In this document: one piece after another, positions 1-64,000 of the stretch | Layout of the letters: each line of letters starts with the position of its first letter | Numbering within the stretch: position 1 is the stretch's first letter | Assembly (NCBI RefSeq): GCF_019038595.1 | Contig: NZ_JAHOPF010000005.1 | Span: forward strand, 248,001-312,000 | DNA length: 64,000 nucleotides | Origin: Kaistella soli | Lineage (GTDB): Bacteria; Bacteroidota; Bacteroidia; Flavobacteriales; Weeksellaceae | Direction of reading: 5' to 3' | The notes under the pieces: generated by a model | Databases searched by the model: none | What the model was told of the DNA's origin: nothing | The model's input: only the letters and a program-made list of their open reading frames with translations | Program-made: the position numbers and the translations under genes

Positions 1-1367
1 TCGCAATTCTAGTTGCAAGTGTAAAATATTTGTTTTCAGACAATTACAAAGCAATTTACAACGACATGGTGGTTGGAAAAAGTGGTGACACCGTGCAAAT
101 TGCTTCGAAAAACATCAATGAAATGTCACCATCGGTGAAAGAAGCCCTGCTTTTGAAAGCTGCTTTTGACGAAAACAGAATTCATTATAAAACCGATTCA
201 GGAAAATCGAATGTAAAGGTTTACCGAGTTCAGGAAACGGATGGCGTTATCGGAACGTCGGAGACTGCGGTGAAAATCTGTCTTGGTTTAATTGGTATTA
301 TGACGCTTTTCATGGGCTTTATGAGTATCGCGGAAAAAGCAGGAGGAATCAATTTATTATCAAGATTAATTCAACCTTTCTTCTCCAAGTTATTTCCCGA
401 AATCCCTAAAAACCATCCATCTTTCGGACACATGCTGCTGAATTTTTCTGCCAATCTGCTCGGTTTAGATAATGCCGCAACTCCTTTTGGTTTAAAAGCA
501 ATGGAAAGTTTACAGACTTTAAATCCCGATAAGGACAGAGCCAGCAATTCGCAGATCATGTTCCTTTGCCTTCATGCAGGAGGTTTGACGCTGATTCCCG
601 TTTCTATTATTGCCATTCGGGCTTCCATGGGCTCCCATACTCCTACCGATATTTTTCTGCCGTGTATGATTGCAACTTTCGCGGCAACACTTGCAGCGAT
701 GATTGTTGTTTCCCTTTATCAGAAAATAAATCTGCTTCAGCCAGCTGTAATAGCGTACGTCGGCGGCATCGCCGCAATCATCGGATTATTAGTGGTTTAT
801 CTCGTAAGCTTAAGCAAAGAAGGTCTGGATAATTTCAGTATGTTACTAAGCAACGGGATTATTCTGCTCATATTTTTTGCGATCGTTTTGGGTGGGATTT
901 ACAAAAAAATAAATGTCTTTGATGCTTTTATCGACGGTGCGAAAGAAGGATTCTGGACCTGCGTAAAAATCATTCCGTATTTAGTGGGAATGCTGATCGC
1001 GATTTCCTTATTGAGAACTTCCGGCGTTTTCGACGTATTGATTGACGGGATGAAATGGGTCGCTGCTGTCGTTGGTTTTGACACCAGATTTGTGGACGGT
1101 TTACCAACCGCGTTAATTAAACCGCTTTCCGGCTCCGGTGCGAGAGGAATGATGGTGGATACGATGCAGACTTTCGGGGCAGACAGTTTCCAGGGAAGGC
1201 TGGCCGCAGTTTTACAGGGAAGTTCGGATACTACTTTTTATGTGATCGCAGTTTATTTTGGCGCCGTCGGAATTAAAAACACGAGATATACGGTAACCGC
1301 GATGCTTCTGGCAGATTTGGTTGGAATTATTACTTCTGTTATTCTGGCTTACCTTTTCTTTGCTTAA
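1..1367 (+). CDS. SpmA/SpmB-like fused membrane protein (nucleoside recognition/Gate domain), 5' end missing
   Basis: The reading frame is open from base 3 to the left window edge, so the N-terminus lies outside; a TTG at 30 is only an internal codon preceded by in-frame hydrophobic residues. The visible ~455 residues hold many membrane segments and two homologous halves: a SpmA-like part with the motif GLDNAATPFGLKAME and a SpmB-like part with KPLSGSGARGMM and GSSDTTFYV. In Bacillus these two proteins are separate and affect spore core dehydration; in Bacteroidetes a fused version is common although no spores form, so the transported substrate is unknown. Followed after 18 bp by a small hypothetical gene. 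Confidence 0.85.
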   Translation, partial: AILVASVKYLFSDNYKAIYNDMVVGKSGDTVQIASKNINEMSPSVKEALLLKAAFDENRIHYKTDSGKSNVKVYRVQETDGVIGTSETAVKICLGLIGIMTLFMGFMSIAEKAGGINLLSRLIQPFFSKLFPEIPKNHPSFGHMLLNFSANLLGLDNAATPFGLKAMESLQTLNPDKDRASNSQIMFLCLHAGGLTLIPVSIIAIRASMGSHTPTDIFLPCMIATFAATLAAMIVVSLYQKINLLQPAVIAYVGGIAAIIGLLVVYLVSLSKEGLDNFSMLLSNGIILLIFFAIVLGGIYKKINVFDAFIDGAKEGFWTCVKIIPYLVGMLIAISLLRTSGVFDVLIDGMKWVAAVVGFDTRFVDGLPTALIKPLSGSGARGMMVDTMQTFGADSFQGRLAAVLQGSSDTTFYVIAVYFGAVGIKNTRYTVTAMLLADLVGIITSVILAYLFFA

Positions 1368-1385
1368 TATTAAAAGATACTTAAA

Positions 1386-1778
1386 ATGATACACGATAAA
1401 GATTACATTATCAGGATTGTAAAACAATTTTCAGAATTTCTTTCAAAAATGATTCTGGGAGGAAAAAATGAAGGTGAACTTTCTGAATGGGAAAGAATTT
1501 TTGATACCAACATGAATGATACTTTCAAGATGGATTTCGATACGCTTTCATCGAAATCATCGGAGGAAATTATAGCGTTGGTGGAGGAAAAGGACAAATC
1601 CCATCACATCCCTTATTTTGAACTTTTGGGGCACTTATTTTACTTCAAAAACAGAGAGAACCAAAACAAAAATTTTGCAGAAAAAAGCAAAACCTTTTAT
1701 GAACTGTATCTGCAGAAAAGCGGAATATTTTCAATGCCCGTTGTTTCAAGAATCAATGAGTTAAAAGGTCAGCTGTAA
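1386..1778 (+). CDS. Small soluble protein of unknown function (possibly DUF6483-like)
   Basis: A 130-residue protein with no signal peptide or membrane segment. The first 30 residues (DYIIRIVKQFSEFLSKMILG) recall the start of DUF6483 proteins, which is recognition from memory and unverified. The rest is predicted mostly helical and charged. It starts 18 bp after the SpmAB-like gene and ends 40 bp before the TolC-like gene, so it is probably cotranscribed with the first. I cannot assign a function. Confidence 0.7.
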   Translation: MIHDKDYIIRIVKQFSEFLSKMILGGKNEGELSEWERIFDTNMNDTFKMDFDTLSSKSSEEIIALVEEKDKSHHIPYFELLGHLFYFKNRENQNKNFAEKSKTFYELYLQKSGIFSMPVVSRINELKGQL

Positions 1779-1818
1779 CATTTTATTAAAAACTCCGTCT
1801 TATTGTGTAAACTTCCTT

Positions 1819-3159
1819 ATGAAAAAAACTGCAGTTCTTTTGCTGAGCCTGATGTCCTTTTTTGCCTTTTCCCAGAAGAAATGGTCACTTCAGGAATGTG
1901 TGAATTACGCACTGGAAAATAACCTGCAGGTTCTTCAAAACCAACTCAATACCAAAACTCAGGATAACACGCTGCAGATTGCAAAAAGACAGTACCTACC
2001 TTCCGTTTCGGGCAACATTAACAATAGTGCGTCATTCGGTCAGGGACGGGATGTCTTTGGAAATACCAACAGGAACGATAATTTCAGCAACAGTGCCAAT
2101 ATCGGTGCCGATATTTTAGTTTTCAACAACGGCCGGTTAGAAAAAAACATCAGAAAAACGGAGTTTGAAGTTGAAGCAAGTAAATTTGATCTTGAAAAAA
2201 TTAAAAACGACATTTCTTTACAGATTGCGCAACAGTATTTATCTGTTTTACTGAACAGGGAGATCACAAAAATTTCGGAAAGCGCACTTGAAAATGCTGA
2301 TAAACTTTACAAAAGAGCAAAAATTACGACCGACGTCGGCACAACGCCACAGACGATTTTAGCTGAAGCCGAAGCTGCGCTGGCAAGGGAAAAACAAAAT
2401 GTAAAAACCGCGGAAATCAATACCAACAGAAGTTTATTTGCATTAGCAATGCTTCTTCAGCTTCCCGATTATAAAAACTTTGATGTACAGGAAGTTCCTC
2501 TCGAAAACATGCTTGATGCGCCACTTTTCACCGCAGAAAACATTATTACAAAAGCCTACGAAAATCAGCCTCAGCTGAAAGCAGCAGAAAGCCGAATAAA
2601 GTCTGCAGAAGCACAAACTGAAGTGACGAAAACCGCTTTCTGGCCAACGGTGACAGCAAATGCCGGCATTGGATCATCCTATTTTTATCTGATGAGTGCA
2701 GGAACTGATATTAATGGAAACAAAATTCAGCAAACCGGGTTTTTCAAACAGTATAAAGACAATTTTGGACAGCAGCTTGGTTTGTCAGCTAACATTCCTA
2801 TTTTCAATAAAGGAATTACGAAACTTCAGGTAGAACAGTCGAAAATTAATGAAGATATCGCAAAAACTTCTTTATTACAGCAAAAACAGGACGTCTTGCA
2901 GAATGTTCAGAAAGCCCAGTTTGATGCGGAAAGCAATTACCAAAATTATCTTGCAGCAGCAGAAGCCGAAAGAAGTTCAAAACTCGCACTGGACTTTGCG
3001 GAGAAAAGCTTTGCAGCAGGAAGAACTACCATTTACGATCTTAATATTGCCAGAAACAATTACGCAAATGCCCAGGGATCGGTAGCTCAGGCAAAATACA
3101 ACTATCTATTCAGCATGAAATTACTTAATTTCTATGCCGGCATTCCTTTAAGTCTTTAG
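1819..3159 (+). CDS. TolC family outer membrane efflux protein
   Basis: 446 residues with a cleavable signal peptide (MKKTAVLLLSLMSFFAFSQ, residues 1-19). The mature part begins with WSLQECVNYALENN, the typical start of Bacteroidetes OEP/TolC proteins, and has two similar halves of long amphipathic helices rich in A, E, K and Q, broken by beta-strand stretches near residues 55-90 and 275-330. It should form the trimeric outer-membrane channel of a tripartite RND or ABC efflux pump. No membrane-fusion or pump gene is adjacent in the visible window, so its partner is unknown. Confidence 0.92.
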   Translation: MKKTAVLLLSLMSFFAFSQKKWSLQECVNYALENNLQVLQNQLNTKTQDNTLQIAKRQYLPSVSGNINNSASFGQGRDVFGNTNRNDNFSNSANIGADILVFNNGRLEKNIRKTEFEVEASKFDLEKIKNDISLQIAQQYLSVLLNREITKISESALENADKLYKRAKITTDVGTTPQTILAEAEAALAREKQNVKTAEINTNRSLFALAMLLQLPDYKNFDVQEVPLENMLDAPLFTAENIITKAYENQPQLKAAESRIKSAEAQTEVTKTAFWPTVTANAGIGSSYFYLMSAGTDINGNKIQQTGFFKQYKDNFGQQLGLSANIPIFNKGITKLQVEQSKINEDIAKTSLLQQKQDVLQNVQKAQFDAESNYQNYLAAAEAERSSKLALDFAEKSFAAGRTTIYDLNIARNNYANAQGSVAQAKYNYLFSMKLLNFYAGIPLSL

Positions 3160-3220
3160 CCGGTTCTGAGGATTATTCTTAAATTGGTCACCGATTTTGT
3201 AATCACCGAATACTTTAAGA

Positions 3221-3811
3221 ATGTCCATCAAAAATCTAGAAAAATATTTGCCGGAACACACTTTTCCCTTTCTCAGAAAGTGGTTTGGCGAACATTATAT
3301 TCACATTAAAATCACGAGGGGAAGAAATTCAAAATTAGGTGATTACCGGAAAATGCCGGATAAATCCCATCAAATCACGATCAATTCAACCCTACAGCCA
3401 CAACTTTTCTTTTTTGTATTCACTCACGAACTTGCTCACCTTTTGGCATTTGAGAATTTCGGAGGCAGAATATCACCGCATGGAGCAGAATGGAAAAACA
3501 CTTTCAGAACGATGCTTCTGGAAAGTATTTCCATTTATTCGGACGATTTAAAACCAATAATTCTTAAATTTTCCAAGTCGCCGAAAGCTAATTTCATGTC
3601 GAGTCCGGATTTGGTAAGATACTTTCACATTGAAGATTACGAGGACGAAAGTTCTTATGTGGAAGACTTAAACGCAGGCGACCGCTTTATTTACCGTAAA
3701 CAGACTTATATCATTGAGGAGCTCCGTAAAAAAAACTATCTTTGTAAGAATCTCGATAACGGGAAAAAATATATTTTCAAACCTTTAGCAAGAGTAGAAA
3801 AAATAAGTTAA
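3221..3811 (+). CDS. SprT-like zinc metalloprotease-fold protein
   Basis: 196 residues. The zinc motif HELAH is at residues 69-73 and a third probable ligand, H87, lies in RISPHGAEW, the pattern of SprT/Spartan-type domains. The C-terminal part (about 130-196) has several beta-strands and the phrase RKKNYLCKNLDNGKKYIF, which may be a small zinc-free beta domain rather than the usual SprT zinc ribbon. SprT-like proteases in eukaryotes cleave DNA-protein crosslinks; the bacterial role is poorly known. It ends 2 bp before manC and is probably cotranscribed with it. Confidence 0.85.
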   Translation: MSIKNLEKYLPEHTFPFLRKWFGEHYIHIKITRGRNSKLGDYRKMPDKSHQITINSTLQPQLFFFVFTHELAHLLAFENFGGRISPHGAEWKNTFRTMLLESISIYSDDLKPIILKFSKSPKANFMSSPDLVRYFHIEDYEDESSYVEDLNAGDRFIYRKQTYIIEELRKKNYLCKNLDNGKKYIFKPLARVEKIS

Positions 3812-3813
3812 GC

Positions 3814-4896
3814 ATGTCTAAATCAAACAATTACTGCGTCATAATGGCAGGAGGAATTGGCAGCAGATTCTGGCCAATGAGTACACAGAAATATCCCAAA
3901 CAGTTTCAGGATATTTTGGGAACCGGAAGAACGATGATCCAGCAAACCTATGACAGAATCAGCCAAAGTGTTCCACCAGAGAACATCTTTGTGATCACTA
4001 ATAAAGAATATGTTTCCCTTACCGAACAGCAGCTTCCGGAACTCACAGCAGATAATATTGTAGGAGAACCGCTGATGAAAAATACAGCTGCCTGTAATAT
4101 TTATATGGCGAAAAAAATTGCAGCGATTAATCCGGATGCCAACATGATTGTTCTTCCGGCAGATCATTTAATTCTAAAAGAAAATATCTTTCTCCAGAAA
4201 GTGGAACTTGCATTCACTCTTGCAGAAAAAAACGATTATCTGATTACTTTAGGAATCACTCCGACACGTCCGGATACGGGTTATGGCTATATTCAGTTCG
4301 AAGAAAAAAAAGCCTCTGAGTACTTTAAAGTAAAAACTTTCACCGAAAAACCGAACCTTGAAATTGCCAAAACCTTTTTGGAAAGCGGCGATTTCCTCTG
4401 GAATGCGGGGATTTTTATCTGGAATGTAAAGTCCATTCTGGCGGCTTTTGACAAGCATCTTGATGAAATGTCACAACAATTTGTGAGTTGCGAGTACAAC
4501 AGCAAAGACGAAGAAAGATGCATTGAAATGATTTATCCGAAAGTGGCAAAAATATCAATTGACAACGGGATTTTAGAGAAGGCTAAAAATGTATATGTCA
4601 TCCCCGCAGATCTGGGCTGGAGCGATTTGGGAACCTGGACTTCAGTATATGAAAACGCCCATAAAGACCAGGACAATAACGCCATTAATTCCAAGCATAT
4701 CCTCACCTATAATTCTAAAGGGAACATCATCCGGCTTAAAAGCAGCAGCAAAGCTGCAATTATCGATGGAATGGAAAATTACATCATTGTAGATACCGAG
4801 AAAGCCCTTTTGATCTGTCCGAGAGAGAATGACCAGCTTATTAAAGAATATATTCACGATTTGAAAACCCTTAAAAAGGGGGAGAAATTTCTATAA
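3814..4896 (+). CDS. manC: Mannose-1-phosphate guanylyltransferase
   Basis: 360 residues, the length of single-domain enzymes without the C-terminal mannose-6-phosphate isomerase part. The nucleotidyltransferase signature GGIGSRFWPMS is at residues 13-23 followed by KYPKQF, with FVEKP-like TFTEKPN and the downstream LGWSDLGTW motif typical of GDP-mannose pyrophosphorylases. It makes GDP-mannose from mannose-1-phosphate and GTP for surface polysaccharide and glycan assembly. Begins 2 bp after the SprT-like gene and is followed by a clear terminator hairpin. The convergent neighbours are glycosyltransferases that could use such sugars. Confidence 0.93.
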   Translation: MSKSNNYCVIMAGGIGSRFWPMSTQKYPKQFQDILGTGRTMIQQTYDRISQSVPPENIFVITNKEYVSLTEQQLPELTADNIVGEPLMKNTAACNIYMAKKIAAINPDANMIVLPADHLILKENIFLQKVELAFTLAEKNDYLITLGITPTRPDTGYGYIQFEEKKASEYFKVKTFTEKPNLEIAKTFLESGDFLWNAGIFIWNVKSILAAFDKHLDEMSQQFVSCEYNSKDEERCIEMIYPKVAKISIDNGILEKAKNVYVIPADLGWSDLGTWTSVYENAHKDQDNNAINSKHILTYNSKGNIIRLKSSSKAAIIDGMENYIIVDTEKALLICPRENDQLIKEYIHDLKTLKKGEKFL

Positions 4897-4914
4897 AATA
4901 CCGCTGTAAAAATT

Positions 4915-4945
4915 AAATCCTTCCATAAAATCTGGAAGGATTTTT
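4915..4945. terminator. Intrinsic terminator between manC and GT9 gene
   Basis: Perfect 11-bp stem AAATCCTTCCA / TGGAAGGATTT with a 7-nt loop and T-run, directly after manC and before the end of the convergent glycosyltransferase gene. It may work in both directions because A-rich sequence precedes the stem. Confidence 0.85.
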
Positions 4946-4971
4946 ATACTTAATAACGAAAAGAAGTTACA

Positions 4972-5937
4972 CTAAATTTTAACGTTAATTTTCTGAATAT
5001 CAATTTCTTCCAGACACGCCCAGTCGCCACGATAACATGGCTTGTCACCGAAAACAGAGCATGGTCTGCACGTAAGATCTGTTATCTGAACAGCATCATT
5101 CTCATTTTGTCCATAACCTAAAAACCCCGCAAACGGATGGGTCGATCCCCAAATTGAAACACACCGTGTACCTACAAGACTTGCCAGATGCATGTTAGCC
5201 GAATCCATTGAAATCATGGTTTCCATTTCCGATATTTTCTTAAGTTCTTCCTTAATAGATAATTTCCCTGCAAAATTTTCTGTGTTGGGAATCTGTCTTA
5301 CCCAATTATCAAGAATTTCAATTTCAGATTTTCCGCCTCCGAAAAAATAAACTTTATGTTTTTTGGAAAGGATTTTTGCGAGTTCAAAGGATTTTTCAAG
5401 CGGAAGCATTTTTCCCTCATGCTGAGCGAACGGAGCAAATCCAACTCCGGATTTCTCTGCACAGACGGTTCTGTACTGATATGACAATTTAACCGAAAAG
5501 CCCATCTCCCTGAAAACATCGGCGTAACGTTCTGTATTTCGTTTCAGCGGTATTTTTTCAAGATTCCGGATATTGGTTAAATCTTCTTTTTCCTTTTTTC
5601 CCTTATTGATGATGGAAACCTTATATCCTTTCATCTTAAAAACCCTGCTAAGGATTTTAGTCCGTATAACATCATGTAAATCAGCTACATAATCTGGCTT
5701 AAAATCTTTCGTTAATTCCTTTGCCAATTTCCGGATTCCAAAAAATCCGCTGTATTCATCGATATCAACGCCTTTAAAGATAAGGTTCGGGATACCTTCA
5801 AACAGATCTTTAAAATTTTTGCGCGAAACCATTACGATTTCTACTCCTGGGTTTTGCTCCAGAAATTCGGTCAGAACAGGAACGGTCATCGCAACATCAC
5901 CAAAAGCAGAAAACCGGTATGCTAATATTTTGATCAC
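4972..5937 (-). CDS. Glycosyltransferase family 9 (ADP-heptose:LPS heptosyltransferase-like)
   Basis: 321 residues starting MIKILAYRFSAFGDVAMTVP, the N-terminal nucleotide-sugar transferase fold start of heptosyltransferases. The C-terminal donor-binding part has MDSANMHLASLVGTRCVSIWGSTHP, closely matching the GT9 consensus of a D-x-GxxH/M loop followed by WGxT. A cysteine cluster near the C-terminus (TCRPCSVFG...PCYRG) resembles the one seen in other GT9 proteins. It probably adds a sugar to LPS core or a related glycan. Its start codon overlaps the end of sufE by 4 bp (ATGA), so translation is likely coupled. Confidence 0.88.
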   Translation of the reverse strand: MIKILAYRFSAFGDVAMTVPVLTEFLEQNPGVEIVMVSRKNFKDLFEGIPNLIFKGVDIDEYSGFFGIRKLAKELTKDFKPDYVADLHDVIRTKILSRVFKMKGYKVSIINKGKKEKEDLTNIRNLEKIPLKRNTERYADVFREMGFSVKLSYQYRTVCAEKSGVGFAPFAQHEGKMLPLEKSFELAKILSKKHKVYFFGGGKSEIEILDNWVRQIPNTENFAGKLSIKEELKKISEMETMISMDSANMHLASLVGTRCVSIWGSTHPFAGFLGYGQNENDAVQITDLTCRPCSVFGDKPCYRGDWACLEEIDIQKINVKI

Positions 5938-6353
5938 TTTTTTAACTGATATGCGACCGCGTAAAACTTAATCTGTTTGGTCATTGCCATTAAACCGTTG
6001 GCTCTGGAAGGGGAAAGAAATTCCTGCAAACCGATATCGGAAATAAACTGAAAATCGGAATCTAAAATTTCCTGGGTGGAATGGCCGCTGTAAATAGAGA
6101 CCAAAAGGGAAACAATTCCTTTTGGTAAAATACCGTCAGAATCTGCATTGAAAAAGAGTTTTCCGTCTGTAAATTCAGCATCAATCCAAACTTTAGACTG
6201 GCAGCCTCTAATTAAATTTGAATCTGTTTTTTTGTCTTCGGGAAGTCCTTTCAGCTCTTTTCCGAGGTCGATAATATATTCGTATTTCTGTTCCCAGTCT
6301 TCAAGAAAGGCAAATTCTTCAACGATCTCCTGCTGTTTTTCTTTGATGGTCAT
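5934..6353 (-). CDS. sufE: SufE family sulfur-acceptor protein
   Basis: 139 residues with the SufE core: the active cysteine C51 in the phrase RGCQSKVW, and the C-terminal LSPSRANGLMAM motif. SufE accepts persulfide sulfur from the cysteine desulfurase SufS and passes it to the SufBCD scaffold for iron-sulfur cluster assembly. No other suf gene is nearby; here it is followed, with a 4-bp overlap, by a GT9 glycosyltransferase, an arrangement with no evident functional logic. A -7 promoter element lies 20 bp upstream of its start, so the pair can be transcribed apart from the upstream GT4 gene. Confidence 0.9.
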   Translation of the reverse strand: MTIKEKQQEIVEEFAFLEDWEQKYEYIIDLGKELKGLPEDKKTDSNLIRGCQSKVWIDAEFTDGKLFFNADSDGILPKGIVSLLVSIYSGHSTQEILDSDFQFISDIGLQEFLSPSRANGLMAMTKQIKFYAVAYQLKK

Positions 6354-6372
6354 CTTTCACTTTCAATTTGTG

Positions 6373-6380
6373 CAAAGATA
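6373..6380 (-). promoter_or_regulatory. -7 promoter element of sufE-GT9
   Basis: On the minus strand this reads TATCTTTG, an exact match to the Bacteroidetes -7 consensus TAnnTTTG, 20 bp before the sufE ATG. A clear -33 element was not identified. Confidence 0.6.
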
Positions 6381-6391
6381 AGAAATGTGTT

Positions 6392-7489
6392 TTAGAAATT
6401 TTCCTTCACCACTTTTCTGAACAACTCAATAATTTTGGGCTCTTCATTTTCCCAGCAAAGTATTCCGGCAGCGCGGTTTAAAGAATCTTTATAGAAATGT
6501 TTTCCGTTTTCCAGAACAGTAGTTACCTTTTCGGCAAGTTCACTGTGATGGGTAATTTTCTCTCCAGCCTGAAACCGGTCAATAACTTTCCGCATTTCGG
6601 GAAAATCTGAAACTACCACTGGAATCCTTGCCTGAATATAATCTGAAACTTTATTAGGCATGGAAAAATAATAACTTAAGCCGTTGTTTTCTTCAATACT
6701 CAAACCGACGTCGGCTTTATTAGTAATTTCTCTAAGATGTTCAGGCAGTAATTTTCCAAGAAATTTCACTTTACTTTCTAAATTTAAATTTTTAATCAAT
6801 GCCGAAAACTCTGCTTTTTTCGGTCCGTCACCGGCAATCCACAGTTCAGCATTTTCTATCTGTTTCATTGCCGGAATCATTTTATCCAAACCTCTGGAAG
6901 GATTGATGACTCCCTGATAAAGAATGATTTTTTTAGAATTGGCCTGGGAATAATTTTGAGGATTTTCTGTTTTCTGCGGAAAATTCTGTACGACCACCGG
7001 CCTTTCAATCTCGTAGGTTTTAGCAAACCAGTCCGCATAACTTTCACTTGCCGCCATCATGAATTTAAGTTTCGGAACGATGAAAGACTCCAGCGAACGC
7101 CAGATTTTCTGCGTAAACCTTCCGTTGACAGACGGCATTTCAGTAAAAATCTCATGACTGTCAAACACCAAAGGAATATTCAGTCTTTTTGAAATTAAAT
7201 AATTGGGCAAAAGTGTATCGAGATCGTTAGAGAGCAGAATAGTATTTTCATCTGCCTTTCTCAGCAATTCCTGATAAAGCCTCCTTTGGAATTCCACATA
7301 GGCAAACCGAAGAACGGTAGATTTTAAAACAATCCGGGAAAAAGGGTAAGGGCGCGCCATTTCGGGTAAACCGCCCCAGTTGTTGCCAATAAGTTCAGGT
7401 TCGAAACCGTTTTGAGATAATGTTCTGCAGACTTTTTCAACGCGTTGGTCTGTATATAAATTATTGAAAACACTTACCAAAACTTTCAT
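6392..7489 (-). CDS. Glycosyltransferase family 4 (GT-B fold)
   Basis: 365 residues starting MKVLVSVFNNLYTDQRVEKVCRTL, typical of group 1 transferases. The C-terminal half holds the donor-binding region: ILYQGVINPSRGLDKMI, WIAGDGPKKAEF, VKFLGKL and a D-VGLSIEE stretch where the EX7E acceptor/donor loop usually sits. It should transfer a sugar from an activated nucleotide donor to a surface glycan; acceptor and sugar cannot be read from sequence. It lies 9 bp after the small membrane protein gene on the same strand and probably shares its promoter. Confidence 0.88.
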   Translation of the reverse strand: MKVLVSVFNNLYTDQRVEKVCRTLSQNGFEPELIGNNWGGLPEMARPYPFSRIVLKSTVLRFAYVEFQRRLYQELLRKADENTILLSNDLDTLLPNYLISKRLNIPLVFDSHEIFTEMPSVNGRFTQKIWRSLESFIVPKLKFMMAASESYADWFAKTYEIERPVVVQNFPQKTENPQNYSQANSKKIILYQGVINPSRGLDKMIPAMKQIENAELWIAGDGPKKAEFSALIKNLNLESKVKFLGKLLPEHLREITNKADVGLSIEENNGLSYYFSMPNKVSDYIQARIPVVVSDFPEMRKVIDRFQAGEKITHHSELAEKVTTVLENGKHFYKDSLNRAAGILCWENEEPKIIELFRKVVKENF

Positions 7490-7498
7490 GGCAGAAAT

Positions 7499-7717
7499 TT
7501 AATCCTTTTTCACCAAATGATAAGCCTGAATGAAACAGAGAATTGCGTTCGGGATAATAATTGGCCAAAGATAGTCGCTGAAGATACCGTAGATTACAAA
7601 CAGAATACATCCAACAAGGTTCACAACACGTATTTTTTTTATGTCTTTCAGGATAAAACTCAGCACAATAAAAAAAGAAGCACCATAACCGATAAAGTTA
7701 GTAATTTCAGGACTCAT
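7499..7717 (-). CDS. Small inner membrane protein, YgjV/CBU_0592-like
   Basis: 72 residues with three hydrophobic segments (about 8-22, 30-48, 49-66). The pattern IGYGASFFIVLSFILKDI...RVVNLVGCILFVIYG matches my memory of the YgjV/CBU_0592 small membrane protein family. Function is unknown for the family. It is the first gene of a minus-strand unit running into the GT4 gene 9 bp downstream, with a -7 element 20 bp upstream. Confidence 0.7.
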   Translation of the reverse strand: MSPEITNFIGYGASFFIVLSFILKDIKKIRVVNLVGCILFVIYGIFSDYLWPIIIPNAILCFIQAYHLVKKD

Positions 7718-7736
7718 AGTTAATTTTTTAGGGAGA

Positions 7737-7744
7737 CAAACCTA
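7737..7744 (-). promoter_or_regulatory. -7 promoter element of the small membrane protein-GT4 unit
   Basis: Minus-strand sequence TAGGTTTG matches TAnnTTTG and sits 20 bp before the ATG at 7717. Confidence 0.6.
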
Positions 7745-7813
7745 ATCATTTTCAGCGAAATGGGAAAGTTTTTTCTGCCATAAAGTCATTATTTAATTTT
7801 GGTAAAGTATTTG

Positions 7814-7821
7814 TAACTTTG
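7814..7821 (+). promoter_or_regulatory. -7 promoter element of clpC
   Basis: TAACTTTG matches TAnnTTTG and lies 54 bp before the clpC ATG at 7876, giving a leader of roughly 50 nt. No CIRCE inverted repeat or other heat-shock operator was seen in the gap 7718-7875. Confidence 0.55.
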
Positions 7822-7875
7822 ATTATACAATTAAAGATGGATGAATATCTTTAATAATTATACTGAACAAATAAT

Positions 7876-10395
7876 ATGGATCATAAATTTTCAAACGGTT
7901 TGGATCAAGTTTTCCAACACAGCAAAAACGAGGCAAGACGTTTGCAAAGCGAGTTTCTGAACACGGAACATTTCCTTTTGGGAATCATCAAAACAGAAAA
8001 CTCTGCGAAAGAAATCTTGCAGAATTTGGGAGCAGATTTAACTCAAATAAGAAGAAAAATTGAAACCATGTCGGTATCCGGATTAAATCCTTTTTCACCC
8101 GACAGCGATAAAATTTCTTTTACTAAAATGGCAGATCAGGCCGTAAAGCGTTCGGAACTGGAGTGCAGACAGTACCAAAGTTCCGAAATCAATACCGTAC
8201 ATCTTCTTTTAGGTATTTTATATAAATCTGATGATCCAACGACTAATATTTTGAGCTCTTACGATATTGATTATGAAGGAGTGACTAAAGAATATAGAAC
8301 AATGCTTAAAAATTCCGGACAAAACCCAAAAATGAGCGCCTATGATGACGACGAAGAAAGGGAAGAATTCGGACAGATGCGTAAGCCAACAGGAAACATC
8401 GGTACAGGAAAAAGCAAAACCCCGACTTTGGATAATTTCGGAAGAGATTTAACATCACTCGCAAGAGATGGAAAACTCGACCCTGTTATTGGCCGTGAAA
8501 AAGAAATCGAAAGGGTTTCTCAGATTTTATCGAGAAGAAAAAAGAACAATCCGCTTTTGATTGGGGAACCCGGTGTGGGTAAATCAGCGATTGCTGAAGG
8601 TTTGGCTTTAAGGATACAGCAGAAAAAAGTTTCCAGAGTTCTCTTTGGAAAACGGGTGATCACCCTTGATTTGGCGAGTTTAGTAGCCGGCACAAAATAC
8701 CGCGGGCAGTTCGAAGAAAGAATGAAAGCGATTATGACTGAGCTGGAAAAAAACCGTGACGTCATTCTCTTTATCGACGAACTTCACACCATCGTTGGAG
8801 CAGGAAGTTCTACAGGAAGTCTGGATGCTTCCAATATGTTTAAACCCGCTTTGGCAAGGGGAGAAATTCAATGCATCGGAGCAACAACATTAGACGAATA
8901 CAGACAGTACATTGAAAAAGACGGTGCGCTTGAAAGACGTTTCCAAAAGGTAATGGTAGAACCTACTTCTGTGGAGGAAACCGTGCAGATCCTTAATCAG
9001 ATTAAAGATAAATACGAAGATCATCATAATGTAACCTACACTGAAGAAGCGATTTTAGCCTGTGTAAATTTAACGGCGAGATATATTACAGACCGTTTTC
9101 TTCCGGACAAGGCAATTGATGCAATGGATGAAGCCGGTTCACGGGTTTATATTAAAAACATGAAAGTTCCGAATGAAATCGTAGAGTACGAGAATAAAAT
9201 TGAGGAAATTAAGGAACAGAAACAGAGTGCAGTAAAAGCTCAGGATTATCTTGAAGCAAGAAAATTAAAGGATGAAGAGGAAAGACTGCAGATTGAACTT
9301 AATCTTGCTCAGGAACTGTGGGATAAAAACGTGAAAGAAAAGAAAGAACTTGTAACCGAAGAAAGCGTTGCTGAAGTAGTTTCCATGATGAGTGGAATTC
9401 CAGTGACTAAAGTCGGCAAAAACGAACTCGACAAACTTTCACAGATGGATGCAATGCTGAACGGAAAAGTAATCGGACAGGAAGATGCGGTGAAAAAAGT
9501 GGTGAAAGCAATTCAGAGAAACAGAGCCGGACTCAAAGATCCGAACCGTCCTATCGGAACGTTTATTTTCCTTGGAACAACCGGTGTCGGAAAAACCGAA
9601 CTTGCGAAAGTAATGGCAAGAGAACTCTTCGATTCTGATGAAGCTTTAATCCGCATCGACATGAGCGAATACATGGAAAAATTCGCGGTTTCCAGATTAG
9701 TGGGAGCTCCTCCGGGATATGTCGGATATGAAGAAGGCGGCCAGTTAACAGAAGCTGTGAGAAGAAAACCTTATGCAGTAGTGCTTTTGGATGAAATTGA
9801 AAAAGCACATCCTGACGTTTTCAATATTTTGCTGCAGATTCTGGACGAAGGTTTCGTGACCGATTCTTTAGGCAGAAAGATTGATTTCAGAAATACGATT
9901 ATCATTTTAACTTCAAATATCGGAACCAGAGATCTTAAAGATTTCGGCGACGGCGTAGGTTTCGGAACCTCAGCGAAGAAATCCAATACAGATGCAAGAG
10001 CCAGAAGCACGATTGAAAATGCCCTGAAAAAAGCATTCGCACCGGAATTTCTGAACAGAATTGATGACATTGTAATCTTTAATTCATTAGTGAAAGAAGA
10101 TATTACGAAAATTATCGATCTCGAACTCGGCAAACTTTACAAACGTCTTGAAAAACTGAATTATCATGTTGATCTGACTCAGGAAGCGAAAGATTTTATC
10201 GCTGAAAAAGGCTGGGACAAAGATTTCGGAGCAAGACCGCTGAAAAGAGCCATCCAGAAATACATCGAAGATTTATTGGCAGAAATGCTGGTCAACAAAC
10301 AGCTTACCGAAGGTGAGACAGTTGTTTTAAATCTAAATGAAACCAAAGATGCACTTATTAGTGAAACTGTAAAAAAGAAACAGAGCGCAAAATAA
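7876..10395 (+). CDS. clpC: ATP-dependent Clp protease ATP-binding subunit ClpC
   Basis: 839 residues, full length for ClpC. Order: N-terminal double Clp_N repeat (1-150); first AAA+ module with Walker A GEPGVGKS near 228 and Walker B VILFIDELHT; a middle region with a UVR-like segment (KAQDYLEARKLKDEE, about 455-470), which distinguishes ClpC from ClpA and ClpB; second AAA+ module with GTTGVGKT near 569, VVLLDEIEKAHPDVFN, and a VGFG tripeptide-loop region (about 695) that docks on ClpP; C-terminal D2-small domain. It unfolds damaged or regulatory proteins for ClpP. Monocistronic, closed by a strong terminator. Confidence 0.97.
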   Translation: MDHKFSNGLDQVFQHSKNEARRLQSEFLNTEHFLLGIIKTENSAKEILQNLGADLTQIRRKIETMSVSGLNPFSPDSDKISFTKMADQAVKRSELECRQYQSSEINTVHLLLGILYKSDDPTTNILSSYDIDYEGVTKEYRTMLKNSGQNPKMSAYDDDEEREEFGQMRKPTGNIGTGKSKTPTLDNFGRDLTSLARDGKLDPVIGREKEIERVSQILSRRKKNNPLLIGEPGVGKSAIAEGLALRIQQKKVSRVLFGKRVITLDLASLVAGTKYRGQFEERMKAIMTELEKNRDVILFIDELHTIVGAGSSTGSLDASNMFKPALARGEIQCIGATTLDEYRQYIEKDGALERRFQKVMVEPTSVEETVQILNQIKDKYEDHHNVTYTEEAILACVNLTARYITDRFLPDKAIDAMDEAGSRVYIKNMKVPNEIVEYENKIEEIKEQKQSAVKAQDYLEARKLKDEEERLQIELNLAQELWDKNVKEKKELVTEESVAEVVSMMSGIPVTKVGKNELDKLSQMDAMLNGKVIGQEDAVKKVVKAIQRNRAGLKDPNRPIGTFIFLGTTGVGKTELAKVMARELFDSDEALIRIDMSEYMEKFAVSRLVGAPPGYVGYEEGGQLTEAVRRKPYAVVLLDEIEKAHPDVFNILLQILDEGFVTDSLGRKIDFRNTIIILTSNIGTRDLKDFGDGVGFGTSAKKSNTDARARSTIENALKKAFAPEFLNRIDDIVIFNSLVKEDITKIIDLELGKLYKRLEKLNYHVDLTQEAKDFIAEKGWDKDFGARPLKRAIQKYIEDLLAEMLVNKQLTEGETVVLNLNETKDALISETVKKKQSAK

Positions 10396-10414
10396 ATTGC
10401 AGAATTTAAATATG

Positions 10415-10447
10415 AAAACCTTGTCAATATGTTTGACAAGGTTTTTT
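10415..10447. terminator. Bidirectional terminator between clpC and dnaE2-like gene
   Basis: 13-bp perfect stem (AAAACCTTGTCAA with its complement 10433-10445), 5-nt loop, T-tract on the plus side and A-tract before it, placed between two convergent genes that end at 10395 and 10463. Confidence 0.9.
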
Positions 10448-10462
10448 CTATAAGTACTGATT

Positions 10463-13400
10463 TCAATTGCTATTAGAAAAACAATCGGGAATAAAATTAC
10501 GCGGTAAGCCAATTTCATGTTCCTGAGGATAAGGTTTACGGAACGTCATGCTCACATCTTCTTTAATTTGTTGGTGAATATCGTATTGCCGGTCTTTATC
10601 GGACGTATATCTCGGATCAGGTATCATTGGCATCTTGGCCATTTTCATGATGGTAATCGTGGGAAAATGATAATCTACTTCCACAGTTCCCAAAAGCAAA
10701 TAACAGCCGCCGCCCTGAAACGGATATTTTCCCAGGCTGTCAGGGAAATGTGCGGTATCAAAATAATCACCGTTTGCGTCAATCCAGGTTCCGAAATACA
10801 TGGTTCCTTTTTTGGTTGGGACGTGTTTTCGGGAAATAAGATATGCCAACATTTTCACCTGTTTTTTATGATACTTCAGCAGATCTTTTACAAAAACGGA
10901 GCCGCGGTATTTGGTTTCAAGCAGATCGAAAGGAGTGCAGGAAACCGGAAATCCCAATATTTCGATCTCATCAAAAGCATCCTCAAAGAAATCTCTTTTC
11001 AACTCCGGAAGCCGGTATTCCTGAACAGATTCTTCAAACAGCATTTTACCTCTGTTTTCGGGTTTGAAATTGATCAGTAATAATCTTGCTTCAATTAAAA
11101 GTTCATTTTTTTGTTTTCCTGTAAACCGGAAAGCGCCAATAAATATCAGGATTTGCACCCCTTCAATCCCAATCGGGATGCGCCGGACAAAGTCTTCCAG
11201 TGATTTATAATTTCCATTTCTGTCCCGCGCTTCGGAGATAAGCTGTGCAGTTTTGGTGTCAAGTGACTGGAGGTGCATAAATCCCAAAAAGATATTTTTT
11301 CCTTTTAGTGAAGTCTGAAATTCGCCGGCATTAACGCACGGATTCTGAATGACACCACCCGACATTTTCGCTTCATGCACATAAACTTCGGTCCGATAAA
11401 ACCCTCCCTGATTGTTGATTACCGAAACCATAAATTCCAGTGGATAATACACTTTTAAATATAAACTCTGATAGCTTTCTACCGCATAAGAAGCGGAATG
11501 CGCTTTACAGAAAGAATATCCTGCAAAAGACTCAATCTGCCTGAAAGCCTCCGTGGTCATCTGCTCCGAATGTCCCTGCTTTTTGCAGGATGTAAAAAAG
11601 TTGTTTTTCACTTCATTCAACTTCTGAATCGATCTCTCCTTTCCGCTCATAGCACGTCTCAGAATGTCACCATCGGCATGACTCAGCCCTCCAAAATATT
11701 GGGCAATTTTAATCACATCTTCCTGATAGACCATAATTCCGTAGGTTTCCTTCAGATTTTCTTCAAATACAGGATGGAAATATTCAAACTGATCGGGATT
11801 GTTATGACGGAAAATATACTCTTTCATCATTCCGCTTTGCGCAACACCGGGCCTGATGATCGAAGACGCCGCTACCAAAGTTCTGTAATCGCCGCATTTT
11901 AATCTTCTTAAAAGTCCGCGCATTGCCGGACTTTCGATATAAAAACAGCCTATTGTTTTTCCTGTTGCCAAATATTTATTACACAACGCTTCATCTTTAG
12001 AAATAGAAGTATCACGAATGTCAATCTCAATTCCACGGTTTTTTTTGATGAGTTTTACGGTATCGTTAATCGTCCCGAGACCTCTTTGCGACAGAATATC
12101 AAATTTTTCGAGGCCAATATCTTCAGCCACATTCATATCGAACTGAACGATCGGAAATCCTTTTGGAGGCATTTCCAGGGCAGAATAATTCGTAATAGGT
12201 TCTTCCGAAATCAGAATTCCACAAGCGTGCATGCTTCTCTGGTTGGGGAATTTCTCCATTAATTTTCCGTACTTATGAACCTTCTTTACGATAAAATTCT
12301 GATCATGGTGTTCTACAGATTTTCCAGCAAGATCATCAAGCTCTTCTTTAGGCAATCCGAAAGCTTTACCCACTTCGCGAAAGATAGATTTGTATTTAAA
12401 CTCTACATTGGTTCCGCAAAAAGCAACGTGATTTTTTCCGTACCGTTTAAAAATATATTCTAAAATAGCGTCGCGGTTTTGCCAGCTCCAGTCGATATCA
12501 AAATCCGGCGGTGAAGTCCGGTTGAGATTCAGGAAACGTTCAAAATAAAGATCCAGCTCTATCGGGCAGATGTCTGTAATTCCCAGACAGTAGCTTACAA
12601 TAGAATTAGCGCCACTTCCTCGGCCGACATGCATAAAACCCATCTTATTGCTGTACTGAATGATATCCCAGGTAATAAGAAAATAAGCCGAAAATTTGAG
12701 GTCACCAATCACCTTAAGTTCTTTTTCAACTCTTTTTTCGGCGGCTTCGTTATTGCCATATCTTTCCTGCAGTCCTTCATAAGCCAGTTTGTTCAAAAGC
12801 TGCATGTCTTCTTCCTGAGAATTTGTAAAATATCTTTTATTTTTGTTTTCAGTACTTCCTTTTTCTTTATAATTAAACTCAAAACTGCATGAGTTCATAA
12901 TATGTTCTGTATTTTTAATAATTTCCGGATACTGCTGAAAAGCTTTAATAATTTCTTTTTCAGGTTTGAAATATTCAGATTTCCGGCAGAGATCTTCTTC
13001 ACCGAGTTTTGAAAGAATCGTATTCTGATCGATGGCCCTTAAAATCCTGTGAAGATTGTACTCTTCTTTAGTGCTGAATGTTATTGGCTGCAGAACTACC
13101 ATTTTCGGGATTAGTATTTTAAGCTCGGGACGAAGCAGGAGATTCAGCTCTTCTTCCCGAATACCGATGAATTCATTTTCTTTTAGTGTTAAAGGAATAT
13201 TCTGAATAGGATAAACAACAAATACCTTTTGAAATTCCGGAGCGGTTTCAGAAAGTTCTTCTCCGTCACAATTGTGCGCTGTAATCATTCTGTTTACCTC
13301 TCCAATTCCCGAAAATTCTTCAGCAATGGCAATATACAGCAGTTTATTCTCTTTCCTGATTTCTATTCCTGCGATGGGCTTGATCCCGGCATTTTCACAT

Positions 13401-13549
13401 GCTTTTTTAAAATCATAAATGGCAGTAACAGTATTAATATCCGTTAAAACTAAACTTTTAGTTCCTGAAGATACTGCCTGACTTACAAGCTGTAAAATAC
13501 TCAAAGTTCCGTATCGAAGGCTGTGAAAAGAATGACAGTTGAGAAACAT
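10463..13549 (-). CDS. Error-prone DNA polymerase III alpha subunit, DnaE2/ImuC-like
   Basis: 1028 residues, about 130 shorter than a replicative DnaE and within the usual DnaE2 range. An N-terminal PHP-type domain starts NCHSFHSLRYGTLS with altered metal ligands. The polymerase core has HVGRGSGANS (308-317), the catalytic pair in PDFDIDW (D351, D353) and the third aspartate D484 in EKFDILS; MHACGI matches the finger region. An OB-fold region lies near the C-terminus (about 905-990). It is 24 bp downstream of a Y-family polymerase gene and a divergent S24 regulator, so it is read as the damage-induced translesion polymerase; the replicative dnaE should be elsewhere. Confidence 0.88.
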   Translation of the reverse strand: MFLNCHSFHSLRYGTLSILQLVSQAVSSGTKSLVLTDINTVTAIYDFKKACENAGIKPIAGIEIRKENKLLYIAIAEEFSGIGEVNRMITAHNCDGEELSETAPEFQKVFVVYPIQNIPLTLKENEFIGIREEELNLLLRPELKILIPKMVVLQPITFSTKEEYNLHRILRAIDQNTILSKLGEEDLCRKSEYFKPEKEIIKAFQQYPEIIKNTEHIMNSCSFEFNYKEKGSTENKNKRYFTNSQEEDMQLLNKLAYEGLQERYGNNEAAEKRVEKELKVIGDLKFSAYFLITWDIIQYSNKMGFMHVGRGSGANSIVSYCLGITDICPIELDLYFERFLNLNRTSPPDFDIDWSWQNRDAILEYIFKRYGKNHVAFCGTNVEFKYKSIFREVGKAFGLPKEELDDLAGKSVEHHDQNFIVKKVHKYGKLMEKFPNQRSMHACGILISEEPITNYSALEMPPKGFPIVQFDMNVAEDIGLEKFDILSQRGLGTINDTVKLIKKNRGIEIDIRDTSISKDEALCNKYLATGKTIGCFYIESPAMRGLLRRLKCGDYRTLVAASSIIRPGVAQSGMMKEYIFRHNNPDQFEYFHPVFEENLKETYGIMVYQEDVIKIAQYFGGLSHADGDILRRAMSGKERSIQKLNEVKNNFFTSCKKQGHSEQMTTEAFRQIESFAGYSFCKAHSASYAVESYQSLYLKVYYPLEFMVSVINNQGGFYRTEVYVHEAKMSGGVIQNPCVNAGEFQTSLKGKNIFLGFMHLQSLDTKTAQLISEARDRNGNYKSLEDFVRRIPIGIEGVQILIFIGAFRFTGKQKNELLIEARLLLINFKPENRGKMLFEESVQEYRLPELKRDFFEDAFDEIEILGFPVSCTPFDLLETKYRGSVFVKDLLKYHKKQVKMLAYLISRKHVPTKKGTMYFGTWIDANGDYFDTAHFPDSLGKYPFQGGGCYLLLGTVEVDYHFPTITIMKMAKMPMIPDPRYTSDKDRQYDIHQQIKEDVSMTFRKPYPQEHEIGLPRNFIPDCFSNSN

Positions 13550-13573
13550 TTAATTTAAAATTTTAAGAAAAAA

Positions 13574-14722
13574 TTATTTACCGAAATCAAAACCTGAAGC
13601 TCTTCCTACGGCATCGGTTCCGAAACGGTTTTTAAGATAATCCATCGTTTGATAGAGATTCATCTGCTCTTCTGTATCTTCAAAAAGATTCATCTGATGA
13701 TTTCCGTGGACAAGATCTGTAAATCTTAATCCAATGAGTCTGATACGCATTCTTCGGGTATAAAGTCTGTTAAAAAGCTCGAGAGCGACCCGGGACAGGG
13801 TATGATCTGCCGAAGTATAAGCTACACGGCTTTGTTTGGTCTCCGTATCGAAATTGGAATAGCGAATTTTCACGACAATGGTGGAGGTGAGCCATTTTTC
13901 CTGTCTCAGCTGATAAGCGAGTTTTTCTGCCATTCCATTTAAAATTCTTTTCAATTCCGGAATATCAATCGTATCGGTGGCAAAAGTTCTTTCTGTGGAA
14001 AGAGATTTCCTCTCGGAATACGGAACCACAGGATTTTCATCAATTCCGTTAGCTTTTTTCCAAAGTTCTTTTCCGTTGTTGCCGATCATTTGCTGAAGCA
14101 CCAAAACCGGCATTTCAGATAAAGTATGAATGGTTCTTATCCCAATTCTAGATAACAGCTGAAAAGTTTTGTCTCCTACCATCGGAATTTTTTTCACAGA
14201 AAGAGGATTTAAAAAAGGTTTGATTTCCGATTCTGCGATCTGCCGTTTTCCTTCAGGTTTAGATTCTCCTGTTCCTATTTTGGAGACTGTTTTGTTGGCC
14301 GATAAGGCAAAACTGATTGGCAATCCAGCTTCCTTGGTTACGGCAGCTGCGATTTCCTGGGTCCACTGATAGCATCCAAAAAATTTATCCATACCGGAAA
14401 GATCCAGATAGAACTCATCAATACTTGCTTTTTCCATTACCGGAACTCGTTCCTGAATAATTTCGGTCACGGTATTTGAAAGAGAAGAGTAAAGTTCATA
14501 ATCTCCTTTAATTATTTTTGCATCGGGACACAGCCTCAGCGCCATCCGAATCGGCATTGCAGAACGGACGCCGAATTTTCTGGCTTCATAAGAACATGAG
14601 GCCACTACACCACGGTCGCCTCCGCCGATAATCAAGGGAATATTATTGAGTTTGCTGTTTTGCCGTCTTTCGCACGAAACGAAAAACGCATCCAGATCCA
14701 TATGTACAATTGAACGATTCAC
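13574..14722 (-). CDS. Y-family DNA polymerase (DinB/Pol IV-type)
   Basis: 382 residues from a GTG start; the later ATG at 14701 would remove the first beta strand RSIVH, so GTG is preferred. All catalytic acidic residues are present: D9 in HMDLDAFF and D102-E103 in KASIDEFYLD, so unlike ImuB this should be an active polymerase. Helix-hairpin-helix and little-finger regions follow, and a beta-clamp motif QMNLF is at 343-347. Its first gene position in a unit with the DnaE2-like gene, and the divergent regulator, suggest translesion synthesis under damage control. The -7 element ends 5 bp before the GTG, so the mRNA may be leaderless. Confidence 0.92.
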   Translation of the reverse strand: MNRSIVHMDLDAFFVSCERRQNSKLNNIPLIIGGGDRGVVASCSYEARKFGVRSAMPIRMALRLCPDAKIIKGDYELYSSLSNTVTEIIQERVPVMEKASIDEFYLDLSGMDKFFGCYQWTQEIAAAVTKEAGLPISFALSANKTVSKIGTGESKPEGKRQIAESEIKPFLNPLSVKKIPMVGDKTFQLLSRIGIRTIHTLSEMPVLVLQQMIGNNGKELWKKANGIDENPVVPYSERKSLSTERTFATDTIDIPELKRILNGMAEKLAYQLRQEKWLTSTIVVKIRYSNFDTETKQSRVAYTSADHTLSRVALELFNRLYTRRMRIRLIGLRFTDLVHGNHQMNLFEDTEEQMNLYQTMDYLKNRFGTDAVGRASGFDFGK

Positions 14723-14726
14723 TCCA

Positions 14727-14734
14727 CAAAATTA
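14727..14734 (-). promoter_or_regulatory. -7 promoter element of the Y-family polymerase operon
   Basis: Minus-strand TAATTTTG matches TAnnTTTG. It ends 5 bp from the GTG start, which predicts transcription starting at or next to the start codon. It lies about 32 bp from the palindrome at 14766-14784. Confidence 0.5.
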
Positions 14735-14757
14735 GTTACGTTTTTAAACAATTTTCG

Positions 14758-14765
14758 TATTTTTG
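14758..14765 (+). promoter_or_regulatory. -7 promoter element of the HTH-S24 regulator
   Basis: TATTTTTG matches TAnnTTTG, 19 bp before the ATG at 14784. The predicted start point falls inside the adjacent palindrome. Confidence 0.55.
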
Positions 14766-14784
14766 TTGTTACAAATTATAACAA
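14766..14784. promoter_or_regulatory. Candidate operator palindrome for the S24 regulator
   Basis: Perfect inverted repeat TTGTTA-N7-TAACAA that begins one base after the -7 element and ends on the A of the start codon. A protein bound here would block its own promoter and could reach the divergent polymerase promoter. Binding by the HTH-S24 protein is inference from position and symmetry. Confidence 0.5.
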
Positions 14785-15566
14785 TGTCAGTTTTTTCAGA
14801 TAACATCAGGTTTTTGAGAGGTAAAAAAGAAATTACCCAACAGGAATTAGCGGATACGCTAATCATCACAAGGTCACGCTATGTTTCCTACGAAGACGGC
14901 CGTTCGGAACCGCCGATTGAGGTTTTGGTGAAGATCTCGAAGTTTTTTAACATCAGTATAGATCTTCTGGTTTCGGTTGATATCAGAAAATATCCGATTG
15001 AAGAAATTCTGCGCCTGCCCGACAACCGAATTGTACTTCCTGTTGTGGTAGATAAACTGGGCAACAACAGCATTGAAATTATTCCTCAGAAAGCCTCGAT
15101 GGGTTATTTATCCGGTTATAGCGATCCTGAATATATTGAAAGCCTGCAGCGGATTTCTCTTCCTTTCCTCACCAACGGAAAGTACAGAGCTTTTCCCGCG
15201 CAAGGAGATTCGATGCCGCCTTTTAAAGACGGTTCTTATATTATCGGAAAATATCTTGAAAACATTGATGACTTAAAACTCAATAGAAGTTATGTATTTG
15301 TGACGCTCAATGACGGTATTTCCTATAAACGCTTCAAGTCTAAAAATAAAAAGGCGGTTACGGTAGCTGCAGACAATTCTTTTTATGAACCCTATGAAAT
15401 TCCTTTTCATGAAATTGTAGAAATCTGGCAATATGCTTCCGGTATTTTTCCTGAAGATTTTGAACCGGATCATTTTGAAAATCACAACTTAAAAGAGATG
15501 TTTCTGGAATTGAGGAAAGACATCCGCGATCTCGACCTAAAGGTTTCCGGCCTTAAAGAAGAGTAA
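14784..15566 (+). CDS. XRE-family HTH transcriptional regulator with S24 (LexA/UmuD-like) domain
   Basis: 260 residues from the ATG at 14784; an in-frame TTG at 14763 lies inside the -7 element and is rejected. Residues 5-60 form an XRE HTH (ITQQELADTL...SRYVSYEDGRSEPP). The C-terminal half is an S24 peptidase fold with the catalytic serine S143 in QGDSMPP and lysine K182 in ISYKRF, 39 residues apart as in LexA. The expected self-cleavage Ala-Gly is M106-G107 here (KASMGYLSGYSDPEY). Likely a damage-sensing repressor of itself and the divergent polymerase genes. A short coiled-coil tail (235-260) follows the S24 domain. Confidence 0.88.
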   Translation: MSVFSDNIRFLRGKKEITQQELADTLIITRSRYVSYEDGRSEPPIEVLVKISKFFNISIDLLVSVDIRKYPIEEILRLPDNRIVLPVVVDKLGNNSIEIIPQKASMGYLSGYSDPEYIESLQRISLPFLTNGKYRAFPAQGDSMPPFKDGSYIIGKYLENIDDLKLNRSYVFVTLNDGISYKRFKSKNKKAVTVAADNSFYEPYEIPFHEIVEIWQYASGIFPEDFEPDHFENHNLKEMFLELRKDIRDLDLKVSGLKEE

Positions 15567-15646
15567 AACTCAACAGGACCGCAAATAAATATCTTAAAAT
15601 ACTGTTATTGATATTTTTAGCTATTTTTACATGATATACTTCTAAG

Positions 15647-16276
15647 GTGAACAAAAGAATAATTTATCTGATCTTATTGCTCTGCGCGAATTTTTTACAG
15701 GCTCAGCAAAACGATGAATTCAAAATGGCAAAGAAATATTTTGATTATCAGCGGTTTATGCTGGATAATGAATTCCGCAAAAAATTTGATGAGGAAAAAA
15801 ACATTCAGCAAAAAATTGCCATTAAGACCGATTTTTCAGAGTTCATGATTAAACTCGACAGCATTCAGAATATCGCTTTTATCGGCACTTTAATCAAAGT
15901 AAAAAACCGCGAAGATCTGGAAAGAATTACCAGAAAAAATACATCCGCTCCCCACCTTGAAAATCCTGAAAAAACTGATCTGAATGAGGAAGCGTCTTAT
16001 CCCGGAGGTTTCGAAACTTTAAGAAAGCAGGTCGCTCATCTGTTTTATACCGGCTCGGTATTGCCAGACCAAAAACTTTTGAAAACCAATGTAGTTTTCG
16101 TTGTAGAAAAGGACGGAAGCATCAGCAGCGTCCATGCAGAAGGCGAAAACTTCACTTTCAACCGACAAGCCGAAATTGCGATGTATCTTCTGCCCGAAAA
16201 ATTTTCTCCTGCCATCATTAACGGAAATGCAGTGCGTTACCGGTTCCGGTTGCCTTTGGCGATGAATTTTGACTAA
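15647..16276 (+). CDS. Secreted TonB C-terminal-like domain protein
   Basis: 209 residues from a GTG start; no in-frame ATG precedes the signal peptide (MNKRIIYLILLLCANFLQAQ, 1-20). Residues about 115-205 resemble the TonB C-terminal/energy-transducer fold used as a stand-alone module in Bacteroidetes: YPGGFETLRKQVAHLF, NVVFVVEKDGSISSV and FSPAIINGNAVRYRFRLPL. There is no membrane anchor, so it is not a classical TonB; a periplasmic accessory role is possible. The middle (30-110) is helical and charged. Followed by an unrelated outer membrane protein gene with its own promoter. Confidence 0.75.
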   Translation: MNKRIIYLILLLCANFLQAQQNDEFKMAKKYFDYQRFMLDNEFRKKFDEEKNIQQKIAIKTDFSEFMIKLDSIQNIAFIGTLIKVKNREDLERITRKNTSAPHLENPEKTDLNEEASYPGGFETLRKQVAHLFYTGSVLPDQKLLKTNVVFVVEKDGSISSVHAEGENFTFNRQAEIAMYLLPEKFSPAIINGNAVRYRFRLPLAMNFD

Positions 16277-16311
16277 ATTTTCATTTTTGATTGAGGTTCG
16301 AATATAAATTT

Positions 16312-16319
16312 TATATTTG
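16312..16319 (+). promoter_or_regulatory. -7 promoter element of the outer membrane protein gene
   Basis: TATATTTG matches TAnnTTTG, 13 bp before the ATG at 16333; a TTG at 16291-16293 is a possible -33 element 18 bp upstream. Confidence 0.55.
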
Positions 16320-16332
16320 AGAAAAATAAATT

Positions 16333-16878
16333 ATGAAAAAATTACTCCTTTTTGTTTTTACCGGATTAGGAATTTTTAATCTTTATGCACAGGAAACTGA
16401 AACCTCAGAGCGGCAAAACGACATCATGCTCAGCCCGATTGAGTTAATTGCTGCACCGATGATTAATGTTTCTTACGAAAGACTTCTCAGCGAAAATTCC
16501 GGAGTTGGGGTAAATGGCATGTTTTATTTAGGTACCAACAACGATGATTATCGCTTCACCCAAATTTCACCTTATTACAGAATGTATTTTGGTAAAAAAT
16601 ATGCTGCAGGGTTTTTTGTGGAAGGTTTTGCCCCAATTACAATGACAAAAGATACCTACTACGATTTTTATGCTGGGCCGGGATACAGTTCGTCCACCCT
16701 GCGAGAAGATAAGAATACGACAGTAGGTATTGGTGTAGGCTTCGGTGGAAAATGGGTGGCCAGAAAAAATATAATTTTTGAAGCAAGCACGGGAATCGCG
16801 AGAAGATTCGGAACGGATAGCAAGCATGATTCGGCAATCACCGGAAAAGGAATGCTGGGAATTGGTTACCGTTTTTAG
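16333..16878 (+). CDS. Outer membrane beta-barrel protein (DUF3575-like)
   Basis: 181 residues with a signal peptide (MKKLLLFVFTGLGIFNLYAQ). The mature protein alternates hydrophobic and polar residues as in an eight-strand barrel, ends in aromatic GIGYRF, and contains NVSYERLLSENSGVGVNGMFY and YRMYFGKKYAAGFFVEGF, typical of DUF3575-type barrels. Function unknown. Single gene with its own -7 element and a terminator shared with the following gap. Confidence 0.8.
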   Translation: MKKLLLFVFTGLGIFNLYAQETETSERQNDIMLSPIELIAAPMINVSYERLLSENSGVGVNGMFYLGTNNDDYRFTQISPYYRMYFGKKYAAGFFVEGFAPITMTKDTYYDFYAGPGYSSSTLREDKNTTVGIGVGFGGKWVARKNIIFEASTGIARRFGTDSKHDSAITGKGMLGIGYRF

Positions 16879-16900
16879 AAGAAATAAAAATATTAATGTG

Positions 16901-16932
16901 AAAAAGGTTTAGTTTTGTACTGAACCTTTTTT
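16901..16932 (+). terminator. Intrinsic terminator after the outer membrane protein gene
   Basis: Stem AAAAAGGTTtAGT / ACTgAACCTTTTT with a 5-nt loop and T-run, between the barrel gene and tadA. Confidence 0.75.
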
Positions 16933-16950
16933 AGTTTAAAAAATCACTAA

Positions 16951-17382
16951 ATGTTTACCGACGAATATTACATGAAAATGGCGCTCCAGGAAGCCCAAAC
17001 TGCGCTGGAAAAAGATGAGGTGCCCATTGGATGCGTCATCGTTTCCAACAACCGGATCATTGCCAAAGCACATAATCTTACCGAAACGCTGAACGATGTA
17101 ACCGCTCATGCAGAAATGCAGGCCATCACCTCTGCTGCGAATTTCCTGGGGGGAAAATATCTGCAGAACTGTACGTTATATGTAACTTTGGAGCCCTGCG
17201 TGATGTGTTGCGGCGCCCTGAACTGGTCACAAATTACCAAAGTGGTGATCGGCGCAAGAGATGAGCAGCGCGGCTTTATTAATAAAAATCTAACGCTTCA
17301 CCCAAAAACCGAAATCGTTACGGGCGTGATGGAAAACGAATGTTCAGTACTGATAAAGGATTTTTTCAAAAGCAAAAGGTAG
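16951..17382 (+). CDS. tadA: tRNA-specific adenosine deaminase
   Basis: 143 residues, usual length. Zinc and catalytic residues of the cytidine-deaminase fold are clear: H53 and E55 in TAHAEMQAI, C83 and C86 in EPCVMC. It deaminates A34 of tRNA-Arg(ACG) to inosine, an essential step for decoding CGN codons. The sequence ANFLGGKYLQNCTLYVTLEP fits TadA rather than a general deaminase. Convergent with the YdeI-like gene 20 bp downstream. Confidence 0.95.
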   Translation: MFTDEYYMKMALQEAQTALEKDEVPIGCVIVSNNRIIAKAHNLTETLNDVTAHAEMQAITSAANFLGGKYLQNCTLYVTLEPCVMCCGALNWSQITKVVIGARDEQRGFINKNLTLHPKTEIVTGVMENECSVLIKDFFKSKR

Positions 17383-17402
17383 CAGAAATCAGCACCTGAT
17401 AA

Positions 17403-18014
17403 TCAACATTTCTCATATTTCCAGTTGCGGCCTTTGCCTTCAGCGAGCCATTCAAGGGCCTGCTCCATCCGTTTATTCCTCGTGGCTGCGGTTTTCGCTT
17501 CGGTGATCCACAGGATATATTCTTTCCTGAAAGACGGCGAACCGTTATCGAACACTTTCTGGGCAACAGGCTTTCCTTTTAGAGCCTCTGTAAAATAGGC
17601 GGGAATTTCTGTTTCCTTTTTTACCGACTGTGCCTTCTTTACCGTTACTCCCATGTCTGTAAGTTCCATCGCTTCTCTGATTGCAGCTTTTAAACGGGCT
17701 TTAGACGGAAGATCATCGAGGCTTTTTATTTTTCCCAGCGTAAACATTCCGGTTCTTTCGCTATCGGCGGTCAGTTCTTTGACAGTTTTCATCTCTTTCT
17801 CCAGCCAGAAGCCGAAGCGGCAATGCTGTTTAAATGCCGTGAACGCGCATAGAATTTTACCTTTATACATGAAGTGAGGGAAACTCCACTTCCAGCCTTC
17901 CTCCACATCGGGGCAGGTTTCGTGAATGATTTCGCGGAGATAATTCATGATGGGTTTTGCGAAAGGCTGCGCGTTGTCGATATAAGCATCGATTCTTGGT
18001 TCGGTAGCTGACAT
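17403..18014 (-). CDS. YdeI/OmpD-associated family protein with DUF1801 domain
   Basis: 203 residues in two parts. Residues 5-110 are a DUF1801/YdhG-type fold (YIDNAQPFAKPIMNYLREIIHE, EEGWKWSFPHFMYKGKILCAF). Residues about 140-203 are the YdeI bacteriocin-protection/OmpD-associated tail (IPAYFTEALKGKPVAQKVFDNGSPSFRKEYILWI...). The combination is common and uncharacterised in most species. No signal peptide. Stands alone between tadA and a structured intergenic element. Confidence 0.85.
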   Translation of the reverse strand: MSATEPRIDAYIDNAQPFAKPIMNYLREIIHETCPDVEEGWKWSFPHFMYKGKILCAFTAFKQHCRFGFWLEKEMKTVKELTADSERTGMFTLGKIKSLDDLPSKARLKAAIREAMELTDMGVTVKKAQSVKKETEIPAYFTEALKGKPVAQKVFDNGSPSFRKEYILWITEAKTAATRNKRMEQALEWLAEGKGRNWKYEKC

Positions 18015-18090
18015 AAATGAGATTTGAAGTAAAATTACTTAAATTTCAAATACGGATACTGTTTTCTCCGGAAGAAGAACCGCCTTTTAT

Positions 18091-18185
18091 CCTAGCCGCG
18101 ATGGAACGGCATGTCTGAGCTCTCCCGGGGCCGTATTCGGCCCCGGGAAGCGAGTAGTGAGAGCGCGCCCAACCTTCGGGAATGC
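18091..18185 (+). repeat. Structured GC-rich intergenic element, copy A
   Basis: GC-rich island in otherwise AT-rich sequence. It starts TAGCCGCGATGGAACGGCAT (18093-18112), contains a perfect 10-bp hairpin (18124-18133 with 18138-18147, loop TATT), and ends with AGTGAGAGCGCGCCC (18156-18170). The boundary helix can pair CGCG (18097-18100) with CGCG (18164-18167). It aligns with the elements at 34.6 kb and, inverted, 57.9 kb. Strand is given by this alignment only; it lies downstream of rplY and upstream of nothing transcribed on the plus strand. Confidence 0.6.
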
Positions 18186-18212
18186 GGACACTTTCTGCTC
18201 CTAAAAACAAAA

Positions 18213-18238
18213 ATCCCGTCAGAATGAACTGACGGGAT
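18213..18238 (-). terminator. Intrinsic terminator of rplY
   Basis: 10-bp stem ATCCCGTCAG / CTGACGGGAT, 6-nt loop, followed on the minus strand by a T-rich tract, 23 bp after the rplY stop. Confidence 0.85.
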
Positions 18239-18260
18239 CTTGAAAATTATTTCGAGAATA

Positions 18261-18902
18261 TTATTCTGCGCTTGTAGCTTCTGCTGCAGGAGCTTCTCCT
18301 TCAGCTGCTGTTTCTTCCTCTTCATCATCATCAGCCATTGCTCCAGCATTTTTACTTGCAGTTCTAGACATTTTCACAGCTACTACTACTGCGTTGTCCG
18401 GGTGCATAAATGTAAAGTTGTTCGTTTTGATGTCTCCTACATAAAGTTTGTTACCAATCTTAAGAGGTGTAACATCTACCACGATTTCGTCCGGCAAGTT
18501 AGCAGGAAGTGCTTTCAATTTCAGTTTTCTGAAAGACTGACGCATTGCACCACCGGCAACAACACCTTTAGAACGTCCTGTAATTCTTACAGGAACTTCC
18601 ATTACCACAGGCTTGTTCTCATCAAGCTGATAGAAATCTGCGTGAAGAATCTTGTCTGTTAATGGGTGAAACTGGATGTCCTGAAGTACGGCAGGAATTG
18701 TTTTTCCGTCAACCTCAATAGATACCGTGTGTGCTTCAGGAGTATATACCAAACCTTTGAAAGATCTTTCTTCAGCAGAAAAATTAAGGGTTTCGGCGCC
18801 TCCGTAAACAACACAAGGAACTAATTCAGCATCACGTAAAGCTTTAGTAGACTTTTTGCCCACGCTTTCTCTTTTTGTACCTTGAATTGTAATTGATTTC
18901 AT
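18261..18902 (-). CDS. rplY: 50S ribosomal protein L25/general stress protein Ctc
   Basis: 213 residues, the long two-domain CTC form. Residues 1-90 are the 5S rRNA-binding L25 domain ([45 protein letters not shown]), followed by the TL5 C-terminal beta domain, and an acidic alanine-rich tail ([23 protein letters not shown] region) that is common in Bacteroidetes. It binds 5S rRNA in the central protuberance of the ribosome. Downstream of prs on the same strand with its own -7 element. Confidence 0.95.
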
Positions 18903-18932
18903 TATAATTATATTAAAAAATTTTTAAGGGTG

Positions 18933-18940
18933 CAAAGATA
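18933..18940 (-). promoter_or_regulatory. -7 promoter element of rplY
   Basis: Minus-strand TATCTTTG matches TAnnTTTG, 30 bp before the rplY ATG. It lies between prs and rplY, so rplY can be made apart from prs. Confidence 0.6.
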
Positions 18941-18951
18941 TAGATTATTTT

Positions 18952-19890
18952 TTAAATAATGAATTTCTCGCTGATTGATTTGTGCTCGTGTACCATCTTC
19001 ATTACGTCTGCAAAAAGTTTTGCGCAGGTAAGCACTTTAATTTTGGATGAAAGTTCTGTTTTTACCGGAATGGTGTCTGTTACGATAACTTCAGAAATTT
19101 TAGAATTTTCGATGTTTTCATAGGCTTTTCCTGAAAGCACACCGTGTGTTGCCATGGCGCGGACACTTTTTGCTCCTTTTTCTATCAGGATATCTGCGGC
19201 TTTGCAAAGGGTTCCTGCAGTATCAATCATATCATCGATAAGGATTACATTTTTGCCCACTACATCACCAATCAGAAACATCTCTTCGATGACGTTGGCT
19301 TTCTTTCTTTCTTTGTAGGCAATTACTACTTCCGCACCAAGATGGCTTGCATAATTTTTCGCTCTTTTCGCGCCGCCCATATCCGGAGAAGCGATGGTAA
19401 GATTGTCTAAATTCAGTTTCTGAATATATTCAATAAAAATAGTGGAAGCATAAAGATGATCCACCGGAATTTCGAAAAAACCCTGAATCTGATCTGCATG
19501 CAGATCCATCGTCATTACTCTTGTAGCTCCGGCTGCAGTAAGAAGGTTTGCCACGAGTTTTGCACCGATTGGCGCTCTTGGCTGGTCTTTTCTGTCCTGT
19601 CTGGCCAAACCGTAATAAGGAAGCACTACGGTAATGCTTTTTGCTGAAGCTCTTTTAGCGGCATCAATCATCAGTAATAATTCTAAAAGATTGTCTGCCG
19701 GCGGGAATGTGGAACCTATTAAGAAAACCCTTCCGCCTCTTACGGATTGGTCTAAAACCGGCTCAAACTCTCCGTCGCTAAACTCCTGGAAATTAATTTT
19801 TCCCATTTCCTGCCCATAGTGTTGAGCAATTTTCTCCGCTAAAACCTTACTGGTTCTTGTGGAGAAAAGATAACTTGCCTGATCAGCCAT
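18952..19890 (-). CDS. prs: Ribose-phosphate pyrophosphokinase
   Basis: 312 residues from the ATG at 19890 (MADQASYLFSTRTSKVLAEKI). A longer open frame to 19935 crosses the -7 element and is rejected. Motifs: FSDGEF, the GSTFPPADNLLELLLMIDAAKRA region, YYGLARQDRK (ATP/flexible loop), MDLHADQIQGFF, and the PRPP-binding signature VILIDDMIDTAGT. It makes PRPP from ribose-5-phosphate and ATP for nucleotide, histidine and tryptophan synthesis. Confidence 0.96.
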   Translation of the reverse strand: MADQASYLFSTRTSKVLAEKIAQHYGQEMGKINFQEFSDGEFEPVLDQSVRGGRVFLIGSTFPPADNLLELLLMIDAAKRASAKSITVVLPYYGLARQDRKDQPRAPIGAKLVANLLTAAGATRVMTMDLHADQIQGFFEIPVDHLYASTIFIEYIQKLNLDNLTIASPDMGGAKRAKNYASHLGAEVVIAYKERKKANVIEEMFLIGDVVGKNVILIDDMIDTAGTLCKAADILIEKGAKSVRAMATHGVLSGKAYENIENSKISEVIVTDTIPVKTELSSKIKVLTCAKLFADVMKMVHEHKSISEKFII

Positions 19891-19910
19891 TTTTACTTTT
19901 TTAGATGGTG

Positions 19911-19918
19911 CAAATTTA
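19911..19918 (-). promoter_or_regulatory. -7 promoter element of prs
   Basis: Minus-strand TAAATTTG matches TAnnTTTG, 20 bp before the prs ATG at 19890; it decides the start choice. Confidence 0.65.
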
Positions 19919-19927
19919 GAAAAAAAT

Positions 19928-19957
19928 AAAACCACTGGAAAGGATTCCGGTGGTTTT
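19928..19957 (-). terminator. Intrinsic terminator of the FadL-SGNH operon
   Basis: 11-bp stem AAAACCACTGG / CCGGTGGTTTT with one G-T pair and an 8-nt loop, followed on the minus strand by a T-run. It separates the lipoprotein gene from prs. Confidence 0.85.
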
Positions 19958-19984
19958 AAAGTTTTATCATTCTAGCTAATAATT

Positions 19985-21442
19985 CTATGGAAACTTAACT
20001 CCTGAATAGTTGTTTATATTAACCATCGGAAGTGTAGAATGGTATTTGGTATTGATTGCTTTTAAAAACTCATTTGCAATTAACGCATACCCTCTTCCTG
20101 TCAGGTGAACCCCATCAAGTGAAAAAGTTCCGCCAGTAACGAATGTTGCTGTATATTTTACACCATCATAAGTAATTCCTGAAGCTGCAGAAAGTTCAAT
20201 CATTTTAGCATTAGCATCCACGAAAGCCAATCCTTTAGAAGCTGCGATAGATTGTAATGCTGTATTATAAGCGTTGGTTGCTGTTGTAACTTTAGCAGTT
20301 TCTTTTTCAGTAAGAACATATTTGTCATCTAAAGCTACTGAAGTTCCGCCGCCTGCTGTAGGAGTAAGCACAGCTGAAGCTGTTAATAAAATTAAATCCT
20401 TAGCTGTAGTCTGTCTGTAAGAAGGCAGTCCCAAACCAGACAGATTGGTAAGATCCTTATCTTTAATCACTGCACCGTTGGCAACAGTAGCATTAAATTT
20501 AATAAGTCTCTGCTGATATTCAGCATCGGTAATTAAGTTTGCTGCTTTGGCCTGTGCTAATCCACCATTATATTGAGCGTAAGCGGTATTCAATTGAGAA
20601 ACCTGTGCATCAGTTAAGCCAGCAATCGGTTTTGCAGGAACTCTTGTAAAGTATGGGATTGATGTTACGTTAGGAATATTTGCCATTACCCCTTTTGCGC
20701 CATTCGCTGTTAAAGCATTTACATATCCGCTGATTACCGAAGCAAAAACGCCCGGATCAGTAATATCGTTGCTTCCATAGGTTGCAGGATTAGTATTTCC
20801 TGTTTGGTCTACCCCTACACCACCACTGGTTGAATAAGACAATACGTCATTGTTTCCGATCCACAGGGAGAAAAATGTTGGAGCCTGAGCTACCGCGTCG
20901 GCAATTACCGAAGTAGTACCGCTGGTTGCAAATCTTACAAAATAAGGATTTGCCTGTCCTGTTAACAAACCGGCAGCATTACCGTAACCCGCAGCACCCA
21001 AATGGAAAGATTTAGCCCCTGGTACTCCTAAATTTTGGTAAGGACCACCTGTCTTTACATTATCCAATGCCGCGCCTGGAGCAGTTGGAACCGGTGATAA
21101 TGAACCATTAACTACAGAGAGAACATATTTCCCCGTAAATCCTGGCAAATCTGTAAATCCTCCGGTATTATTTGGCATTAAAGGCTGCTTGAATGCGCCT
21201 CCACCCGCAAGCTGCATTTGCTTCGCAAGCATACTTGGGTAAGATTCGTTCTGTCCGTCAATATATAAGGCGTTGTCTCTGTAACCAGAAGTAAGTGAGT
21301 TACCTAAAGCTACATATTTTGTAAAATCTGCATCGCCTTTAGAAACCACAATGCTGCTCACATCCTGGTCAAAGCTTGTATCACAGCTTACGTTGAACAG
21401 TAAAGCCGAGAGTGCTATAGTTGAAATTAATATTTTTTTCAT
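19985..21442 (-). CDS. SGNH/GDSL-type hydrolase-like lipoprotein
   Basis: 485 residues. Lipoprotein signal with cysteine C20 (LFNVSC). The GDSL block is GNSLTSGY with the probable catalytic serine S49, where Asp of GDSL is Asn. Block III is present as WIGNNDVLS and block V as DGVHLTGRGY, which supplies the Asp-His pair. A variable insert (~330-410) is rich in A and T. It is likely an outer-membrane-anchored esterase or lipase. It lies 14 bp after the FadL-type gene on the same strand and shares its terminator, so it may release fatty acids that the porin takes up. Confidence 0.87.
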   Translation of the reverse strand: MKKILISTIALSALLFNVSCDTSFDQDVSSIVVSKGDADFTKYVALGNSLTSGYRDNALYIDGQNESYPSMLAKQMQLAGGGAFKQPLMPNNTGGFTDLPGFTGKYVLSVVNGSLSPVPTAPGAALDNVKTGGPYQNLGVPGAKSFHLGAAGYGNAAGLLTGQANPYFVRFATSGTTSVIADAVAQAPTFFSLWIGNNDVLSYSTSGGVGVDQTGNTNPATYGSNDITDPGVFASVISGYVNALTANGAKGVMANIPNVTSIPYFTRVPAKPIAGLTDAQVSQLNTAYAQYNGGLAQAKAANLITDAEYQQRLIKFNATVANGAVIKDKDLTNLSGLGLPSYRQTTAKDLILLTASAVLTPTAGGGTSVALDDKYVLTEKETAKVTTATNAYNTALQSIAASKGLAFVDANAKMIELSAASGITYDGVKYTATFVTGGTFSLDGVHLTGRGYALIANEFLKAINTKYHSTLPMVNINNYSGVKFP

Positions 21443-21456
21443 AATTAAAATAATTC

Positions 21457-22692
21457 TTAAAATGCGTTGTAAGATAAGCCTAAACCAAAGTAATATGCTT
21501 TAGCTTTTGCCTGTCCGTAGAAATTGTTATAACTGTTATCTACATTTCTTGGTGTCTGGAAATTGTAAGCACCAGAAAGATCAACACCTAATCCTTTCCA
21601 CTTGTATCCAATACCTCCAGTAATTACGTTTGCATTGAATGACGGTGTTTCAGGGATAAAATCTTTATCTTCATAAGGAGACTCATCATAATAGTATCCT
21701 AATCTGGCAGCGAAACTATCGGTAACCATATATTGCGTTCCCACTCTCCATGTTTGAGTACTGTGGAAGTTTTTAGGAGAAACCAAAACAGTTGGGTCGT
21801 TTGGCTGATTACCAACCGGAGCTTTTTCAAAATCCAAAGTCAGGTGATCATATCTGTCCCAGCCACTGTAATTGAAGTCACCTGAAACCTGCCATTTCGG
21901 AGTAACTTTATAAGTTAGTCCAATAGTATACTCATCTACTAAAGGCAAAATTGCTTTAAACTTATCCTGACCATTAGCGTCTAAATTAAGCGCAGGAAAA
22001 AGAGCTGATGAAATATTAAATGTCGCAACACCATCATCCGCTTTCATATCAACCGGGGAACGGTAAGCAATACTTACATCCAGTTTGTCGTTCGGTTTGA
22101 AATAAAATCCAAATCCAAATCCTTTTCCGGACGCCTGATCATCTTTAATATTTAAAGTTCCTCCAAGCTGCGTAACGCTTTTAGTCCAGTCTACAGATCC
22201 TTTAGCGTAAATAAAACTACCGCCTAAAGAAACCCACGGCGCCAGTTTGAAAGACACCATTGGCTGAAAATAAAATGCTTTTAATTCAATTTTCTGCACG
22301 ATTTCTCTTCCCGCCCAATCGGTCGGCCACTGCACGGTACTTCCGAAAGGAGTCGCAAAACTGAAACCTACAGAAACATCATCCAAAACTTTATAAGCTA
22401 TCGCTGCGTAAATTGGAGTTCCCATGGGATTATCAGTAGAATAAGATTCCAACGTAGAGGCGTTCTGGTAGGTGATTTCCGAATTGATTCCAAACCCTCC
22501 CGCAGCAACGCTTAATTTATTAGGAATAAACGAAATTCCTGCAGGATTAAAGAATGCGACACTCGCGTCTTCCGCATGCGCACTGGTATGAGCCATCGCA
22601 AGTTGCTTAACGCCCTGCAAAGAAACCCTAAAGCCTCCCGCGTGCGCAAGAATACCCGCTAACAATGCTGTTGATACAACGATTTTTTTCAT
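21457..22692 (-). CDS. OmpP1/FadL family outer membrane transporter
   Basis: 411 residues with a signal peptide (1-19, ending AHA). The mature start GGFRVSLQGVKQLAMAHTSAHAEDASVAFFNPAGI is the FadL N-terminal hatch with the NPAG motif. A barrel follows, ending GLGLSYNAF. FadL proteins let long-chain fatty acids and other hydrophobic compounds cross the outer membrane by lateral diffusion. First gene of a two-gene unit with the SGNH lipoprotein. Upstream the gap contains four TTTAAAC words. Confidence 0.9.
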   Translation of the reverse strand: MKKIVVSTALLAGILAHAGGFRVSLQGVKQLAMAHTSAHAEDASVAFFNPAGISFIPNKLSVAAGGFGINSEITYQNASTLESYSTDNPMGTPIYAAIAYKVLDDVSVGFSFATPFGSTVQWPTDWAGREIVQKIELKAFYFQPMVSFKLAPWVSLGGSFIYAKGSVDWTKSVTQLGGTLNIKDDQASGKGFGFGFYFKPNDKLDVSIAYRSPVDMKADDGVATFNISSALFPALNLDANGQDKFKAILPLVDEYTIGLTYKVTPKWQVSGDFNYSGWDRYDHLTLDFEKAPVGNQPNDPTVLVSPKNFHSTQTWRVGTQYMVTDSFAARLGYYYDESPYEDKDFIPETPSFNANVITGGIGYKWKGLGVDLSGAYNFQTPRNVDNSYNNFYGQAKAKAYYFGLGLSYNAF

Positions 22693-22711
22693 AAATTCAT
22701 TATTAATGTCC

Positions 22712-22719
22712 CAAATATA
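22712..22719 (-). promoter_or_regulatory. -7 promoter element of the FadL-SGNH operon
   Basis: Minus-strand TATATTTG matches TAnnTTTG, 19 bp before the ATG at 22692; a TTTG 15 bp further upstream is a poor-distance -33 candidate. Confidence 0.6.
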
Positions 22720-23048
22720 AAATTATTTTTTAAACAAATGTTAATTAATCATAAATTATTTTAAACAATTTCGAATTGCAACCCGCTGTTTAAACGCCTC
22801 ATTTAAACAAACTCACATAAAAGACTTTATTTAAAGGACTTTTAATATTTTATAAGCCTCTCCTGTGAAGCTCATTTAAATTAAATAATGCAATGAAAAC
22901 CATAACATTTTCCTATTTTTTAATTATATGATTTGCATAATATTTATATTATTTATGAATTATCTTCAATATATAGCGATTTTTAATAATAATTACAAAT
23001 CCTGCGTCAAAATATCTAACCTTTGATATGCACAAAATAAATTTATGC

Positions 23049-23056
23049 TAAATTTG
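23049..23056 (+). promoter_or_regulatory. -7 promoter element of ricT-gldH
   Basis: TAAATTTG matches TAnnTTTG, 23 bp before the ricT ATG; TTTG at 23022-23025 may be the -33 element although the spacing (23 bp) is long. Confidence 0.6.
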
Positions 23057-23079
23057 CATGATATAATATAAATATAGAT

Positions 23080-24384
23080 ATGAGTTGTGGATGTAAAACA
23101 TCCGGCGATTCGTCCCATTCATGCGGAACAAAATCTGCGAATGGCTGTGAAAATGTAAATACCTGCGGAAACAGTTATAAATTAAGCGTTTTCGATTGGC
23201 TCTCGAATGTCAGTAATCCCACTAAAAAGCAAACCGATTTTGTGGAAGTAAGATTCAAGAACGATCGTAAATTTTTTTATAAAAACGTAAACGGTTTACC
23301 GCTTCATATGGGGAGCGTAGTCACAGTAGAATCCAGCCCGGGTCACGATATAGGTGTAGTAAGCCTCACTGGGGAATTGGTAAAGATTCAGATGAAAAAG
23401 AAAAATGTTTCTGAAGAAAACCCCCTTAAAATTTACCGTTTAGCGAATCAGAAAGACATTGAAGTTTGGCAGGATTCGCGGGCAAAAGAAGAGCCCGTTA
23501 AGATTCAGGCAAGAAAGATTTCTCATGCGTTGAATCTCGATATGAAAATTACCGATGTTGAATTTCAGGGAGACGGTGCGAAAGTGACCTTCTATTATAC
23601 GGCTGATAACCGCATCGATTTCAGGCAGTTAATTAAAGAATTTGCCGCAACTTTCCGTACGAAAATTGATATGAAACAAATCGGTTTCCGTCAGGAAGCT
23701 GCAAAAGTTGGCGGTATCGGTTCTTGCGGAAGAGAATTGTGCTGTTCGACCTGGCTTACCGATTTCCGTTCGGTAAATACCAACGCGGCACGTTATCAGC
23801 AGCTCAGCATTAATCCTCAGAAACTTGCGGGGCAGTGCGGAAAATTAAAATGCTGTCTTAACTATGAATTGGACAGTTACCTTGATGCTCTAAGCGATTT
23901 CCCTTCCTCTTCAACCACTATTGATACAGTAAACGGAAAAGCCTTCTGTATTAAAATCGACGTTTTCAAGAAAAGGATGTGGTTTGCATATGCAGACCGA
24001 TCTATGGCGTGGTATGATCTGGATGTTCAGGAGGTAAAAAAACTGATCGCCCAAAACAAAAAAGGCGAAAAAACCCAGCCGTTAGAGGAACTGAAAACCA
24101 ACGACATTCCGGTAAAATCGGTAGATCTGATTCAGGAAAATAACATGGACCGTTTTGAAAGGAAAAACAAAAATTCCGGCAAAAACCAGAACAGAAAAAA
24201 ACCGAACAACGGCCAAAAACCAAATCCGAACCAAAAACCTGAGAATAAAGCTGGCGGCAATCAGACAGAGCAGCGAAAAAATGTTCCCGAAAAGAATCAG
24301 CCGCAAAATGCTAAACCCCAGAATCAGCAGCCGAAAAAATTTAAAAAGAAATTCCCGCCAAAAAAACGTGACGACAATGCATAA
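23080..24384 (+). CDS. ricT: PSP1 domain protein, RicT-like
   Basis: 434 residues. N-terminal tail with five cysteines (C3, C5, C15, C23, C29), then the PSP1 domain (about 50-300) with GSCGRELCCSTWL and AGQCGKLKCCLNYE, the cysteine-rich signature of RicT/YaaT proteins that hold an iron-sulfur cluster with RicA and RicF in Bacillus. The C-terminal ~70 residues are a low-complexity tail of K, N, P and Q. It overlaps gldH by 8 bp, so the two are translationally coupled. In Bacteroidetes this gene usually sits next to gldH; its own role there is unclear. Confidence 0.87.
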   Translation: MSCGCKTSGDSSHSCGTKSANGCENVNTCGNSYKLSVFDWLSNVSNPTKKQTDFVEVRFKNDRKFFYKNVNGLPLHMGSVVTVESSPGHDIGVVSLTGELVKIQMKKKNVSEENPLKIYRLANQKDIEVWQDSRAKEEPVKIQARKISHALNLDMKITDVEFQGDGAKVTFYYTADNRIDFRQLIKEFAATFRTKIDMKQIGFRQEAAKVGGIGSCGRELCCSTWLTDFRSVNTNAARYQQLSINPQKLAGQCGKLKCCLNYELDSYLDALSDFPSSSTTIDTVNGKAFCIKIDVFKKRMWFAYADRSMAWYDLDVQEVKKLIAQNKKGEKTQPLEELKTNDIPVKSVDLIQENNMDRFERKNKNSGKNQNRKKPNNGQKPNPNQKPENKAGGNQTEQRKNVPEKNQPQNAKPQNQQPKKFKKKFPPKKRDDNA

Positions 24385-24841
24385 GATTCTGGCTGTTTTT
24401 TCCGTTTTGGTGATGTTCACCGGCTGCAGCACTTCTTCCGAAAATGTTGATATGAAGAACCTCAACGGAAACTGGAAAAAGAATGCTGAGCAGAAATTCA
24501 ATTTTAAGGTAAACGATGCGCAGGATGCGAAAAATATTATATTTGTTGTAAGAAACAATAATGATTATCCTTACAGCAACATCCGTTTTATCGTAAATTT
24601 TTCGGATTTGAAAACGAATAAAAAAAGTATTGATACCTTAAATTATATTTTGGCAAAACCAAACGGAGAGTGGATTGGCAAAGGGTTTGGGGAAACCAAA
24701 GAAACTTTGTTTCAGTATAAGCTCAACTACAAATTTCCCCAAAACGGCAATTATTCCATTGGAGTGATCCACGCGATGAGAACCGATAATTTAAAGGGAA
24801 TTGAAGACGTTGGTGTAAAAATAGAAACTGCAAAACCGTAA
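24377..24841 (+). CDS. gldH: Gliding motility lipoprotein GldH
   Basis: 154 residues from the ATG at 24377; the longer open frame runs through ricT and is rejected. Lipobox VMFTGCS with cysteine C17. The body has strands typical of GldH: NNNDYPYSNIRFIVNF, TLNYILAKPNGEWIGKGFG, and YKLNYKFPQNGNYSIGVIHAMR. GldH is one of the proteins needed for gliding and type IX secretion in Flavobacterium; non-gliding relatives keep it for secretion. Eight-base overlap with ricT and 8 bp before the PBP1A gene suggest one operon. Confidence 0.88.
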   Translation: MHKILAVFSVLVMFTGCSTSSENVDMKNLNGNWKKNAEQKFNFKVNDAQDAKNIIFVVRNNNDYPYSNIRFIVNFSDLKTNKKSIDTLNYILAKPNGEWIGKGFGETKETLFQYKLNYKFPQNGNYSIGVIHAMRTDNLKGIEDVGVKIETAKP

Positions 24842-24849
24842 TATTATTT

Positions 24850-27231
24850 ATGGAAAATAAACAAAACCAGGGAAGCAAACCTAAACAAACCTTCCCCCTT
24901 CCTCCTAAGAATGTCAAAAACCGCGGCTGGAAAAAATGGGTCAAAATTGTCTGGCTGTCGCTTATCGCAGTAATTTTAGGAATTTCCGCCTTATTTTTTG
25001 CTGTTTCGCAAGGTTTTCTCGGCAGTATGCCCGATGTGAAAGAATTGGAAAATCCGGACATTTATGTGGCTTCCGAAATTTATTCGTCAGACGGTAAACT
25101 TCTGGGGAAATTCGAGAAGGAGAAGACGCAGCCCGTAACTTATAAAGAATTGCCTCCTTATTTAATTTATGCGCTTCAGGCCAAGGAAGACGAGCGTTTT
25201 AAAGAACATTCCGGAATCGATTTACAGTCTGTTGCCAGAGCTGTAGTTTACGGAGGAAGCCGCGGTGGTGGATCTACCATTACCCAGCAGCTTGCAAAAC
25301 TTCTTTTTACGGATAAGGTTTCACAAAACAAAGTTCAGAGGGCTTTTCAAAAGCTCAAAGAATGGGTTGTTGCGGTAAGCCTCGAGAAGAGATATACCAA
25401 AGAAGAGATCATTACATTATATTTCAATAAGTTCGATTTCCTTTACAATGCCAACGGAATTGAGATGGCTTCAAGAGTTTATTTTAATAAACCTACCTCG
25501 AAGTTAACTCTTCCTGAAGCAGCAATGTTTGTTGCGATGCTGGAAGCACCGGTGAAAAATAACCCGATGCGTAATGAAACCCGGGCAAAGACAAGAAGAG
25601 ACGTCGTTCTGGAACAAATGCTGAAAACAGGTTATCTGGATCAGCAAACTTATCAGAAAGCAATAGACACACCAATAAAGCTTGATTATCAGCCGATTAA
25701 ATCTATTGATGAAGGTTATTCTGCATATTACAAATTTTATCTGAGAAAAGAAATTGACAACTATTTAAAGGATTACGAAAAGAAAACCGGTAAAACCTTA
25801 AACCTTTATAAAGATGGACTTAAAATATATGTAACCCTGGATTCCAAGATGCAGACCTATGCGGAAGCAGCGATCAAGGAGCATTTAACAGATCTTCAGC
25901 AAAGATTTGACGCGGAACAGCGGGGACGGAAACAGAGACCGTTCTATTTCCTTAATGACAAGCAGATTGACGGTATTATGTTGCAGGCCATGAAAAGAAC
26001 CGGAAGATACAAGCAGCTGAAAAATGCAGGGGTTTCTGAGGATTCCATCATGATGGATTTTAAAAAGCCGATCAAAACTTCACGATTTACCTGGAATGGT
26101 GAAGAAGAAGTGGAAATGTCACCGTTGGATTCCATCCGTTATCACAAACAGATTGCACAGGCCGGTCTAATGTCAATGGTACCCGGAACCGGGGAAATTA
26201 AAGCCTGGGTAGGCGGGATTAACTGGCAGCACTTCCAGTATGATCACATTAAACAGGGAAAAAGACAGGTGGGATCCACCTTCAAACCTTTCGTTTATGC
26301 TACTGCAATTATGAAACTGGGAATGACACCTTGCTCTACCGTTTCCAACGCAACCTACAGAAAAGGAACTTGGACTGTTGAAGGCTCAGGCGGAATGCTT
26401 ACTTTAAAAGATGCACTTGCCCATTCTAAAAACCCTGTAGCAGTTCGGCTCATCGAGATGACCACACCTAAAAGCGTCATTCAGACCGCAAGAGATTTAG
26501 GGGTAACTGAAGAAATTCCTAACGAATATGCGGTGGCGCTCGGTTCTTCCGATATTACGATTTTTGAAATGTTGGGAGCATACAGCACATTTGCCAATTA
26601 CGGGAACTATATTAAACCCGAAATGATCTGGCGTATTGAAGATGCGAACGGACGAGTTATTAAAGAAGTAAAACCATTGCTGAAAGAAGTGATGAATGAA
26701 CTTTATGCGTATACGATGATCGATCTGATGAAAGGCGTTGCAGCCTTCGGTACCGCTTCCGGTGAACTCAGCAGAAGAGGAGTTGATAAAAATATCGAAA
26801 TTGCTGCAAAAACCGGAACCACTCAGAATAACTCTGACGGTTGGTTTATGGGAATTACCCCGAATCTCGCAACAGGAGTTTGGGTCGGCTGGGAAGACAG
26901 GGCCACGCACTTCCGCGGAACTGGCGAAGGTCAGGGAGCGAAAATGGCTTTGCCAATCTGGGCAATTTTCATGACAAAGGTCTGGGCAGATAAAACACTG
27001 GGCGTCTCACCAGACGATAAATTCGTTAAACCTTCCAACTGGACCGGAAGCTGCTCTGACCTTCAGGGACTGGGCGGATACGGTGACGAAGGAGGTCTGC
27101 AGACCATAGACGAATTAAAAGCGCCTAAAGTGGATGAACAAACCAATCATCCTACAAAACCTTCAGGTAAAAAAGAAGAGAACGTCAACGAAAACATCAA
27201 TACCGGAGACGAAATCGATTTCAATAAATAA
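24850..27231 (+). CDS. Bifunctional penicillin-binding protein 1A (GT51 glycosyltransferase/transpeptidase)
   Basis: 793 residues. One membrane anchor (about 36-58). GT51 domain: catalytic Glu in AKEDERFKEHSGID, then GGSTITQQLAK and KEEIITLYFNK. Transpeptidase domain: SxxK in GSTFKPF, SxN in AHSKNP, and KTGT in AAKTGTTQNNSDGWF. It polymerises lipid II and cross-links peptidoglycan in the periplasm. The C-terminal ~50 residues are a polar low-complexity tail. Third gene of the ricT-gldH unit, closed by a terminator. Confidence 0.95.
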   Translation: MENKQNQGSKPKQTFPLPPKNVKNRGWKKWVKIVWLSLIAVILGISALFFAVSQGFLGSMPDVKELENPDIYVASEIYSSDGKLLGKFEKEKTQPVTYKELPPYLIYALQAKEDERFKEHSGIDLQSVARAVVYGGSRGGGSTITQQLAKLLFTDKVSQNKVQRAFQKLKEWVVAVSLEKRYTKEEIITLYFNKFDFLYNANGIEMASRVYFNKPTSKLTLPEAAMFVAMLEAPVKNNPMRNETRAKTRRDVVLEQMLKTGYLDQQTYQKAIDTPIKLDYQPIKSIDEGYSAYYKFYLRKEIDNYLKDYEKKTGKTLNLYKDGLKIYVTLDSKMQTYAEAAIKEHLTDLQQRFDAEQRGRKQRPFYFLNDKQIDGIMLQAMKRTGRYKQLKNAGVSEDSIMMDFKKPIKTSRFTWNGEEEVEMSPLDSIRYHKQIAQAGLMSMVPGTGEIKAWVGGINWQHFQYDHIKQGKRQVGSTFKPFVYATAIMKLGMTPCSTVSNATYRKGTWTVEGSGGMLTLKDALAHSKNPVAVRLIEMTTPKSVIQTARDLGVTEEIPNEYAVALGSSDITIFEMLGAYSTFANYGNYIKPEMIWRIEDANGRVIKEVKPLLKEVMNELYAYTMIDLMKGVAAFGTASGELSRRGVDKNIEIAAKTGTTQNNSDGWFMGITPNLATGVWVGWEDRATHFRGTGEGQGAKMALPIWAIFMTKVWADKTLGVSPDDKFVKPSNWTGSCSDLQGLGGYGDEGGLQTIDELKAPKVDEQTNHPTKPSGKKEENVNENINTGDEIDFNK

Positions 27232-27255
27232 CATCATTTTTTGAAATGAACCCAC

Positions 27256-27290
27256 AAACATCCTTTCATTTTTTGGAAGGATGTTTTTTT
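27256..27290 (+). terminator. Intrinsic terminator after the PBP1A gene
   Basis: Stem 27256-27267 with 27275-27286 (AAACATCCTT with its complement, two further G-C/G-T pairs), 7-nt loop and T-run. Confidence 0.85.
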
Positions 27291-27306
27291 TAACGAACTT
27301 TGAATT

Positions 27307-28851
27307 ATGAATTTAGATCAAATCACCCAACCGTTTATCAATGAATTTCCCGGCGATTTCTCAGGAAACACCATGCAGCGCCAAACCCCGAAAGTTCTGT
27401 TTGCGACGGTCGCGGTTGCTGAATATCAAAACCCGGAACTGATTATTTTCAATGAAAAACTTTCGGAAGAAATCGGCCTCGGAAAAATAGACAATGAAAG
27501 TGATCTGCAGTTTCTGAACGCCTCTTCTGTGCCGGAACTTTTAAAAACTTATTCCACCGCGTATGCAGGACATCAGTTCGGGAACTGGGCCGGGCAACTT
27601 GGTGACGGCCGCGCAATTTACGCGGGTGAAATCAAAAACAGTCAAGGAAAAAAGACCGAAATACAATGGAAAGGAGCCGGTGCTACGCCATATTCCCGCC
27701 ATGCAGACGGCAGAGCAGTGCTCCGGTCGTCAGTCCGCGAATATCTGATGAGTGAAGCGATGTTTCATTTAGGAATTCCCACTACCAGAGCACTTTCTCT
27801 TTCTTTTACCGGAGAAGAAGTGATGAGAGACATGATGTATGACGGAAATCCTGAATATGAAAAAGGCGCCGTCATGGTAAGAACAGCTGAAAGTTTTCTG
27901 CGCTTCGGACATTTCGAACTGTTATCCGCTCAGAAAGAAACCGATACTTTAAAAAAACTCGCCGATTTTGCCATCGGAAATTATTTCCCTGAAATCAATA
28001 CAGAAGGTACGGACAGATATGCTCAGTTTTTTGAGAAAGTTGCAGAAAGAACCGCTGCAATGATTGTTGAATGGTACCGCGTCGGTTTTGTGCATGGCGT
28101 AATGAATACCGATAACATGTCCATTTTAGGACTTACAATCGATTATGGACCGTTTTCTTTCCTGGATGAATACAGCCTGAATTTCACCCCAAATACAACC
28201 GATTTGCCCGGCCGCCGTTATGCTTTTGGAAATCAGGCTAAAATAGCGCAGTGGAATCTTTGGCAGCTCGCGAACGCTTTGTTTCCACTGATTAAAGATG
28301 AAAAAATTCTCGAAAAAATACTTAACGGTTTTAGCGGTAATTTCTGGAAGCAACATGATGAAATGATGGCGAAAAAATTCGGCTTTAATGAAGTTATGGA
28401 AGGTGATGACGCGTTTTTCACCGATGTGCAGCAGATGATGGGAGATTTAAATATAGATTATACGCTGTTCTTTAACCAGCTCGAAAAACTCGACGAAAAA
28501 ACAGATTTGGATACTCATTTTAAGGAAATTTTCTATGCTCCGGTTTTAGCTGAACAGTCTTTAATTTTTGAGAACTTTATTAAAACCTATTTGATCCGTT
28601 TAAAGAAAAACACTGTATCCAAGGCAGAATCTTTAAGCTTGATGCAAAAAAACAATCCGAAATTTATTCTCAGAAATTATCTTCTTTTTGAATGCATCAA
28701 AGAACTGAACGAAGGAAAAAAAGAACTGTTTAACAAACTGCTTTCCGCGCTGGAAAATCCTTACGAAGAACTTTATCCGGAATTTTCCAAAAAGCGTCCG
28801 CCGCTGTATGATGGGCAAACCGGGAGCTCTACCCTTTCCTGCAGTTCGTAA
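27307..28851 (+). CDS. selO: Protein adenylyltransferase SelO (YdiU/UPF0061 family)
   Basis: 514 residues, the usual length. Pseudokinase-type motifs: YAGHQFGNWAGQLGDGRAI (ATP loop region), LQWKGAGATPYSR-like QWKGAGATPYSRHADGRA, AVLRSSVREYLMSEAM, and GVMNTDNMSILGLTIDYGPF with the catalytic/metal-binding Asn and Asp. SelO transfers AMP to Ser, Thr or Tyr of proteins and in E. coli affects the redox stress response. It lacks the C-terminal selenocysteine of eukaryotic forms; the end is GSSTLSCSS. Directly followed in the same frame, after 12 bp, by a membrane protein gene. Confidence 0.93.
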   Translation: MNLDQITQPFINEFPGDFSGNTMQRQTPKVLFATVAVAEYQNPELIIFNEKLSEEIGLGKIDNESDLQFLNASSVPELLKTYSTAYAGHQFGNWAGQLGDGRAIYAGEIKNSQGKKTEIQWKGAGATPYSRHADGRAVLRSSVREYLMSEAMFHLGIPTTRALSLSFTGEEVMRDMMYDGNPEYEKGAVMVRTAESFLRFGHFELLSAQKETDTLKKLADFAIGNYFPEINTEGTDRYAQFFEKVAERTAAMIVEWYRVGFVHGVMNTDNMSILGLTIDYGPFSFLDEYSLNFTPNTTDLPGRRYAFGNQAKIAQWNLWQLANALFPLIKDEKILEKILNGFSGNFWKQHDEMMAKKFGFNEVMEGDDAFFTDVQQMMGDLNIDYTLFFNQLEKLDEKTDLDTHFKEIFYAPVLAEQSLIFENFIKTYLIRLKKNTVSKAESLSLMQKNNPKFILRNYLLFECIKELNEGKKELFNKLLSALENPYEELYPEFSKKRPPLYDGQTGSSTLSCSS

Positions 28852-28863
28852 TTTTTCTTATTT

Positions 28864-30156
28864 TTGACGAAATTTTTAACCTTGGTTTATAAACAAAAAT
28901 TTACTGATTTTCTAAAAACAGTTTTCCCTTCAACGAAATTCGAGTTTTTACTCTTTATCATTTTCATTGCTGTTTATGGCTTTTTAGGAAGTTTCATTGC
29001 GCTGAATTACCGCATTATTTTTGATGAGAGAATTCCCTGGGATGCTTATTTCAGTTTTGACAACCGCGCGATAGTAATGACCGGCGGCGGTTTTGAAAGA
29101 CACCCGCTTGCCAATTATTACTTTGACTGGATCCGGGATTTTGCCTATCTTTTTTCCAACGGAAAGAAAGACGGAACGTTCCGTCTGGTTTTGGCTTGGT
29201 GCAGCAATTTTGCGGTGAGTTTAAGCTTGGTTCAGATTTACAAATATTTGAAAAACATCACCGTTTTACCGAAGAAAATTTCTCTGCTGATTCTCGCGTT
29301 TTTTGCTTTCTTCACTACTAATATTTTGCTTTCCTTCACACCGGAAACTTACACATACACTCTGTTTTTTCTCGTCTTGTTTAATTATTATGCAGCTTTA
29401 AAACTAAAGAAGGACCAAAAAATTACGGCTCCGGCGCTTATTTTGGCAGGAGTTTCTGTGGGCGGATTAACGGTGACGAATATTGTAAAAGTTTATATTC
29501 CTTTACTTTTGGAGAAAAACATTTTTACCAACTGGAAAAAATTTGGGAATGGTATTTTGCGGGTTATAGCATCCGTTGCTGTATTCGTATTGCTGTTTCT
29601 TTACCGTTTGGATTTCAAATTTCTGAATTTTCTCAACAAATCCGAGCAACAGTACGAAAAGTTTTCTACCCCGAAAGTTACGCCGGTGTGGGATATGATT
29701 TTATCCTGGTTCTTTGGCGGAAACATGCTCTTCTCAGGTTTTGAAATCCGAGATTATCACAACAAAAGTGGGTTTAAGTACAAAGCGCTTTTTATGGAGG
29801 TTTATGATTCGTGGATACCGTATTTGTTTGTGGCTGCTGTGCTTATTCTTGTTTTCTGGAGTTACATCAAAAACTTCAGAAATAAATTTGTGCAGATTTT
29901 AATGATTTCATTTCTGGTGGATATCGTTATTCACTGTGTTTTAAAATTCGGGCTTCACACTTCCTATATTTACGGGGGACATTTTGTTTTTGTGGTGCCG
30001 CTGCTCCTGGGATGGCTTTTTTATGCTTATAAAAACTCCCCAAAGATTCTTTCGTTTCTTTATGTGTGGGTTTGGATTTTATTCGTCTACTTGGCGCTCA
30101 ATAACCTTTTCAGGATGGAAGAATTTTTTATGTTTCTGGATCAGTTCTATCAGTAA
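28864..30156 (+). CDS. Polytopic membrane protein, possibly DUF6080
   Basis: 430 residues with about ten membrane segments. The start is uncertain: a TTG at 28864 is the first in-frame candidate after the selO stop, and no suitable ATG occurs before the first membrane segment. The region RAIVMTGGGFERHPLANYYFDWIRD and the long hydrophobic layout recall DUF6080, perhaps with a GT-C-like topology (from memory). Function unknown. It is read from the selO transcript and closed by a bidirectional terminator. Confidence 0.78.
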   Translation: MTKFLTLVYKQKFTDFLKTVFPSTKFEFLLFIIFIAVYGFLGSFIALNYRIIFDERIPWDAYFSFDNRAIVMTGGGFERHPLANYYFDWIRDFAYLFSNGKKDGTFRLVLAWCSNFAVSLSLVQIYKYLKNITVLPKKISLLILAFFAFFTTNILLSFTPETYTYTLFFLVLFNYYAALKLKKDQKITAPALILAGVSVGGLTVTNIVKVYIPLLLEKNIFTNWKKFGNGILRVIASVAVFVLLFLYRLDFKFLNFLNKSEQQYEKFSTPKVTPVWDMILSWFFGGNMLFSGFEIRDYHNKSGFKYKALFMEVYDSWIPYLFVAAVLILVFWSYIKNFRNKFVQILMISFLVDIVIHCVLKFGLHTSYIYGGHFVFVVPLLLGWLFYAYKNSPKILSFLYVWVWILFVYLALNNLFRMEEFFMFLDQFYQ

Positions 30157-30187
30157 AAAAAACGCAACCTTGAGTTGCGTTTTTTTT
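30155..30187. terminator. Bidirectional terminator between the membrane protein gene and sodC
   Basis: Stem AACGCAAC / GTTGCGTT extended by A6/T6 on either side, with a 5-nt loop. Convergent genes flank it, so it can serve both. Confidence 0.88.
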
Positions 30188-30201
30188 ATCTTCAATTGTT
30201 A

Positions 30202-30705
30202 TTATTTAATTTCCACACAACCTACTCTGCCGCCTGCATTTCCGGTAGGCTGAGTATGAAAGTCGTCTTTTCCGGCATGGATAATCAGTGATTTTCCGAC
30301 AATATTTTTAGATTCGTCAGTACATCCGATGCACCATTTATCTGTTTTGAAAACCAATCTTGCGGTTCCGTCTTTATCCGCGGTAAGGTTTCCGATATCT
30401 CCCATGTGGAAATGTTCGGCTCCCCATTTTCCGTGGTCGTTATTGGACGGATTCCAGTGACCTCCTGCTGAACTGCCGTCAGCAGCGGAGCAATCCCCTT
30501 TTTCGTGAATATGCACGGCATGAATTCCGGGTGTAAGTTTGTAAACATTCAAATCCAGTGATACATTTTTACCGGCTTGGGTAAATTTTGCTTCACCCTG
30601 GGTTTCGGTTCCGCTTTTGGACATTACTTTGTAATTTTTTGTCGTTGAGCAGGATACAGCAAGTACGGCACTGCAGACAAGTACAGAAAGTTTGGAAATT
30701 TTCAT
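30202..30705 (-). CDS. sodC: Superoxide dismutase [Cu-Zn], lipoprotein
   Basis: 167 residues with a lipobox (AVLAVSCS, cysteine C19). The Cu-Zn SOD ligands are visible: HAVHIHEKGDC, GGHWNP, HGKWGAEHFHMGD, and the C-terminal IIHAGKDDFHTQPTGNAGGRVGCVEI region split by the conserved active-site Arg. It removes superoxide in the periplasm or at the outer membrane. The second cysteine pair (C in KGDC and VGC) can form the structural disulfide. Single gene. Confidence 0.94.
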   Translation of the reverse strand: MKISKLSVLVCSAVLAVSCSTTKNYKVMSKSGTETQGEAKFTQAGKNVSLDLNVYKLTPGIHAVHIHEKGDCSAADGSSAGGHWNPSNNDHGKWGAEHFHMGDIGNLTADKDGTARLVFKTDKWCIGCTDESKNIVGKSLIIHAGKDDFHTQPTGNAGGRVGCVEIK

Positions 30706-30831
30706 AATGATTCAGGTATTTAATGATCGTATAAAGTTAAGAATAATTTCAGGGTTATTTAGATTTTAACAGCTCAGCTGTGATTTCCCGCCATTCGGTT
30801 AAAAATATTTTCAGCAAAACGCATTCCGCAA

Positions 30832-30839
30832 TATCTTTG
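30832..30839 (+). promoter_or_regulatory. -7 promoter element of the TonB-dependent receptor gene
   Basis: TATCTTTG matches TAnnTTTG, 19 bp before the ATG at 30858; it supports that start over the upstream GTG. Confidence 0.6.
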
Positions 30840-30857
30840 CTTCATAAAATTACAACC

Positions 30858-33077
30858 ATGCCAACACTTATCCTCTCGAAAACATTAACACTTATTCTCC
30901 TCTGCATTGCATTTTTTCTTAACGCCCAAATCACCGTTTCAGGAAAAGTGAATTTCAAAAATAAGGGAGTGAAAGACATTTCCGTTACCCTGAAAGACTC
31001 GTATGACGGTGCCACCACCGACGAAAACGGTAACTACTCCTTTCAGACTACAGAAAAAGGAAATCAGATTCTTCTATTTTCGAATCCTAAATTTGTAGAC
31101 GTTGAGAAAACTATAGTGATTGAAAACAATCCGGTTACCGTAAATACTGACCTGAAGGAACAGATCTCAGAAATCGACGCCGTCGTCATTTCAGCGGGAT
31201 CTATTGAAGCCAGCGACAGAAAAAGAGCCACCGCGCTTTTAACTCCTATTGACATTTACACCACTGCAGGCGCTAACGGACAGGTATCATCAGCTTTGGA
31301 AACGCTTCCCGGGGTTCAGAAAATCGGCGAAACGGAAGGTTTGTTTGTGCGTGGCGGAACCGGTGCAGAAACCAAATTTTTCATGGACGGAAATCTTGTG
31401 AATAATTTTTTCGGCAATTCTGTTCCGGGCATTAAAGCGATGGACAGGCTGAATACTTCCCTTTTTAAAGGAAATGTTTTTTCGAGCGGCGGATATTCGG
31501 CGATGTATGGCCAGGCATTATCATCTGTTCTCGTTTTGGAAAGTATTGATTTTCCCGAAAGAAACTCAGTAGACATAGGGATTTCACCGATATTTCTTAG
31601 CGGCGGTTTCCAGAACGTGAATCAGGAAAAAACAAAATCTTTCGGAATTTCCGCGGCTTATACTAATCTTGTTTTAATGACGAAACTGCTCACTTTCAAC
31701 AATAATTTTACAAAAGCACCGGAAGGTTTCGGAACCAATTTCAACTTCAGAATTAAAAATAAAAGCGGCGGAATTCTTAAATATTACGGAAGTTTTGATA
31801 CCAATACAATGGGTCTGCAAGCGGAAAGTCTGGAACTTAATACGGATTTTGACAACACGTCCCTGAAAGGTAAAAACACATTTCACAACCTTTCATTCAG
31901 ACAGAAATTTGGGAAATATCTATTGAATTTGGGAAGTTCATATACTTATAACAACAATAACATCGATTTGAGCAGTACTTATCATGATACTGAATTCAAT
32001 CCGAATACGATTGACATCACCGGAAATTATTTCAATGCGAAAGGAACTTTAGAACGGAAAATCAATAAAATATCAGCGGTCAGAGGCGGCGTGGAATTTA
32101 ATCAAACCCATGAAAATACCGAGGTTGCACTTTCACCGGTTCCGTTCAAATTCAACGATGGGATCACTTCAGTTTTTGCGGAAACTGATTTAGGATTCAG
32201 CAATAATTTCTCCGCAAAATTAGGCTTAAGGTCTGAATATTCGTCCGCTGTAGATGACTGGAATCTGGCTCCGCGACTTGCTCTTGCTTACAGGATTTCT
32301 AAAAACTGGACGAGTTCTCTCGCCTATGGAATTTTCTACCAAAACCCGGAAAACAGATTTTTTGGAACTCATGATCTGAATTATCAGAAATCGGAACATT
32401 ATATTTTGCAGGTGCAGAAATCTGAGGAAGGAAGAAGTCTGAGACTGGAAGCTTTTTATAAAAACTACACAGATTTAATTAAAACCCGCATAGAAGATTA
32501 CAGACCTGTAGCTTTTAACAACAACGGAGACGGCTTTGCGAAAGGAATTGAACTGTTCTGGAGAGATAAAAAATCAATTAAAAATATCGATTACTGGGTT
32601 TCTTATTCATTTCTCGATTCTAAGAGAAATTTCCAGAACTACGACCAAAGTCTGTTCCCGAATTTTGCTGCAAAACACACGCTTTCTTTGGTTGCCAAAA
32701 AATTCGTCACCAACTGGAAAACCGGTTTTAATCTTTCCTATAATTACGCTTCGGGAAGACCTTACTATAATTTCATGACAGACAGCAGCGGAAACTATTT
32801 CCTTAATAATCAGGGGAAAGCAAAGGATTACAACGCTTTAAATTTCAGTTTAAATTATCTTCCGAATTTAGGTAAAAAAGACGCGAAATCATTTACAGTA
32901 CTGGTTCTATCCGTTAATAATGTCCTTGGACAGAAAAATATTTATGGTTACAATTTTTCAAATGACGGCCTAAGAAGTAAAGCGATTCTTCCTTCTGCAA
33001 ATACTTTTGTGTTCATCGGTGCGTTCATCAGTTTCGGAATTGACAGAACGGAGGATGCGATCAATAATAATCTGTAA
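30858..33077 (+). CDS. TonB-dependent receptor with carboxypeptidase-like N-terminal domain
   Basis: 739 residues from the ATG at 30858; the longer frame from a GTG at 30780 crosses the -7 element. Signal peptide (1-23, LLCIAFFLNAQ), a CarboxypepD_reg-like domain (about 25-105), a plug domain with LETLPGVQKIGETEGLFVRGG and FMDGNLVNNFFGN, and a 22-strand type barrel ending VFIGAFISFGID. It is likely an energised outer-membrane importer; substrate is unknown. It has no SusD partner, so it is not a classic polysaccharide pair. Own promoter. Confidence 0.9.
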   Translation: MPTLILSKTLTLILLCIAFFLNAQITVSGKVNFKNKGVKDISVTLKDSYDGATTDENGNYSFQTTEKGNQILLFSNPKFVDVEKTIVIENNPVTVNTDLKEQISEIDAVVISAGSIEASDRKRATALLTPIDIYTTAGANGQVSSALETLPGVQKIGETEGLFVRGGTGAETKFFMDGNLVNNFFGNSVPGIKAMDRLNTSLFKGNVFSSGGYSAMYGQALSSVLVLESIDFPERNSVDIGISPIFLSGGFQNVNQEKTKSFGISAAYTNLVLMTKLLTFNNNFTKAPEGFGTNFNFRIKNKSGGILKYYGSFDTNTMGLQAESLELNTDFDNTSLKGKNTFHNLSFRQKFGKYLLNLGSSYTYNNNNIDLSSTYHDTEFNPNTIDITGNYFNAKGTLERKINKISAVRGGVEFNQTHENTEVALSPVPFKFNDGITSVFAETDLGFSNNFSAKLGLRSEYSSAVDDWNLAPRLALAYRISKNWTSSLAYGIFYQNPENRFFGTHDLNYQKSEHYILQVQKSEEGRSLRLEAFYKNYTDLIKTRIEDYRPVAFNNNGDGFAKGIELFWRDKKSIKNIDYWVSYSFLDSKRNFQNYDQSLFPNFAAKHTLSLVAKKFVTNWKTGFNLSYNYASGRPYYNFMTDSSGNYFLNNQGKAKDYNALNFSLNYLPNLGKKDAKSFTVLVLSVNNVLGQKNIYGYNFSNDGLRSKAILPSANTFVFIGAFISFGIDRTEDAINNNL

Positions 33078-33141
33078 TACCTTTCGGAAAACAAAATCAA
33101 CCTTTCAGAAAAAAAATATTTAAAGAAGAAAAATTATAAGA

Positions 33142-33149
33142 TACCTTTG
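33142..33149 (+). promoter_or_regulatory. -7 promoter element of the TPR-like gene
   Basis: TACCTTTG matches TAnnTTTG, 38 bp before the ATG at 33188. Confidence 0.55.
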
Positions 33150-33187
33150 AATTACAAAATAAGAACAAACAACAAAATTAAAATACA

Positions 33188-33829
33188 ATGAAAAACTTAT
33201 TACTTGGAATATGCCTTTTGATCGGAGTAAACGCATTTTCCCAAACCGCCTACGAGAAAGCAATGACCGAAAAAATCGCGCAGGTGGAGCAGCACAAAAC
33301 TCCGGATGAGTTTACTGCTTTGGCCAATGATTTCAAAAGAATCGGGGACAAAGAAAAAACCCAGTGGCTTCCGTATTATTACGCAGCATTTTCTACGATC
33401 CAAAAAGGAAGATTAGCGATGCGCGAAGGAAAAGTTGCCGATCTGGATCCGATTGCTGACGAAGCCCAGAAATCTCTTGATCTTGCAATAGCGTTAAATA
33501 AAGACAATGCAGAAAATCTGGTTCTTCAGAAAATGATCCACGGTTTGAAAATGATGGTAAATCCACAGCAGCGTTTTATGAGCGAAGGAATGCTGGCGGC
33601 AGACGCTTTATCAAAAGCTGAAAAGGCAGACGCGGAAAACCCAAGAATCACTTTGATGAAAGCGGAGGATACCTATTTCACTCCGGAACAATTTGGCGGA
33701 AGCAAAGCTAAAGGTCTGGAACTTTTTCAGAAAGCACTTGATCAGTTCAAAGTGTACAAAACCAAATCTGCATTTGATCCGAACTGGGGAAAAGGAGAAG
33801 CAGAATATTTTCTTGCAACCAAGCCTTAA
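33188..33829 (+). CDS. Secreted helical (TPR-like) protein of unknown function
   Basis: 213 residues with a signal peptide (MKNLLLGICLLIGVNAFSQ). The mature part is alpha-helical and repetitive in the TPR manner: ANDFKRIGDKEKTQWLPYYYAAFS, ADEAQKSLDLAIALNKDNAENL, ADALSKAEKADAENPRITLMKAED. It ends DPNWGKGEAEYFLATK. Such proteins are common and uncharacterised in flavobacteria. Monocistronic with its own promoter and a terminator downstream. Confidence 0.8.
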   Translation: MKNLLLGICLLIGVNAFSQTAYEKAMTEKIAQVEQHKTPDEFTALANDFKRIGDKEKTQWLPYYYAAFSTIQKGRLAMREGKVADLDPIADEAQKSLDLAIALNKDNAENLVLQKMIHGLKMMVNPQQRFMSEGMLAADALSKAEKADAENPRITLMKAEDTYFTPEQFGGSKAKGLELFQKALDQFKVYKTKSAFDPNWGKGEAEYFLATKP

Positions 33830-33848
33830 ATTCACCAATATAAATAAC

Positions 33849-33877
33849 AAATCTCCTGAAAAACTCAGGAGATTTTT
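33849..33877. terminator. Bidirectional terminator between the TPR-like and barrel genes
   Basis: 11-bp stem AAATCTCCTGA / TCAGGAGATTT, 5-nt loop, T-run; the flanking genes are convergent. Confidence 0.85.
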
Positions 33878-33884
33878 TTATTGA

Positions 33885-34424
33885 TTAAAGTCCGAAGACA
33901 ATTCCGACACTTGGGATAAACCCGCTGCCAAAAACCGATTTGTCTTTCTTATACAGCACATTGTACATTCCGCCGACCTGCATATATGTCCTTTCTCCGA
34001 GCTTCTGCATATAACCGCCACCGAGATAAAGCGCCGATTCATTTCCTGAATATTTCAGATTATCTATTTTGTTTTTCTGATCGATAAAATATTCCTGGAA
34101 CATCCCGCTCAGAAAGAAATTACGGGAAAAATAGTAATTGGCGAAAGGACCGACTCCTACCATTGTCGAAGAATAATACTGTGAATTTGACCATGTTAAG
34201 CTTCCTGCCAAACCTGTTTCTAAATTCTCAGTGACTTTGTAACCTACTCTTGGTGAAATATACAGGGAAGTTCCGCTTCCGCCGCTTCCAAAACTTCCTC
34301 CTAAACCTGCGTAGCCACCGAATGTCCATTTCGAGTCAGCGCCTGCGGTTTGGGCAGAAGTCCCGATCTGGGCCTGTGAACCAAATCCTAACATCAGGAA
34401 AAGACCAATTATTATTTTTTTCAT
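33885..34424 (-). CDS. Small outer membrane beta-barrel protein
   Basis: 179 residues with a signal peptide (MKKIIIGLFLMLGFGSQAQ). The mature N-terminus is Gly/Ser-rich (GGYAGLGGSFGSGGSGTSLY) and the rest alternates like an eight-strand barrel, ending GIVFGL. No specific family recognised beyond OmpA-type or outer-membrane-beta-barrel_3. Own -7 element at 34448-34455 on the minus strand. Confidence 0.8.
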   Translation of the reverse strand: MKKIIIGLFLMLGFGSQAQIGTSAQTAGADSKWTFGGYAGLGGSFGSGGSGTSLYISPRVGYKVTENLETGLAGSLTWSNSQYYSSTMVGVGPFANYYFSRNFFLSGMFQEYFIDQKNKIDNLKYSGNESALYLGGGYMQKLGERTYMQVGGMYNVLYKKDKSVFGSGFIPSVGIVFGL

Positions 34425-34447
34425 TGGATTTCAATTTATTGGATGTT

Positions 34448-34455
34448 CAAATTTA
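34448..34455 (-). promoter_or_regulatory. -7 promoter element of the small barrel gene
   Basis: Minus-strand TAAATTTG matches TAnnTTTG, 23 bp before the ATG at 34424. Confidence 0.6.
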
Positions 34456-34527
34456 TATTAAAATTCTGTACCAAATGACGATCATTTATATTTTCAATAT
34501 TGAGAGTTCCGGGAAATCTCAAGAAGC

Positions 34528-34642
34528 GGGAACCTGAATTTTAGCCCCGATTGTAACGGAAATCCTTTTTGGCGGCGGCTTCGCCGCTGCCAAAAAGATT
34601 GCAGTGGAAAGCGGGATGAGTCTCCCAAAAGAAGTTCCGGCC
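34528..34642 (+). repeat. Structured GC-rich intergenic element, copy B
   Basis: Core TAGCCCCGATTGTAACGGAA (34542-34561), then a strong hairpin: 34566-34579 pairs with 34583-34596 over 14 bp (TTTTTGGCGGCGGC, loop TTC, one G-T pair), extended by ATC/GAT across a bulge. The closing helix pairs CCCG (34546-34549) with CGGG (34612-34615). An AGTTCCGG octamer occurs at 34505 and again at 34633, framing the element. I recall similar sequences recurring in Flavobacterium and Chryseobacterium genomes; not verified. It lies upstream of mnmA. Confidence 0.65.
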
Positions 34643-34675
34643 TCGGCGCTCCTGAATATTCTGCGATTAATATTG

Positions 34676-34683
34676 TAAATTTG
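34676..34683 (+). promoter_or_regulatory. -7 promoter element of mnmA
   Basis: TAAATTTG matches TAnnTTTG, 40 bp before the ATG at 34724 and just downstream of structured element B. Confidence 0.6.
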
Positions 34684-34723
34684 CAGCCGTAAAACTTTCC
34701 CTTAACGAAAGCGTAACAATAAT

Positions 34724-35911
34724 ATGAAAATAGTTGTAGGTTTATCCGGTGGTGTAGATTCGAGTGTAGCAGCATATCTGCTGCAAAAACAAGGACACGA
34801 TGTGGTGGCGCTTTTTATGCGGAACTGGAACGATGCGTCCGTAACTCTGGAAGATGAATGTCCGTGGATTGAGGACAGCAATGATGCGCTGATGGTCGCG
34901 CAAAAGCTCGGAATCCCTTATCAGGTGATTGATATGAGCGAATTATACAAGGAAAAAATCGTTGATTACATGTTCGCGGAATATGAAAAAGGAAGAACGC
35001 CGAATCCGGATGTTCTTTGTAACCGTGAAGTGAAATTTGACGTCTTTATGAAAACAGCTTTATCGCTTGGCGCTGAGAAGGTTGCAACAGGACATTACGC
35101 GCGTGTTGACTCTACTTTTGATGAAAATGGCAAAGAAATTTTTCATCTTCTCGCAGGGAAAGACACTAATAAAGACCAAAGCTATTTTTTATGCCAACTC
35201 AGTCAGGATCAGCTTTCTAAATCTCTGTTTCCGATCGGTGAACTGACGAAACCTGAAGTTCGGGAAATTGCAAAAGAAATCGGTTTGGTTACAGCGGATA
35301 AAAAAGATTCGCAGGGTTTATGTTTCATTGGAAAAGTAAGTTTGCCAACATTTTTACAGCAACAGCTGAAACCAAAAGAGGGCGAAATTGTTGAAATTTT
35401 CAACGATTTCGCTGAATTTCATACAAAAAAACCTCAATTCTCATCAAAACTGGAAGAACTGGAATTTCTTTCCAGAAAAATTAAATACCAAAAATACGAT
35501 GGAAAAGTCATCGGAAAACATCAGGGAGCGCATTATTTCACAATTGGCCAAAGTAAAGGTTTGGGAATCGGCGGACACAAAGAATCCTGTTTTATCATTT
35601 CCCGCGATATGGAAACCAACACCATTTTTGTAGGCGAAGGAAAAAATTTCCCGGGACTTTATCAAACTGCATTAAAAATAGAATCTTCTGAAATTCATTG
35701 GGTTCGGGAAGATCTCCGTTTGAAGAATGGCGAATCGATGCAGGTAAAAGCAAGAATCCGTTACCGGCAAACCCTGGAAGATGCTACACTTTATCAGTTT
35801 GGAGAAGGACTTTATATTGAATTCGTTAATCCGCAATCTGCAGTTGCTGAAGGGCAGTTCGCAGCGTGGTATCTGGAAGATGAACTGATTGGAAGCGGGG
35901 TTATTTCTTAA
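34724..35911 (+). CDS. mnmA: tRNA-specific 2-thiouridylase MnmA
   Basis: 395 residues. N-terminal PP-loop [13 protein letters not shown], the [16 protein letters not shown] motif with the first catalytic cysteine, [18 protein letters not shown], and [11 protein letters not shown] with the second catalytic cysteine. C-terminal beta-barrel domain present. It makes the s2U34 of tRNA-Glu, Gln and Lys using sulfur relayed from a cysteine desulfurase. It ends one base before the stop codon of the convergent response-regulator gene, with no terminator between. Confidence 0.96.
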
Positions 35912-35912
35912 A

Positions 35913-36656
35913 TTATTTCGAAAGCCAATCTTTAAAATCCTTCACACGGTCGCGGCTCACCGAGATTTCCTCTTCGGGCTGAAACTCCATTTCAACTTTG
36001 TAATAAGGTGAAGTATGAATATTTTTGATGAAATTTGAATTGATAATAAACTGTCTGTTTACACGGAAAAAAGTTTTATCATCAAGAACTTCCTGGAGTT
36101 CGTCCAGAGTGAAATCGGTGGGATAATTCCGTTCTTTGGTCTGAAGGTATACGATTTTGTTTTCGCTGAAAAAACACGAAACCTCATCCGTCTGAACGAT
36201 CTTCAAATTGTATCCGATCTTCACCAGAATTCTTGAAAGTTTCTGCTTCTCTTCTTTAATTAATGATTTGATTTCCTTTAAGTTATGATTGCTTTCTGTA
36301 GGCAGGAAACTTTTGTACTTATCAATAGCTTTTTGTAAATCCTCTTCCATAATCGGCTTCAAAAGATAATCGATGGAATTGAGCTTAAATGCTTTTAAAG
36401 TATACTGATCAAACGCCGTTGTGTAGATCATAAAGCTCTTCGTAGGAATCTTTTCAAAAATGTCAAAAGACAAACCGTCCCCTAAAACAATATCAGAAAA
36501 TATGAGGTCCGGATGTTGGTTTTCCGTAAACCAATCAATACTTTCTTCCACCGAATTCAATGTTGCAACTAATTCTAAATCAGGAAACAAACCCAATAAT
36601 CTTTCCAGTTTCCGGGCTGCAGGTTTTTCGTCTTCTATGATTACGGTTTTGATCAT
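35913..36656 (-). CDS. LytTR-family response regulator
   Basis: 247 residues. Receiver domain with acidic pocket E8-D9 in IIEDEKPAARKLERLLGL, phosphoacceptor D55 in IFSDIVLGDG, and the lysine of LLKPI near 105. The C-terminal LytTR DNA-binding domain (about 150-247) ends EISVSRDRVKDFKDWLSK and has the NRQFIINSNFIKNI motif. Last gene of a minus-strand unit with a LytS-type kinase and two 2TM proteins; the 69-bp gap before it has no terminator. Confidence 0.94.
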   Translation of the reverse strand: MIKTVIIEDEKPAARKLERLLGLFPDLELVATLNSVEESIDWFTENQHPDLIFSDIVLGDGLSFDIFEKIPTKSFMIYTTAFDQYTLKAFKLNSIDYLLKPIMEEDLQKAIDKYKSFLPTESNHNLKEIKSLIKEEKQKLSRILVKIGYNLKIVQTDEVSCFFSENKIVYLQTKERNYPTDFTLDELQEVLDDKTFFRVNRQFIINSNFIKNIHTSPYYKVEMEFQPEEEISVSRDRVKDFKDWLSK

Positions 36657-36725
36657 TGATTAAATTTTGAGTTTTAGGTTTATCGGTTTAATGTAAGTTT
36701 TAGTTATTTTTTCAAACTTAAAAAA

Positions 36726-37019
36726 TTATTTGTATTTGTCCATCAGTTCTCGGATCTTTCTCTCTTCCCAGTCTTTTCCGAGAAATAAATTAGGCATAAA
36801 AGCACTTATTCCATGCGCTAAAAGACCGATTCCCCAAAAGATGGCAGTCCAGTAATTATCCATATTCAAAAGAGATTCTCCCTCCTGAGTATTTCCTGCA
36901 ATAATAAACAGGTTGACCAATACATAAACCGTGGCGTGAATATAGAATCCTTTCATTCTTTTCACTCTTCTTTTGGCCTGTAAATATCTGATATCGTTTT
37001 CGTTATTGGTTTGCATCAT
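36726..37019 (-). CDS. 2TM domain membrane protein
   Basis: 97 residues with the 2TM layout: charged N-terminus (RYLQAKRRVKRMKGFYIHA), two membrane segments (about 30-47, 60-80) and a basic C-terminus GKDWEERKIRELMDKYK. Same fold as the kinase C-terminal part and the next 2TM gene. Starts inside the end of the next gene (17-bp overlap), so it is cotranscribed. The 2TM module is found at the C-terminus or alone beside LytS-type kinases; function unknown. Confidence 0.85.
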   Translation of the reverse strand: MMQTNNENDIRYLQAKRRVKRMKGFYIHATVYVLVNLFIIAGNTQEGESLLNMDNYWTAIFWGIGLLAHGISAFMPNLFLGKDWEERKIRELMDKYK

Positions 37020-37290
37020 GTTGGTTTTTAAGTTCTTTTTTTATCATGTCATTTTCCCATTCGGCATTCAGAAAGAAAAGTTTTACTGATTTTACTGTCA
37101 AAATAATTGCCCAGATCACAAAAATTACTGAAACTCCGGAACTGTAGAAAAAATCTCCGGTTTTATAAAACCTGTATAATGTAACAGCACAGAAGATGAT
37201 TAAAAACAGAAACAAGCTGCCGTAAAATTTCTTCAGACGGGCGACGCGCTCCGCTGCGTTTCTGTACTTGATTTCGGTTGAATTTTCCAT
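37003..37290 (-). CDS. 2TM domain membrane protein, divergent copy
   Basis: 95 residues: YRNAAERVARLKKFYGSLFLFLIIFCAVTLY and a second segment VIFVIWAIILTV, then LNAEWENDMIKKELKNQ. The N-terminal AERVxxLKxFY word is the same as in the other 2TM copies, but the core is more divergent. The start shares a base with the kinase stop (TAATG), so translation is coupled. Function unknown. Confidence 0.83.
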   Translation of the reverse strand: MENSTEIKYRNAAERVARLKKFYGSLFLFLIIFCAVTLYRFYKTGDFFYSSGVSVIFVIWAIILTVKSVKLFFLNAEWENDMIKKELKNQHDANQ

Positions 37291-38609
37291 TATTTGCTTT
37301 TTAAGTTTTCCTTATCTAAAATCTTCTGGATCTGTTTTTCCTCCCAGTTTCTGCCAATGCCGAAAACCTGCAGGGCATGCGACGCCAGACCAATTCCCCA
37401 GCCCAACATCGGCCACCAGAACCAAATATGTTTTGGCGAAGTATACAGGTTAACAAAGATCAGAAACGGAATAACCAAACAGTAGGACATTAAATTCGCA
37501 TAGAAGCCTTTCAGTTCTTTCACCCTTTTTGCGGCTCTTTCGTAAGCCTGGGACTCTTGTGACGGTTGTGTTGTCATTGCTGTAATTTTTTGAGTTAATA
37601 CCGGTATTTTCACCTTGAAAAAGTCGGCAGATTTTTCGATAAATACGTTTTGTTTTGTGAGTAATGCATAGCGCTGTACAATGTTTGAAAGACCAATCCC
37701 TGCGCTTTCTTTTACCTGTTCTCTAGCCATCAGGTTATTTTCGATGAGGAGAAAGCCCTTTTCTGAATAAATTTTAATATTCAGCGGCTTTTGTGAGGTT
37801 GCGAAGTTATGTTTGATGCAGTTTTCCAGAAGCAGCTGCAGTGAAAGCGGAACAACAAAAGATTTCAGGTCGTTTTCATTGACGTTAAATTCAAAGTTGA
37901 CGCTGTCTTCGAATCTTGTCTTTAACAAATCGCAGTAAGTTCTTGCAAATTCGATTTCTTCTTCAACAGTAACCAGTTCTTTATCTTTCTGCTCCAGAAC
38001 ATAACGGTAAATCTTCGACATTGAGGCAGTAAAATGCTGCGCCTGATCAGGATTTTCGTCAATTAAAGAACTTAATACATTTAATGAATTAAAGAGAAAA
38101 TGAGGATCCAGCTGATTCTTCAATGTTTCGAACTGTGCATTGGCCGATTTTGCGATCAGTTTCTGTTCCACGACTTCTTTACGGGTGGATTTTTTCCATT
38201 CCTCGATAAAACCCTTTGCATGCAGAATAGCCGAAATCATGAGCGCGAAGTTGATCATAAACCAGTTCACGAAGTTCATCGTATCTGAGAAAAAGTCCTG
38301 AGGATTCTGATTTTTGATCAGGATAAATACCACATAATTGCAGAACAGAACCATTATAACGTTTCCGAAAACCGTAGCAAGAATCCCGAAGATGGTTCGC
38401 TGCCGCGTATTTTCGACCCATGAAAACTTCTTATTCAGAAAAGAGTTGATCTGGTGATTTCCCATGGATAAAACAATGGTATAAAAAAGGGAAATGCCCA
38501 AAGTAAACAGAAAATTCTGCACCGTTTTTTCGCTGTCAAAGAAGGTAAAGAAGAACAGTCCCGCTCCGAGCGATATAAAAAGGATGTTATAAAAATCTTT
38601 TCTTTTCAT
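37290..38609 (-). CDS. LytS-type sensor histidine kinase fused to a C-terminal 2TM domain
   Basis: 439 residues. About four membrane segments (10-125), a coiled-coil linker, then the His_kinase motif QLDPHFLFNSLNVLSSLI with the histidine near 170, and a HATPase region (LQLLLENCIKHNFATS, GIGLSNIVQRYALL). After the ATPase domain ends (VKIPVLTQKI), the frame continues with MTTQPSQESQAYERAAKRVKEL and a full 2TM module (about 355-439). The paired regulator is the LytTR protein downstream. Confidence 0.9.
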   Translation of the reverse strand: MKRKDFYNILFISLGAGLFFFTFFDSEKTVQNFLFTLGISLFYTIVLSMGNHQINSFLNKKFSWVENTRQRTIFGILATVFGNVIMVLFCNYVVFILIKNQNPQDFFSDTMNFVNWFMINFALMISAILHAKGFIEEWKKSTRKEVVEQKLIAKSANAQFETLKNQLDPHFLFNSLNVLSSLIDENPDQAQHFTASMSKIYRYVLEQKDKELVTVEEEIEFARTYCDLLKTRFEDSVNFEFNVNENDLKSFVVPLSLQLLLENCIKHNFATSQKPLNIKIYSEKGFLLIENNLMAREQVKESAGIGLSNIVQRYALLTKQNVFIEKSADFFKVKIPVLTQKITAMTTQPSQESQAYERAAKRVKELKGFYANLMSYCLVIPFLIFVNLYTSPKHIWFWWPMLGWGIGLASHALQVFGIGRNWEEKQIQKILDKENLKSK

Positions 38610-38625
38610 GGGTTAATTTCTTAAG

Positions 38626-38633
38626 CAAAACTA
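38626..38633 (-). promoter_or_regulatory. -7 promoter element of the kinase-2TM-regulator operon
   Basis: Minus-strand TAGTTTTG matches TAnnTTTG, 16 bp before the kinase ATG at 38609. Confidence 0.55.
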
Positions 38634-38698
38634 TTTCAAAATAAAGGTAAATAAAATAATTTCTCACCGAAAGGCGGAATTTAAGTTCTGAACTGTAA

Positions 38699-38735
38699 AA
38701 AACAAAACCACCGGAAATTCCGATGGTTTTGTTTT
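38699..38735 (-). terminator. Intrinsic terminator of the C-terminal processing protease gene
   Basis: 16-bp stem (38699-38714 with 38720-38735, one C-A mismatch), 5-nt loop, T-run on the minus strand. Confidence 0.85.
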
Positions 38736-38752
38736 GGTTAATATCTTTATAA

Positions 38753-40873
38753 TTATTTCATTTCTCCGACAACCGCTACTGCTTCCTGAAGATACAGATC
38801 GCGCTGAAGATTTTTGGTCCAGTTCTGAGATTTCTTTGCAAATGCTTCATCTTTCTTTTCACGGATTACTTCATCCGGGTTCAGGGTGAATTTCAATCCG
38901 TTATTGAATTTATCTAAAGCTTTGAATTTCTCAATCTGCGACTTTCTCGTTTTCATCACTTCATTAAATTTTGCCTGATTCAGGGAAATGCTTTCCTCTT
39001 TATCAAGGTTTTCTTTCCATTGTGCAGATTCCTGAACTAACTGGTAAGTTCTGTTATTCTGAAGCCTCGTTTCAATTCCTTTCTGAAGAGCCTGAACAGA
39101 GAAATAATTCACAGGCTGATACGCTACTGCCGGAATTTTATCCCAAGCCAAAGCATAATCATCATAACGCTCCCCAATTTCTGCGTAGGTAAAGAAATCT
39201 TTCATTTTAATGTCCGATTCAATCCCTTTTCTTTGGGTAGATTCTCCTGTGATTCTGTAGAATTTCTGAATGGTCAGTTTCAGGGAACCAAAATCATCGT
39301 TGGTATTCAAAAATCTGTTCAGATCAACGAAAGTCTGTACAGTTCCTTTTCCGAAAGATTGCGGAGAACCGATCACTACGCCTCTTCCGTAATCCTGCAT
39401 TGCTCCTGCCAGAATTTCTGATGCCGATGCTGAAAGTTCGTTCTGCATAATCACCAAAGGACCGGTCCAAAGCGGTGTACTAGTCTTGTTTTTCAGCGTC
39501 TGAATTTTTCCGTTACCGTCTTTTACCTGAACGTAAGGACCGGCATTCATGAACAATCCCATGATGTCGCCTACTTCGGTTAAACTTCCTCCTCCGTTAT
39601 TTCTTAGATCCAGGATGATTCCCTGAACATTCTGTGCTTTCAGTTTGATCAGTTCATTTTTAATATCGTCAGATGCATTTCTGCCTTTCGCGTCTTCAAA
39701 ATCTGCATTGAAGCTTGGCAGATTAATGAATCCGTATTTTTTACCGTCAGGTGAATTCACGATGATGCTTCTTGCAAAAGTATCTTCTATAGCTACTTCT
39801 TCACGGATCATCGTTACTTCCTTAATGCTTTTGTCTTTTTTCTCCACTGTTAAGGTCACTTTGCTTCCTTTTTCACCGCGGATAAGTCTCACGGCTTCAT
39901 CGGAAAGCATTCCAACCACATTTACTGCGTCTTCATCCGGTTTTGATTTTACTTTCAGGATCTTGTCCCCTTCGGAAAGCTGTTTCGATTTCCATGCAGG
40001 AGCACCAATAGTAAGTGCACCTAAATATAAATATCCTCTTTTCTCCTGAATGATCGCTCCAATTCCGATCACTTTTCCTTTGAACTGGGTATCGAAATCT
40101 TCCTTATTTTTTGGCGAATAATAATTGGTGTGCGGATCGAAAACTTCGGTATAAGCATTCATATACACGGTAAACCAATCCATTTTATTTCTTTTCTTAA
40201 ACCTTCTGAAAGTGTCAGTTACCAGGTCTTTTACCTCTTCGGTAGCTTTAATTCTTTTCTGTTCCGGCGTAAGGATTTCCAGTTTAATGGTATCCTTTAA
40301 ATTAAATTTCTGAACCGAATCTTTCTTCTCTTTCTGCATTTCTTCTTTCGCTTTCAGAGATTCCATTTCCTGAAGAATATTGTACTTGATATATTTTCTC
40401 CATTCCGCAGACATTTCATTTGAATTGGTGGCGTACTTCTTGATTTTAGGTTCTAGAACAAGCGTTTCGTCTTCGTCTAAATTAATCGGTTTGCTGAGGA
40501 TATCCTGAGTGATTTTATCGATTTCATCCACTCTCTGGTAAAGTCTGTCGACAGTGAGTTTATAAAAAGTCAGATCACCTTGGTTCAGGTAATCATCAAG
40601 CTTTGTTTTGTGTTTCGCAAATTCATCCATATCCGACTGCATGAAATATCTTTTCGATGCATCTACCATTTCGAAATAATGCTTGTAAACCTCCTGGGAA
40701 TAGGCGTCATTAATGGGTTTTGGTGAATAATGAAGGTAGCTCAGCGTATTTTTTACACTCACCATAATCGTTGACATTTTTTCGTCATCGTTTTTTGGTG
40801 AATTAAAACAGAATGCTAAGCTCGTAAGTGGAATAAAAAGCAGTAATCTATTGAGTTTTAATTTCTTGAACAT
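38753..40873 (-). CDS. prc: C-terminal (tail-specific) processing peptidase, S41 family
   Basis: 706 residues, full length for Prc/Tsp. N-terminal helical domain (TSP_NTD, about 30-230) with the repeated NPDKS-type pattern, then a PDZ domain (IGAIIQEKRGYLYLGALTIGAPAWKSKQLSEGDKI), the S41 core with catalytic Ser near 480 in ELSASASEILAGAM and Lys near 507 in SFGKGTVQ, and a C-terminal DUF3340-like helical part. It cuts misfolded or C-terminally tagged envelope proteins. Signal/anchor at the N-terminus (LLLFIPLTSLAFCF). Single gene with its own -7 element 68 bp upstream. Confidence 0.95.
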   Translation of the reverse strand: MFKKLKLNRLLLFIPLTSLAFCFNSPKNDDEKMSTIMVSVKNTLSYLHYSPKPINDAYSQEVYKHYFEMVDASKRYFMQSDMDEFAKHKTKLDDYLNQGDLTFYKLTVDRLYQRVDEIDKITQDILSKPINLDEDETLVLEPKIKKYATNSNEMSAEWRKYIKYNILQEMESLKAKEEMQKEKKDSVQKFNLKDTIKLEILTPEQKRIKATEEVKDLVTDTFRRFKKRNKMDWFTVYMNAYTEVFDPHTNYYSPKNKEDFDTQFKGKVIGIGAIIQEKRGYLYLGALTIGAPAWKSKQLSEGDKILKVKSKPDEDAVNVVGMLSDEAVRLIRGEKGSKVTLTVEKKDKSIKEVTMIREEVAIEDTFARSIIVNSPDGKKYGFINLPSFNADFEDAKGRNASDDIKNELIKLKAQNVQGIILDLRNNGGGSLTEVGDIMGLFMNAGPYVQVKDGNGKIQTLKNKTSTPLWTGPLVIMQNELSASASEILAGAMQDYGRGVVIGSPQSFGKGTVQTFVDLNRFLNTNDDFGSLKLTIQKFYRITGESTQRKGIESDIKMKDFFTYAEIGERYDDYALAWDKIPAVAYQPVNYFSVQALQKGIETRLQNNRTYQLVQESAQWKENLDKEESISLNQAKFNEVMKTRKSQIEKFKALDKFNNGLKFTLNPDEVIREKKDEAFAKKSQNWTKNLQRDLYLQEAVAVVGEMK

Positions 40874-40940
40874 GTTATGATTTTATGATATCTAATTTGT
40901 TAAGGTTTTATCCGTTTTGTTACAGGATTTTACAAAGTAT

Positions 40941-40948
40941 CAAAATTA
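40941..40948 (-). promoter_or_regulatory. -7 promoter element of prc
   Basis: Minus-strand TAATTTTG matches TAnnTTTG, 68 bp before the prc ATG at 40873. Confidence 0.45.
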
Positions 40949-40983
40949 ATACCTTATTTATATTTGAACACTATTTTTTTAAG

Positions 40984-40991
40984 TAATTTTG
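40984..40991 (+). promoter_or_regulatory. -7 promoter element of surE-guaC
   Basis: TAATTTTG matches TAnnTTTG, 20 bp before the surE ATG at 41012. A second match, TATATTTG at 40959-40966, lies upstream and its TTTG could act as a -33 element with 17 bp spacing. Confidence 0.6.
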
Positions 40992-41011
40992 TTGGAAAAC
41001 CCTTTAATTAT

Positions 41012-41776
41012 ATGCAAAGACCTTTGATATTAGTCACCAATGATGATGGAATAACGGCTCCAGGAATAAGAAATCTGGTGGAATTCATGAATGAAATCGG
41101 AGAAGTGGTCGTGGTAGCGCCCAATTCCCCGCAGAGCGGAAAAGGCCATGCGATCACTATTAATTCGACTCTTACTTTTGAAGAAATAAATTTAGACGGT
41201 CCGCAAAAAGACTATTCTTTAAGCGGAACTCCCGTGGACTGCGTAAAGTTTGCCCTCGATAAAATTCTTACAAGAAAACCCGACATCGTGGTTTCAGGAA
41301 TTAATCACGGCGCCAATTCCTCCATTAATGTCATCTATTCCGGGACCATGAGTGCCGCGGTGGAAGCCGGTGTGGAAGGACTTCAGGCGATTGGCTTCTC
41401 GCTCCTTGATTTTTCCTGGGACGCAGATTTCAAGCAGGCAAAAACCCATATTCAGAGCCTTGTGAATAAAGTTCTCGAAAACCCAATGCCTAAAGGAATT
41501 GTACTGAATGTTAACATCCCAAAACTCAGCAGCGGAGAGATCAAAGGAATAAGAGTCTGCAAACAGGCTGATGCCAAATGGGAAGAAAGTTTTGATGAAC
41601 GCATCAATCCGCACGGTCATAAATATTTCTGGCTTTCAGGTTATTTTAACAACATGGATACCAGCGAAGATGCTGATGAAGTTGCACTTTCAGAAGGTTA
41701 TATCTCTGTGGTTCCGGTAAAATTTGATTTAACAGCTTATGAATATTTAGAAAATCTGCGCGAAATCTTAAAATAA
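41012..41776 (+). CDS. surE: 5'/3'-nucleotidase SurE
   Basis: 254 residues from the ATG at 41012 ([13 protein letters not shown]). A frame from a TTG at 40964 crosses the -7 element and is rejected. Motifs: TNDDG with metal-binding Asp pair, [25 protein letters not shown] and [10 protein letters not shown]. SurE removes phosphate from nucleoside 5'/3' monophosphates in stationary phase. Ten bp before guaC, which also acts on purine nucleotides. Confidence 0.95.
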
Positions 41777-41786
41777 CAAAAACAAA

Positions 41787-42827
41787 ATGAGAATTGAATA
41801 CGAAATAAAACTTGGCTTTAAAGACGTCATGATCCGCCCGAAAAGATCTACCCTGAAAAGCAGATCTCAGGTAAGCGTGGAAAGAAACTTCACATTTGTG
41901 AATTCCCAGAAAAAATGGAGCGGAGTTCCTGTCATTGCCGCCAATATGGATACCGTAGGAACTTTCGAAATGGCAGAAGCACTTGCCAAAGATAAAATTG
42001 TAACCGCGATTCACAAACATTATACCCCTGAAGAATGGACTGCATTTTTAGAAAAACAGCCCGACTCGATCTACCAGTACATTGCCCTCAGCACCGGAAC
42101 CGGAAAAGCTGATGAAGAGAAAATAAAAAAGATTGTTGACCAACATCCGAAAATTGAATTTCTCTGTATCGATGTTGCCAACGGCTATTCCGAACATTTT
42201 GTGGAATTTGTTAAAAGGGCAAGAAAGAACTTTCCCACCAAAACCATTATTGCAGGAAATGTAGTTACCGGAGAAATGGTGGAAGAACTTATTCTGGCCG
42301 GTGCAGATATTATCAAAGTTGGCATTGGTCCCGGATCTGTCTGTACGACGAGAATTAAGACCGGTGTGGGCTATCCACAACTTTCCGCCATTATTGAATG
42401 CGCTGATGCTGCACACGGACTTGGCGGACATATTATTTCGGATGGCGGTTGTAAGATTCCCGGGGATGTGGCGAAAGCTTTTGGTGGCGGCGCCGATTTT
42501 GTGATGCTGGGCGGAATGTTTGCAGGACATGATGAAAGCGGCGGCGACATGGTGGAAGAAAACGGTAAGAAATTTAGGCTCTTTTACGGAATGAGTTCCC
42601 AAACTGCGATGGACAAACATGCCGGTGGTGTTGCGGAATACCGTGCTTCGGAAGGTAAAACGGTGAAAGTGCCTTACAAAGGTGCGGTTTCGGAGACGGT
42701 AAAAGATATTTTGGGCGGAGTCCGCTCTACCTGTACCTATGTTGGCGCTTCACAACTTCGCGAACTTTCAAAAAGGACTACGTTTATCCGGGTGGCGGAA
42801 CAGCATAATGAAGTTTTTGGGAATTAA
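41787..42827 (+). CDS. guaC: GMP reductase
   Basis: 346 residues, the size of GuaC type enzymes without CBS domains, unlike IMP dehydrogenase. Motifs: [11 protein letters not shown], the catalytic-cysteine loop [11 protein letters not shown], and [36 protein letters not shown]. It turns GMP into IMP with NADPH, salvaging purines. Cotranscribed with surE (10-bp gap). Confidence 0.94.
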
Positions 42828-42903
42828 ACTTAATTCTGTGACAGAGAGCTCAACTGCCCTTTCCTTTTATTTTCCTGAATAATAAATGTGAAAAATTACT
42901 GAA

Positions 42904-43353
42904 ATGATGAAACTTATCAGAACAAACTCAGATAACCAGGATTTTATACAGTTGGTAAAAATGCTGGACGAATATCTTGCCTATACGGATGGGGAAGATC
43001 ACGCCTTTTATGACCAGTATAATAAAATAGATATGCTGAAGCACTGTGTTGTACTTTACGAAGAAGAAAATGCGGTGGGATGCGGTGCGATAAAACCTTA
43101 CGATGAGAATTCTGCAGAACTGAAAAGAATGTTTGTGATTCCTGAATTCCGAGGGAAAGGTTATGCTTCAAAAATTCTTTCAGAGCTTGAAAACTGGGCG
43201 AAAGAGCTGGGTTTTCAAAGTGTAATACTGGAAACAGGAATCAACCAGCTGGAAGCCATAAAAATGTACGACCGAACCTTTGAACGTATCGAAAACTACG
43301 GCCAATATAAAGGCGTTGAAAATTCTCTGTGTTTTAAGAAAGATTTGGGATAG
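42904..43353 (+). CDS. GNAT family N-acetyltransferase
   Basis: 149 residues; start either of two adjacent ATGs (42904 or 42907). GNAT motif A is LKRMFVIPEFRGKGYASKILSELENWAKELGF, with the pantetheine loop RGKGYA; motif B ETGINQLEAIKMYDRTFE follows. The C-terminus QYKGVENSLCFKKDL is typical of the YjgM-like group. Substrate unknown. 77 bp after guaC; possibly separately transcribed. Closed by a strong hairpin. Confidence 0.88.
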   Translation: MMKLIRTNSDNQDFIQLVKMLDEYLAYTDGEDHAFYDQYNKIDMLKHCVVLYEEENAVGCGAIKPYDENSAELKRMFVIPEFRGKGYASKILSELENWAKELGFQSVILETGINQLEAIKMYDRTFERIENYGQYKGVENSLCFKKDLG

Positions 43354-43358
43354 AATTA

Positions 43359-43391
43359 AAACCTTCAAGGATTTGGAATCCTTGAAGGTTT
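43359..43391. terminator. Bidirectional terminator between GNAT and fabG genes
   Basis: 15-bp perfect stem with a 3-nt loop (TGG), containing CCTTCAAGGATT and its complement, between convergent genes. A related inverted repeat lies at 44894-44926. Confidence 0.9.
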
Positions 43392-43397
43392 ATTTTT

Positions 43398-44141
43398 TTA
43401 GGTCAACATTCCGCCATCTACATTCAGTACCTGACCGGTAATGTAGTTTGACATTTCGCTTCCAAGGAACACGCACGCGTTTGCAACATCTTCTGGCTGT
43501 CCTCCGCGTTTCAAAGGAATTCCTTCTCTCCAACCCTGAACGGTTTTTTCGTCGAGTGCAGCGGTCATTTCAGTTTCGATAAATCCAGGCGCAACGGCGT
43601 TACAACGGATGTTTCTTGAACCCAATTCCAGTGCGATAGATTTTGAAAACCCAATTACCCCAGCTTTTGAAGCTGCATAATTGGCCTGTCCAGCATTCCC
43701 TTTAACTCCGACAACGGAGGTCATATTGATTATAGAGCCCGATTTAGCCTTCATCATCGGCTTAATTACCGCTTTCGTAAGGTTGAACACAGAATCTAAA
43801 TTAACTCTGATAATGGTATCCCAATCTTCTTTGGACATTCTGAGCATTAAATTATCGCGGGTGATTCCGGCATTATTGATCAGGATATCAATCCTTCCAA
43901 ATTCTGCCATTACTTCCTCCACTAATTTCTGTGCTGCATCATAATCAGAAGCGTCTGACTGATAACCTTTCGCTGTTGTTATCTTTGAAAGTTCCTCCTC
44001 TAAAGCTTTTGCTTTATCCACAGAACCCGCATACGTAAATGCTACTTTTGCACCTTCTTTGGCGAAAACTTCCGCTATTCCTTTTCCTATTCCGCGGGTT
44101 GCACCGGTGATGAGGGCAACTTTCCCTTCTAATAATCCCAT
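43398..44141 (-). CDS. fabG: 3-oxoacyl-[acyl-carrier-protein] reductase
   Basis: 247 residues, classical SDR: GATRGIGKGIAEVF (NADP loop), NNAGITRDNLMLRMSKEDWD (the FabG-specific NAGITRD word), catalytic S-Y-K in SVVGVKGNAGQANYAASKAGVIGF, and NVDGGM at the C-terminus. It reduces beta-ketoacyl-ACP in each round of fatty-acid elongation. Directly after rsmI on the same strand (5-bp gap), so they share a transcript. Confidence 0.94.
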   Translation of the reverse strand: MGLLEGKVALITGATRGIGKGIAEVFAKEGAKVAFTYAGSVDKAKALEEELSKITTAKGYQSDASDYDAAQKLVEEVMAEFGRIDILINNAGITRDNLMLRMSKEDWDTIIRVNLDSVFNLTKAVIKPMMKAKSGSIINMTSVVGVKGNAGQANYAASKAGVIGFSKSIALELGSRNIRCNAVAPGFIETEMTAALDEKTVQGWREGIPLKRGGQPEDVANACVFLGSEMSNYITGQVLNVDGGMLT

Positions 44142-44146
44142 ATCAG

Positions 44147-44881
44147 TTAATTATTTAAATTTTTGTATTTGTTTCTTGACTGCGGTTTGTCCTCTTCATC
44201 ACTTTCTTTTTCAGAATTGTTGATGACAAGCACAATTTCCCCTTTTAAAGTTTTACTTTTAGAGAATTCAATTAACTCATTGACAGTACCGCGTTTAGTT
44301 TCTTCAAATTTTTTGGAAATTTCCCGGCTTAAACTCACTTTCGTCTCTTCACCGAAAAATTCTTTAATCTGTTCCAGAGTAGTATTGATCTTGTGCGGGC
44401 TTTCATAAATAACAATTGTTTTATTTTCTGCAGCCAGCTGTTTCAGCTTGGTTTGCCTTCCCTTTTTCTGAGGTAAAAACCCTGAGAATAAAAACTCATT
44501 ATTCGGTAATCCGGAGACGACGAGTGCAGGAACGAAAGCTGTTGCTCCCGGTAAACACTGCATTTCCAGATCTGCATCCGAAACCGCTTTTGACAAAAGA
44601 TAGCCGGGATCAGAAATTCCAGGTGTTCCTGCATCCGTAATGATTGCGATATTCTGTCCGTTTTTTAAATCACCAATTACTTTCTGCGTCATCTGATGCT
44701 CGTTATGTAAGTGATAGGATTTCAACGGTTTAGAAATTTCGAAATGTTTCAAGAGAACGCCGGAGGTTCGGGTATCCTCACATAAGATATAATCCACCTC
44801 TTTCAGAATCTTTACGGCTCTGAAAGTCATATCTTCTAAATTTCCAATCGGTGTTGGAACAAAATAAAGCATTCCCGACAT
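44147..44881 (-). CDS. rsmI: 16S rRNA (cytidine(1402)-2'-O)-methyltransferase
   Basis: 244 residues, SAM-dependent tetrapyrrole-methylase fold: FVPTPIGNLEDMTFRAVKILKEVDYILCEDTRTSGVLLKHF, ITDAGTPGISDPGY and ALVVSGLPNNEFLFSGFLPQKKGRQ. It methylates the 2'-O of C1402 in 16S rRNA. A polar tail (225-244) follows. It starts 50 bp after the end of the MurC-like gene, with a hairpin in between. Confidence 0.93.
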   Translation of the reverse strand: MSGMLYFVPTPIGNLEDMTFRAVKILKEVDYILCEDTRTSGVLLKHFEISKPLKSYHLHNEHQMTQKVIGDLKNGQNIAIITDAGTPGISDPGYLLSKAVSDADLEMQCLPGATAFVPALVVSGLPNNEFLFSGFLPQKKGRQTKLKQLAAENKTIVIYESPHKINTTLEQIKEFFGEETKVSLSREISKKFEETKRGTVNELIEFSKSKTLKGEIVLVINNSEKESDEEDKPQSRNKYKNLNN

Positions 44882-44893
44882 ATTCTTTAAGTT

Positions 44894-44926
44894 AATCCTT
44901 GAAGGTTTTAAAAAGCTTCAAGGATT
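44894..44926 (-). terminator. Inverted repeat between MurC-like gene and rsmI (possible attenuator)
   Basis: 11-bp stem AATCCTTGAAG / CTTCAAGGATT around an 11-nt centre. On the minus strand it is not followed by a T-run, so it is not a clear intrinsic terminator; an RNA-processing or attenuation role is possible. It carries the same stem words as the terminator at 43359-43391. Confidence 0.5.
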
Positions 44927-44930
44927 TAAT

Positions 44931-46322
44931 TTATAATTTTTCAAATAAATCCTTACAAAATTCTTCTAGCCCGGGATCTCTTGCTCCCATTAAAAGCAGA
45001 AGCGTTCCTTCCGTGAGTTCGGGTCTCAAAGCATCAAGCAAATCATCTCTGTTTTCTACAAAATGCGCGTTTTTACCTTTAGCTTTGATGTCCTCAATTA
45101 AATCATTTGCCGAGATATCTTTTACGGCAGTTCCGCCGGCGTAGAATATTTCGCTCATCCAGATTTCATCCTCAGGTCTTAAAGCCTCGGAAATCTCTTC
45201 CACGAAATCATTTCTTAAAAACCTTGTTGGTCCGTAACCATGCGGCTGAAACCATGCAATTACTTTCTCTGCCAAAGGCTGACAGGCTTTGATAGAAGCA
45301 GCGCATTTAGCAGGATTGTGAGCGTAATCATCGATGACCCAAATTCCGTTTTTCTGTCCGAGAATTTGATGACGGCGATAAATTCCTTCATATTTTGAGA
45401 GACTTTCCGCACAGGTCTTCAGAGTAACACCAATCTGATGAGCAACAGCAATTGCTGCGGCTGCGTTTTCTACGCTGTGTCTTCCAAGCGAAGTCATTTG
45501 GAATTTCTGGTTTAATACTTCAAACGTTAATGAAAGGCCGTTTTGCTGAAAATTCCAGGCAGAATATCCTGCATTTTCATCTTCAAAGCCAAAATCATTT
45601 TCTGCATCTGCAGACAAACTTTTAGTCAGTGTATTTGATTGATTAACAACAAATAAACGCTTTGTATTATTTTTGAAAATAGTAAATAATCCGATCAGTT
45701 CATCAATTTCCTGATGGTCTTTATCAATGTTTAAAAGCAAGCCGATTTCCGGCTCATACTGAACCACTGAACCGTCACTTTCGTCCGCTTCAATAATCAG
45801 CCAGTCGCCTTTTCCAACCGCAGCGTTTCCTATTTTTCCCTCTTTAATAATAGAGGTTAACCCTGCACCGGAAATAATACTCGGTTCTAATTTTGCATCA
45901 AGTAAAACCTGATATAACATCGCTGATGTTGTTGATTTACCGGAAGTTCCGGCAACGGCAATTGTCTTTTTACTTTTGGCGATAATGGATAGGAGTTCGC
46001 TTCTTCTGATGATGGGAATTCCTAATTCGTTTGCTTTCTGCACTTCGAAGACTGTGTCTTCAATCGCGGTGGAAACTACAATTAAATCTGTTTTTTCCGT
46101 AATGCCGCTTCCGTCCTGAAGAAAACATGTGATGCCTTCCTTTTCTAACTGTTCTTTAGTTCTGTTGAAGGTTTCCGGTAGAAAGTAGCGGTCGCTTCCC
46201 GAAACTTCTTTCCCGATTCCCTTAAGATACTGCGCAATTGCGCTCATTCCCACTCCGGCAACACCGATAAAGAATACGTTTTGAAAATCGTTTATGCTTT
46301 TGATCATTTTTTCTATTTCCAC
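44931..46322 (-). CDS. MurC-like UDP-N-acetylmuramate ligase (Mur ligase family)
   Basis: 463 residues with the three Mur domains: Rossmann start VFFIGVAGVGMSAIAQYL, central ATP loop GTSGKST at 125-131 (canonical MurC has GTHGKTT), and C-terminal DDYAHNPAKCAASI plus QPHGYGPTRFL, where MurC usually has QPHRYTRT. So it belongs near MurC/Mpl but is divergent at several key spots. It may be a paralogue of the division-cluster murC, or a murein-tripeptide recycling ligase. In a minus-strand unit with rsmI and fabG downstream and an acidic unknown protein upstream (1-bp gap). Confidence 0.82.
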   Translation of the reverse strand: MEIEKMIKSINDFQNVFFIGVAGVGMSAIAQYLKGIGKEVSGSDRYFLPETFNRTKEQLEKEGITCFLQDGSGITEKTDLIVVSTAIEDTVFEVQKANELGIPIIRRSELLSIIAKSKKTIAVAGTSGKSTTSAMLYQVLLDAKLEPSIISGAGLTSIIKEGKIGNAAVGKGDWLIIEADESDGSVVQYEPEIGLLLNIDKDHQEIDELIGLFTIFKNNTKRLFVVNQSNTLTKSLSADAENDFGFEDENAGYSAWNFQQNGLSLTFEVLNQKFQMTSLGRHSVENAAAAIAVAHQIGVTLKTCAESLSKYEGIYRRHQILGQKNGIWVIDDYAHNPAKCAASIKACQPLAEKVIAWFQPHGYGPTRFLRNDFVEEISEALRPEDEIWMSEIFYAGGTAVKDISANDLIEDIKAKGKNAHFVENRDDLLDALRPELTEGTLLLLMGARDPGLEEFCKDLFEKL

Positions 46323-46323
46323 G

Positions 46324-47319
46324 TTACAGAAATTTATTTTCTACGAGATTCCAGAGTCTCTGCGCATATTCATCGGATTTTTTCCAGTCTTTGGAATAAT
46401 AAATATCACTTAAATATGATTTTGCCTGCTCCAGATCAGTGAAAGAATTCAGTTTATCGATTGTTATTTTTAATTCCACAGCGTCGCCATCGAAAAGATG
46501 TCTGATGAAAGCAACTTTGTCATTCAGATCGAGTCTGAATTCAGGTTTTCTTTTTTCAGCTTCCATAAAATCAGTAGGAATATTGCTTTTAAGCATACTT
46601 CCTGAATTCATTTTTTCCTCCGCAGTTTCTGCTTCGTTCTCCTCCATCTTTTCTAAGGGATCCTCGTCAAATAAATTCTGAACAGCTCTCAGTCCTTTGA
46701 TATGAGCGAGTTTGAATTTTTTTTCCTGTGCGTGCTGAGCGGTATGGGAATCTTCCGAAACATCCTTCGGCGGATGAATAACATCTTCCTTATTGAATTC
46801 CACTATTTTTCTGCGGCGTTCCTCGAGTTCCAAAAAATCTCTTTCTTTCTGCGCAACAATGTCTTCGTAATTGGGCTGAGTTTCCTCTGCAATCGTCGAA
46901 ACTATTTCTGATGCCGGAACGATATTTTTTTCCTGATGATCTTCAGCACTGACCTCTCGATTAACTTCATTTTCTGAATTTAAATCCTCATCATTCTCAA
47001 TTTCATTGAGTTCATTAGTGAAAATTACTTCCTCCTCAATGAGATCTTCTTCCGACGGAGCATCTTCAAACCGTTCTTCGGTTTTTGGATTTAATTGACT
47101 TGTATTTTCCTGATTACCAGTATTATGCAAATCAACCTCTTCAATAAAACTGTCTTTATTCTTTTCTAAAATTCTAAGAAAAGCAATTCTGTCCGTTATT
47201 TCTGCAAACAAATCCTGCTTGGCCAACAGTTCTTCGCGGGAATTTATTTTGGAAAGCGTTTCGAGAATGCTTTTGGATTCAAAAAAAATTTTTTCCTGTA
47301 TATCTTGAAGGTTTTGCAT
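46324..47319 (-). CDS. Acidic protein of unknown function
   Basis: 331 residues, no signal peptide or membrane segment. The N-terminal 60 residues and the C-terminal ~75 (RLDLNDKVAFIRHLFDGDAVELK...ARS-free end RLWNLVENKFL) look ordered and helical, joined by a highly acidic, E/D-rich linker (about 60-240). The C-terminal block recurs in Bacteroidetes hypothetical proteins in my memory. It ends 1 bp before the MurC-like gene and so is in the same unit. Function unknown. Confidence 0.8.
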   Translation of the reverse strand: MQNLQDIQEKIFFESKSILETLSKINSREELLAKQDLFAEITDRIAFLRILEKNKDSFIEEVDLHNTGNQENTSQLNPKTEERFEDAPSEEDLIEEEVIFTNELNEIENDEDLNSENEVNREVSAEDHQEKNIVPASEIVSTIAEETQPNYEDIVAQKERDFLELEERRRKIVEFNKEDVIHPPKDVSEDSHTAQHAQEKKFKLAHIKGLRAVQNLFDEDPLEKMEENEAETAEEKMNSGSMLKSNIPTDFMEAEKRKPEFRLDLNDKVAFIRHLFDGDAVELKITIDKLNSFTDLEQAKSYLSDIYYSKDWKKSDEYAQRLWNLVENKFL

Positions 47320-47340
47320 AATAAAGCTATTAAATTTCCT

Positions 47341-47348
47341 TAATTTTG
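47341..47348 (+). promoter_or_regulatory. -7 promoter element of tdk
   Basis: TAATTTTG matches TAnnTTTG, 29 bp before the tdk ATG. It reads into the tdk-murF/alr-patatin-ybeY run, whose genes touch each other. Confidence 0.55.
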
Positions 47349-47377
47349 GTCTTTAAATATCACGGCTAAATTAACAA

Positions 47378-47968
47378 ATGTTTTTAGAAAATACAATTAA
47401 TCACGCAAAACAAAGCGGATGGATGGAAGTTATCTGCGGCTCGATGTTTTCGGGGAAAACTGAGGAACTGATCCGAAGACTTCGGCGTGCGGAAATGGCA
47501 GGACAAAATGTGGAAATTTTCAAACCGAAACTGGATACGCGTTATGCGGAAGAGGAAGTGGTTTCCCACAACCAGAATAAAATTCGCAGCACCCCGGTTG
47601 AAAGCCCGAACGAAATCCTATTGCTGGGATCTACCTGCGATGTTGTCGGCATAGATGAAGCACAGTTTTTTGACGAAAGCATTGTTGAAGTTGCTAATAA
47701 ACTGGCAAACAATGGAATCCGTGTTGTAATTGCCGGTCTGGATATGGATTTTATGGGACGCCCTTTCGGACCGATTCCCAATCTGATGGCCACCGCGGAA
47801 TATGTAACGAAAGTTCACGCGATCTGCAAACGAACCGGAAATCTCGCAAACCATTCTATGAGGATTTCTACCAGCAAAGATCTTGTGGAGCTGGGAGAAA
47901 CTGAAAGCTATGAAGCGGTCAGCCGTAAAGTTTTTAATGACGAATTTCTGAACAGAAATAACAAATGA
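47378..47968 (+). CDS. tdk: Thymidine kinase (type II)
   Basis: 196 residues. Walker A GSMFSGKT at 21-28, DEAQFF at 94-99, and the lasso region with YEAVSRKVF. The four zinc ligands of the type II lasso are mostly lost: only C150 remains, while the partner positions are T153, S182 and V185. It phosphorylates thymidine to dTMP for DNA precursor salvage. It overlaps the next gene by 4 bp. Confidence 0.93.
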
Positions 47969-50409
47969 ACTACACCACCCAACAGCTTGCAGAAATTACA
48001 GACTCCCAGTTAATCGGAGATCCAAATCTTTCTGTGAAAAATATTGATTTCGACAGCCGTAATATTTACTCAGCGGCAAATACCGCTTTTATTGCGATTA
48101 CTACTTCTAAAAATTCAGGTGAAAAATATATTCACTCGGCGGTAGAAAAAGGAGTAAAGATTATTATTGCAGAACATCAGCTCCCGGAAATCAAAGATAT
48201 CACCTGGATTATCGTTAAAAATTCAGTGAAGTTTCTTCAGAATTTAGCAAAAAATCATCTTGCGCAATTTCATTTAAAAACCATTGGTATTACTGGAAGT
48301 AATGGAAAAACAATCGTAAAAGAATGGCTTTACCAAAGTCTTTTCGATGATTTCAATACGGTAAAAAGTCCGAAAAGTTTCAACTCCCAAATCGGTCTTC
48401 CGCTTTCACTGTTACAAATTGAAAAAAATCATGAGCTCGGGATTTTTGAAGTCGGAATTTCTAAACCCGGCGAAATGGAAATTCTTGAAGATGTTTTCTC
48501 TCCTCAGGTTGGAATTTTAACGCATATCGGATCAGCGCATTCTTCTAATTTTATTAATGAAGAACAGTTAATAGATGAAAAAATTGAGTTATTTAAAAAC
48601 TCTGAGACTATCATTTTTAATGGTGATAATGATTTGGTTTTTAATAAAATAAATGAAATATATTCAAGTAAAAAATTAATATCATTCGGATTAAAAAACC
48701 ATAATAACCTTTACATCAAAAACGACTGGACCGATAAAACAACCAGTCTGCAGATTCAGTATTTTGATGAAACATTTTCGCTTCCAGCGCACCAGCGTGA
48801 TGAGGCTACTTTGAGTAACGCACTCTGTATTATTACGGTGCTTAAAGAATACGGTTTCGGAAATTCAAAAATTATTGATAAAATAAATTCTCTGAAATCG
48901 ATAGAAATGCGTCTGGAAAGTGTCAACGGTTTGCGGAATAATTTGATCATTAATGATTCCTTTAACCTTGATCTGGATTCTTTGAAAATTGCTTTTCAAT
49001 TTATCAATGAATACAACAAACCGAAGAAAACATTAATACTTACCGATTTTGTTGAAGGTAAAAATTCTGAACGGCTTTATCATGAGGTCGCAGCACTCAC
49101 CAATCAACAGAATTTCAGTAAAATATTTCTTGTTGGCGAGGAAATATCCGTTTTTGCAAAACTTTTTTCATCAGAGACTTATACTTTTAATAGCACGATT
49201 GAACTCACTGAAAGTCATCAGCTTAACCAGATAGAAAATGAACTCATTTTATTAAAAGGTGCAAGAAAATTTGAGATTGAAAAAGTAAAAAATCATCTGG
49301 AATTACAAAAGCACGATACTGTTCTTGAAGTAAACCTGAATGCGATTCTTCACAATATCAATATTCATAAATTCTTGCTGAAGCCTGAAACTAAAATGAT
49401 GGCAATGGTAAAAGCTTATTCTTACGGCTTAGGAGGTTACGAAATCGCAGAATTTCTGCAGCACCACCATATTGACTATCTTGGAGTTGCGTATGCTGAT
49501 GAAGGTGTAGATTTAAGAAAAAACGGCATCACGACGCCGATTATGGTAATGAATCCGGAGCAGCACAGTTATAACATTATCATCGATTATAATCTGGAAC
49601 CTGAGATTTACAGTTTCCGCGTATTGGAACTGTTTAATCAACAACTGGTTCAGAAAGGTATTCAGAAAGACTATCCAATTCATATTAAACTCGAGACCGG
49701 AATGCACCGTCTTGGTTTTAAGAAAGATGAACTTGATGAGCTCGCTGAAAAATTGAAGACCATGAATGTAAAGGTGGCATCCATTTTCAGTCACTTATCT
49801 TCCTCAGATGTGCCGGATGGAGAAGAATATACTTTAGAGCAAATTGATATTTTCACTAAGAATTCTGAGCAGCTTATTAATGGCCTGAAATACCAGCCTT
49901 TGCGGCATATCCTTAATACATCGGGCATTGTAAGCTATTCAAACTTTCAGTTTGATATGGTGAGAATCGGGATTGGAATGGTGGGGATATCAGCAAATCC
50001 TGACATCCAAAAACAACTGAAAAATGCAGTAACTTTTAAAACCGTAATTTCACAGATCTCCAAGGTCGAAAAAGGAGAATCAGTAGGTTACAACAGAAAG
50101 TACCGTCCTGAGAATGACACTATGATTGCGACAATCCCTGTTGGATATGCTGATGGAATCCCACGGTTAATCGGTAACAAAGTAGGAAATGTAGGTATCC
50201 ATAAAAAACTTTATCCGATTGTCGGAAACGTCTGTATGGATATGCTGATGGTAGATATCGGTAATGCTGTGGTAAAGGAAGGTGACGAAGTAATAATTTT
50301 TAATGCTAATCCAACTTTGGAGGAATTCGCAAATTACTGTAATACAATTCCTTATGAAGTTTTAACATCTATTTCAAGAAGGGTTAAAAGAATTTATATC
50401 AAAGATTAA
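47965..50409 (+). CDS. Bifunctional MurF-alanine racemase
   Basis: 814 residues, a fusion. Residues 1-450: MurF-type Mur ligase, ATP loop GSNGKT at 111-116, central [10 protein letters not shown]. Residues 455-814: fold-III alanine racemase with the PLP lysine K483 in [15 protein letters not shown], and the second-subunit tyrosine region SVGYNRKY. It joins D-Ala-D-Ala to UDP-MurNAc-tripeptide and supplies D-alanine, putting both steps in one chain. This fusion is known in Bacteroidetes. Overlaps tdk by 4 bp and abuts the patatin gene. Confidence 0.94.
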
Positions 50410-52575
50410 ATGAAAAAAATACTCCTGCTTTTTCTTGTTGTTATTCTGAATTTTTCTCTGGAAGCACAGGTGAAAGAAGGACTTTCTATACCTCCTCACG
50501 CTAAAATAGGCCTCTCGCTTTCGGGAGGAGGAGCAAAAGGTTTTGCCCACATCGGTGTACTGAAAGTTCTTGATTCCCTCGGGGTGAAAGTCGATTATAT
50601 TTCCGGAACCAGTATGGGGGCTATTGTAGGCGGTCTTTATGCATCCGGATACTCGGGTAAGGAAATCGAGAAAATAGTGATGGATACGGATTTCTACAAC
50701 ATAATAGCCAATGAAAAGACAAGACAGGAAACCACTTTTTTCAATAAAGCTGTTGATAAATACATTCTCACCGTTCCCGTAAAAGACGGCAAGATTAATG
50801 TGCTGCCCAAAGCAATTTCTACGGGACAAAAAAACATTTACCTGCTGAAAGAGCTCTTCAAAAATGTTTCTACCATCAGTGATTTTTCAAAACTTCCCAT
50901 TCCTTTCATGTGTATTGCAACTAACCTGGAGAGCGGAAAAATCGAAATTTTCGAAAAAGGAGATTTAGTCAGCGCCATTATGGCCAGCTCAGCATTTCCT
51001 TCATTAATGGATCCTGTAAAAATTGGTGATTCATTATATATTGACGGTGCGATGACAATAAATTATCCGTCTAAACCGCTTAAAGACAAAGGAATAGATA
51101 TCGTTATCGGAGTAGATCTAAGCCAGGGACTTGCCGACCGTGGCAAGCTGCAGAGTGCGATTGCCATTTTGAATCAGGTGATCGATTTTGGGATTCAGAA
51201 AGAAACAAAAAACCAGTACAAATACACCGATATTAACATTCGTCCTGATTTGACTGGGATGAGCGCTACAAGTTACGATGCTAAAAGAGCCATTTTAGAT
51301 TCCGGTTATGTCGAAGCTCAGAAATACACTCCAACCCTATCGCTGCTTCCGAAACGCAAAACAGAACTTCTGCGGGCTCCGTTAAATTCAATTTATTCTA
51401 ATGTTTATAAGATCGATAGTCTAATTCTTGAAAACAACCATATTTTTGGGGAAAATTATGTCCGCGGAAAAATGGGTCTTCGGGTTCCGTCTTTACAGAC
51501 TTACGGAGGTATCAATAAAATGATCGATAAACTCTACTCTACCCATAACTACACTTTAGTCAATTATGATATTATTCAGAAAGATGACCATAATTTTCTG
51601 AAACTTACAGTTACTGAAGACGACACGCGGTTTTTTCTGAAATTTGGGCTTCATTATGATGAAGTTTTCAAAACAGGATTGTTGATCAATACAACAGTTA
51701 AAAGACTTTTATTCAGAAATTCTACAATTTCTCTTGATGTTGTTGTAGGTGATAAACCGCGTTACTATTTTAATTATTTTATTGATAACGGATATATCCC
51801 CGGATTTGGTGTTTACGCATCCGGAATGACCCTTGATCTTAATGACGTTGATTCCAATGTATACGAAAAATGGAACTGGCTCCGCAATGAAGCATTTATT
51901 CAATCGATTTGGCGCGATAAATATGCCATAGGTGCCGGTTTAAGTCATGATTATTTTGAATCGAAAGTCATGGGAGCTCAGACTTATTCCAACGCTATTA
52001 ACTTCATAAATGCATATGCATTCATCAAAACCGATACGCAGGATGATAAAAGTTTCCCTACAAAAGGTCTACTTCTTAACGCAGAAGGAAAAATTCTGCA
52101 TTTGTTGAATAAGGATCAGGAAGGAAGAACTTTTCAGGCCAAAATCACCTCTCAGATTAATTTCCCGATATCCGCTTGGCTGACTTACAGACTCGGTTTG
52201 TTTGGCGGTTTCACTGTTGGAGAGGATCTTTCCCCTTATTACCATTATAGAATTGGCGGTATTTTTGAGCAGAATTTAGGGAATTTCACCCAGTTTCAGG
52301 GCTACGAATTTGGACAGTTAAGCTCGAAGAATATGCTTACCGCATCCAATACTTTTCAGTTTAACCTATACCGAAACTATTTTATTGACGCACATTTCAG
52401 TATTGCCAATTTATTTAATGACATAAAAGTGGACGATATTCCGCACATTAACCAATCTTCGGCTGGTTTAACCGCTGGTTACAAATCACCATTCGGACAG
52501 ATCAAATTTAATTACAGCCGTTCTTTAACACAAAAAAACAATGTTTACAGCGTTATCCTGGGACATTGGTTCTAA
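50410..52575 (+). CDS. Patatin-like phospholipase with C-terminal outer-membrane barrel
   Basis: 721 residues with a signal peptide (1-20, LEAQ). Patatin domain 32-230: SGGGAKGFAHIGVL oxyanion loop, GTSMG with nucleophile S68 at 66-70, and catalytic D212 in DGAM. Then a POTRA-like segment (IDSLILENNHIFGENYVRGKMGL, about 335-400) and a 16-strand BamA-type barrel to the end (VILGHWF). The layout equals type Vd secretion/PlpD, where the barrel carries a lipase to the surface. The gene starts on the base after the murF-alr stop codon. Confidence 0.93.
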   Translation: MKKILLLFLVVILNFSLEAQVKEGLSIPPHAKIGLSLSGGGAKGFAHIGVLKVLDSLGVKVDYISGTSMGAIVGGLYASGYSGKEIEKIVMDTDFYNIIANEKTRQETTFFNKAVDKYILTVPVKDGKINVLPKAISTGQKNIYLLKELFKNVSTISDFSKLPIPFMCIATNLESGKIEIFEKGDLVSAIMASSAFPSLMDPVKIGDSLYIDGAMTINYPSKPLKDKGIDIVIGVDLSQGLADRGKLQSAIAILNQVIDFGIQKETKNQYKYTDINIRPDLTGMSATSYDAKRAILDSGYVEAQKYTPTLSLLPKRKTELLRAPLNSIYSNVYKIDSLILENNHIFGENYVRGKMGLRVPSLQTYGGINKMIDKLYSTHNYTLVNYDIIQKDDHNFLKLTVTEDDTRFFLKFGLHYDEVFKTGLLINTTVKRLLFRNSTISLDVVVGDKPRYYFNYFIDNGYIPGFGVYASGMTLDLNDVDSNVYEKWNWLRNEAFIQSIWRDKYAIGAGLSHDYFESKVMGAQTYSNAINFINAYAFIKTDTQDDKSFPTKGLLLNAEGKILHLLNKDQEGRTFQAKITSQINFPISAWLTYRLGLFGGFTVGEDLSPYYHYRIGGIFEQNLGNFTQFQGYEFGQLSSKNMLTASNTFQFNLYRNYFIDAHFSIANLFNDIKVDDIPHINQSSAGLTAGYKSPFGQIKFNYSRSLTQKNNVYSVILGHWF

Positions 52576-52578
52576 ATT

Positions 52579-52986
52579 ATGATACAGTTTTTCTTTGAAA
52601 ATATAGAATCTATTACTATCGGTCAGGAAATCAATACCTGGTTAGAAAACCTTATACTCGCAGAAAATAAAAAACCTGGAGATATAAATTACATCTTTTG
52701 CGATGACGATTACCTTCTAAAAGTTAACCGCGATTTCTTACAGCACGATTATTACACCGATGTTATCACCTTCGACTATGTAAAGGGCAAAACAATCGCA
52801 GGAGATATTTTCGTATCTTTGCCGCGCATTTCTGAAAATGCTGCTATTTTGTCAAAAGATTTTGATGTTGAATTATACCGTGTTTTAGCCCATGGCATCC
52901 TTCATCTTTGCGGTTATAAAGACAAAACTGATGAGGAAATAACAGAAATGCGCAGAAAAGAAGATTTTTATTTGAATATTTTATAG
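52579..52986 (+). CDS. ybeY: rRNA maturation endoribonuclease YbeY
   Basis: 135 residues. The YbeY signature is AHGILHLCGYKDKTDEE with H105 and H109; the third zinc ligand, His in E. coli (HGTLHLLGYDH), is D115 here. The central VITFDYVKGKTIAGDIFVS strands match the family. It acts in 16S rRNA 3' end maturation and ribosome quality control. Three bp after the patatin gene. Before the parS1-mnmG gap. Confidence 0.9.
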   Translation: MIQFFFENIESITIGQEINTWLENLILAENKKPGDINYIFCDDDYLLKVNRDFLQHDYYTDVITFDYVKGKTIAGDIFVSLPRISENAAILSKDFDVELYRVLAHGILHLCGYKDKTDEEITEMRRKEDFYLNIL

Positions 52987-53085
52987 GACCTGATTCCCGT
53001 TTTTCTCTTCATATTTTGTACGTAAATTCACAAAATATTTGAGATCACTCGGACCAGAATCAACCCATTAATTCAAAAAGAAATC

Positions 53086-53107
53086 TGATGTTTCACGTGA
53101 AACATCA
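53086..53107. promoter_or_regulatory. parS site 1
   Basis: A perfect 22-bp palindrome whose centre is TGTTTCACGTGAAACA (53089-53104), identical to the bacterial consensus parS bound by ParB. It sits 29 bp before the mnmG start. The match is read directly; ParB binding is established for this consensus and inferred here. Confidence 0.9.
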
Positions 53108-53135
53108 ATTATTAATCAGCATTTATCAATAAGAA

Positions 53136-54998
53136 ATGATCAACGAAATATACGACGTAATAGTTGTTGGTGCAGGTCACGCAGGTTGTGAAGCCGCCGC
53201 CGCCGCTGCTAACATGGGCTCAAAAACCCTGCTCGTCACCATGAATATGCAAACGATTGGACAAATGTCCTGTAACCCCGCAATGGGTGGTATTGCAAAG
53301 GGACAAATAGTCCGGGAAATAGATGCAATGGGTGGGTATTCAGGAATTATTGCAGATAAATCTGCGATCCAGTTTAAAATGCTTAACCTTTCAAAAGGCC
53401 CTGCAATGTGGTCTCCGCGCACACAGAATGACAGGATGCTTTTCGCTGAAGAATGGCGGTTAGCCCTGGAAAATACACCGAATCTGGACTTTTTCCAAGA
53501 TATGGTTAAAAGCCTGATCATCGAAAACAATAAAGCAGTTGGCGTCGTAACTTCCTTGGGAATCCAAATCAAAGGTAAATCCGTTGTTTTAACCAACGGA
53601 ACTTTTTTAAACGGTTTAATTCATGTTGGAGACAAGCAGTTAGGTGGCGGAAGAATGGGCGAACCACGCGCTTTTGGGATCACAGAACAGCTGGTTTCTC
53701 TAGGTTTCGAAGCCGGTAGAATGAAAACAGGAACTCCTCCACGTGTCGATGGAAGAAGTTTGGATTACTCCAAAATGGAAGAACAGAAAGGCGATGAAAA
53801 TCCACAGAAATTTTCTTATTCTGATACCCTAAAACTTACCAAACAGATGAGCTGTCATATTGTTTATACAAATGAAACAGTGCACGATATTTTGCGTGAA
53901 GGATTTGACAGAAGCCCGATGTTTAACGGAACTATCCAGAGTATCGGTCCAAGATACTGCCCAAGCATTGAAGACAAAATCAACCGCTTTGCAGAAAGAA
54001 ACCGTCATCAGTTATTCGTAGAGCCGGAAGGATGGAAAACAGTTGAAATCTACGTAAACGGATTCAGTTCTTCGCTTCCTGAAGACATTCAGATCAAGGC
54101 GATGAGACATATCCCAGGTTTTGAAAATGTAAAAGTCTTCCGTCCGGGATATGCTATCGAATATGATTACTTCCCTCCTACCCAACTTTACCATACTCTC
54201 GAAACAAAGTTGATTGAAAATCTTTATTTCGCGGGACAGATTAACGGTACTACTGGTTATGAAGAAGCAGCAGGACAGGGATTAATTGCTGGTATTAACG
54301 CACATAATAAAGTTCACGATCAGGCAGAATTTATCCTGAACCGCGACGAAGCTTATATCGGGGTTTTGATTGATGATCTTATCACAAAAGGAACCGAAGA
54401 ACCTTACAGAATGTTTACGTCAAGAGCTGAATACAGACTGCTTTTAAGACAGGACAACGCCGATATCCGTCTCACTGAGAAATCTTTCAAGATGGGATTA
54501 GCTGACGAAGAAAGACTTAAAAATGTTGAAGAAAAGATCAATAAAAGTAACGAACTTGAAGCATTTCTAAAAGAAACATCTTTAAAACCCGGAATAATCA
54601 ATCCAATCTTAGAATCGATTGAATCCTCTGCGGTTGATCAGGCTTACCGCGCTTCTCAGATTTTGACAAGGCCTAATATGACCATGAAGAAATTAGAGGA
54701 TATCGATTTCATTTTAGAGAAAACCGAAAATTATAGTGAAGAAGTAAAAGAACAGGCGGAAATCAATATTAAATACAAAGGATATATTGAAAAGGAAAAA
54801 GAAAATGTCGCTAAACTAAATCGCTTGGAGACTATTAAAATCCCGGAGGATTTTGATTATTCAAAGATTGGTTCCCTTTCGTCAGAAGCCAAACAGAAAC
54901 TGAATAAAGTGCAGCCAAAAACTATAGCTCAAGCCGGAAGAATAAGCGGTGTATCGCCGGCAGATATTAACGTGCTTTTAATTTATTTAGGAAGATAA
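53136..54998 (+). CDS. mnmG: tRNA uridine 5-carboxymethylaminomethyl modification enzyme MnmG (GidA)
   Basis: 620 residues, full length. FAD-binding start DVIVVGAGHAGCEAAAAAANMG, then CNPAMGGIAKGQIVREIDAMGG, LGGGRMGEPRA, KTGTPPRVDGR, and the C-terminal GidA helical domain ending RISGVSPADINVLLIYLG. With MnmE it makes cmnm5U34 in tRNA. In many bacteria gidA lies near the replication origin; here parS sites flank it on both sides. It carries no promoter of its own that I could place confidently. Confidence 0.97.
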   Translation: MINEIYDVIVVGAGHAGCEAAAAAANMGSKTLLVTMNMQTIGQMSCNPAMGGIAKGQIVREIDAMGGYSGIIADKSAIQFKMLNLSKGPAMWSPRTQNDRMLFAEEWRLALENTPNLDFFQDMVKSLIIENNKAVGVVTSLGIQIKGKSVVLTNGTFLNGLIHVGDKQLGGGRMGEPRAFGITEQLVSLGFEAGRMKTGTPPRVDGRSLDYSKMEEQKGDENPQKFSYSDTLKLTKQMSCHIVYTNETVHDILREGFDRSPMFNGTIQSIGPRYCPSIEDKINRFAERNRHQLFVEPEGWKTVEIYVNGFSSSLPEDIQIKAMRHIPGFENVKVFRPGYAIEYDYFPPTQLYHTLETKLIENLYFAGQINGTTGYEEAAGQGLIAGINAHNKVHDQAEFILNRDEAYIGVLIDDLITKGTEEPYRMFTSRAEYRLLLRQDNADIRLTEKSFKMGLADEERLKNVEEKINKSNELEAFLKETSLKPGIINPILESIESSAVDQAYRASQILTRPNMTMKKLEDIDFILEKTENYSEEVKEQAEINIKYKGYIEKEKENVAKLNRLETIKIPEDFDYSKIGSLSSEAKQKLNKVQPKTIAQAGRISGVSPADINVLLIYLGR

Positions 54999-55026
54999 AT
55001 ACATTTTCCGTTTTGATTAAAAGTAA

Positions 55027-55044
55027 ATGTTTCACGTGAAACAT
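55027..55044. promoter_or_regulatory. parS site 2
   Basis: An 18-bp palindrome containing TGTTTCACGTGAAACA (55028-55043), the same 16-base core as site 1, 29 bp after the mnmG stop. Two exact copies within 2 kb make chance unlikely. Confidence 0.9.
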
Positions 55045-55106
55045 AAATGTAAAAACTTCAGTTATCAATTTTTGGTGCTGAAGTTTTGATTTTAACATCC
55101 ACTATT

Positions 55107-55925
55107 ATGAAAATTAAAGACCATTTCCTCTCTCAGGAAATATTTGAAATCAGGGAAACTGAAACTAAAGGCGTTTTTAAAACCCACCCCGTCCCTCATC
55201 ATATTGAAAAGTATTATGAGAGCAAAGAGTATATTTCTCATCATCAGGATTCCGGAACTTTGAAAGAAAAACTATATAAATTTCTTCAGGGTTTTAATTT
55301 AAATTTCAAAAGAAATATTCTGGCAAAGGAACTCTATCTGCATGCAAAAGTTCTGGATTACGGATGCGGCGCAGGTGAATTTTTAAAGTTCATCGAAGAA
55401 GATTTTACTACCTATGGTTTTGAGCCGAACGAAGCAGCAAGAAATTTCGCTTCACAAAAGGTATCAAAAACAAAAATTCTAAGCGAAATCGACTCTATAG
55501 AAAACGGAAGTTTAGATGCCATTACATTATGGCACGTTTTCGAACATATTGAAAACCAGCAATATATGTTGGATAAATTCCATAATAAACTGAAAAACAA
55601 CGGCTTATTAATAATCGCGGTCCCAAATCCAACTTCTTATGATGCTAAGAAATACAAAGAATACTGGGCAGCGTATGATGTTCCAAGACATATTTATCAT
55701 TTTACAAAAACTGGAATGATAAATTTAATGAATAATGAAAACTGGGAACTCAAAAAAATTAAACCTCTCCTCCTCGATTCTTTCTATATTTCTATGTTAA
55801 GCGAAAAATATAAAAAATCTCCATTATTTTGGATTAAGGGAATGATTTTCGGAGCGATTTCTAATTTTAAAGGGTTAAAAAACAACGAATTTTCAAGTTT
55901 GATATATATTATCAAAAAGAAATAG
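55107..55925 (+). CDS. Class I SAM-dependent methyltransferase
   Basis: 272 residues from the ATG at 55107; an in-frame TTG at 55086 is less likely. SAM motif I VLDYGCGAGEFLKFI, motif post-I YGFEPNEAA, and ITLWHVFEHIEN, typical of methyltransferase_11/23 with a C-terminal extension that has NPTSYDAKKYKEYWAAYDVPRH. The latter is frequent in proteins acting on glycans or lipids in Bacteroidetes, but substrate is unknown. Follows mnmG and parS2. Confidence 0.87.
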   Translation: MKIKDHFLSQEIFEIRETETKGVFKTHPVPHHIEKYYESKEYISHHQDSGTLKEKLYKFLQGFNLNFKRNILAKELYLHAKVLDYGCGAGEFLKFIEEDFTTYGFEPNEAARNFASQKVSKTKILSEIDSIENGSLDAITLWHVFEHIENQQYMLDKFHNKLKNNGLLIIAVPNPTSYDAKKYKEYWAAYDVPRHIYHFTKTGMINLMNNENWELKKIKPLLLDSFYISMLSEKYKKSPLFWIKGMIFGAISNFKGLKNNEFSSLIYIIKKK

Positions 55926-56123
55926 TTTTTCGATTTTTAATAGGTTTATGAGATCCGTTTTTCGCCTGATTTTTCATTTTTTGGTTAAAATTTAAATTTC
56001 AACCAAAAAAATTTCCAATAAGGAAATTTTAGAAATATTTGTTATAAGATTTTTCCCCGAAAAATTCTTGACCATAAAAAGAAATTTAATTAGAACTCAT
56101 CCATTTCGAAATTCGATCATAAA

Positions 56124-56155
56124 AAAAAGTTTCCAGAATCATCTGGAAACTTTTT
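56124..56155. terminator. Bidirectional terminator between the methyltransferase gene and pgk
   Basis: 14-bp stem 56124-56137 with 56142-56155 (GTTTCCAGA core), loop ATCA, A-run before and T-run after, flanked by convergent genes. The preceding stretch 55926-56120 holds nothing else I could identify. Confidence 0.85.
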
Positions 56156-56188
56156 CTTTTACATTTAAAACTAAAATAATAGTTCTTA

Positions 56189-57379
56189 TCAGTTATTGAT
56201 CGCTTTTACTCCGGGAAGTTCCATACCTTCCAAACTTTCAAGCATCGCTCCTCCTCCGGTTGATACATAACTTACTTTATCATCATAACCGAACTGTTTC
56301 ACAAAAGCAACACTGTCTCCTCCACCTACAAGAGAAAAAGCACCAAGTTTAGTCGCTTCAGCAATGCTGTCTCCTAACGAAACGGTTCCGGAAGAAAAAT
56401 TCGGCATTTCGAAAACCCCAATCGGGCCGTTCCATAATATCGTCCGCGAATTCATCAGTACATCATGAAACAATGCCTTCGTTTTTGTTCCTGCATCCAT
56501 TCCCATCCATCCGTCCGGAATTGCATAAATATCCATTTCCTTATGGTCAGCATCATTACTGAATTCATCAGCTATAATAGTATCCACAGGCAAATAGACT
56601 TTAACATTCTGACCTTTTGCTTTTTCCAAAATTTCCAGCGCTAAACCAAGCTTATCTTCTTCTAACAGAGAATTTCCGATATGTCCGCCTAAAGCCTTAA
56701 CAAAAGTGAAAGCCATTCCGCCGCCGATAATTAAATTGTCAATCGCAGGCAAAATATTTTCAATAATAGTAATCTTAGTAGAAACCTTTGAACCTCCAAG
56801 AATCGCAGTAACCGGTTTTTCACCGCTTCCCAAAACCTTATCTATAGCATCCAGCTCTTTAGCCATCAGTAAACCGAAAAATTTAGTTGAAGGGAAAAAC
56901 TGAGCGATTACAGCAGTAGAAGCATGTTCTCTGTGCGCGGTACCAAATGCATCATTAACGTATGAATCAGCATATTTCGCAAGCTTCTCAGCAAAATCTT
57001 TATCCCCTGCTTCCTCCTGATCATAGAATCTTAAATTCTCCAGAAGAAGGATTTCGCCTGGCTTAAGGTTTGCAGTCATATTTTTGGCGTCTTCCCCCAT
57101 ACAGTCGTCGCAAAACTTCACCTCTTTTCCTAAAACAGACTCAATCTCAGGAACGATATTCTTCAGAGAAAACTGCTCAGACACCTTTCCTTTCGGTCTT
57201 CCAAGATGCGTCATTAAAATCACAGAACCTCCGTCATTCAGTATTTTATCCACCGTAGGTTTCACGGCCTGGATTCTCGTATTATCGGTAACTTTCAGAT
57301 CGGCACTTTGAGGAACATTAAAATCCACTCTCACCAAAGCCTTTTTATCTTTAAAATTGAAATCGTTAATTGTTTTCAT
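56189..57379 (-). CDS. pgk: Phosphoglycerate kinase
   Basis: 396 residues. N-terminal substrate residues VRVDFNVP, THLGRPKG; LLENLRFYDQEE; central AFGTAHREHAST; AILGGSKVSTKI; nucleotide site GPIGVFE and GGGDSVAF; C-terminal STGGGAMLESLEG. It makes ATP from 1,3-bisphosphoglycerate in glycolysis. Read divergently from rpiB across the 716-bp gap. Confidence 0.97.
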   Translation of the reverse strand: MKTINDFNFKDKKALVRVDFNVPQSADLKVTDNTRIQAVKPTVDKILNDGGSVILMTHLGRPKGKVSEQFSLKNIVPEIESVLGKEVKFCDDCMGEDAKNMTANLKPGEILLLENLRFYDQEEAGDKDFAEKLAKYADSYVNDAFGTAHREHASTAVIAQFFPSTKFFGLLMAKELDAIDKVLGSGEKPVTAILGGSKVSTKITIIENILPAIDNLIIGGGMAFTFVKALGGHIGNSLLEEDKLGLALEILEKAKGQNVKVYLPVDTIIADEFSNDADHKEMDIYAIPDGWMGMDAGTKTKALFHDVLMNSRTILWNGPIGVFEMPNFSSGTVSLGDSIAEATKLGAFSLVGGGDSVAFVKQFGYDDKVSYVSTGGGAMLESLEGMELPGVKAINN

Positions 57380-57403
57380 AAAATCCTCTGTTTTTTTGTT
57401 TCA

Positions 57404-57411
57404 CAAATTTA
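57404..57411 (-). promoter_or_regulatory. -7 promoter element of pgk
   Basis: Minus-strand TAAATTTG matches TAnnTTTG, 24 bp before the pgk ATG at 57379. Confidence 0.6.
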
Positions 57412-57805
57412 AGATTTATTCACCCGATTAAAAATTTAATTTCATTTAAAATTCCACAATCCCCAAAGCCTCATTTTATCTACAATATATTCTTTCTTTA
57501 AAAAAAAGAAATGATTAGTGTTGTTGTAGCAGACGGATTTGGGGAGAACTAAAAGTTTTTATTTCGCCACATTTAGTTGCAGTTCAATTCATATTTAATT
57601 CACATTGCAACATGCTGATTTTTAACAGAAATTAACTTTTATTAACAATTGTCAGTAACTGTTATGAAAGACATCTATTAGCAACTGCATTATGGAAAAC
57701 CTATCTTATTCCACCCGAAAACTTTTCCAATAATTTCGCCGGATATCAAAAAACAAAATGCATTATGAATTTAATATGAATAAAAAAAACAAATCTTTTT
57801 AGGAG

Positions 57806-57834
57806 TTATCCACAGGAATTCGGGGTTATCCTCA
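57806..57834 (+). promoter_or_regulatory. DnaA-box pair
   Basis: TTATCCACA at 57806-57814 equals the canonical DnaA box. TTATCCTCA at 57826-57834 differs at one base and starts 20 bp later, about two helical turns. Confidence 0.5.
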
Positions 57835-57855
57835 CAAGTAACAGGTATAGTTTTT

Positions 57856-57985
57856 GGGCATGCCCCTCGCCTTCTGCCTAATCTGCCGCCCGGGTCGTGC
57901 TGTCCGCTCATACTCCTCACGCCTTTCCTTTGCCGCCGCGTGTTGCGGGGTAACCGCTTCCATCACTCATGCAGAGTGATTTCCA
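57856..57985 (-). repeat. Structured GC-rich intergenic element, copy C (inverted)
   Basis: Read on the minus strand it carries the same blocks as copies A and B: GAGTGATGGAAGCGGTTACC and, near the other end, GAGCGGACAGCACGACCC. The closing helix pairs GTG with CAC (plus-strand 57897-57899 and 57964-57966). A palindrome GGGCATGCCC is at 57856-57865, and ATCACTC/GAGTGAT (57962-57968, 57974-57980) forms a second inverted repeat. GC-rich centre with CACGC/GCGTG pairing (57918-57922, 57938-57942). Confidence 0.6.
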
Positions 57986-58052
57986 AAAACAAAAAACGGA
58001 CCTCTGTCGTAAAGAAATAAGGCGCGTTTAATTATATTTATTTTAATAATCA

Positions 58053-58060
58053 TAAATTTG
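58053..58060 (+). promoter_or_regulatory. -7 promoter element of rpiB
   Basis: TAAATTTG matches TAnnTTTG, 35 bp before the rpiB ATG at 58096. Confidence 0.6.
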
Positions 58061-58095
58061 TATGAATTGAAATTCTGATCTTTAATAAATATCCC

Positions 58096-58527
58096 ATGAA
58101 AAAAATAGCAATTGCTTGCGACCATGCAGGTTTCGATTACAAAGAAATCATAAAAAAATATTTGCAAGATAAATATGAAGTAAAAGATTTCGGAACGTTT
58201 TCCAAAGATTCTGTGGATTACCCAGACTTTGTTCATCCGTCAGCAACTTCAGTGGAAAAAGGAGAAAGCGATTTCGGGATTCTGATCTGCGGCAGCGGAC
58301 AGGGTGTAGCTATTACCGCAAACAAACATCAGGATATCCGTTGTGCCCTTTGCTGGATGCCTGAACTGGCTGAACTTGCAAGAAAACACAACAACGCCAA
58401 TATGATTGCACTTCCGGCGAGATTTATTGCCAGCGAACTGGCAATTGATATTGTTGAAAAATTCCTCAGTACAGATTTTGAAGGAGGAAGACACCAAAAC
58501 AGAGTGGATAAGATTGCATATTGCTAA
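58096..58527 (+). CDS. rpiB: Ribose-5-phosphate isomerase B
   Basis: 143 residues. CDHAGFDYKE with the substrate-phosphate and catalytic residues, and GSGQGVAITANKHQDIRCALC, the RpiB/LacA loop with the active cysteine (here ICGSGQG). It interconverts ribose-5-phosphate and ribulose-5-phosphate. First gene of a plus-strand run; rnr starts 28 bp later. Confidence 0.94.
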   Translation: MKKIAIACDHAGFDYKEIIKKYLQDKYEVKDFGTFSKDSVDYPDFVHPSATSVEKGESDFGILICGSGQGVAITANKHQDIRCALCWMPELAELARKHNNANMIALPARFIASELAIDIVEKFLSTDFEGGRHQNRVDKIAYC

Positions 58528-58555
58528 TCTCCGCTAAAAAATTTAATAAAATTAA

Positions 58556-60712
58556 ATGGCAAAAAAAAGCAAATTTATATCTCATAAAAACAACCACAAA
58601 CTCCAGGAAATTGGACGTTTGATTTTGGGTTTTATGAACAAACAGTCCAGCAAAATCTACAATTATAAGCAGATAGCTGATGGTATAGACTATAAGAATC
58701 CACGCCAGCGCGAATTAGTAATTCAGTCACTCCACAAACTGCTTTCCGATGAAAGAATAAAGGAAGTAGAAAAAGGCAAATACATCATCAATCTTCATAT
58801 TGAAGGGACTTTAACAGGAATCATCGATTTCAACCAGGCAGGTAATGCCTATGTTAACGTGGACGGAATGGACGGCGACGTATTTATTCATTCCAAAAAC
58901 GTAAAAGATGCGCTGCAGGGTGATAAAGTACTTATTGTAACCTATCATTTCAAAGGAAGAAAATTAGAAGGTTCTGTTCTTGAAGTGATTGAGAGAAACC
59001 GCGACGAGTTTGTAGGAACTTTCCAGCTGATAAAACATAAGGATTTCGGTTTTGTGGTGTGTGACAAAAAAACCATCAATACAGATATCTTCGTACCGAA
59101 AGGTAAAATCGGCGGTGCGCAGGACGGTGACAAAGTGGTCGTAAAAATGACCGACTGGAAAGCTGGAGAAAAAAATCCTGAAGGAGAAATCATCAAAGTT
59201 CTGGGAGCTCCGGGAGAGCACGAAACGGAAATTCATTCCATTTTAGCAGAGTACGGTCTTCCTTACAGTTTCCCTGAAGAAGTGGAAAAAGAAGCCGATG
59301 AAATCGACAGACAGATCCATGAAAGTGAAGTGGCCAAACGACGTGATATGCGGAAAATCTGCACTTTCACGATCGACCCGAAAGACGCAAAAGATTTTGA
59401 TGATGCACTTTCCATCCAGAAATTAGAAAACGGAAATTGGGAAGTGGGTGTTCATATTGCGGATGTTTCCCATTACGTAGTTCCAGGTACCCTGCTCGAT
59501 GATGAAGCTTATGACCGCGCCACCTCCGTTTATCTGGTGGACCGCGTAGTTCCGATGCTGCCGGAAGTTTTGAGTAACGACGTGTGTTCTCTCCGACCGA
59601 ATGAGGATAAATATACTTTTTCTGCGGTGTTTGAAATCAATGATAATTCGGAAGTGCTGAAGGAATGGTTTGGAAGAACAGTAATTCATTCCGACCGAAG
59701 ATTCAGTTACGAAGAAGCACAGGAAAGGATTGAAACCGGAACCGGTGATCTTGCAGAAGAAATTCTGGTTTTGGACCGTCTGGCGAAAACACTGAGAAAA
59801 AGACGTATTGATAATGGTGCTATTACTTTCGACAGAAGCGAAGTTCGTTTTAATCTGGACGAAAACAGCGAGCCGATCGGTGTTTACTTTAAAATAAGCA
59901 AAGATTCCAATCATTTAATTGAAGAATTTATGCTTTTGGCTAATAGGAAAGTTTCGGAATTTATTTCCCTTAACAGAAAAGGCGAACCAACCGGAAATAC
60001 CTTTATTTACCGTATTCACGACGATCCGGATCCTGCTAAATTAGAAGCACTTAGAGAGTTTGTATCCACTTTTGGGTATAAAATGGATTTGGCGAATACC
60101 AAAAAAGTGGCTCAATCTTTAAATAAATTATTGAACGATGTAAAAGGAAAGGGTGAAGAAAATATGATTGAAACTCTTGCGATGAGATCGATGAGCAAAG
60201 CGGTTTATTCCACGAATCCTATCGGGCATTACGGGCTTGGTTTCGAGTATTATTCTCACTTTACTTCCCCGATTCGACGTTATCCTGATCTTATTGCGCA
60301 CCGTCTGCTGCAGCATTATCTGGACGGCGGAAAGTCTCCAAACAAAGAAGAAATCGAAGAAAAAAGCAAGCACTGCAGTTCTATGGAGAGACTCGCTGCC
60401 GATGCTGAAAGAGATTCCATCAAGTTCATGCAGGTGAAATTCATGGAGAAACATTTGGGTCAGGAGTTCACCGGAGTTATTTCAGGTGTTGCCGATTTCG
60501 GTTTCTGGGTGCAGATTCCTGAAAACGGTGCGGAAGGTTTAATTAAGCTTCGTGATTTAATGGACGACTCCTATTCTTACGACGCGAAAAATCATTTAGT
60601 TCAGGGCGCAAGAACAGGAAACCAATATCAGCTTGGTGACGAAGTGAAAATTAAAGTAATGAAAGCTAATCTGATACAGAAACAGCTTGATTTCAAAATT
60701 ATAAACGAATAG
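58556..60712 (+). CDS. rnr: Ribonuclease R
   Basis: 718 residues. Order: N-terminal HTH/cold-shock region, CSD1 (LTGIIDFNQAGNAYVNVDG), CSD2 (GTFQLIKHKDFGFVVCDKK), RNB domain with the metal site DPKDAKDFDDALS, LLANRKV, and the HYGLGFEYYSHFTSPIRRYPDL motif, then an S1 domain (GVISGVADFGFWVQIPENGAEGLI). It degrades structured RNA from the 3' end. Followed by a 52-bp gap before a LysE-type gene. Confidence 0.96.
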   Translation: MAKKSKFISHKNNHKLQEIGRLILGFMNKQSSKIYNYKQIADGIDYKNPRQRELVIQSLHKLLSDERIKEVEKGKYIINLHIEGTLTGIIDFNQAGNAYVNVDGMDGDVFIHSKNVKDALQGDKVLIVTYHFKGRKLEGSVLEVIERNRDEFVGTFQLIKHKDFGFVVCDKKTINTDIFVPKGKIGGAQDGDKVVVKMTDWKAGEKNPEGEIIKVLGAPGEHETEIHSILAEYGLPYSFPEEVEKEADEIDRQIHESEVAKRRDMRKICTFTIDPKDAKDFDDALSIQKLENGNWEVGVHIADVSHYVVPGTLLDDEAYDRATSVYLVDRVVPMLPEVLSNDVCSLRPNEDKYTFSAVFEINDNSEVLKEWFGRTVIHSDRRFSYEEAQERIETGTGDLAEEILVLDRLAKTLRKRRIDNGAITFDRSEVRFNLDENSEPIGVYFKISKDSNHLIEEFMLLANRKVSEFISLNRKGEPTGNTFIYRIHDDPDPAKLEALREFVSTFGYKMDLANTKKVAQSLNKLLNDVKGKGEENMIETLAMRSMSKAVYSTNPIGHYGLGFEYYSHFTSPIRRYPDLIAHRLLQHYLDGGKSPNKEEIEEKSKHCSSMERLAADAERDSIKFMQVKFMEKHLGQEFTGVISGVADFGFWVQIPENGAEGLIKLRDLMDDSYSYDAKNHLVQGARTGNQYQLGDEVKIKVMKANLIQKQLDFKIINE

Positions 60713-60764
60713 TATTGATGTAAAACAAAGTACAGTCAAATAAAAATACATTAATATTTAGTAA

Positions 60765-61445
60765 ATGTTGGAACTTATAGTATCAGCTGTCGGTTTAGGA
60801 GTAATGCTGAGTCTTGTTTTTATCGGACCCATTTTTTTCCTGCTGATCGAAACCAGCTTTTCCCGCGGCCCAAAGCACGCTTTAGCATTAGATTTGGGTG
60901 TTATTTTTGCGGATATTTTATGCATAGCGGCCGCTTTTTTTGCGAGTGGAGATTTGGTACAGCTCATTGATAAACATCCCGGATTTTACCGGATTACCTC
61001 GTTCATCGTCCTGATTTACGCCATTTACATGATTGTTTCGAAAACCAAAATGCACCTCGCCTCAGAAGAAAAGATGATCAGCCAGAATTATATAAAAACT
61101 TTTCTGAACGGGTTTTTCTTCAATATTCTGAATATCGGGGTGGTCCTTTTCTGGCTCGTCACGGTAATTTCAGTAAGAAATGCTTATCCGAAACTGGACG
61201 AATTTCTTCTGTATATGGCTTTGGTGGTAGGAACCTATCTCGCCATCGACTTTTTTAAAATTTACCTGGCGAAGCAGTTTCATTACAAACTTACCGAGAA
61301 ACTGGCCAATCAGATCAGGAAGGGCGTGGGTTTCGTACTTGTCGTTTTCAGTATTTTTATCTTCCTGCAGAGTTTTAAAAAATTCAATCAGTTTGATAAA
61401 AAGCTTGAAGAAGCCGAAAAAACCGAGCAAAAACACAGACCGTAA
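60765..61445 (+). CDS. LysE family transporter
   Basis: 226 residues with six membrane segments (about 5-28, 40-62, 68-90, 112-135, 145-165, 185-205). The N-terminal GVMLSLVFIGPIFFLLIETSFSRGPKHALALDLGVIFADILCI matches LysE/RhtB exporters, although the usual PGP is FIGPIFF here. Function is export of an amino acid or other small polar compound; substrate unknown. Immediately followed by the LD-carboxypeptidase gene. Confidence 0.88.
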   Translation: MLELIVSAVGLGVMLSLVFIGPIFFLLIETSFSRGPKHALALDLGVIFADILCIAAAFFASGDLVQLIDKHPGFYRITSFIVLIYAIYMIVSKTKMHLASEEKMISQNYIKTFLNGFFFNILNIGVVLFWLVTVISVRNAYPKLDEFLLYMALVVGTYLAIDFFKIYLAKQFHYKLTEKLANQIRKGVGFVLVVFSIFIFLQSFKKFNQFDKKLEEAEKTEQKHRP

Positions 61446-62375
61446 ATGAAAGAGATTATTTTTCCCAAATCATTGAAAAAGGGAGACCGAATTGCCATTA
61501 TCTCGCCTGCGGGAGCAGTGGAGGAATCTCAGCTTGAAAAAGGCCTGAAACTGATTCAGGCTAAAGGTTATGAGCCGGTTTTAGGGAAACATCTTTACAC
61601 CAGATATTCAAACGGATACACTTACGCCGGGACGGAAAAAGAAAGGATTTCCGATATGAACTGGGCTTTAGAACATGAAGAAATTTCGGCAATTTGGGCA
61701 TCGAGAGGAGGTTATGGCTGTCAGCATTTGTTAAGACATTTGAGTCTTTCAAAATTCAGAAAAAACCCTAAATGGTACATCGGATATTCTGATAATACCG
61801 TGATTCAGAGCTTTTTACTAAAAAATAATTTTGCTTCCATTCATGCGCAAACTGTAAAAACATCAAGTTTCGGAGTGACGGATGAAAGTTATGATCTGAC
61901 GTTCGATATTCTGAAAGGAAAATTCCCGAAATATTCTATCACAAACCATGAGTTTAACAAATCCGGAAATGCCGAAGGAATATTGATTGGCGGAAATTTA
62001 GCTTTGGTCTATGCTTTATTAGGAACGCCCTACTCTTTTAATTTCAGGGACAAAATCCTGTTTATTGAGGATATCGGAGAGAATTTTTATGCATTGGACA
62101 GGATGCTGATGTCCCTTGATTTGGCCGGAGTTTTCGGAGAGATTAAAGGATTGATTATCGGCGGAATGACGAATATGGGCGATGAAAAAGAAAATAAAAA
62201 CTACGAAGAAAGCTTCGACGGATTTTCTTACAAGATCATCTCACAACGGCTTTCAAAATATGATTTTCCGACAGTTTTCGGCTTCCCGAACGGGCATATT
62301 TTTGATAACCGCCCGTTAATTATCGGTGCAGAAGTTTCAGTAAAAGTAGGCGAAAAGGTAGAAGTAAATTTCTAA
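61446..62375 (+). CDS. LD-carboxypeptidase (peptidase S66)
   Basis: 309 residues, the size of MccF/LdcA enzymes. Nucleophile serine in YIGYSDNTVIQ, and the DRM... ALDRMLMSLDLAGVF and FGFPNGHIFDNRPL motif with the catalytic histidine region. The N-terminal RIAIISPAGAVEES is the family start. It removes the terminal D-alanine of murein tetrapeptide, or degrades similar peptides; LysE-type transport next door gives no clear hint. Starts on the base after the LysE stop codon. Confidence 0.9.
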   Translation: MKEIIFPKSLKKGDRIAIISPAGAVEESQLEKGLKLIQAKGYEPVLGKHLYTRYSNGYTYAGTEKERISDMNWALEHEEISAIWASRGGYGCQHLLRHLSLSKFRKNPKWYIGYSDNTVIQSFLLKNNFASIHAQTVKTSSFGVTDESYDLTFDILKGKFPKYSITNHEFNKSGNAEGILIGGNLALVYALLGTPYSFNFRDKILFIEDIGENFYALDRMLMSLDLAGVFGEIKGLIIGGMTNMGDEKENKNYEESFDGFSYKIISQRLSKYDFPTVFGFPNGHIFDNRPLIIGAEVSVKVGEKVEVNF

Positions 62376-62378
62376 ATT

Positions 62379-62750
62379 ATGGCAGAACATAATGATTTCG
62401 GAAAACTTGCAGAAGATTTGGCGGCTGATTTTTTAGCCTCGAAAAATTACAAAATTTTGGTCAGAAATTTCCGTTATCAGAAAGCCGAAATTGATATTGT
62501 TGCCGAAATTGAAAATACGATTGTCGTAACAGAAGTGAAAGCACGCAGCTATAATACCGTGATTGAGCCGCAGGAAGCGGTGACTAAAAAGAAAATAAAA
62601 TCAATCGTCATGTGTGCCGACTTTTTCATGAAGGAAAACAACATTGATAAGGAAGTCCGCTTTGATATTATCACGGTTCTCCCCGATTCATCCGGCGTTT
62701 TGCAGATCAATCATATTGAAGATGCTTTTCAGAGTTTCGATGCCAACTAA
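62379..62750 (+). CDS. yraN: YraN (UPF0102) family protein
   Basis: 123 residues. N-terminal GKLAEDLAADFLASKNYKILVRNFRYQKAEIDIVAE, then TVVFVEVK-like IVVTEVKARS, the restriction-endonuclease-like fold with E/K of the ExK motif. Family members are nuclease-fold proteins of uncertain role near ribosome or genome-maintenance genes. Three bp after the LD-carboxypeptidase. Confidence 0.92.
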   Translation: MAEHNDFGKLAEDLAADFLASKNYKILVRNFRYQKAEIDIVAEIENTIVVTEVKARSYNTVIEPQEAVTKKKIKSIVMCADFFMKENNIDKEVRFDIITVLPDSSGVLQINHIEDAFQSFDAN

Positions 62751-62776
62751 TAATATTTAAATATCATCAGTAAAAA

Positions 62777-63529
62777 ATGAAAACAGCGCTTATCACCGGA
62801 GCCACTTCCGGAATTGGCAAAGCCACCGCGGAATTATTCGCAAAAAATGGTTTCAGAATTATCATTTGCGGACGCAGAACGGATGTTCTGGAACAGGTGA
62901 AAACAGAACTTTCAGCTATCACTGAAGTTTATTCCTTAGATTTCGACCAAAGAAATTTCAACGAAGTTGAAAATGCTATTGCTTCGCTTCCGGAAAACTG
63001 GAAGAATATAGATGTTTTAATTAACAACGCAGGAAACGCCCACGGTTTGGAACCTCTTTCGGAAGGTAAAATTGAAGACTGGGACGCGATGATGGACGGA
63101 AATGTGAAAGGGCTTCTCTATGTTTCAAAACTCCTCATTCCGGGAATGAAAGAAAGGAATTCCGGACATATCGTGAATATTTCTTCCGTTGCTGCAAGAC
63201 AGACTTACTCAAATGGAGTGGTTTACTGCGCTTCAAAAAAAGCAGTCGATGTTATTTCTGACGGTATGCGGCTTGAGCTTACAGAATTTGGAATTAAAGT
63301 AACCAATATTCAGCCGGGACTGGTGGAAACAGATTTTTCCAAAGTCCGTTTTAAGGGAGACGAAGAAAGAGCCAATACTGTTTATCAGGGTTATAAAGCA
63401 CTGGAACCGGAAGACATTGCAGATGCTATTTACTATTGCGTCAATGCACCAAAACATGTCGCCATTTCAGATTTAACCATCTATCCGAGTGCACAGAGTG
63501 AACCGAGAACGGTGTATAAAAATTTATAA
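62777..63529 (+). CDS. SDR family NAD(P)-dependent oxidoreductase (YdfG-like)
   Basis: 250 residues. NAD(P) loop GATSGIGKATAELF, NNAGNAHGLEPL, catalytic S-Y-K in ISSVAARQTYSNGVVYCASKKAVDV, and GLVETDFSKVRFKGDEERA. It resembles E. coli YdfG/Bacillus YqjQ type 3-hydroxy acid or serine dehydrogenases; substrate not predictable. 26 bp after yraN, probably the same unit. Confidence 0.9.
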   Translation: MKTALITGATSGIGKATAELFAKNGFRIIICGRRTDVLEQVKTELSAITEVYSLDFDQRNFNEVENAIASLPENWKNIDVLINNAGNAHGLEPLSEGKIEDWDAMMDGNVKGLLYVSKLLIPGMKERNSGHIVNISSVAARQTYSNGVVYCASKKAVDVISDGMRLELTEFGIKVTNIQPGLVETDFSKVRFKGDEERANTVYQGYKALEPEDIADAIYYCVNAPKHVAISDLTIYPSAQSEPRTVYKNL

Positions 63530-63568
63530 ATTCAGCTATTTAAGATTAATCAATCATTTTTGATTTGT

Positions 63569-63576
63569 TAAATTTG
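63569..63576 (+). promoter_or_regulatory. -7 promoter element of tsaB
   Basis: TAAATTTG matches TAnnTTTG and ends 4 bp before the ATG at 63581, so the transcript would begin at or near the start codon (leaderless). Confidence 0.5.
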
Positions 63577-63580
63577 CATC

Positions 63581-64000
63581 ATGAAAATTCTCCACATCGA
63601 AACCTCTTCCAAGAACTGTTCTGTTGCCATTTCGGATGGTGAGGAACTTTTATGTTTATGCGAAGAAGTTTCCGAAAATTATAAACAGTCCGAAAGTCTG
63701 CACACTTTTGTTCAATGGGCTTTGGAAGGCGCGAAAATCACTCTGAAAGACCTTGACGCAGTTTCTTTGGGAATGGGTCCCGGCTCTTACACAGGTTTAC
63801 GCATTGGTTCATCTTCAGCAAAAGGGTTCTGTTACGGTCTGAAAATTCCGTTAGTGGCAGTGAATTCTTTAGAAACGATGATTGAGCCGTTTTTAAGCAA
63901 AGATTATGACTTTATCATTCCATTGCTCGATGCAAGGCGGATGGAGGTTTATACGGCTGTTTTTGACGGAAATACCGGCAAAATGCTTACTGAAACCGAC
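63581..64000 (+). CDS. tsaB: tRNA threonylcarbamoyladenosine biosynthesis protein TsaB, 3' end missing
   Basis: The frame is open from the ATG at 63581 to the window edge, 140 residues seen. It begins MKILHIETSSKNCSVAI and has LGMGPGSYTGLRIGSSSAKGF, the TsaB ATPase-fold signatures. TsaB pairs with TsaD and TsaE to add threonylcarbamoyl to A37 of ANN-decoding tRNAs. The rest is outside the window. Confidence 0.95.
   Translation, partial: MKILHIETSSKNCSVAISDGEELLCLCEEVSENYKQSESLHTFVQWALEGAKITLKDLDAVSLGMGPGSYTGLRIGSSSAKGFCYGLKIPLVAVNSLETMIEPFLSKDYDFIIPLLDARRMEVYTAVFDGNTGKMLTETD

Follow-up and report, generated by a model that had tools for sequence, protein, structure and literature searches.

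Results

Genes of the locus

The window, the whole 64,000-nt stretch of Kaistella soli DNA that was analyzed, contains two polymerase genes and a divergent repressor gene, with each reading frame lying where the original prediction had placed it. The DnaE2-like C-family polymerase gene (10463..13549, minus strand) encodes 1028 aa, the Y-family DNA polymerase gene (13574..14722, minus strand) encodes 382 aa, and the HTH-S24 repressor gene (14784..15566, plus strand) encodes 260 aa. The Y-family gene starts with GTG at 14722 and ends 24 bp before dnaE; among 86 distinct equally spaced loci (the window counted), its start codon was ATG in 67 and GTG in 19. The repressor start codon was assigned to ATG 14784 by alignment with relatives; the mechanical reading frame opens at TTG 14763. 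The polymerase complement of the genome is two Y-family and two C-family enzymes.

A search for the same gene order in relatives, proposed with the original prediction, found the unit to be the rule in the genus. A full-length repressor was present in 33 of 35 congeneric genomes and was divergent from a polymerase in 32 of these 33. A near-full-length dnaE lay in the same examined stretch at 27 of the 33 repressor loci; the other six, one of which is at a contig end, lacked a full dnaE in the vicinity. The neighbors orf15647 and tadA were common to some Kaistella and Chryseobacterium loci. The divergent gene encoded a UmuC-like enzyme in 5 of 131 distinct homologues (Pfam check on two). Identity of the window repressor was 80–88% to many Chryseobacterium repressors and 56–66% to congeneric ones, with one exception (genome G019, 94%). 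Local gene replacement of the cassette is likely.

The repressor and its scissile bond

The 260-aa protein matched HTH_3 (PF01381) at 47.3 bits (cut-off 23), which identifies a CI-type HTH, and Peptidase_S24 (PF00717) at 24.0 bits, barely above the cut-off of 23.3, with the S24 Ser-Lys dyad present as Ser143 and Lys182. Fold matches of its structure model (mean pLDDT 71.7, pTM 0.46) included lambda CI, LexA, and P22 c2 in a structure search. Used as a query in its own genome, the repressor gave one match at E 0.001. PF00717 gave zero matches across the whole genome and missed even the S24 domain of the window, so that search was discounted as evidence for the absence of other S24 proteins.

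The predicted scissile bond is Met106-Gly107 and not Ala-Gly. Among 131 distinct homologues, the P1 residue was Met in 118, Ala in 12, and Glu in 1, a proportion that overstates the frequency of Met-Gly among S24 regulators at large because both the sample and the profile are skewed: the named loci are the best 80 of at least 539 relatives and no survey, and six of the seven seed sequences of the profile are Met-Gly. The text of PMC8565304 and PMC10020695 gives Ala-Gly or Cys-Gly for self-cleaving S24 proteins, and that of PMC8565304 describes the scissile Ala-Gly as conserved in the non-canonical LexA proteins; cleavage at Met106-Gly107 is therefore not assured. No report of a Met-Gly scissile bond was found in the titles and abstracts of the openly licensed literature, and the combination of this bond with an intact Ser-Lys pair is an addition of the present analysis.

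These observations bear on an alternative in which the repressor binds its operators and does not cut itself, since Met has replaced Ala, and induction proceeds by some other mechanism, for instance via another protease or an antirepressor. The predominance of Met in this clade-biased sample, the published bonds, and one homologue (L132) in which the scissile Gly is lost too are in its favor. However, Ser143, Lys182, and the Gly were kept in all 118 Met-Gly proteins, which argues for a functional peptidase, and one Met-Gly repressor (L186, from genome G103, probably Elizabethkingia) has a divergent polymerase and the exact operator TTAC-AAATT-GTAA, in agreement with the published mitomycin-inducible case in both operator and gene order. 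We therefore consider this alternative unlikely and favor a repressor that cuts itself. Position 139, before the catalytic Ser, was Ala in 106 of the 118 Met-Gly proteins, whereas it was Val or Ile in 11 of the 12 Ala-Gly relatives. Substitutions close to the catalytic Ser, at positions 139 and 147, distinguish the two groups, as do approximately ten further columns, and a common branch accounts for this pattern as well as compensation does. The Met106 loop has a pLDDT below 50, so the model is silent on the placement of Met in the active site.

Two operator-like sites in the 61-bp gap

The gap between the divergent genes had been predicted to hold the −7 elements of both genes and one palindrome. 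A putative regulatory site is indeed present in these 61 bp, but the sequence points to two operator-like sites, one at each promoter, an arrangement that is new here. Candidate operator B (14766..14784, plus strand; TTGTTACAAATTATAACAA) terminates with the A of the repressor's ATG, and candidate operator A (14733..14751, minus strand; TTGTTTAAAAACGTAACTA) lies at the polymerase promoter. The presumed −7 elements, assigned by the Bacteroidetes consensus, are TATTTTTG for the repressor gene (14758..14765, plus strand) and TAATTTTG for the polymerase operon (14727..14734, minus strand); the latter overlaps operator A by 2 bp. The transcript of the polymerase operon would be near-leaderless.

Both sites, in the repressor's own promoter and at the error-prone polymerase gene, are recognizable as palindromic by sequence and conservation. 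Of 123 distinct repressor genes that have ATG where the alignment puts the start, 105 carry site B with its CAA end on that codon; of the other 18, which lack site B, 14 are solitary copies and 4 are Ala-Gly relatives. The arms of site B covary at pair 4 (observed value attained in 0 of 5000 shuffles), with no excess over shuffles at pair 5 (1602 of 5000). Site A is a poorer palindrome than site B and lies 33 or 34 bp from it, its register having been picked by score among spacings of 31–35 bp. The window operator reads TTAC-AAATT-ATAA, compared with TTAC-AAATT-GTAA published for Elizabethkingia anophelis.

Recognition helix and operator bases

Across 105 distinct repressors, the residues at positions 31 and 34 vary in step with operator bases. 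At site B, V34 occurred with AA in 37 of 37 cases, versus 4 of 68 without V34, and D31 with CC in 9 of 9, versus 1 of 96 without D31. At site A, V34 occurred with AA in all 36 scorable rows (one V34 row was unscorable) and D31 with CC in 9 of 9. In the model, V34 is part of the third helix (residues 30–37, the recognition helix), which is confidently predicted. On well-supported branches of a quick tree, the five pairs of independent V34/AA switches gave a mean of 4.4 concordant and 0 opposed (median P = 0.125), and D31/CC switches were concordant in four of four (P = 0.125); the small number of independent switches limits this covariation evidence.

The apparent relation between these residues and the operator bases is also added by the present analysis; neither it nor the second operator finds mention in the main text of PMC8565304. 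It offers a cheap and direct test of which polymerase set each repressor copy controls. We tentatively suggest, at somewhat less than even odds, that a clade of these repressors (Kaistella, Chryseobacterium, Epilithonimonas, Soonwooa, probably Elizabethkingia, and others) self-cuts at Met-Gly as a third scissile type after Ala-Gly and Cys-Gly, with the smaller residue 139 as a fit, and that a two-residue code retunes the operators so that copies in one cell are insulated or joined.

Regulatory reach

Genome-wide, the only operator with 0 mismatches was that of the cassette itself. In approximately 250 bp upstream of recA and of the other Y-family gene, the best site had 5 mismatches. Since the genome has no further perfect operator and recA lacks one nearby, control of the cassette looks local, and the sequence lends support to the predicted autoregulation from the region between the divergent genes.

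A wider regulon, with recA and further repair genes also under the repressor, would be in keeping with the regulons of about nine operons that the text of PMC8565304 gives for relatives in some other Bacteroidetes families. Because operator A differs from the search pattern at 3 positions, equally weak targets could be concealed among the numerous 3-mismatch matches; however, matches with up to 3 mismatches were not more common than with a reversed control pattern (441/454 versus 546/526). An intergenic site with 1 mismatch was located 56 bp upstream of a gene for a PIF1-like helicase, but it was missing from all 15 other genomes tested (best 3–6 mismatches), among them five Chryseobacterium-group genomes taken irrespective of repressor type. 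Four of the 15 have Asp31-type repressors, and the matching CC-type pattern was missing there too (6–7 mismatches). The helicase gene was dropped as a second target. Given also the sites at recA and the second Y-family gene, a wider regulon appears quite improbable, and we retain local control of the cassette as the preferred reading.

The two polymerases

The Y-family protein matched IMS and IMS_C in Pfam, with the thumb domain slightly under the cut-off (25.8 versus 27). Its catalytic acids D9, D11, D102, and E103 are present and were kept in 95, 95, 95, and 94 of 95 distinct sequences, respectively. A clamp-type motif is retained (QMNLF, 343–347; Q and F in 95 of 95). As had been predicted, the protein is thus probably an active-type enzyme and not ImuB, and the catalytically dead Y-family member that is a trait of ImuA-ImuB-DnaE2 cassettes is not what the window encodes. 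Its tail is conserved (G368 in 95 of 95, F367 in 90 of 95) and, at approximately residues 356–377, weakly matches the RecA N terminus (61 of 2000 shuffles scored equally high).

The DnaE2-like identity of its partner was also confirmed, with Pfam matches to PHP (partial; profile positions 2–99 of 164), the C-family polymerase domain, fingers, and HHH, and with D349, D351, and D484 intact. That this full-length C-family polymerase with intact catalytic acids is a second replicative enzyme, not induced by damage, is highly improbable: another, longer C-family gene (1559-aa frame) lies elsewhere in the genome, the DnaE2-like gene is in a probable operon with the Y-family gene behind a putative operator, and several congeneric genomes have no full dnaE copy at the locus.

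ImuA and LexA

For the predicted absence of ImuA, an only moderately sensitive test gave no match above the NF033429 cut-off in 60 genomes; the model also stayed below its cut-off in the control, Caulobacter, which carries imuA. Weak NF033429 matches occurred once per genome in 58 of the 60 (reading frames of 331–395 aa); the match in the window's genome is RecA, and the remaining ones are taken to be RecA. Within the limits of this test, an active-type Y-family polymerase adjoins DnaE2 with ImuA undetected.

The canonical LexA winged-helix domain (PF01726) had no match in the window's genome and one short match each in 3 of the 60 genomes, two of them above the cut-off. The prediction had set local control against a general LexA, and this contrast proved false because the repressor, by homology, belongs to a family that the text of PMC8565304 names the non-canonical LexA of Bacteroidetes, and mitomycin induction is on record for a relative whose operator is near-identical. 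According to that text, the regulator of E. anophelis binds TTAC-AAATT-GTAA, and mitomycin induces both the repressor gene and the opposite polymerase gene.

Discussion

We propose, with a probability of approximately 0.85, that the cassette is a self-repressed, DNA-damage-inducible translesion synthesis unit. The CI-like S24 repressor would bind as a dimer to operator B, located over the start of the repressor gene, and to operator A, against the −7 element of the polymerase operon, and would silence both the gene and the operon. On damage, RecA filaments on DNA would stimulate the repressor to cut itself at Met106-Gly107 via Ser143 and Lys182 and to leave the operators. The active Y-family and DnaE2-like polymerases would then be made and act in lesion bypass, in which RecA probably substitutes for ImuA.

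The genes, their active-site residues, the two conserved operator-like sites, the helix covariation, the conservation of the unit, and the sole perfect operator form the basis of this reading in sequence. Binding and mitomycin induction would apply here by analogy; in Weeksellaceae, the text of PMC8565304 has them for one regulator, that of E. anophelis, whose operator is nearly identical. Repressor binding to sites A and B, RecA-stimulated Met-Gly cleavage, assembly of the two polymerases, and a mutagenic outcome are what we infer for the window.

As far as their text goes, PMC8565304, PMC6511836, and PMC12926913 already explain the arrangement largely. The present analysis connects what has been published on the LexA substitute of Bacteroidetes with the work on the ImuA-less PolY-DnaE2 pair and shows both as parts of one conserved unit of a large bacterial family, apparently under local control. 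If Met-Gly is cut, the known sequence range for this switch of induced mutagenesis would be broader; if it is not, these bacteria would sense damage by an unknown route.

Comparison with known systems

Lambda CI and P22 c2 share the fold of the DNA-binding domain with the window repressor, and CI also resembles it in the S24 C-terminal domain; the window repressor instead precedes cellular polymerase genes, outside any recognized prophage. The ImuA-ImuB-DnaE2 cassette likewise places a DnaE2-type polymerase and a Y-family partner under a damage-responsive repressor, but the Y-family protein of the window retains its catalytic residues, and ImuA was not found. The PolY2 and DnaE2 pair of Bacteroidetes, named DnaE2B-PolY-RecA in 2026, is described in the text of PMC6511836 and PMC12926913 as ImuA-less and active and has, like the window, two apparently active polymerases in one operon, a likeness drawn from gene content. 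A motif like the RecA N terminus is proposed there in the Y-family partner; the tail of the window protein is a weak match to a RecA N terminus. The S24 repressor and operators of the pair find no treatment in that text. The non-canonical LexA of E. anophelis (PMC8565304, main text) resembles the window repressor in the CI-like HTH with S24, the divergent error-prone polymerase, and the site in its own promoter; the scissile bond given there as conserved is Ala-Gly, as against Met-Gly in the window.

Cassette genes

The original prediction of a damage-response cassette placed three genes that were all confirmed as reading frames: a dnaE2-like gene (10463-13549, minus strand), a Y-family polymerase gene (13574-14722, minus strand), and a divergent HTH-S24 repressor gene (14784-15566, plus strand). 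The two polymerase genes were 24 bp apart and probably form an operon; the divergent start codons were separated by 61 bp. The Y-family protein retained D9, D11, D102, and E103 and carried a clamp-type motif (QMNLF). The DnaE2-like protein had a partial PHP match and retained D349, D351, and D484, which aligned to the catalytic acids of the polymerase active site in the E. coli alpha subunit. Outside the cassette, the genome encoded a single further C-family polymerase, from a longer gene, and a single further Y-family polymerase. Adjoining the cassette, 15647-16276 encoded a 209-aa protein with no Pfam match, relatives of which, mostly with tadA, were found at several repressor loci in Kaistella and at some in Chryseobacterium.

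Operators and the recognition helix

Two operator-like sites, here called operators A and B, were found in the intergenic gap. Operator B (14766-14784; TTGTTACAAATTATAACAA) ended on the A of the repressor start codon, and operator A (14733-14751, minus strand; TTGTTTAAAAACGTAACTA) overlapped the -7 element presumed, from the Bacteroidetes promoter consensus, to serve the polymerase operon. The pair recurred in relatives with a spacing of 33 or 34 bp, the register of site A there being picked by score. Among distinct repressor genes whose aligned start is ATG (n = 123), 105 carried site B in position; the other 18 were 14 solitary Met-Gly copies with no adjacent polymerase and four Ala-Gly relatives (residues at the presumed self-cleavage bond). 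The arms of site B covaried at pair 4 (0 of 5000 shuffles reached the observed value), with no covariation beyond shuffles at pair 5 (1602/5000). The palindrome was poorer at site A than at site B.

The right half-site was scored as T-x-y-CAA, and bases x-y were compared with repressor residues 31 and 34. Val34 repressors had AA in 37/37 cases and non-Val34 repressors in 4/68; CC accompanied Asp31 in 9/9 and occurred in 1/96 non-Asp31 repressors. Site A gave the same bases, with AA in all 36 of the Val34 rows that could be scored (a 37th could not) and CC in 9/9 Asp31 rows. Independence of the changes was judged on a tree built only from the S24 portion, which counted 12 changes for Val34 and 14 for AA. 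Restricted to branches with good support, Val34/AA gave five independent pairs (on average 4.4 concordant and 0 opposed; median p 0.125) and Asp31/CC 4/4 pairs (p 0.125), a result that agrees with the residue-base relation and is by itself not significant. The third helix (residues 30-37) lay in the confident part of the structure model, and the DNA-binding domain matched P22 c2. Taken with the arm covariation, the helix model, and the P22 c2 match, the covariation with the operators supports binding of both sites A and B by the repressor, for which it is good, if not final, evidence.

The perfect operator occurred once in the genome, at the cassette locus, and genome-wide matches with up to three mismatches showed no excess over a reversed control pattern. 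Neither recA (identified by sequence) nor the second Y-family gene had an upstream site with fewer than five mismatches. One candidate site with a single mismatch preceded a PIF1-like helicase gene; it was not found in 15 other genomes. Control looks local to the cassette; since operator A is itself three mismatches away from the search pattern, weaker further targets may exist. No canonical LexA DNA-binding domain was found in this genome.

Scissile bond

Met-Gly occupied the scissile position, Met106-Gly107 in the window, in 118 of 131 distinct homologues, a sample skewed toward the Met-Gly clade; Ala was present in 12 and Glu in one. Ala-Gly was the state of relatives outside that clade; two of the 12 Ala proteins, L084 and L085, were the closest from outside the family among the matches listed. 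Ser143 and Lys182 were retained in 118/118 Met-Gly homologues. Position 139, shortly N-terminal of the catalytic Ser, was Ala in 106/118 Met-Gly proteins and Val or Ile in 11/12 Ala-Gly proteins. Ala139 may make room for Met at the bond; shared descent may equally explain the difference. The Glu case, a Chryseobacterium rhizosphaerae copy (L132), had lost Met-Gly and retained Ser and Lys; the stretch around it yielded no dnaE.

Distribution and copy variation

Among 35 further genomes from the genus, 33 encoded a full-length repressor, one had a partial match only, and one had none. Of these 33, 32 had a divergent Y-family gene within approximately 300 bp and 27 a near-full-length dnaE in the fetched stretch. 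Across the wider family, 213/296 genomes had a repressor match (E 1e-20 or better, partial matches counted).

Copies varied. In G016, one cassette (L053) survived only as a remnant, in which pieces of the polymerase gene and of the dnaE end were left, and a second (L090) retained an intact polymerase gene. Five repressors (L091, L098, L118, L119, and L172), 80-85% identical to that of the window, faced away from a gene for a UmuC-like polymerase (24-26% identical to that of the window; Pfam check for L091 and L119) in place of PolY-DnaE2. Downstream of the L091 repressor was a 2OG-Fe(II) oxygenase gene, which we take, from its Pfam domain, to be AlkB-type. Solitary copies retaining Met-Gly (L135, L137-L139, L141, L143, L145, L146, L148-L151, L156, L157, and L163) lacked an operator at the start codon, and the sequence fetched around them, of limited length for L150 and L151, showed no match to a polymerase. 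Multi-copy genomes examined held L107 and L128, L111 and L120, and L110 and L121. The C. culicis copies had differing half-sites (TAT and TCC); C. gambrini and strain ZHDP1 had TAT twice, the second copy lying near a UmuC-like fragment only. Same versus different half-sites within a genome hint at shared versus insulated control.

Comparison with known systems

Such repressors are named non-canonical LexA in a published account (PMC8565304), which describes for Weeksellaceae both paralogous copies and shifted palindromes. In E. anophelis, it demonstrated that the regulator binds TTAC-AAATT-GTAA and that mitomycin induces both the repressor gene and the error-prone polymerase gene opposite it. 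Locus L186 (genome G103) had this exact operator, a divergent polymerase, and Met-Gly. The G103 glycosylasparaginase matched a solved enzyme at 264/265 residues, so G103 is probably Elizabethkingia, given what we take to be the source organism of that enzyme. G129 had the same glycosylasparaginase sequence, yet only weak repressor matches; the tie between L186 and the mitomycin-tested strain is therefore one that we infer.

An active PolY and DnaE2 pair without ImuA has been described in Bacteroidetes, with RecA proposed as its partner (PMC6511836, PMC12926913). The tail of the window Y-family protein weakly resembled RecA, which fits that proposal without proving it. The original prediction picked out a real unit that looks functional, and guessed its logic well; the cassette exemplifies, in conserved form, a system already described. 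New here are a second operator, the relation between repressor residues and operator bases, and Met-Gly at the scissile position. The unit very likely works like a plain member of that system. The scissile Ala-Gly is called conserved in non-canonical LexA in PMC8565304, whereas the window repressor has Met-Gly, and by this criterion, read from its sequence, the repressor unit is a variant of the described system rather than a plain member.
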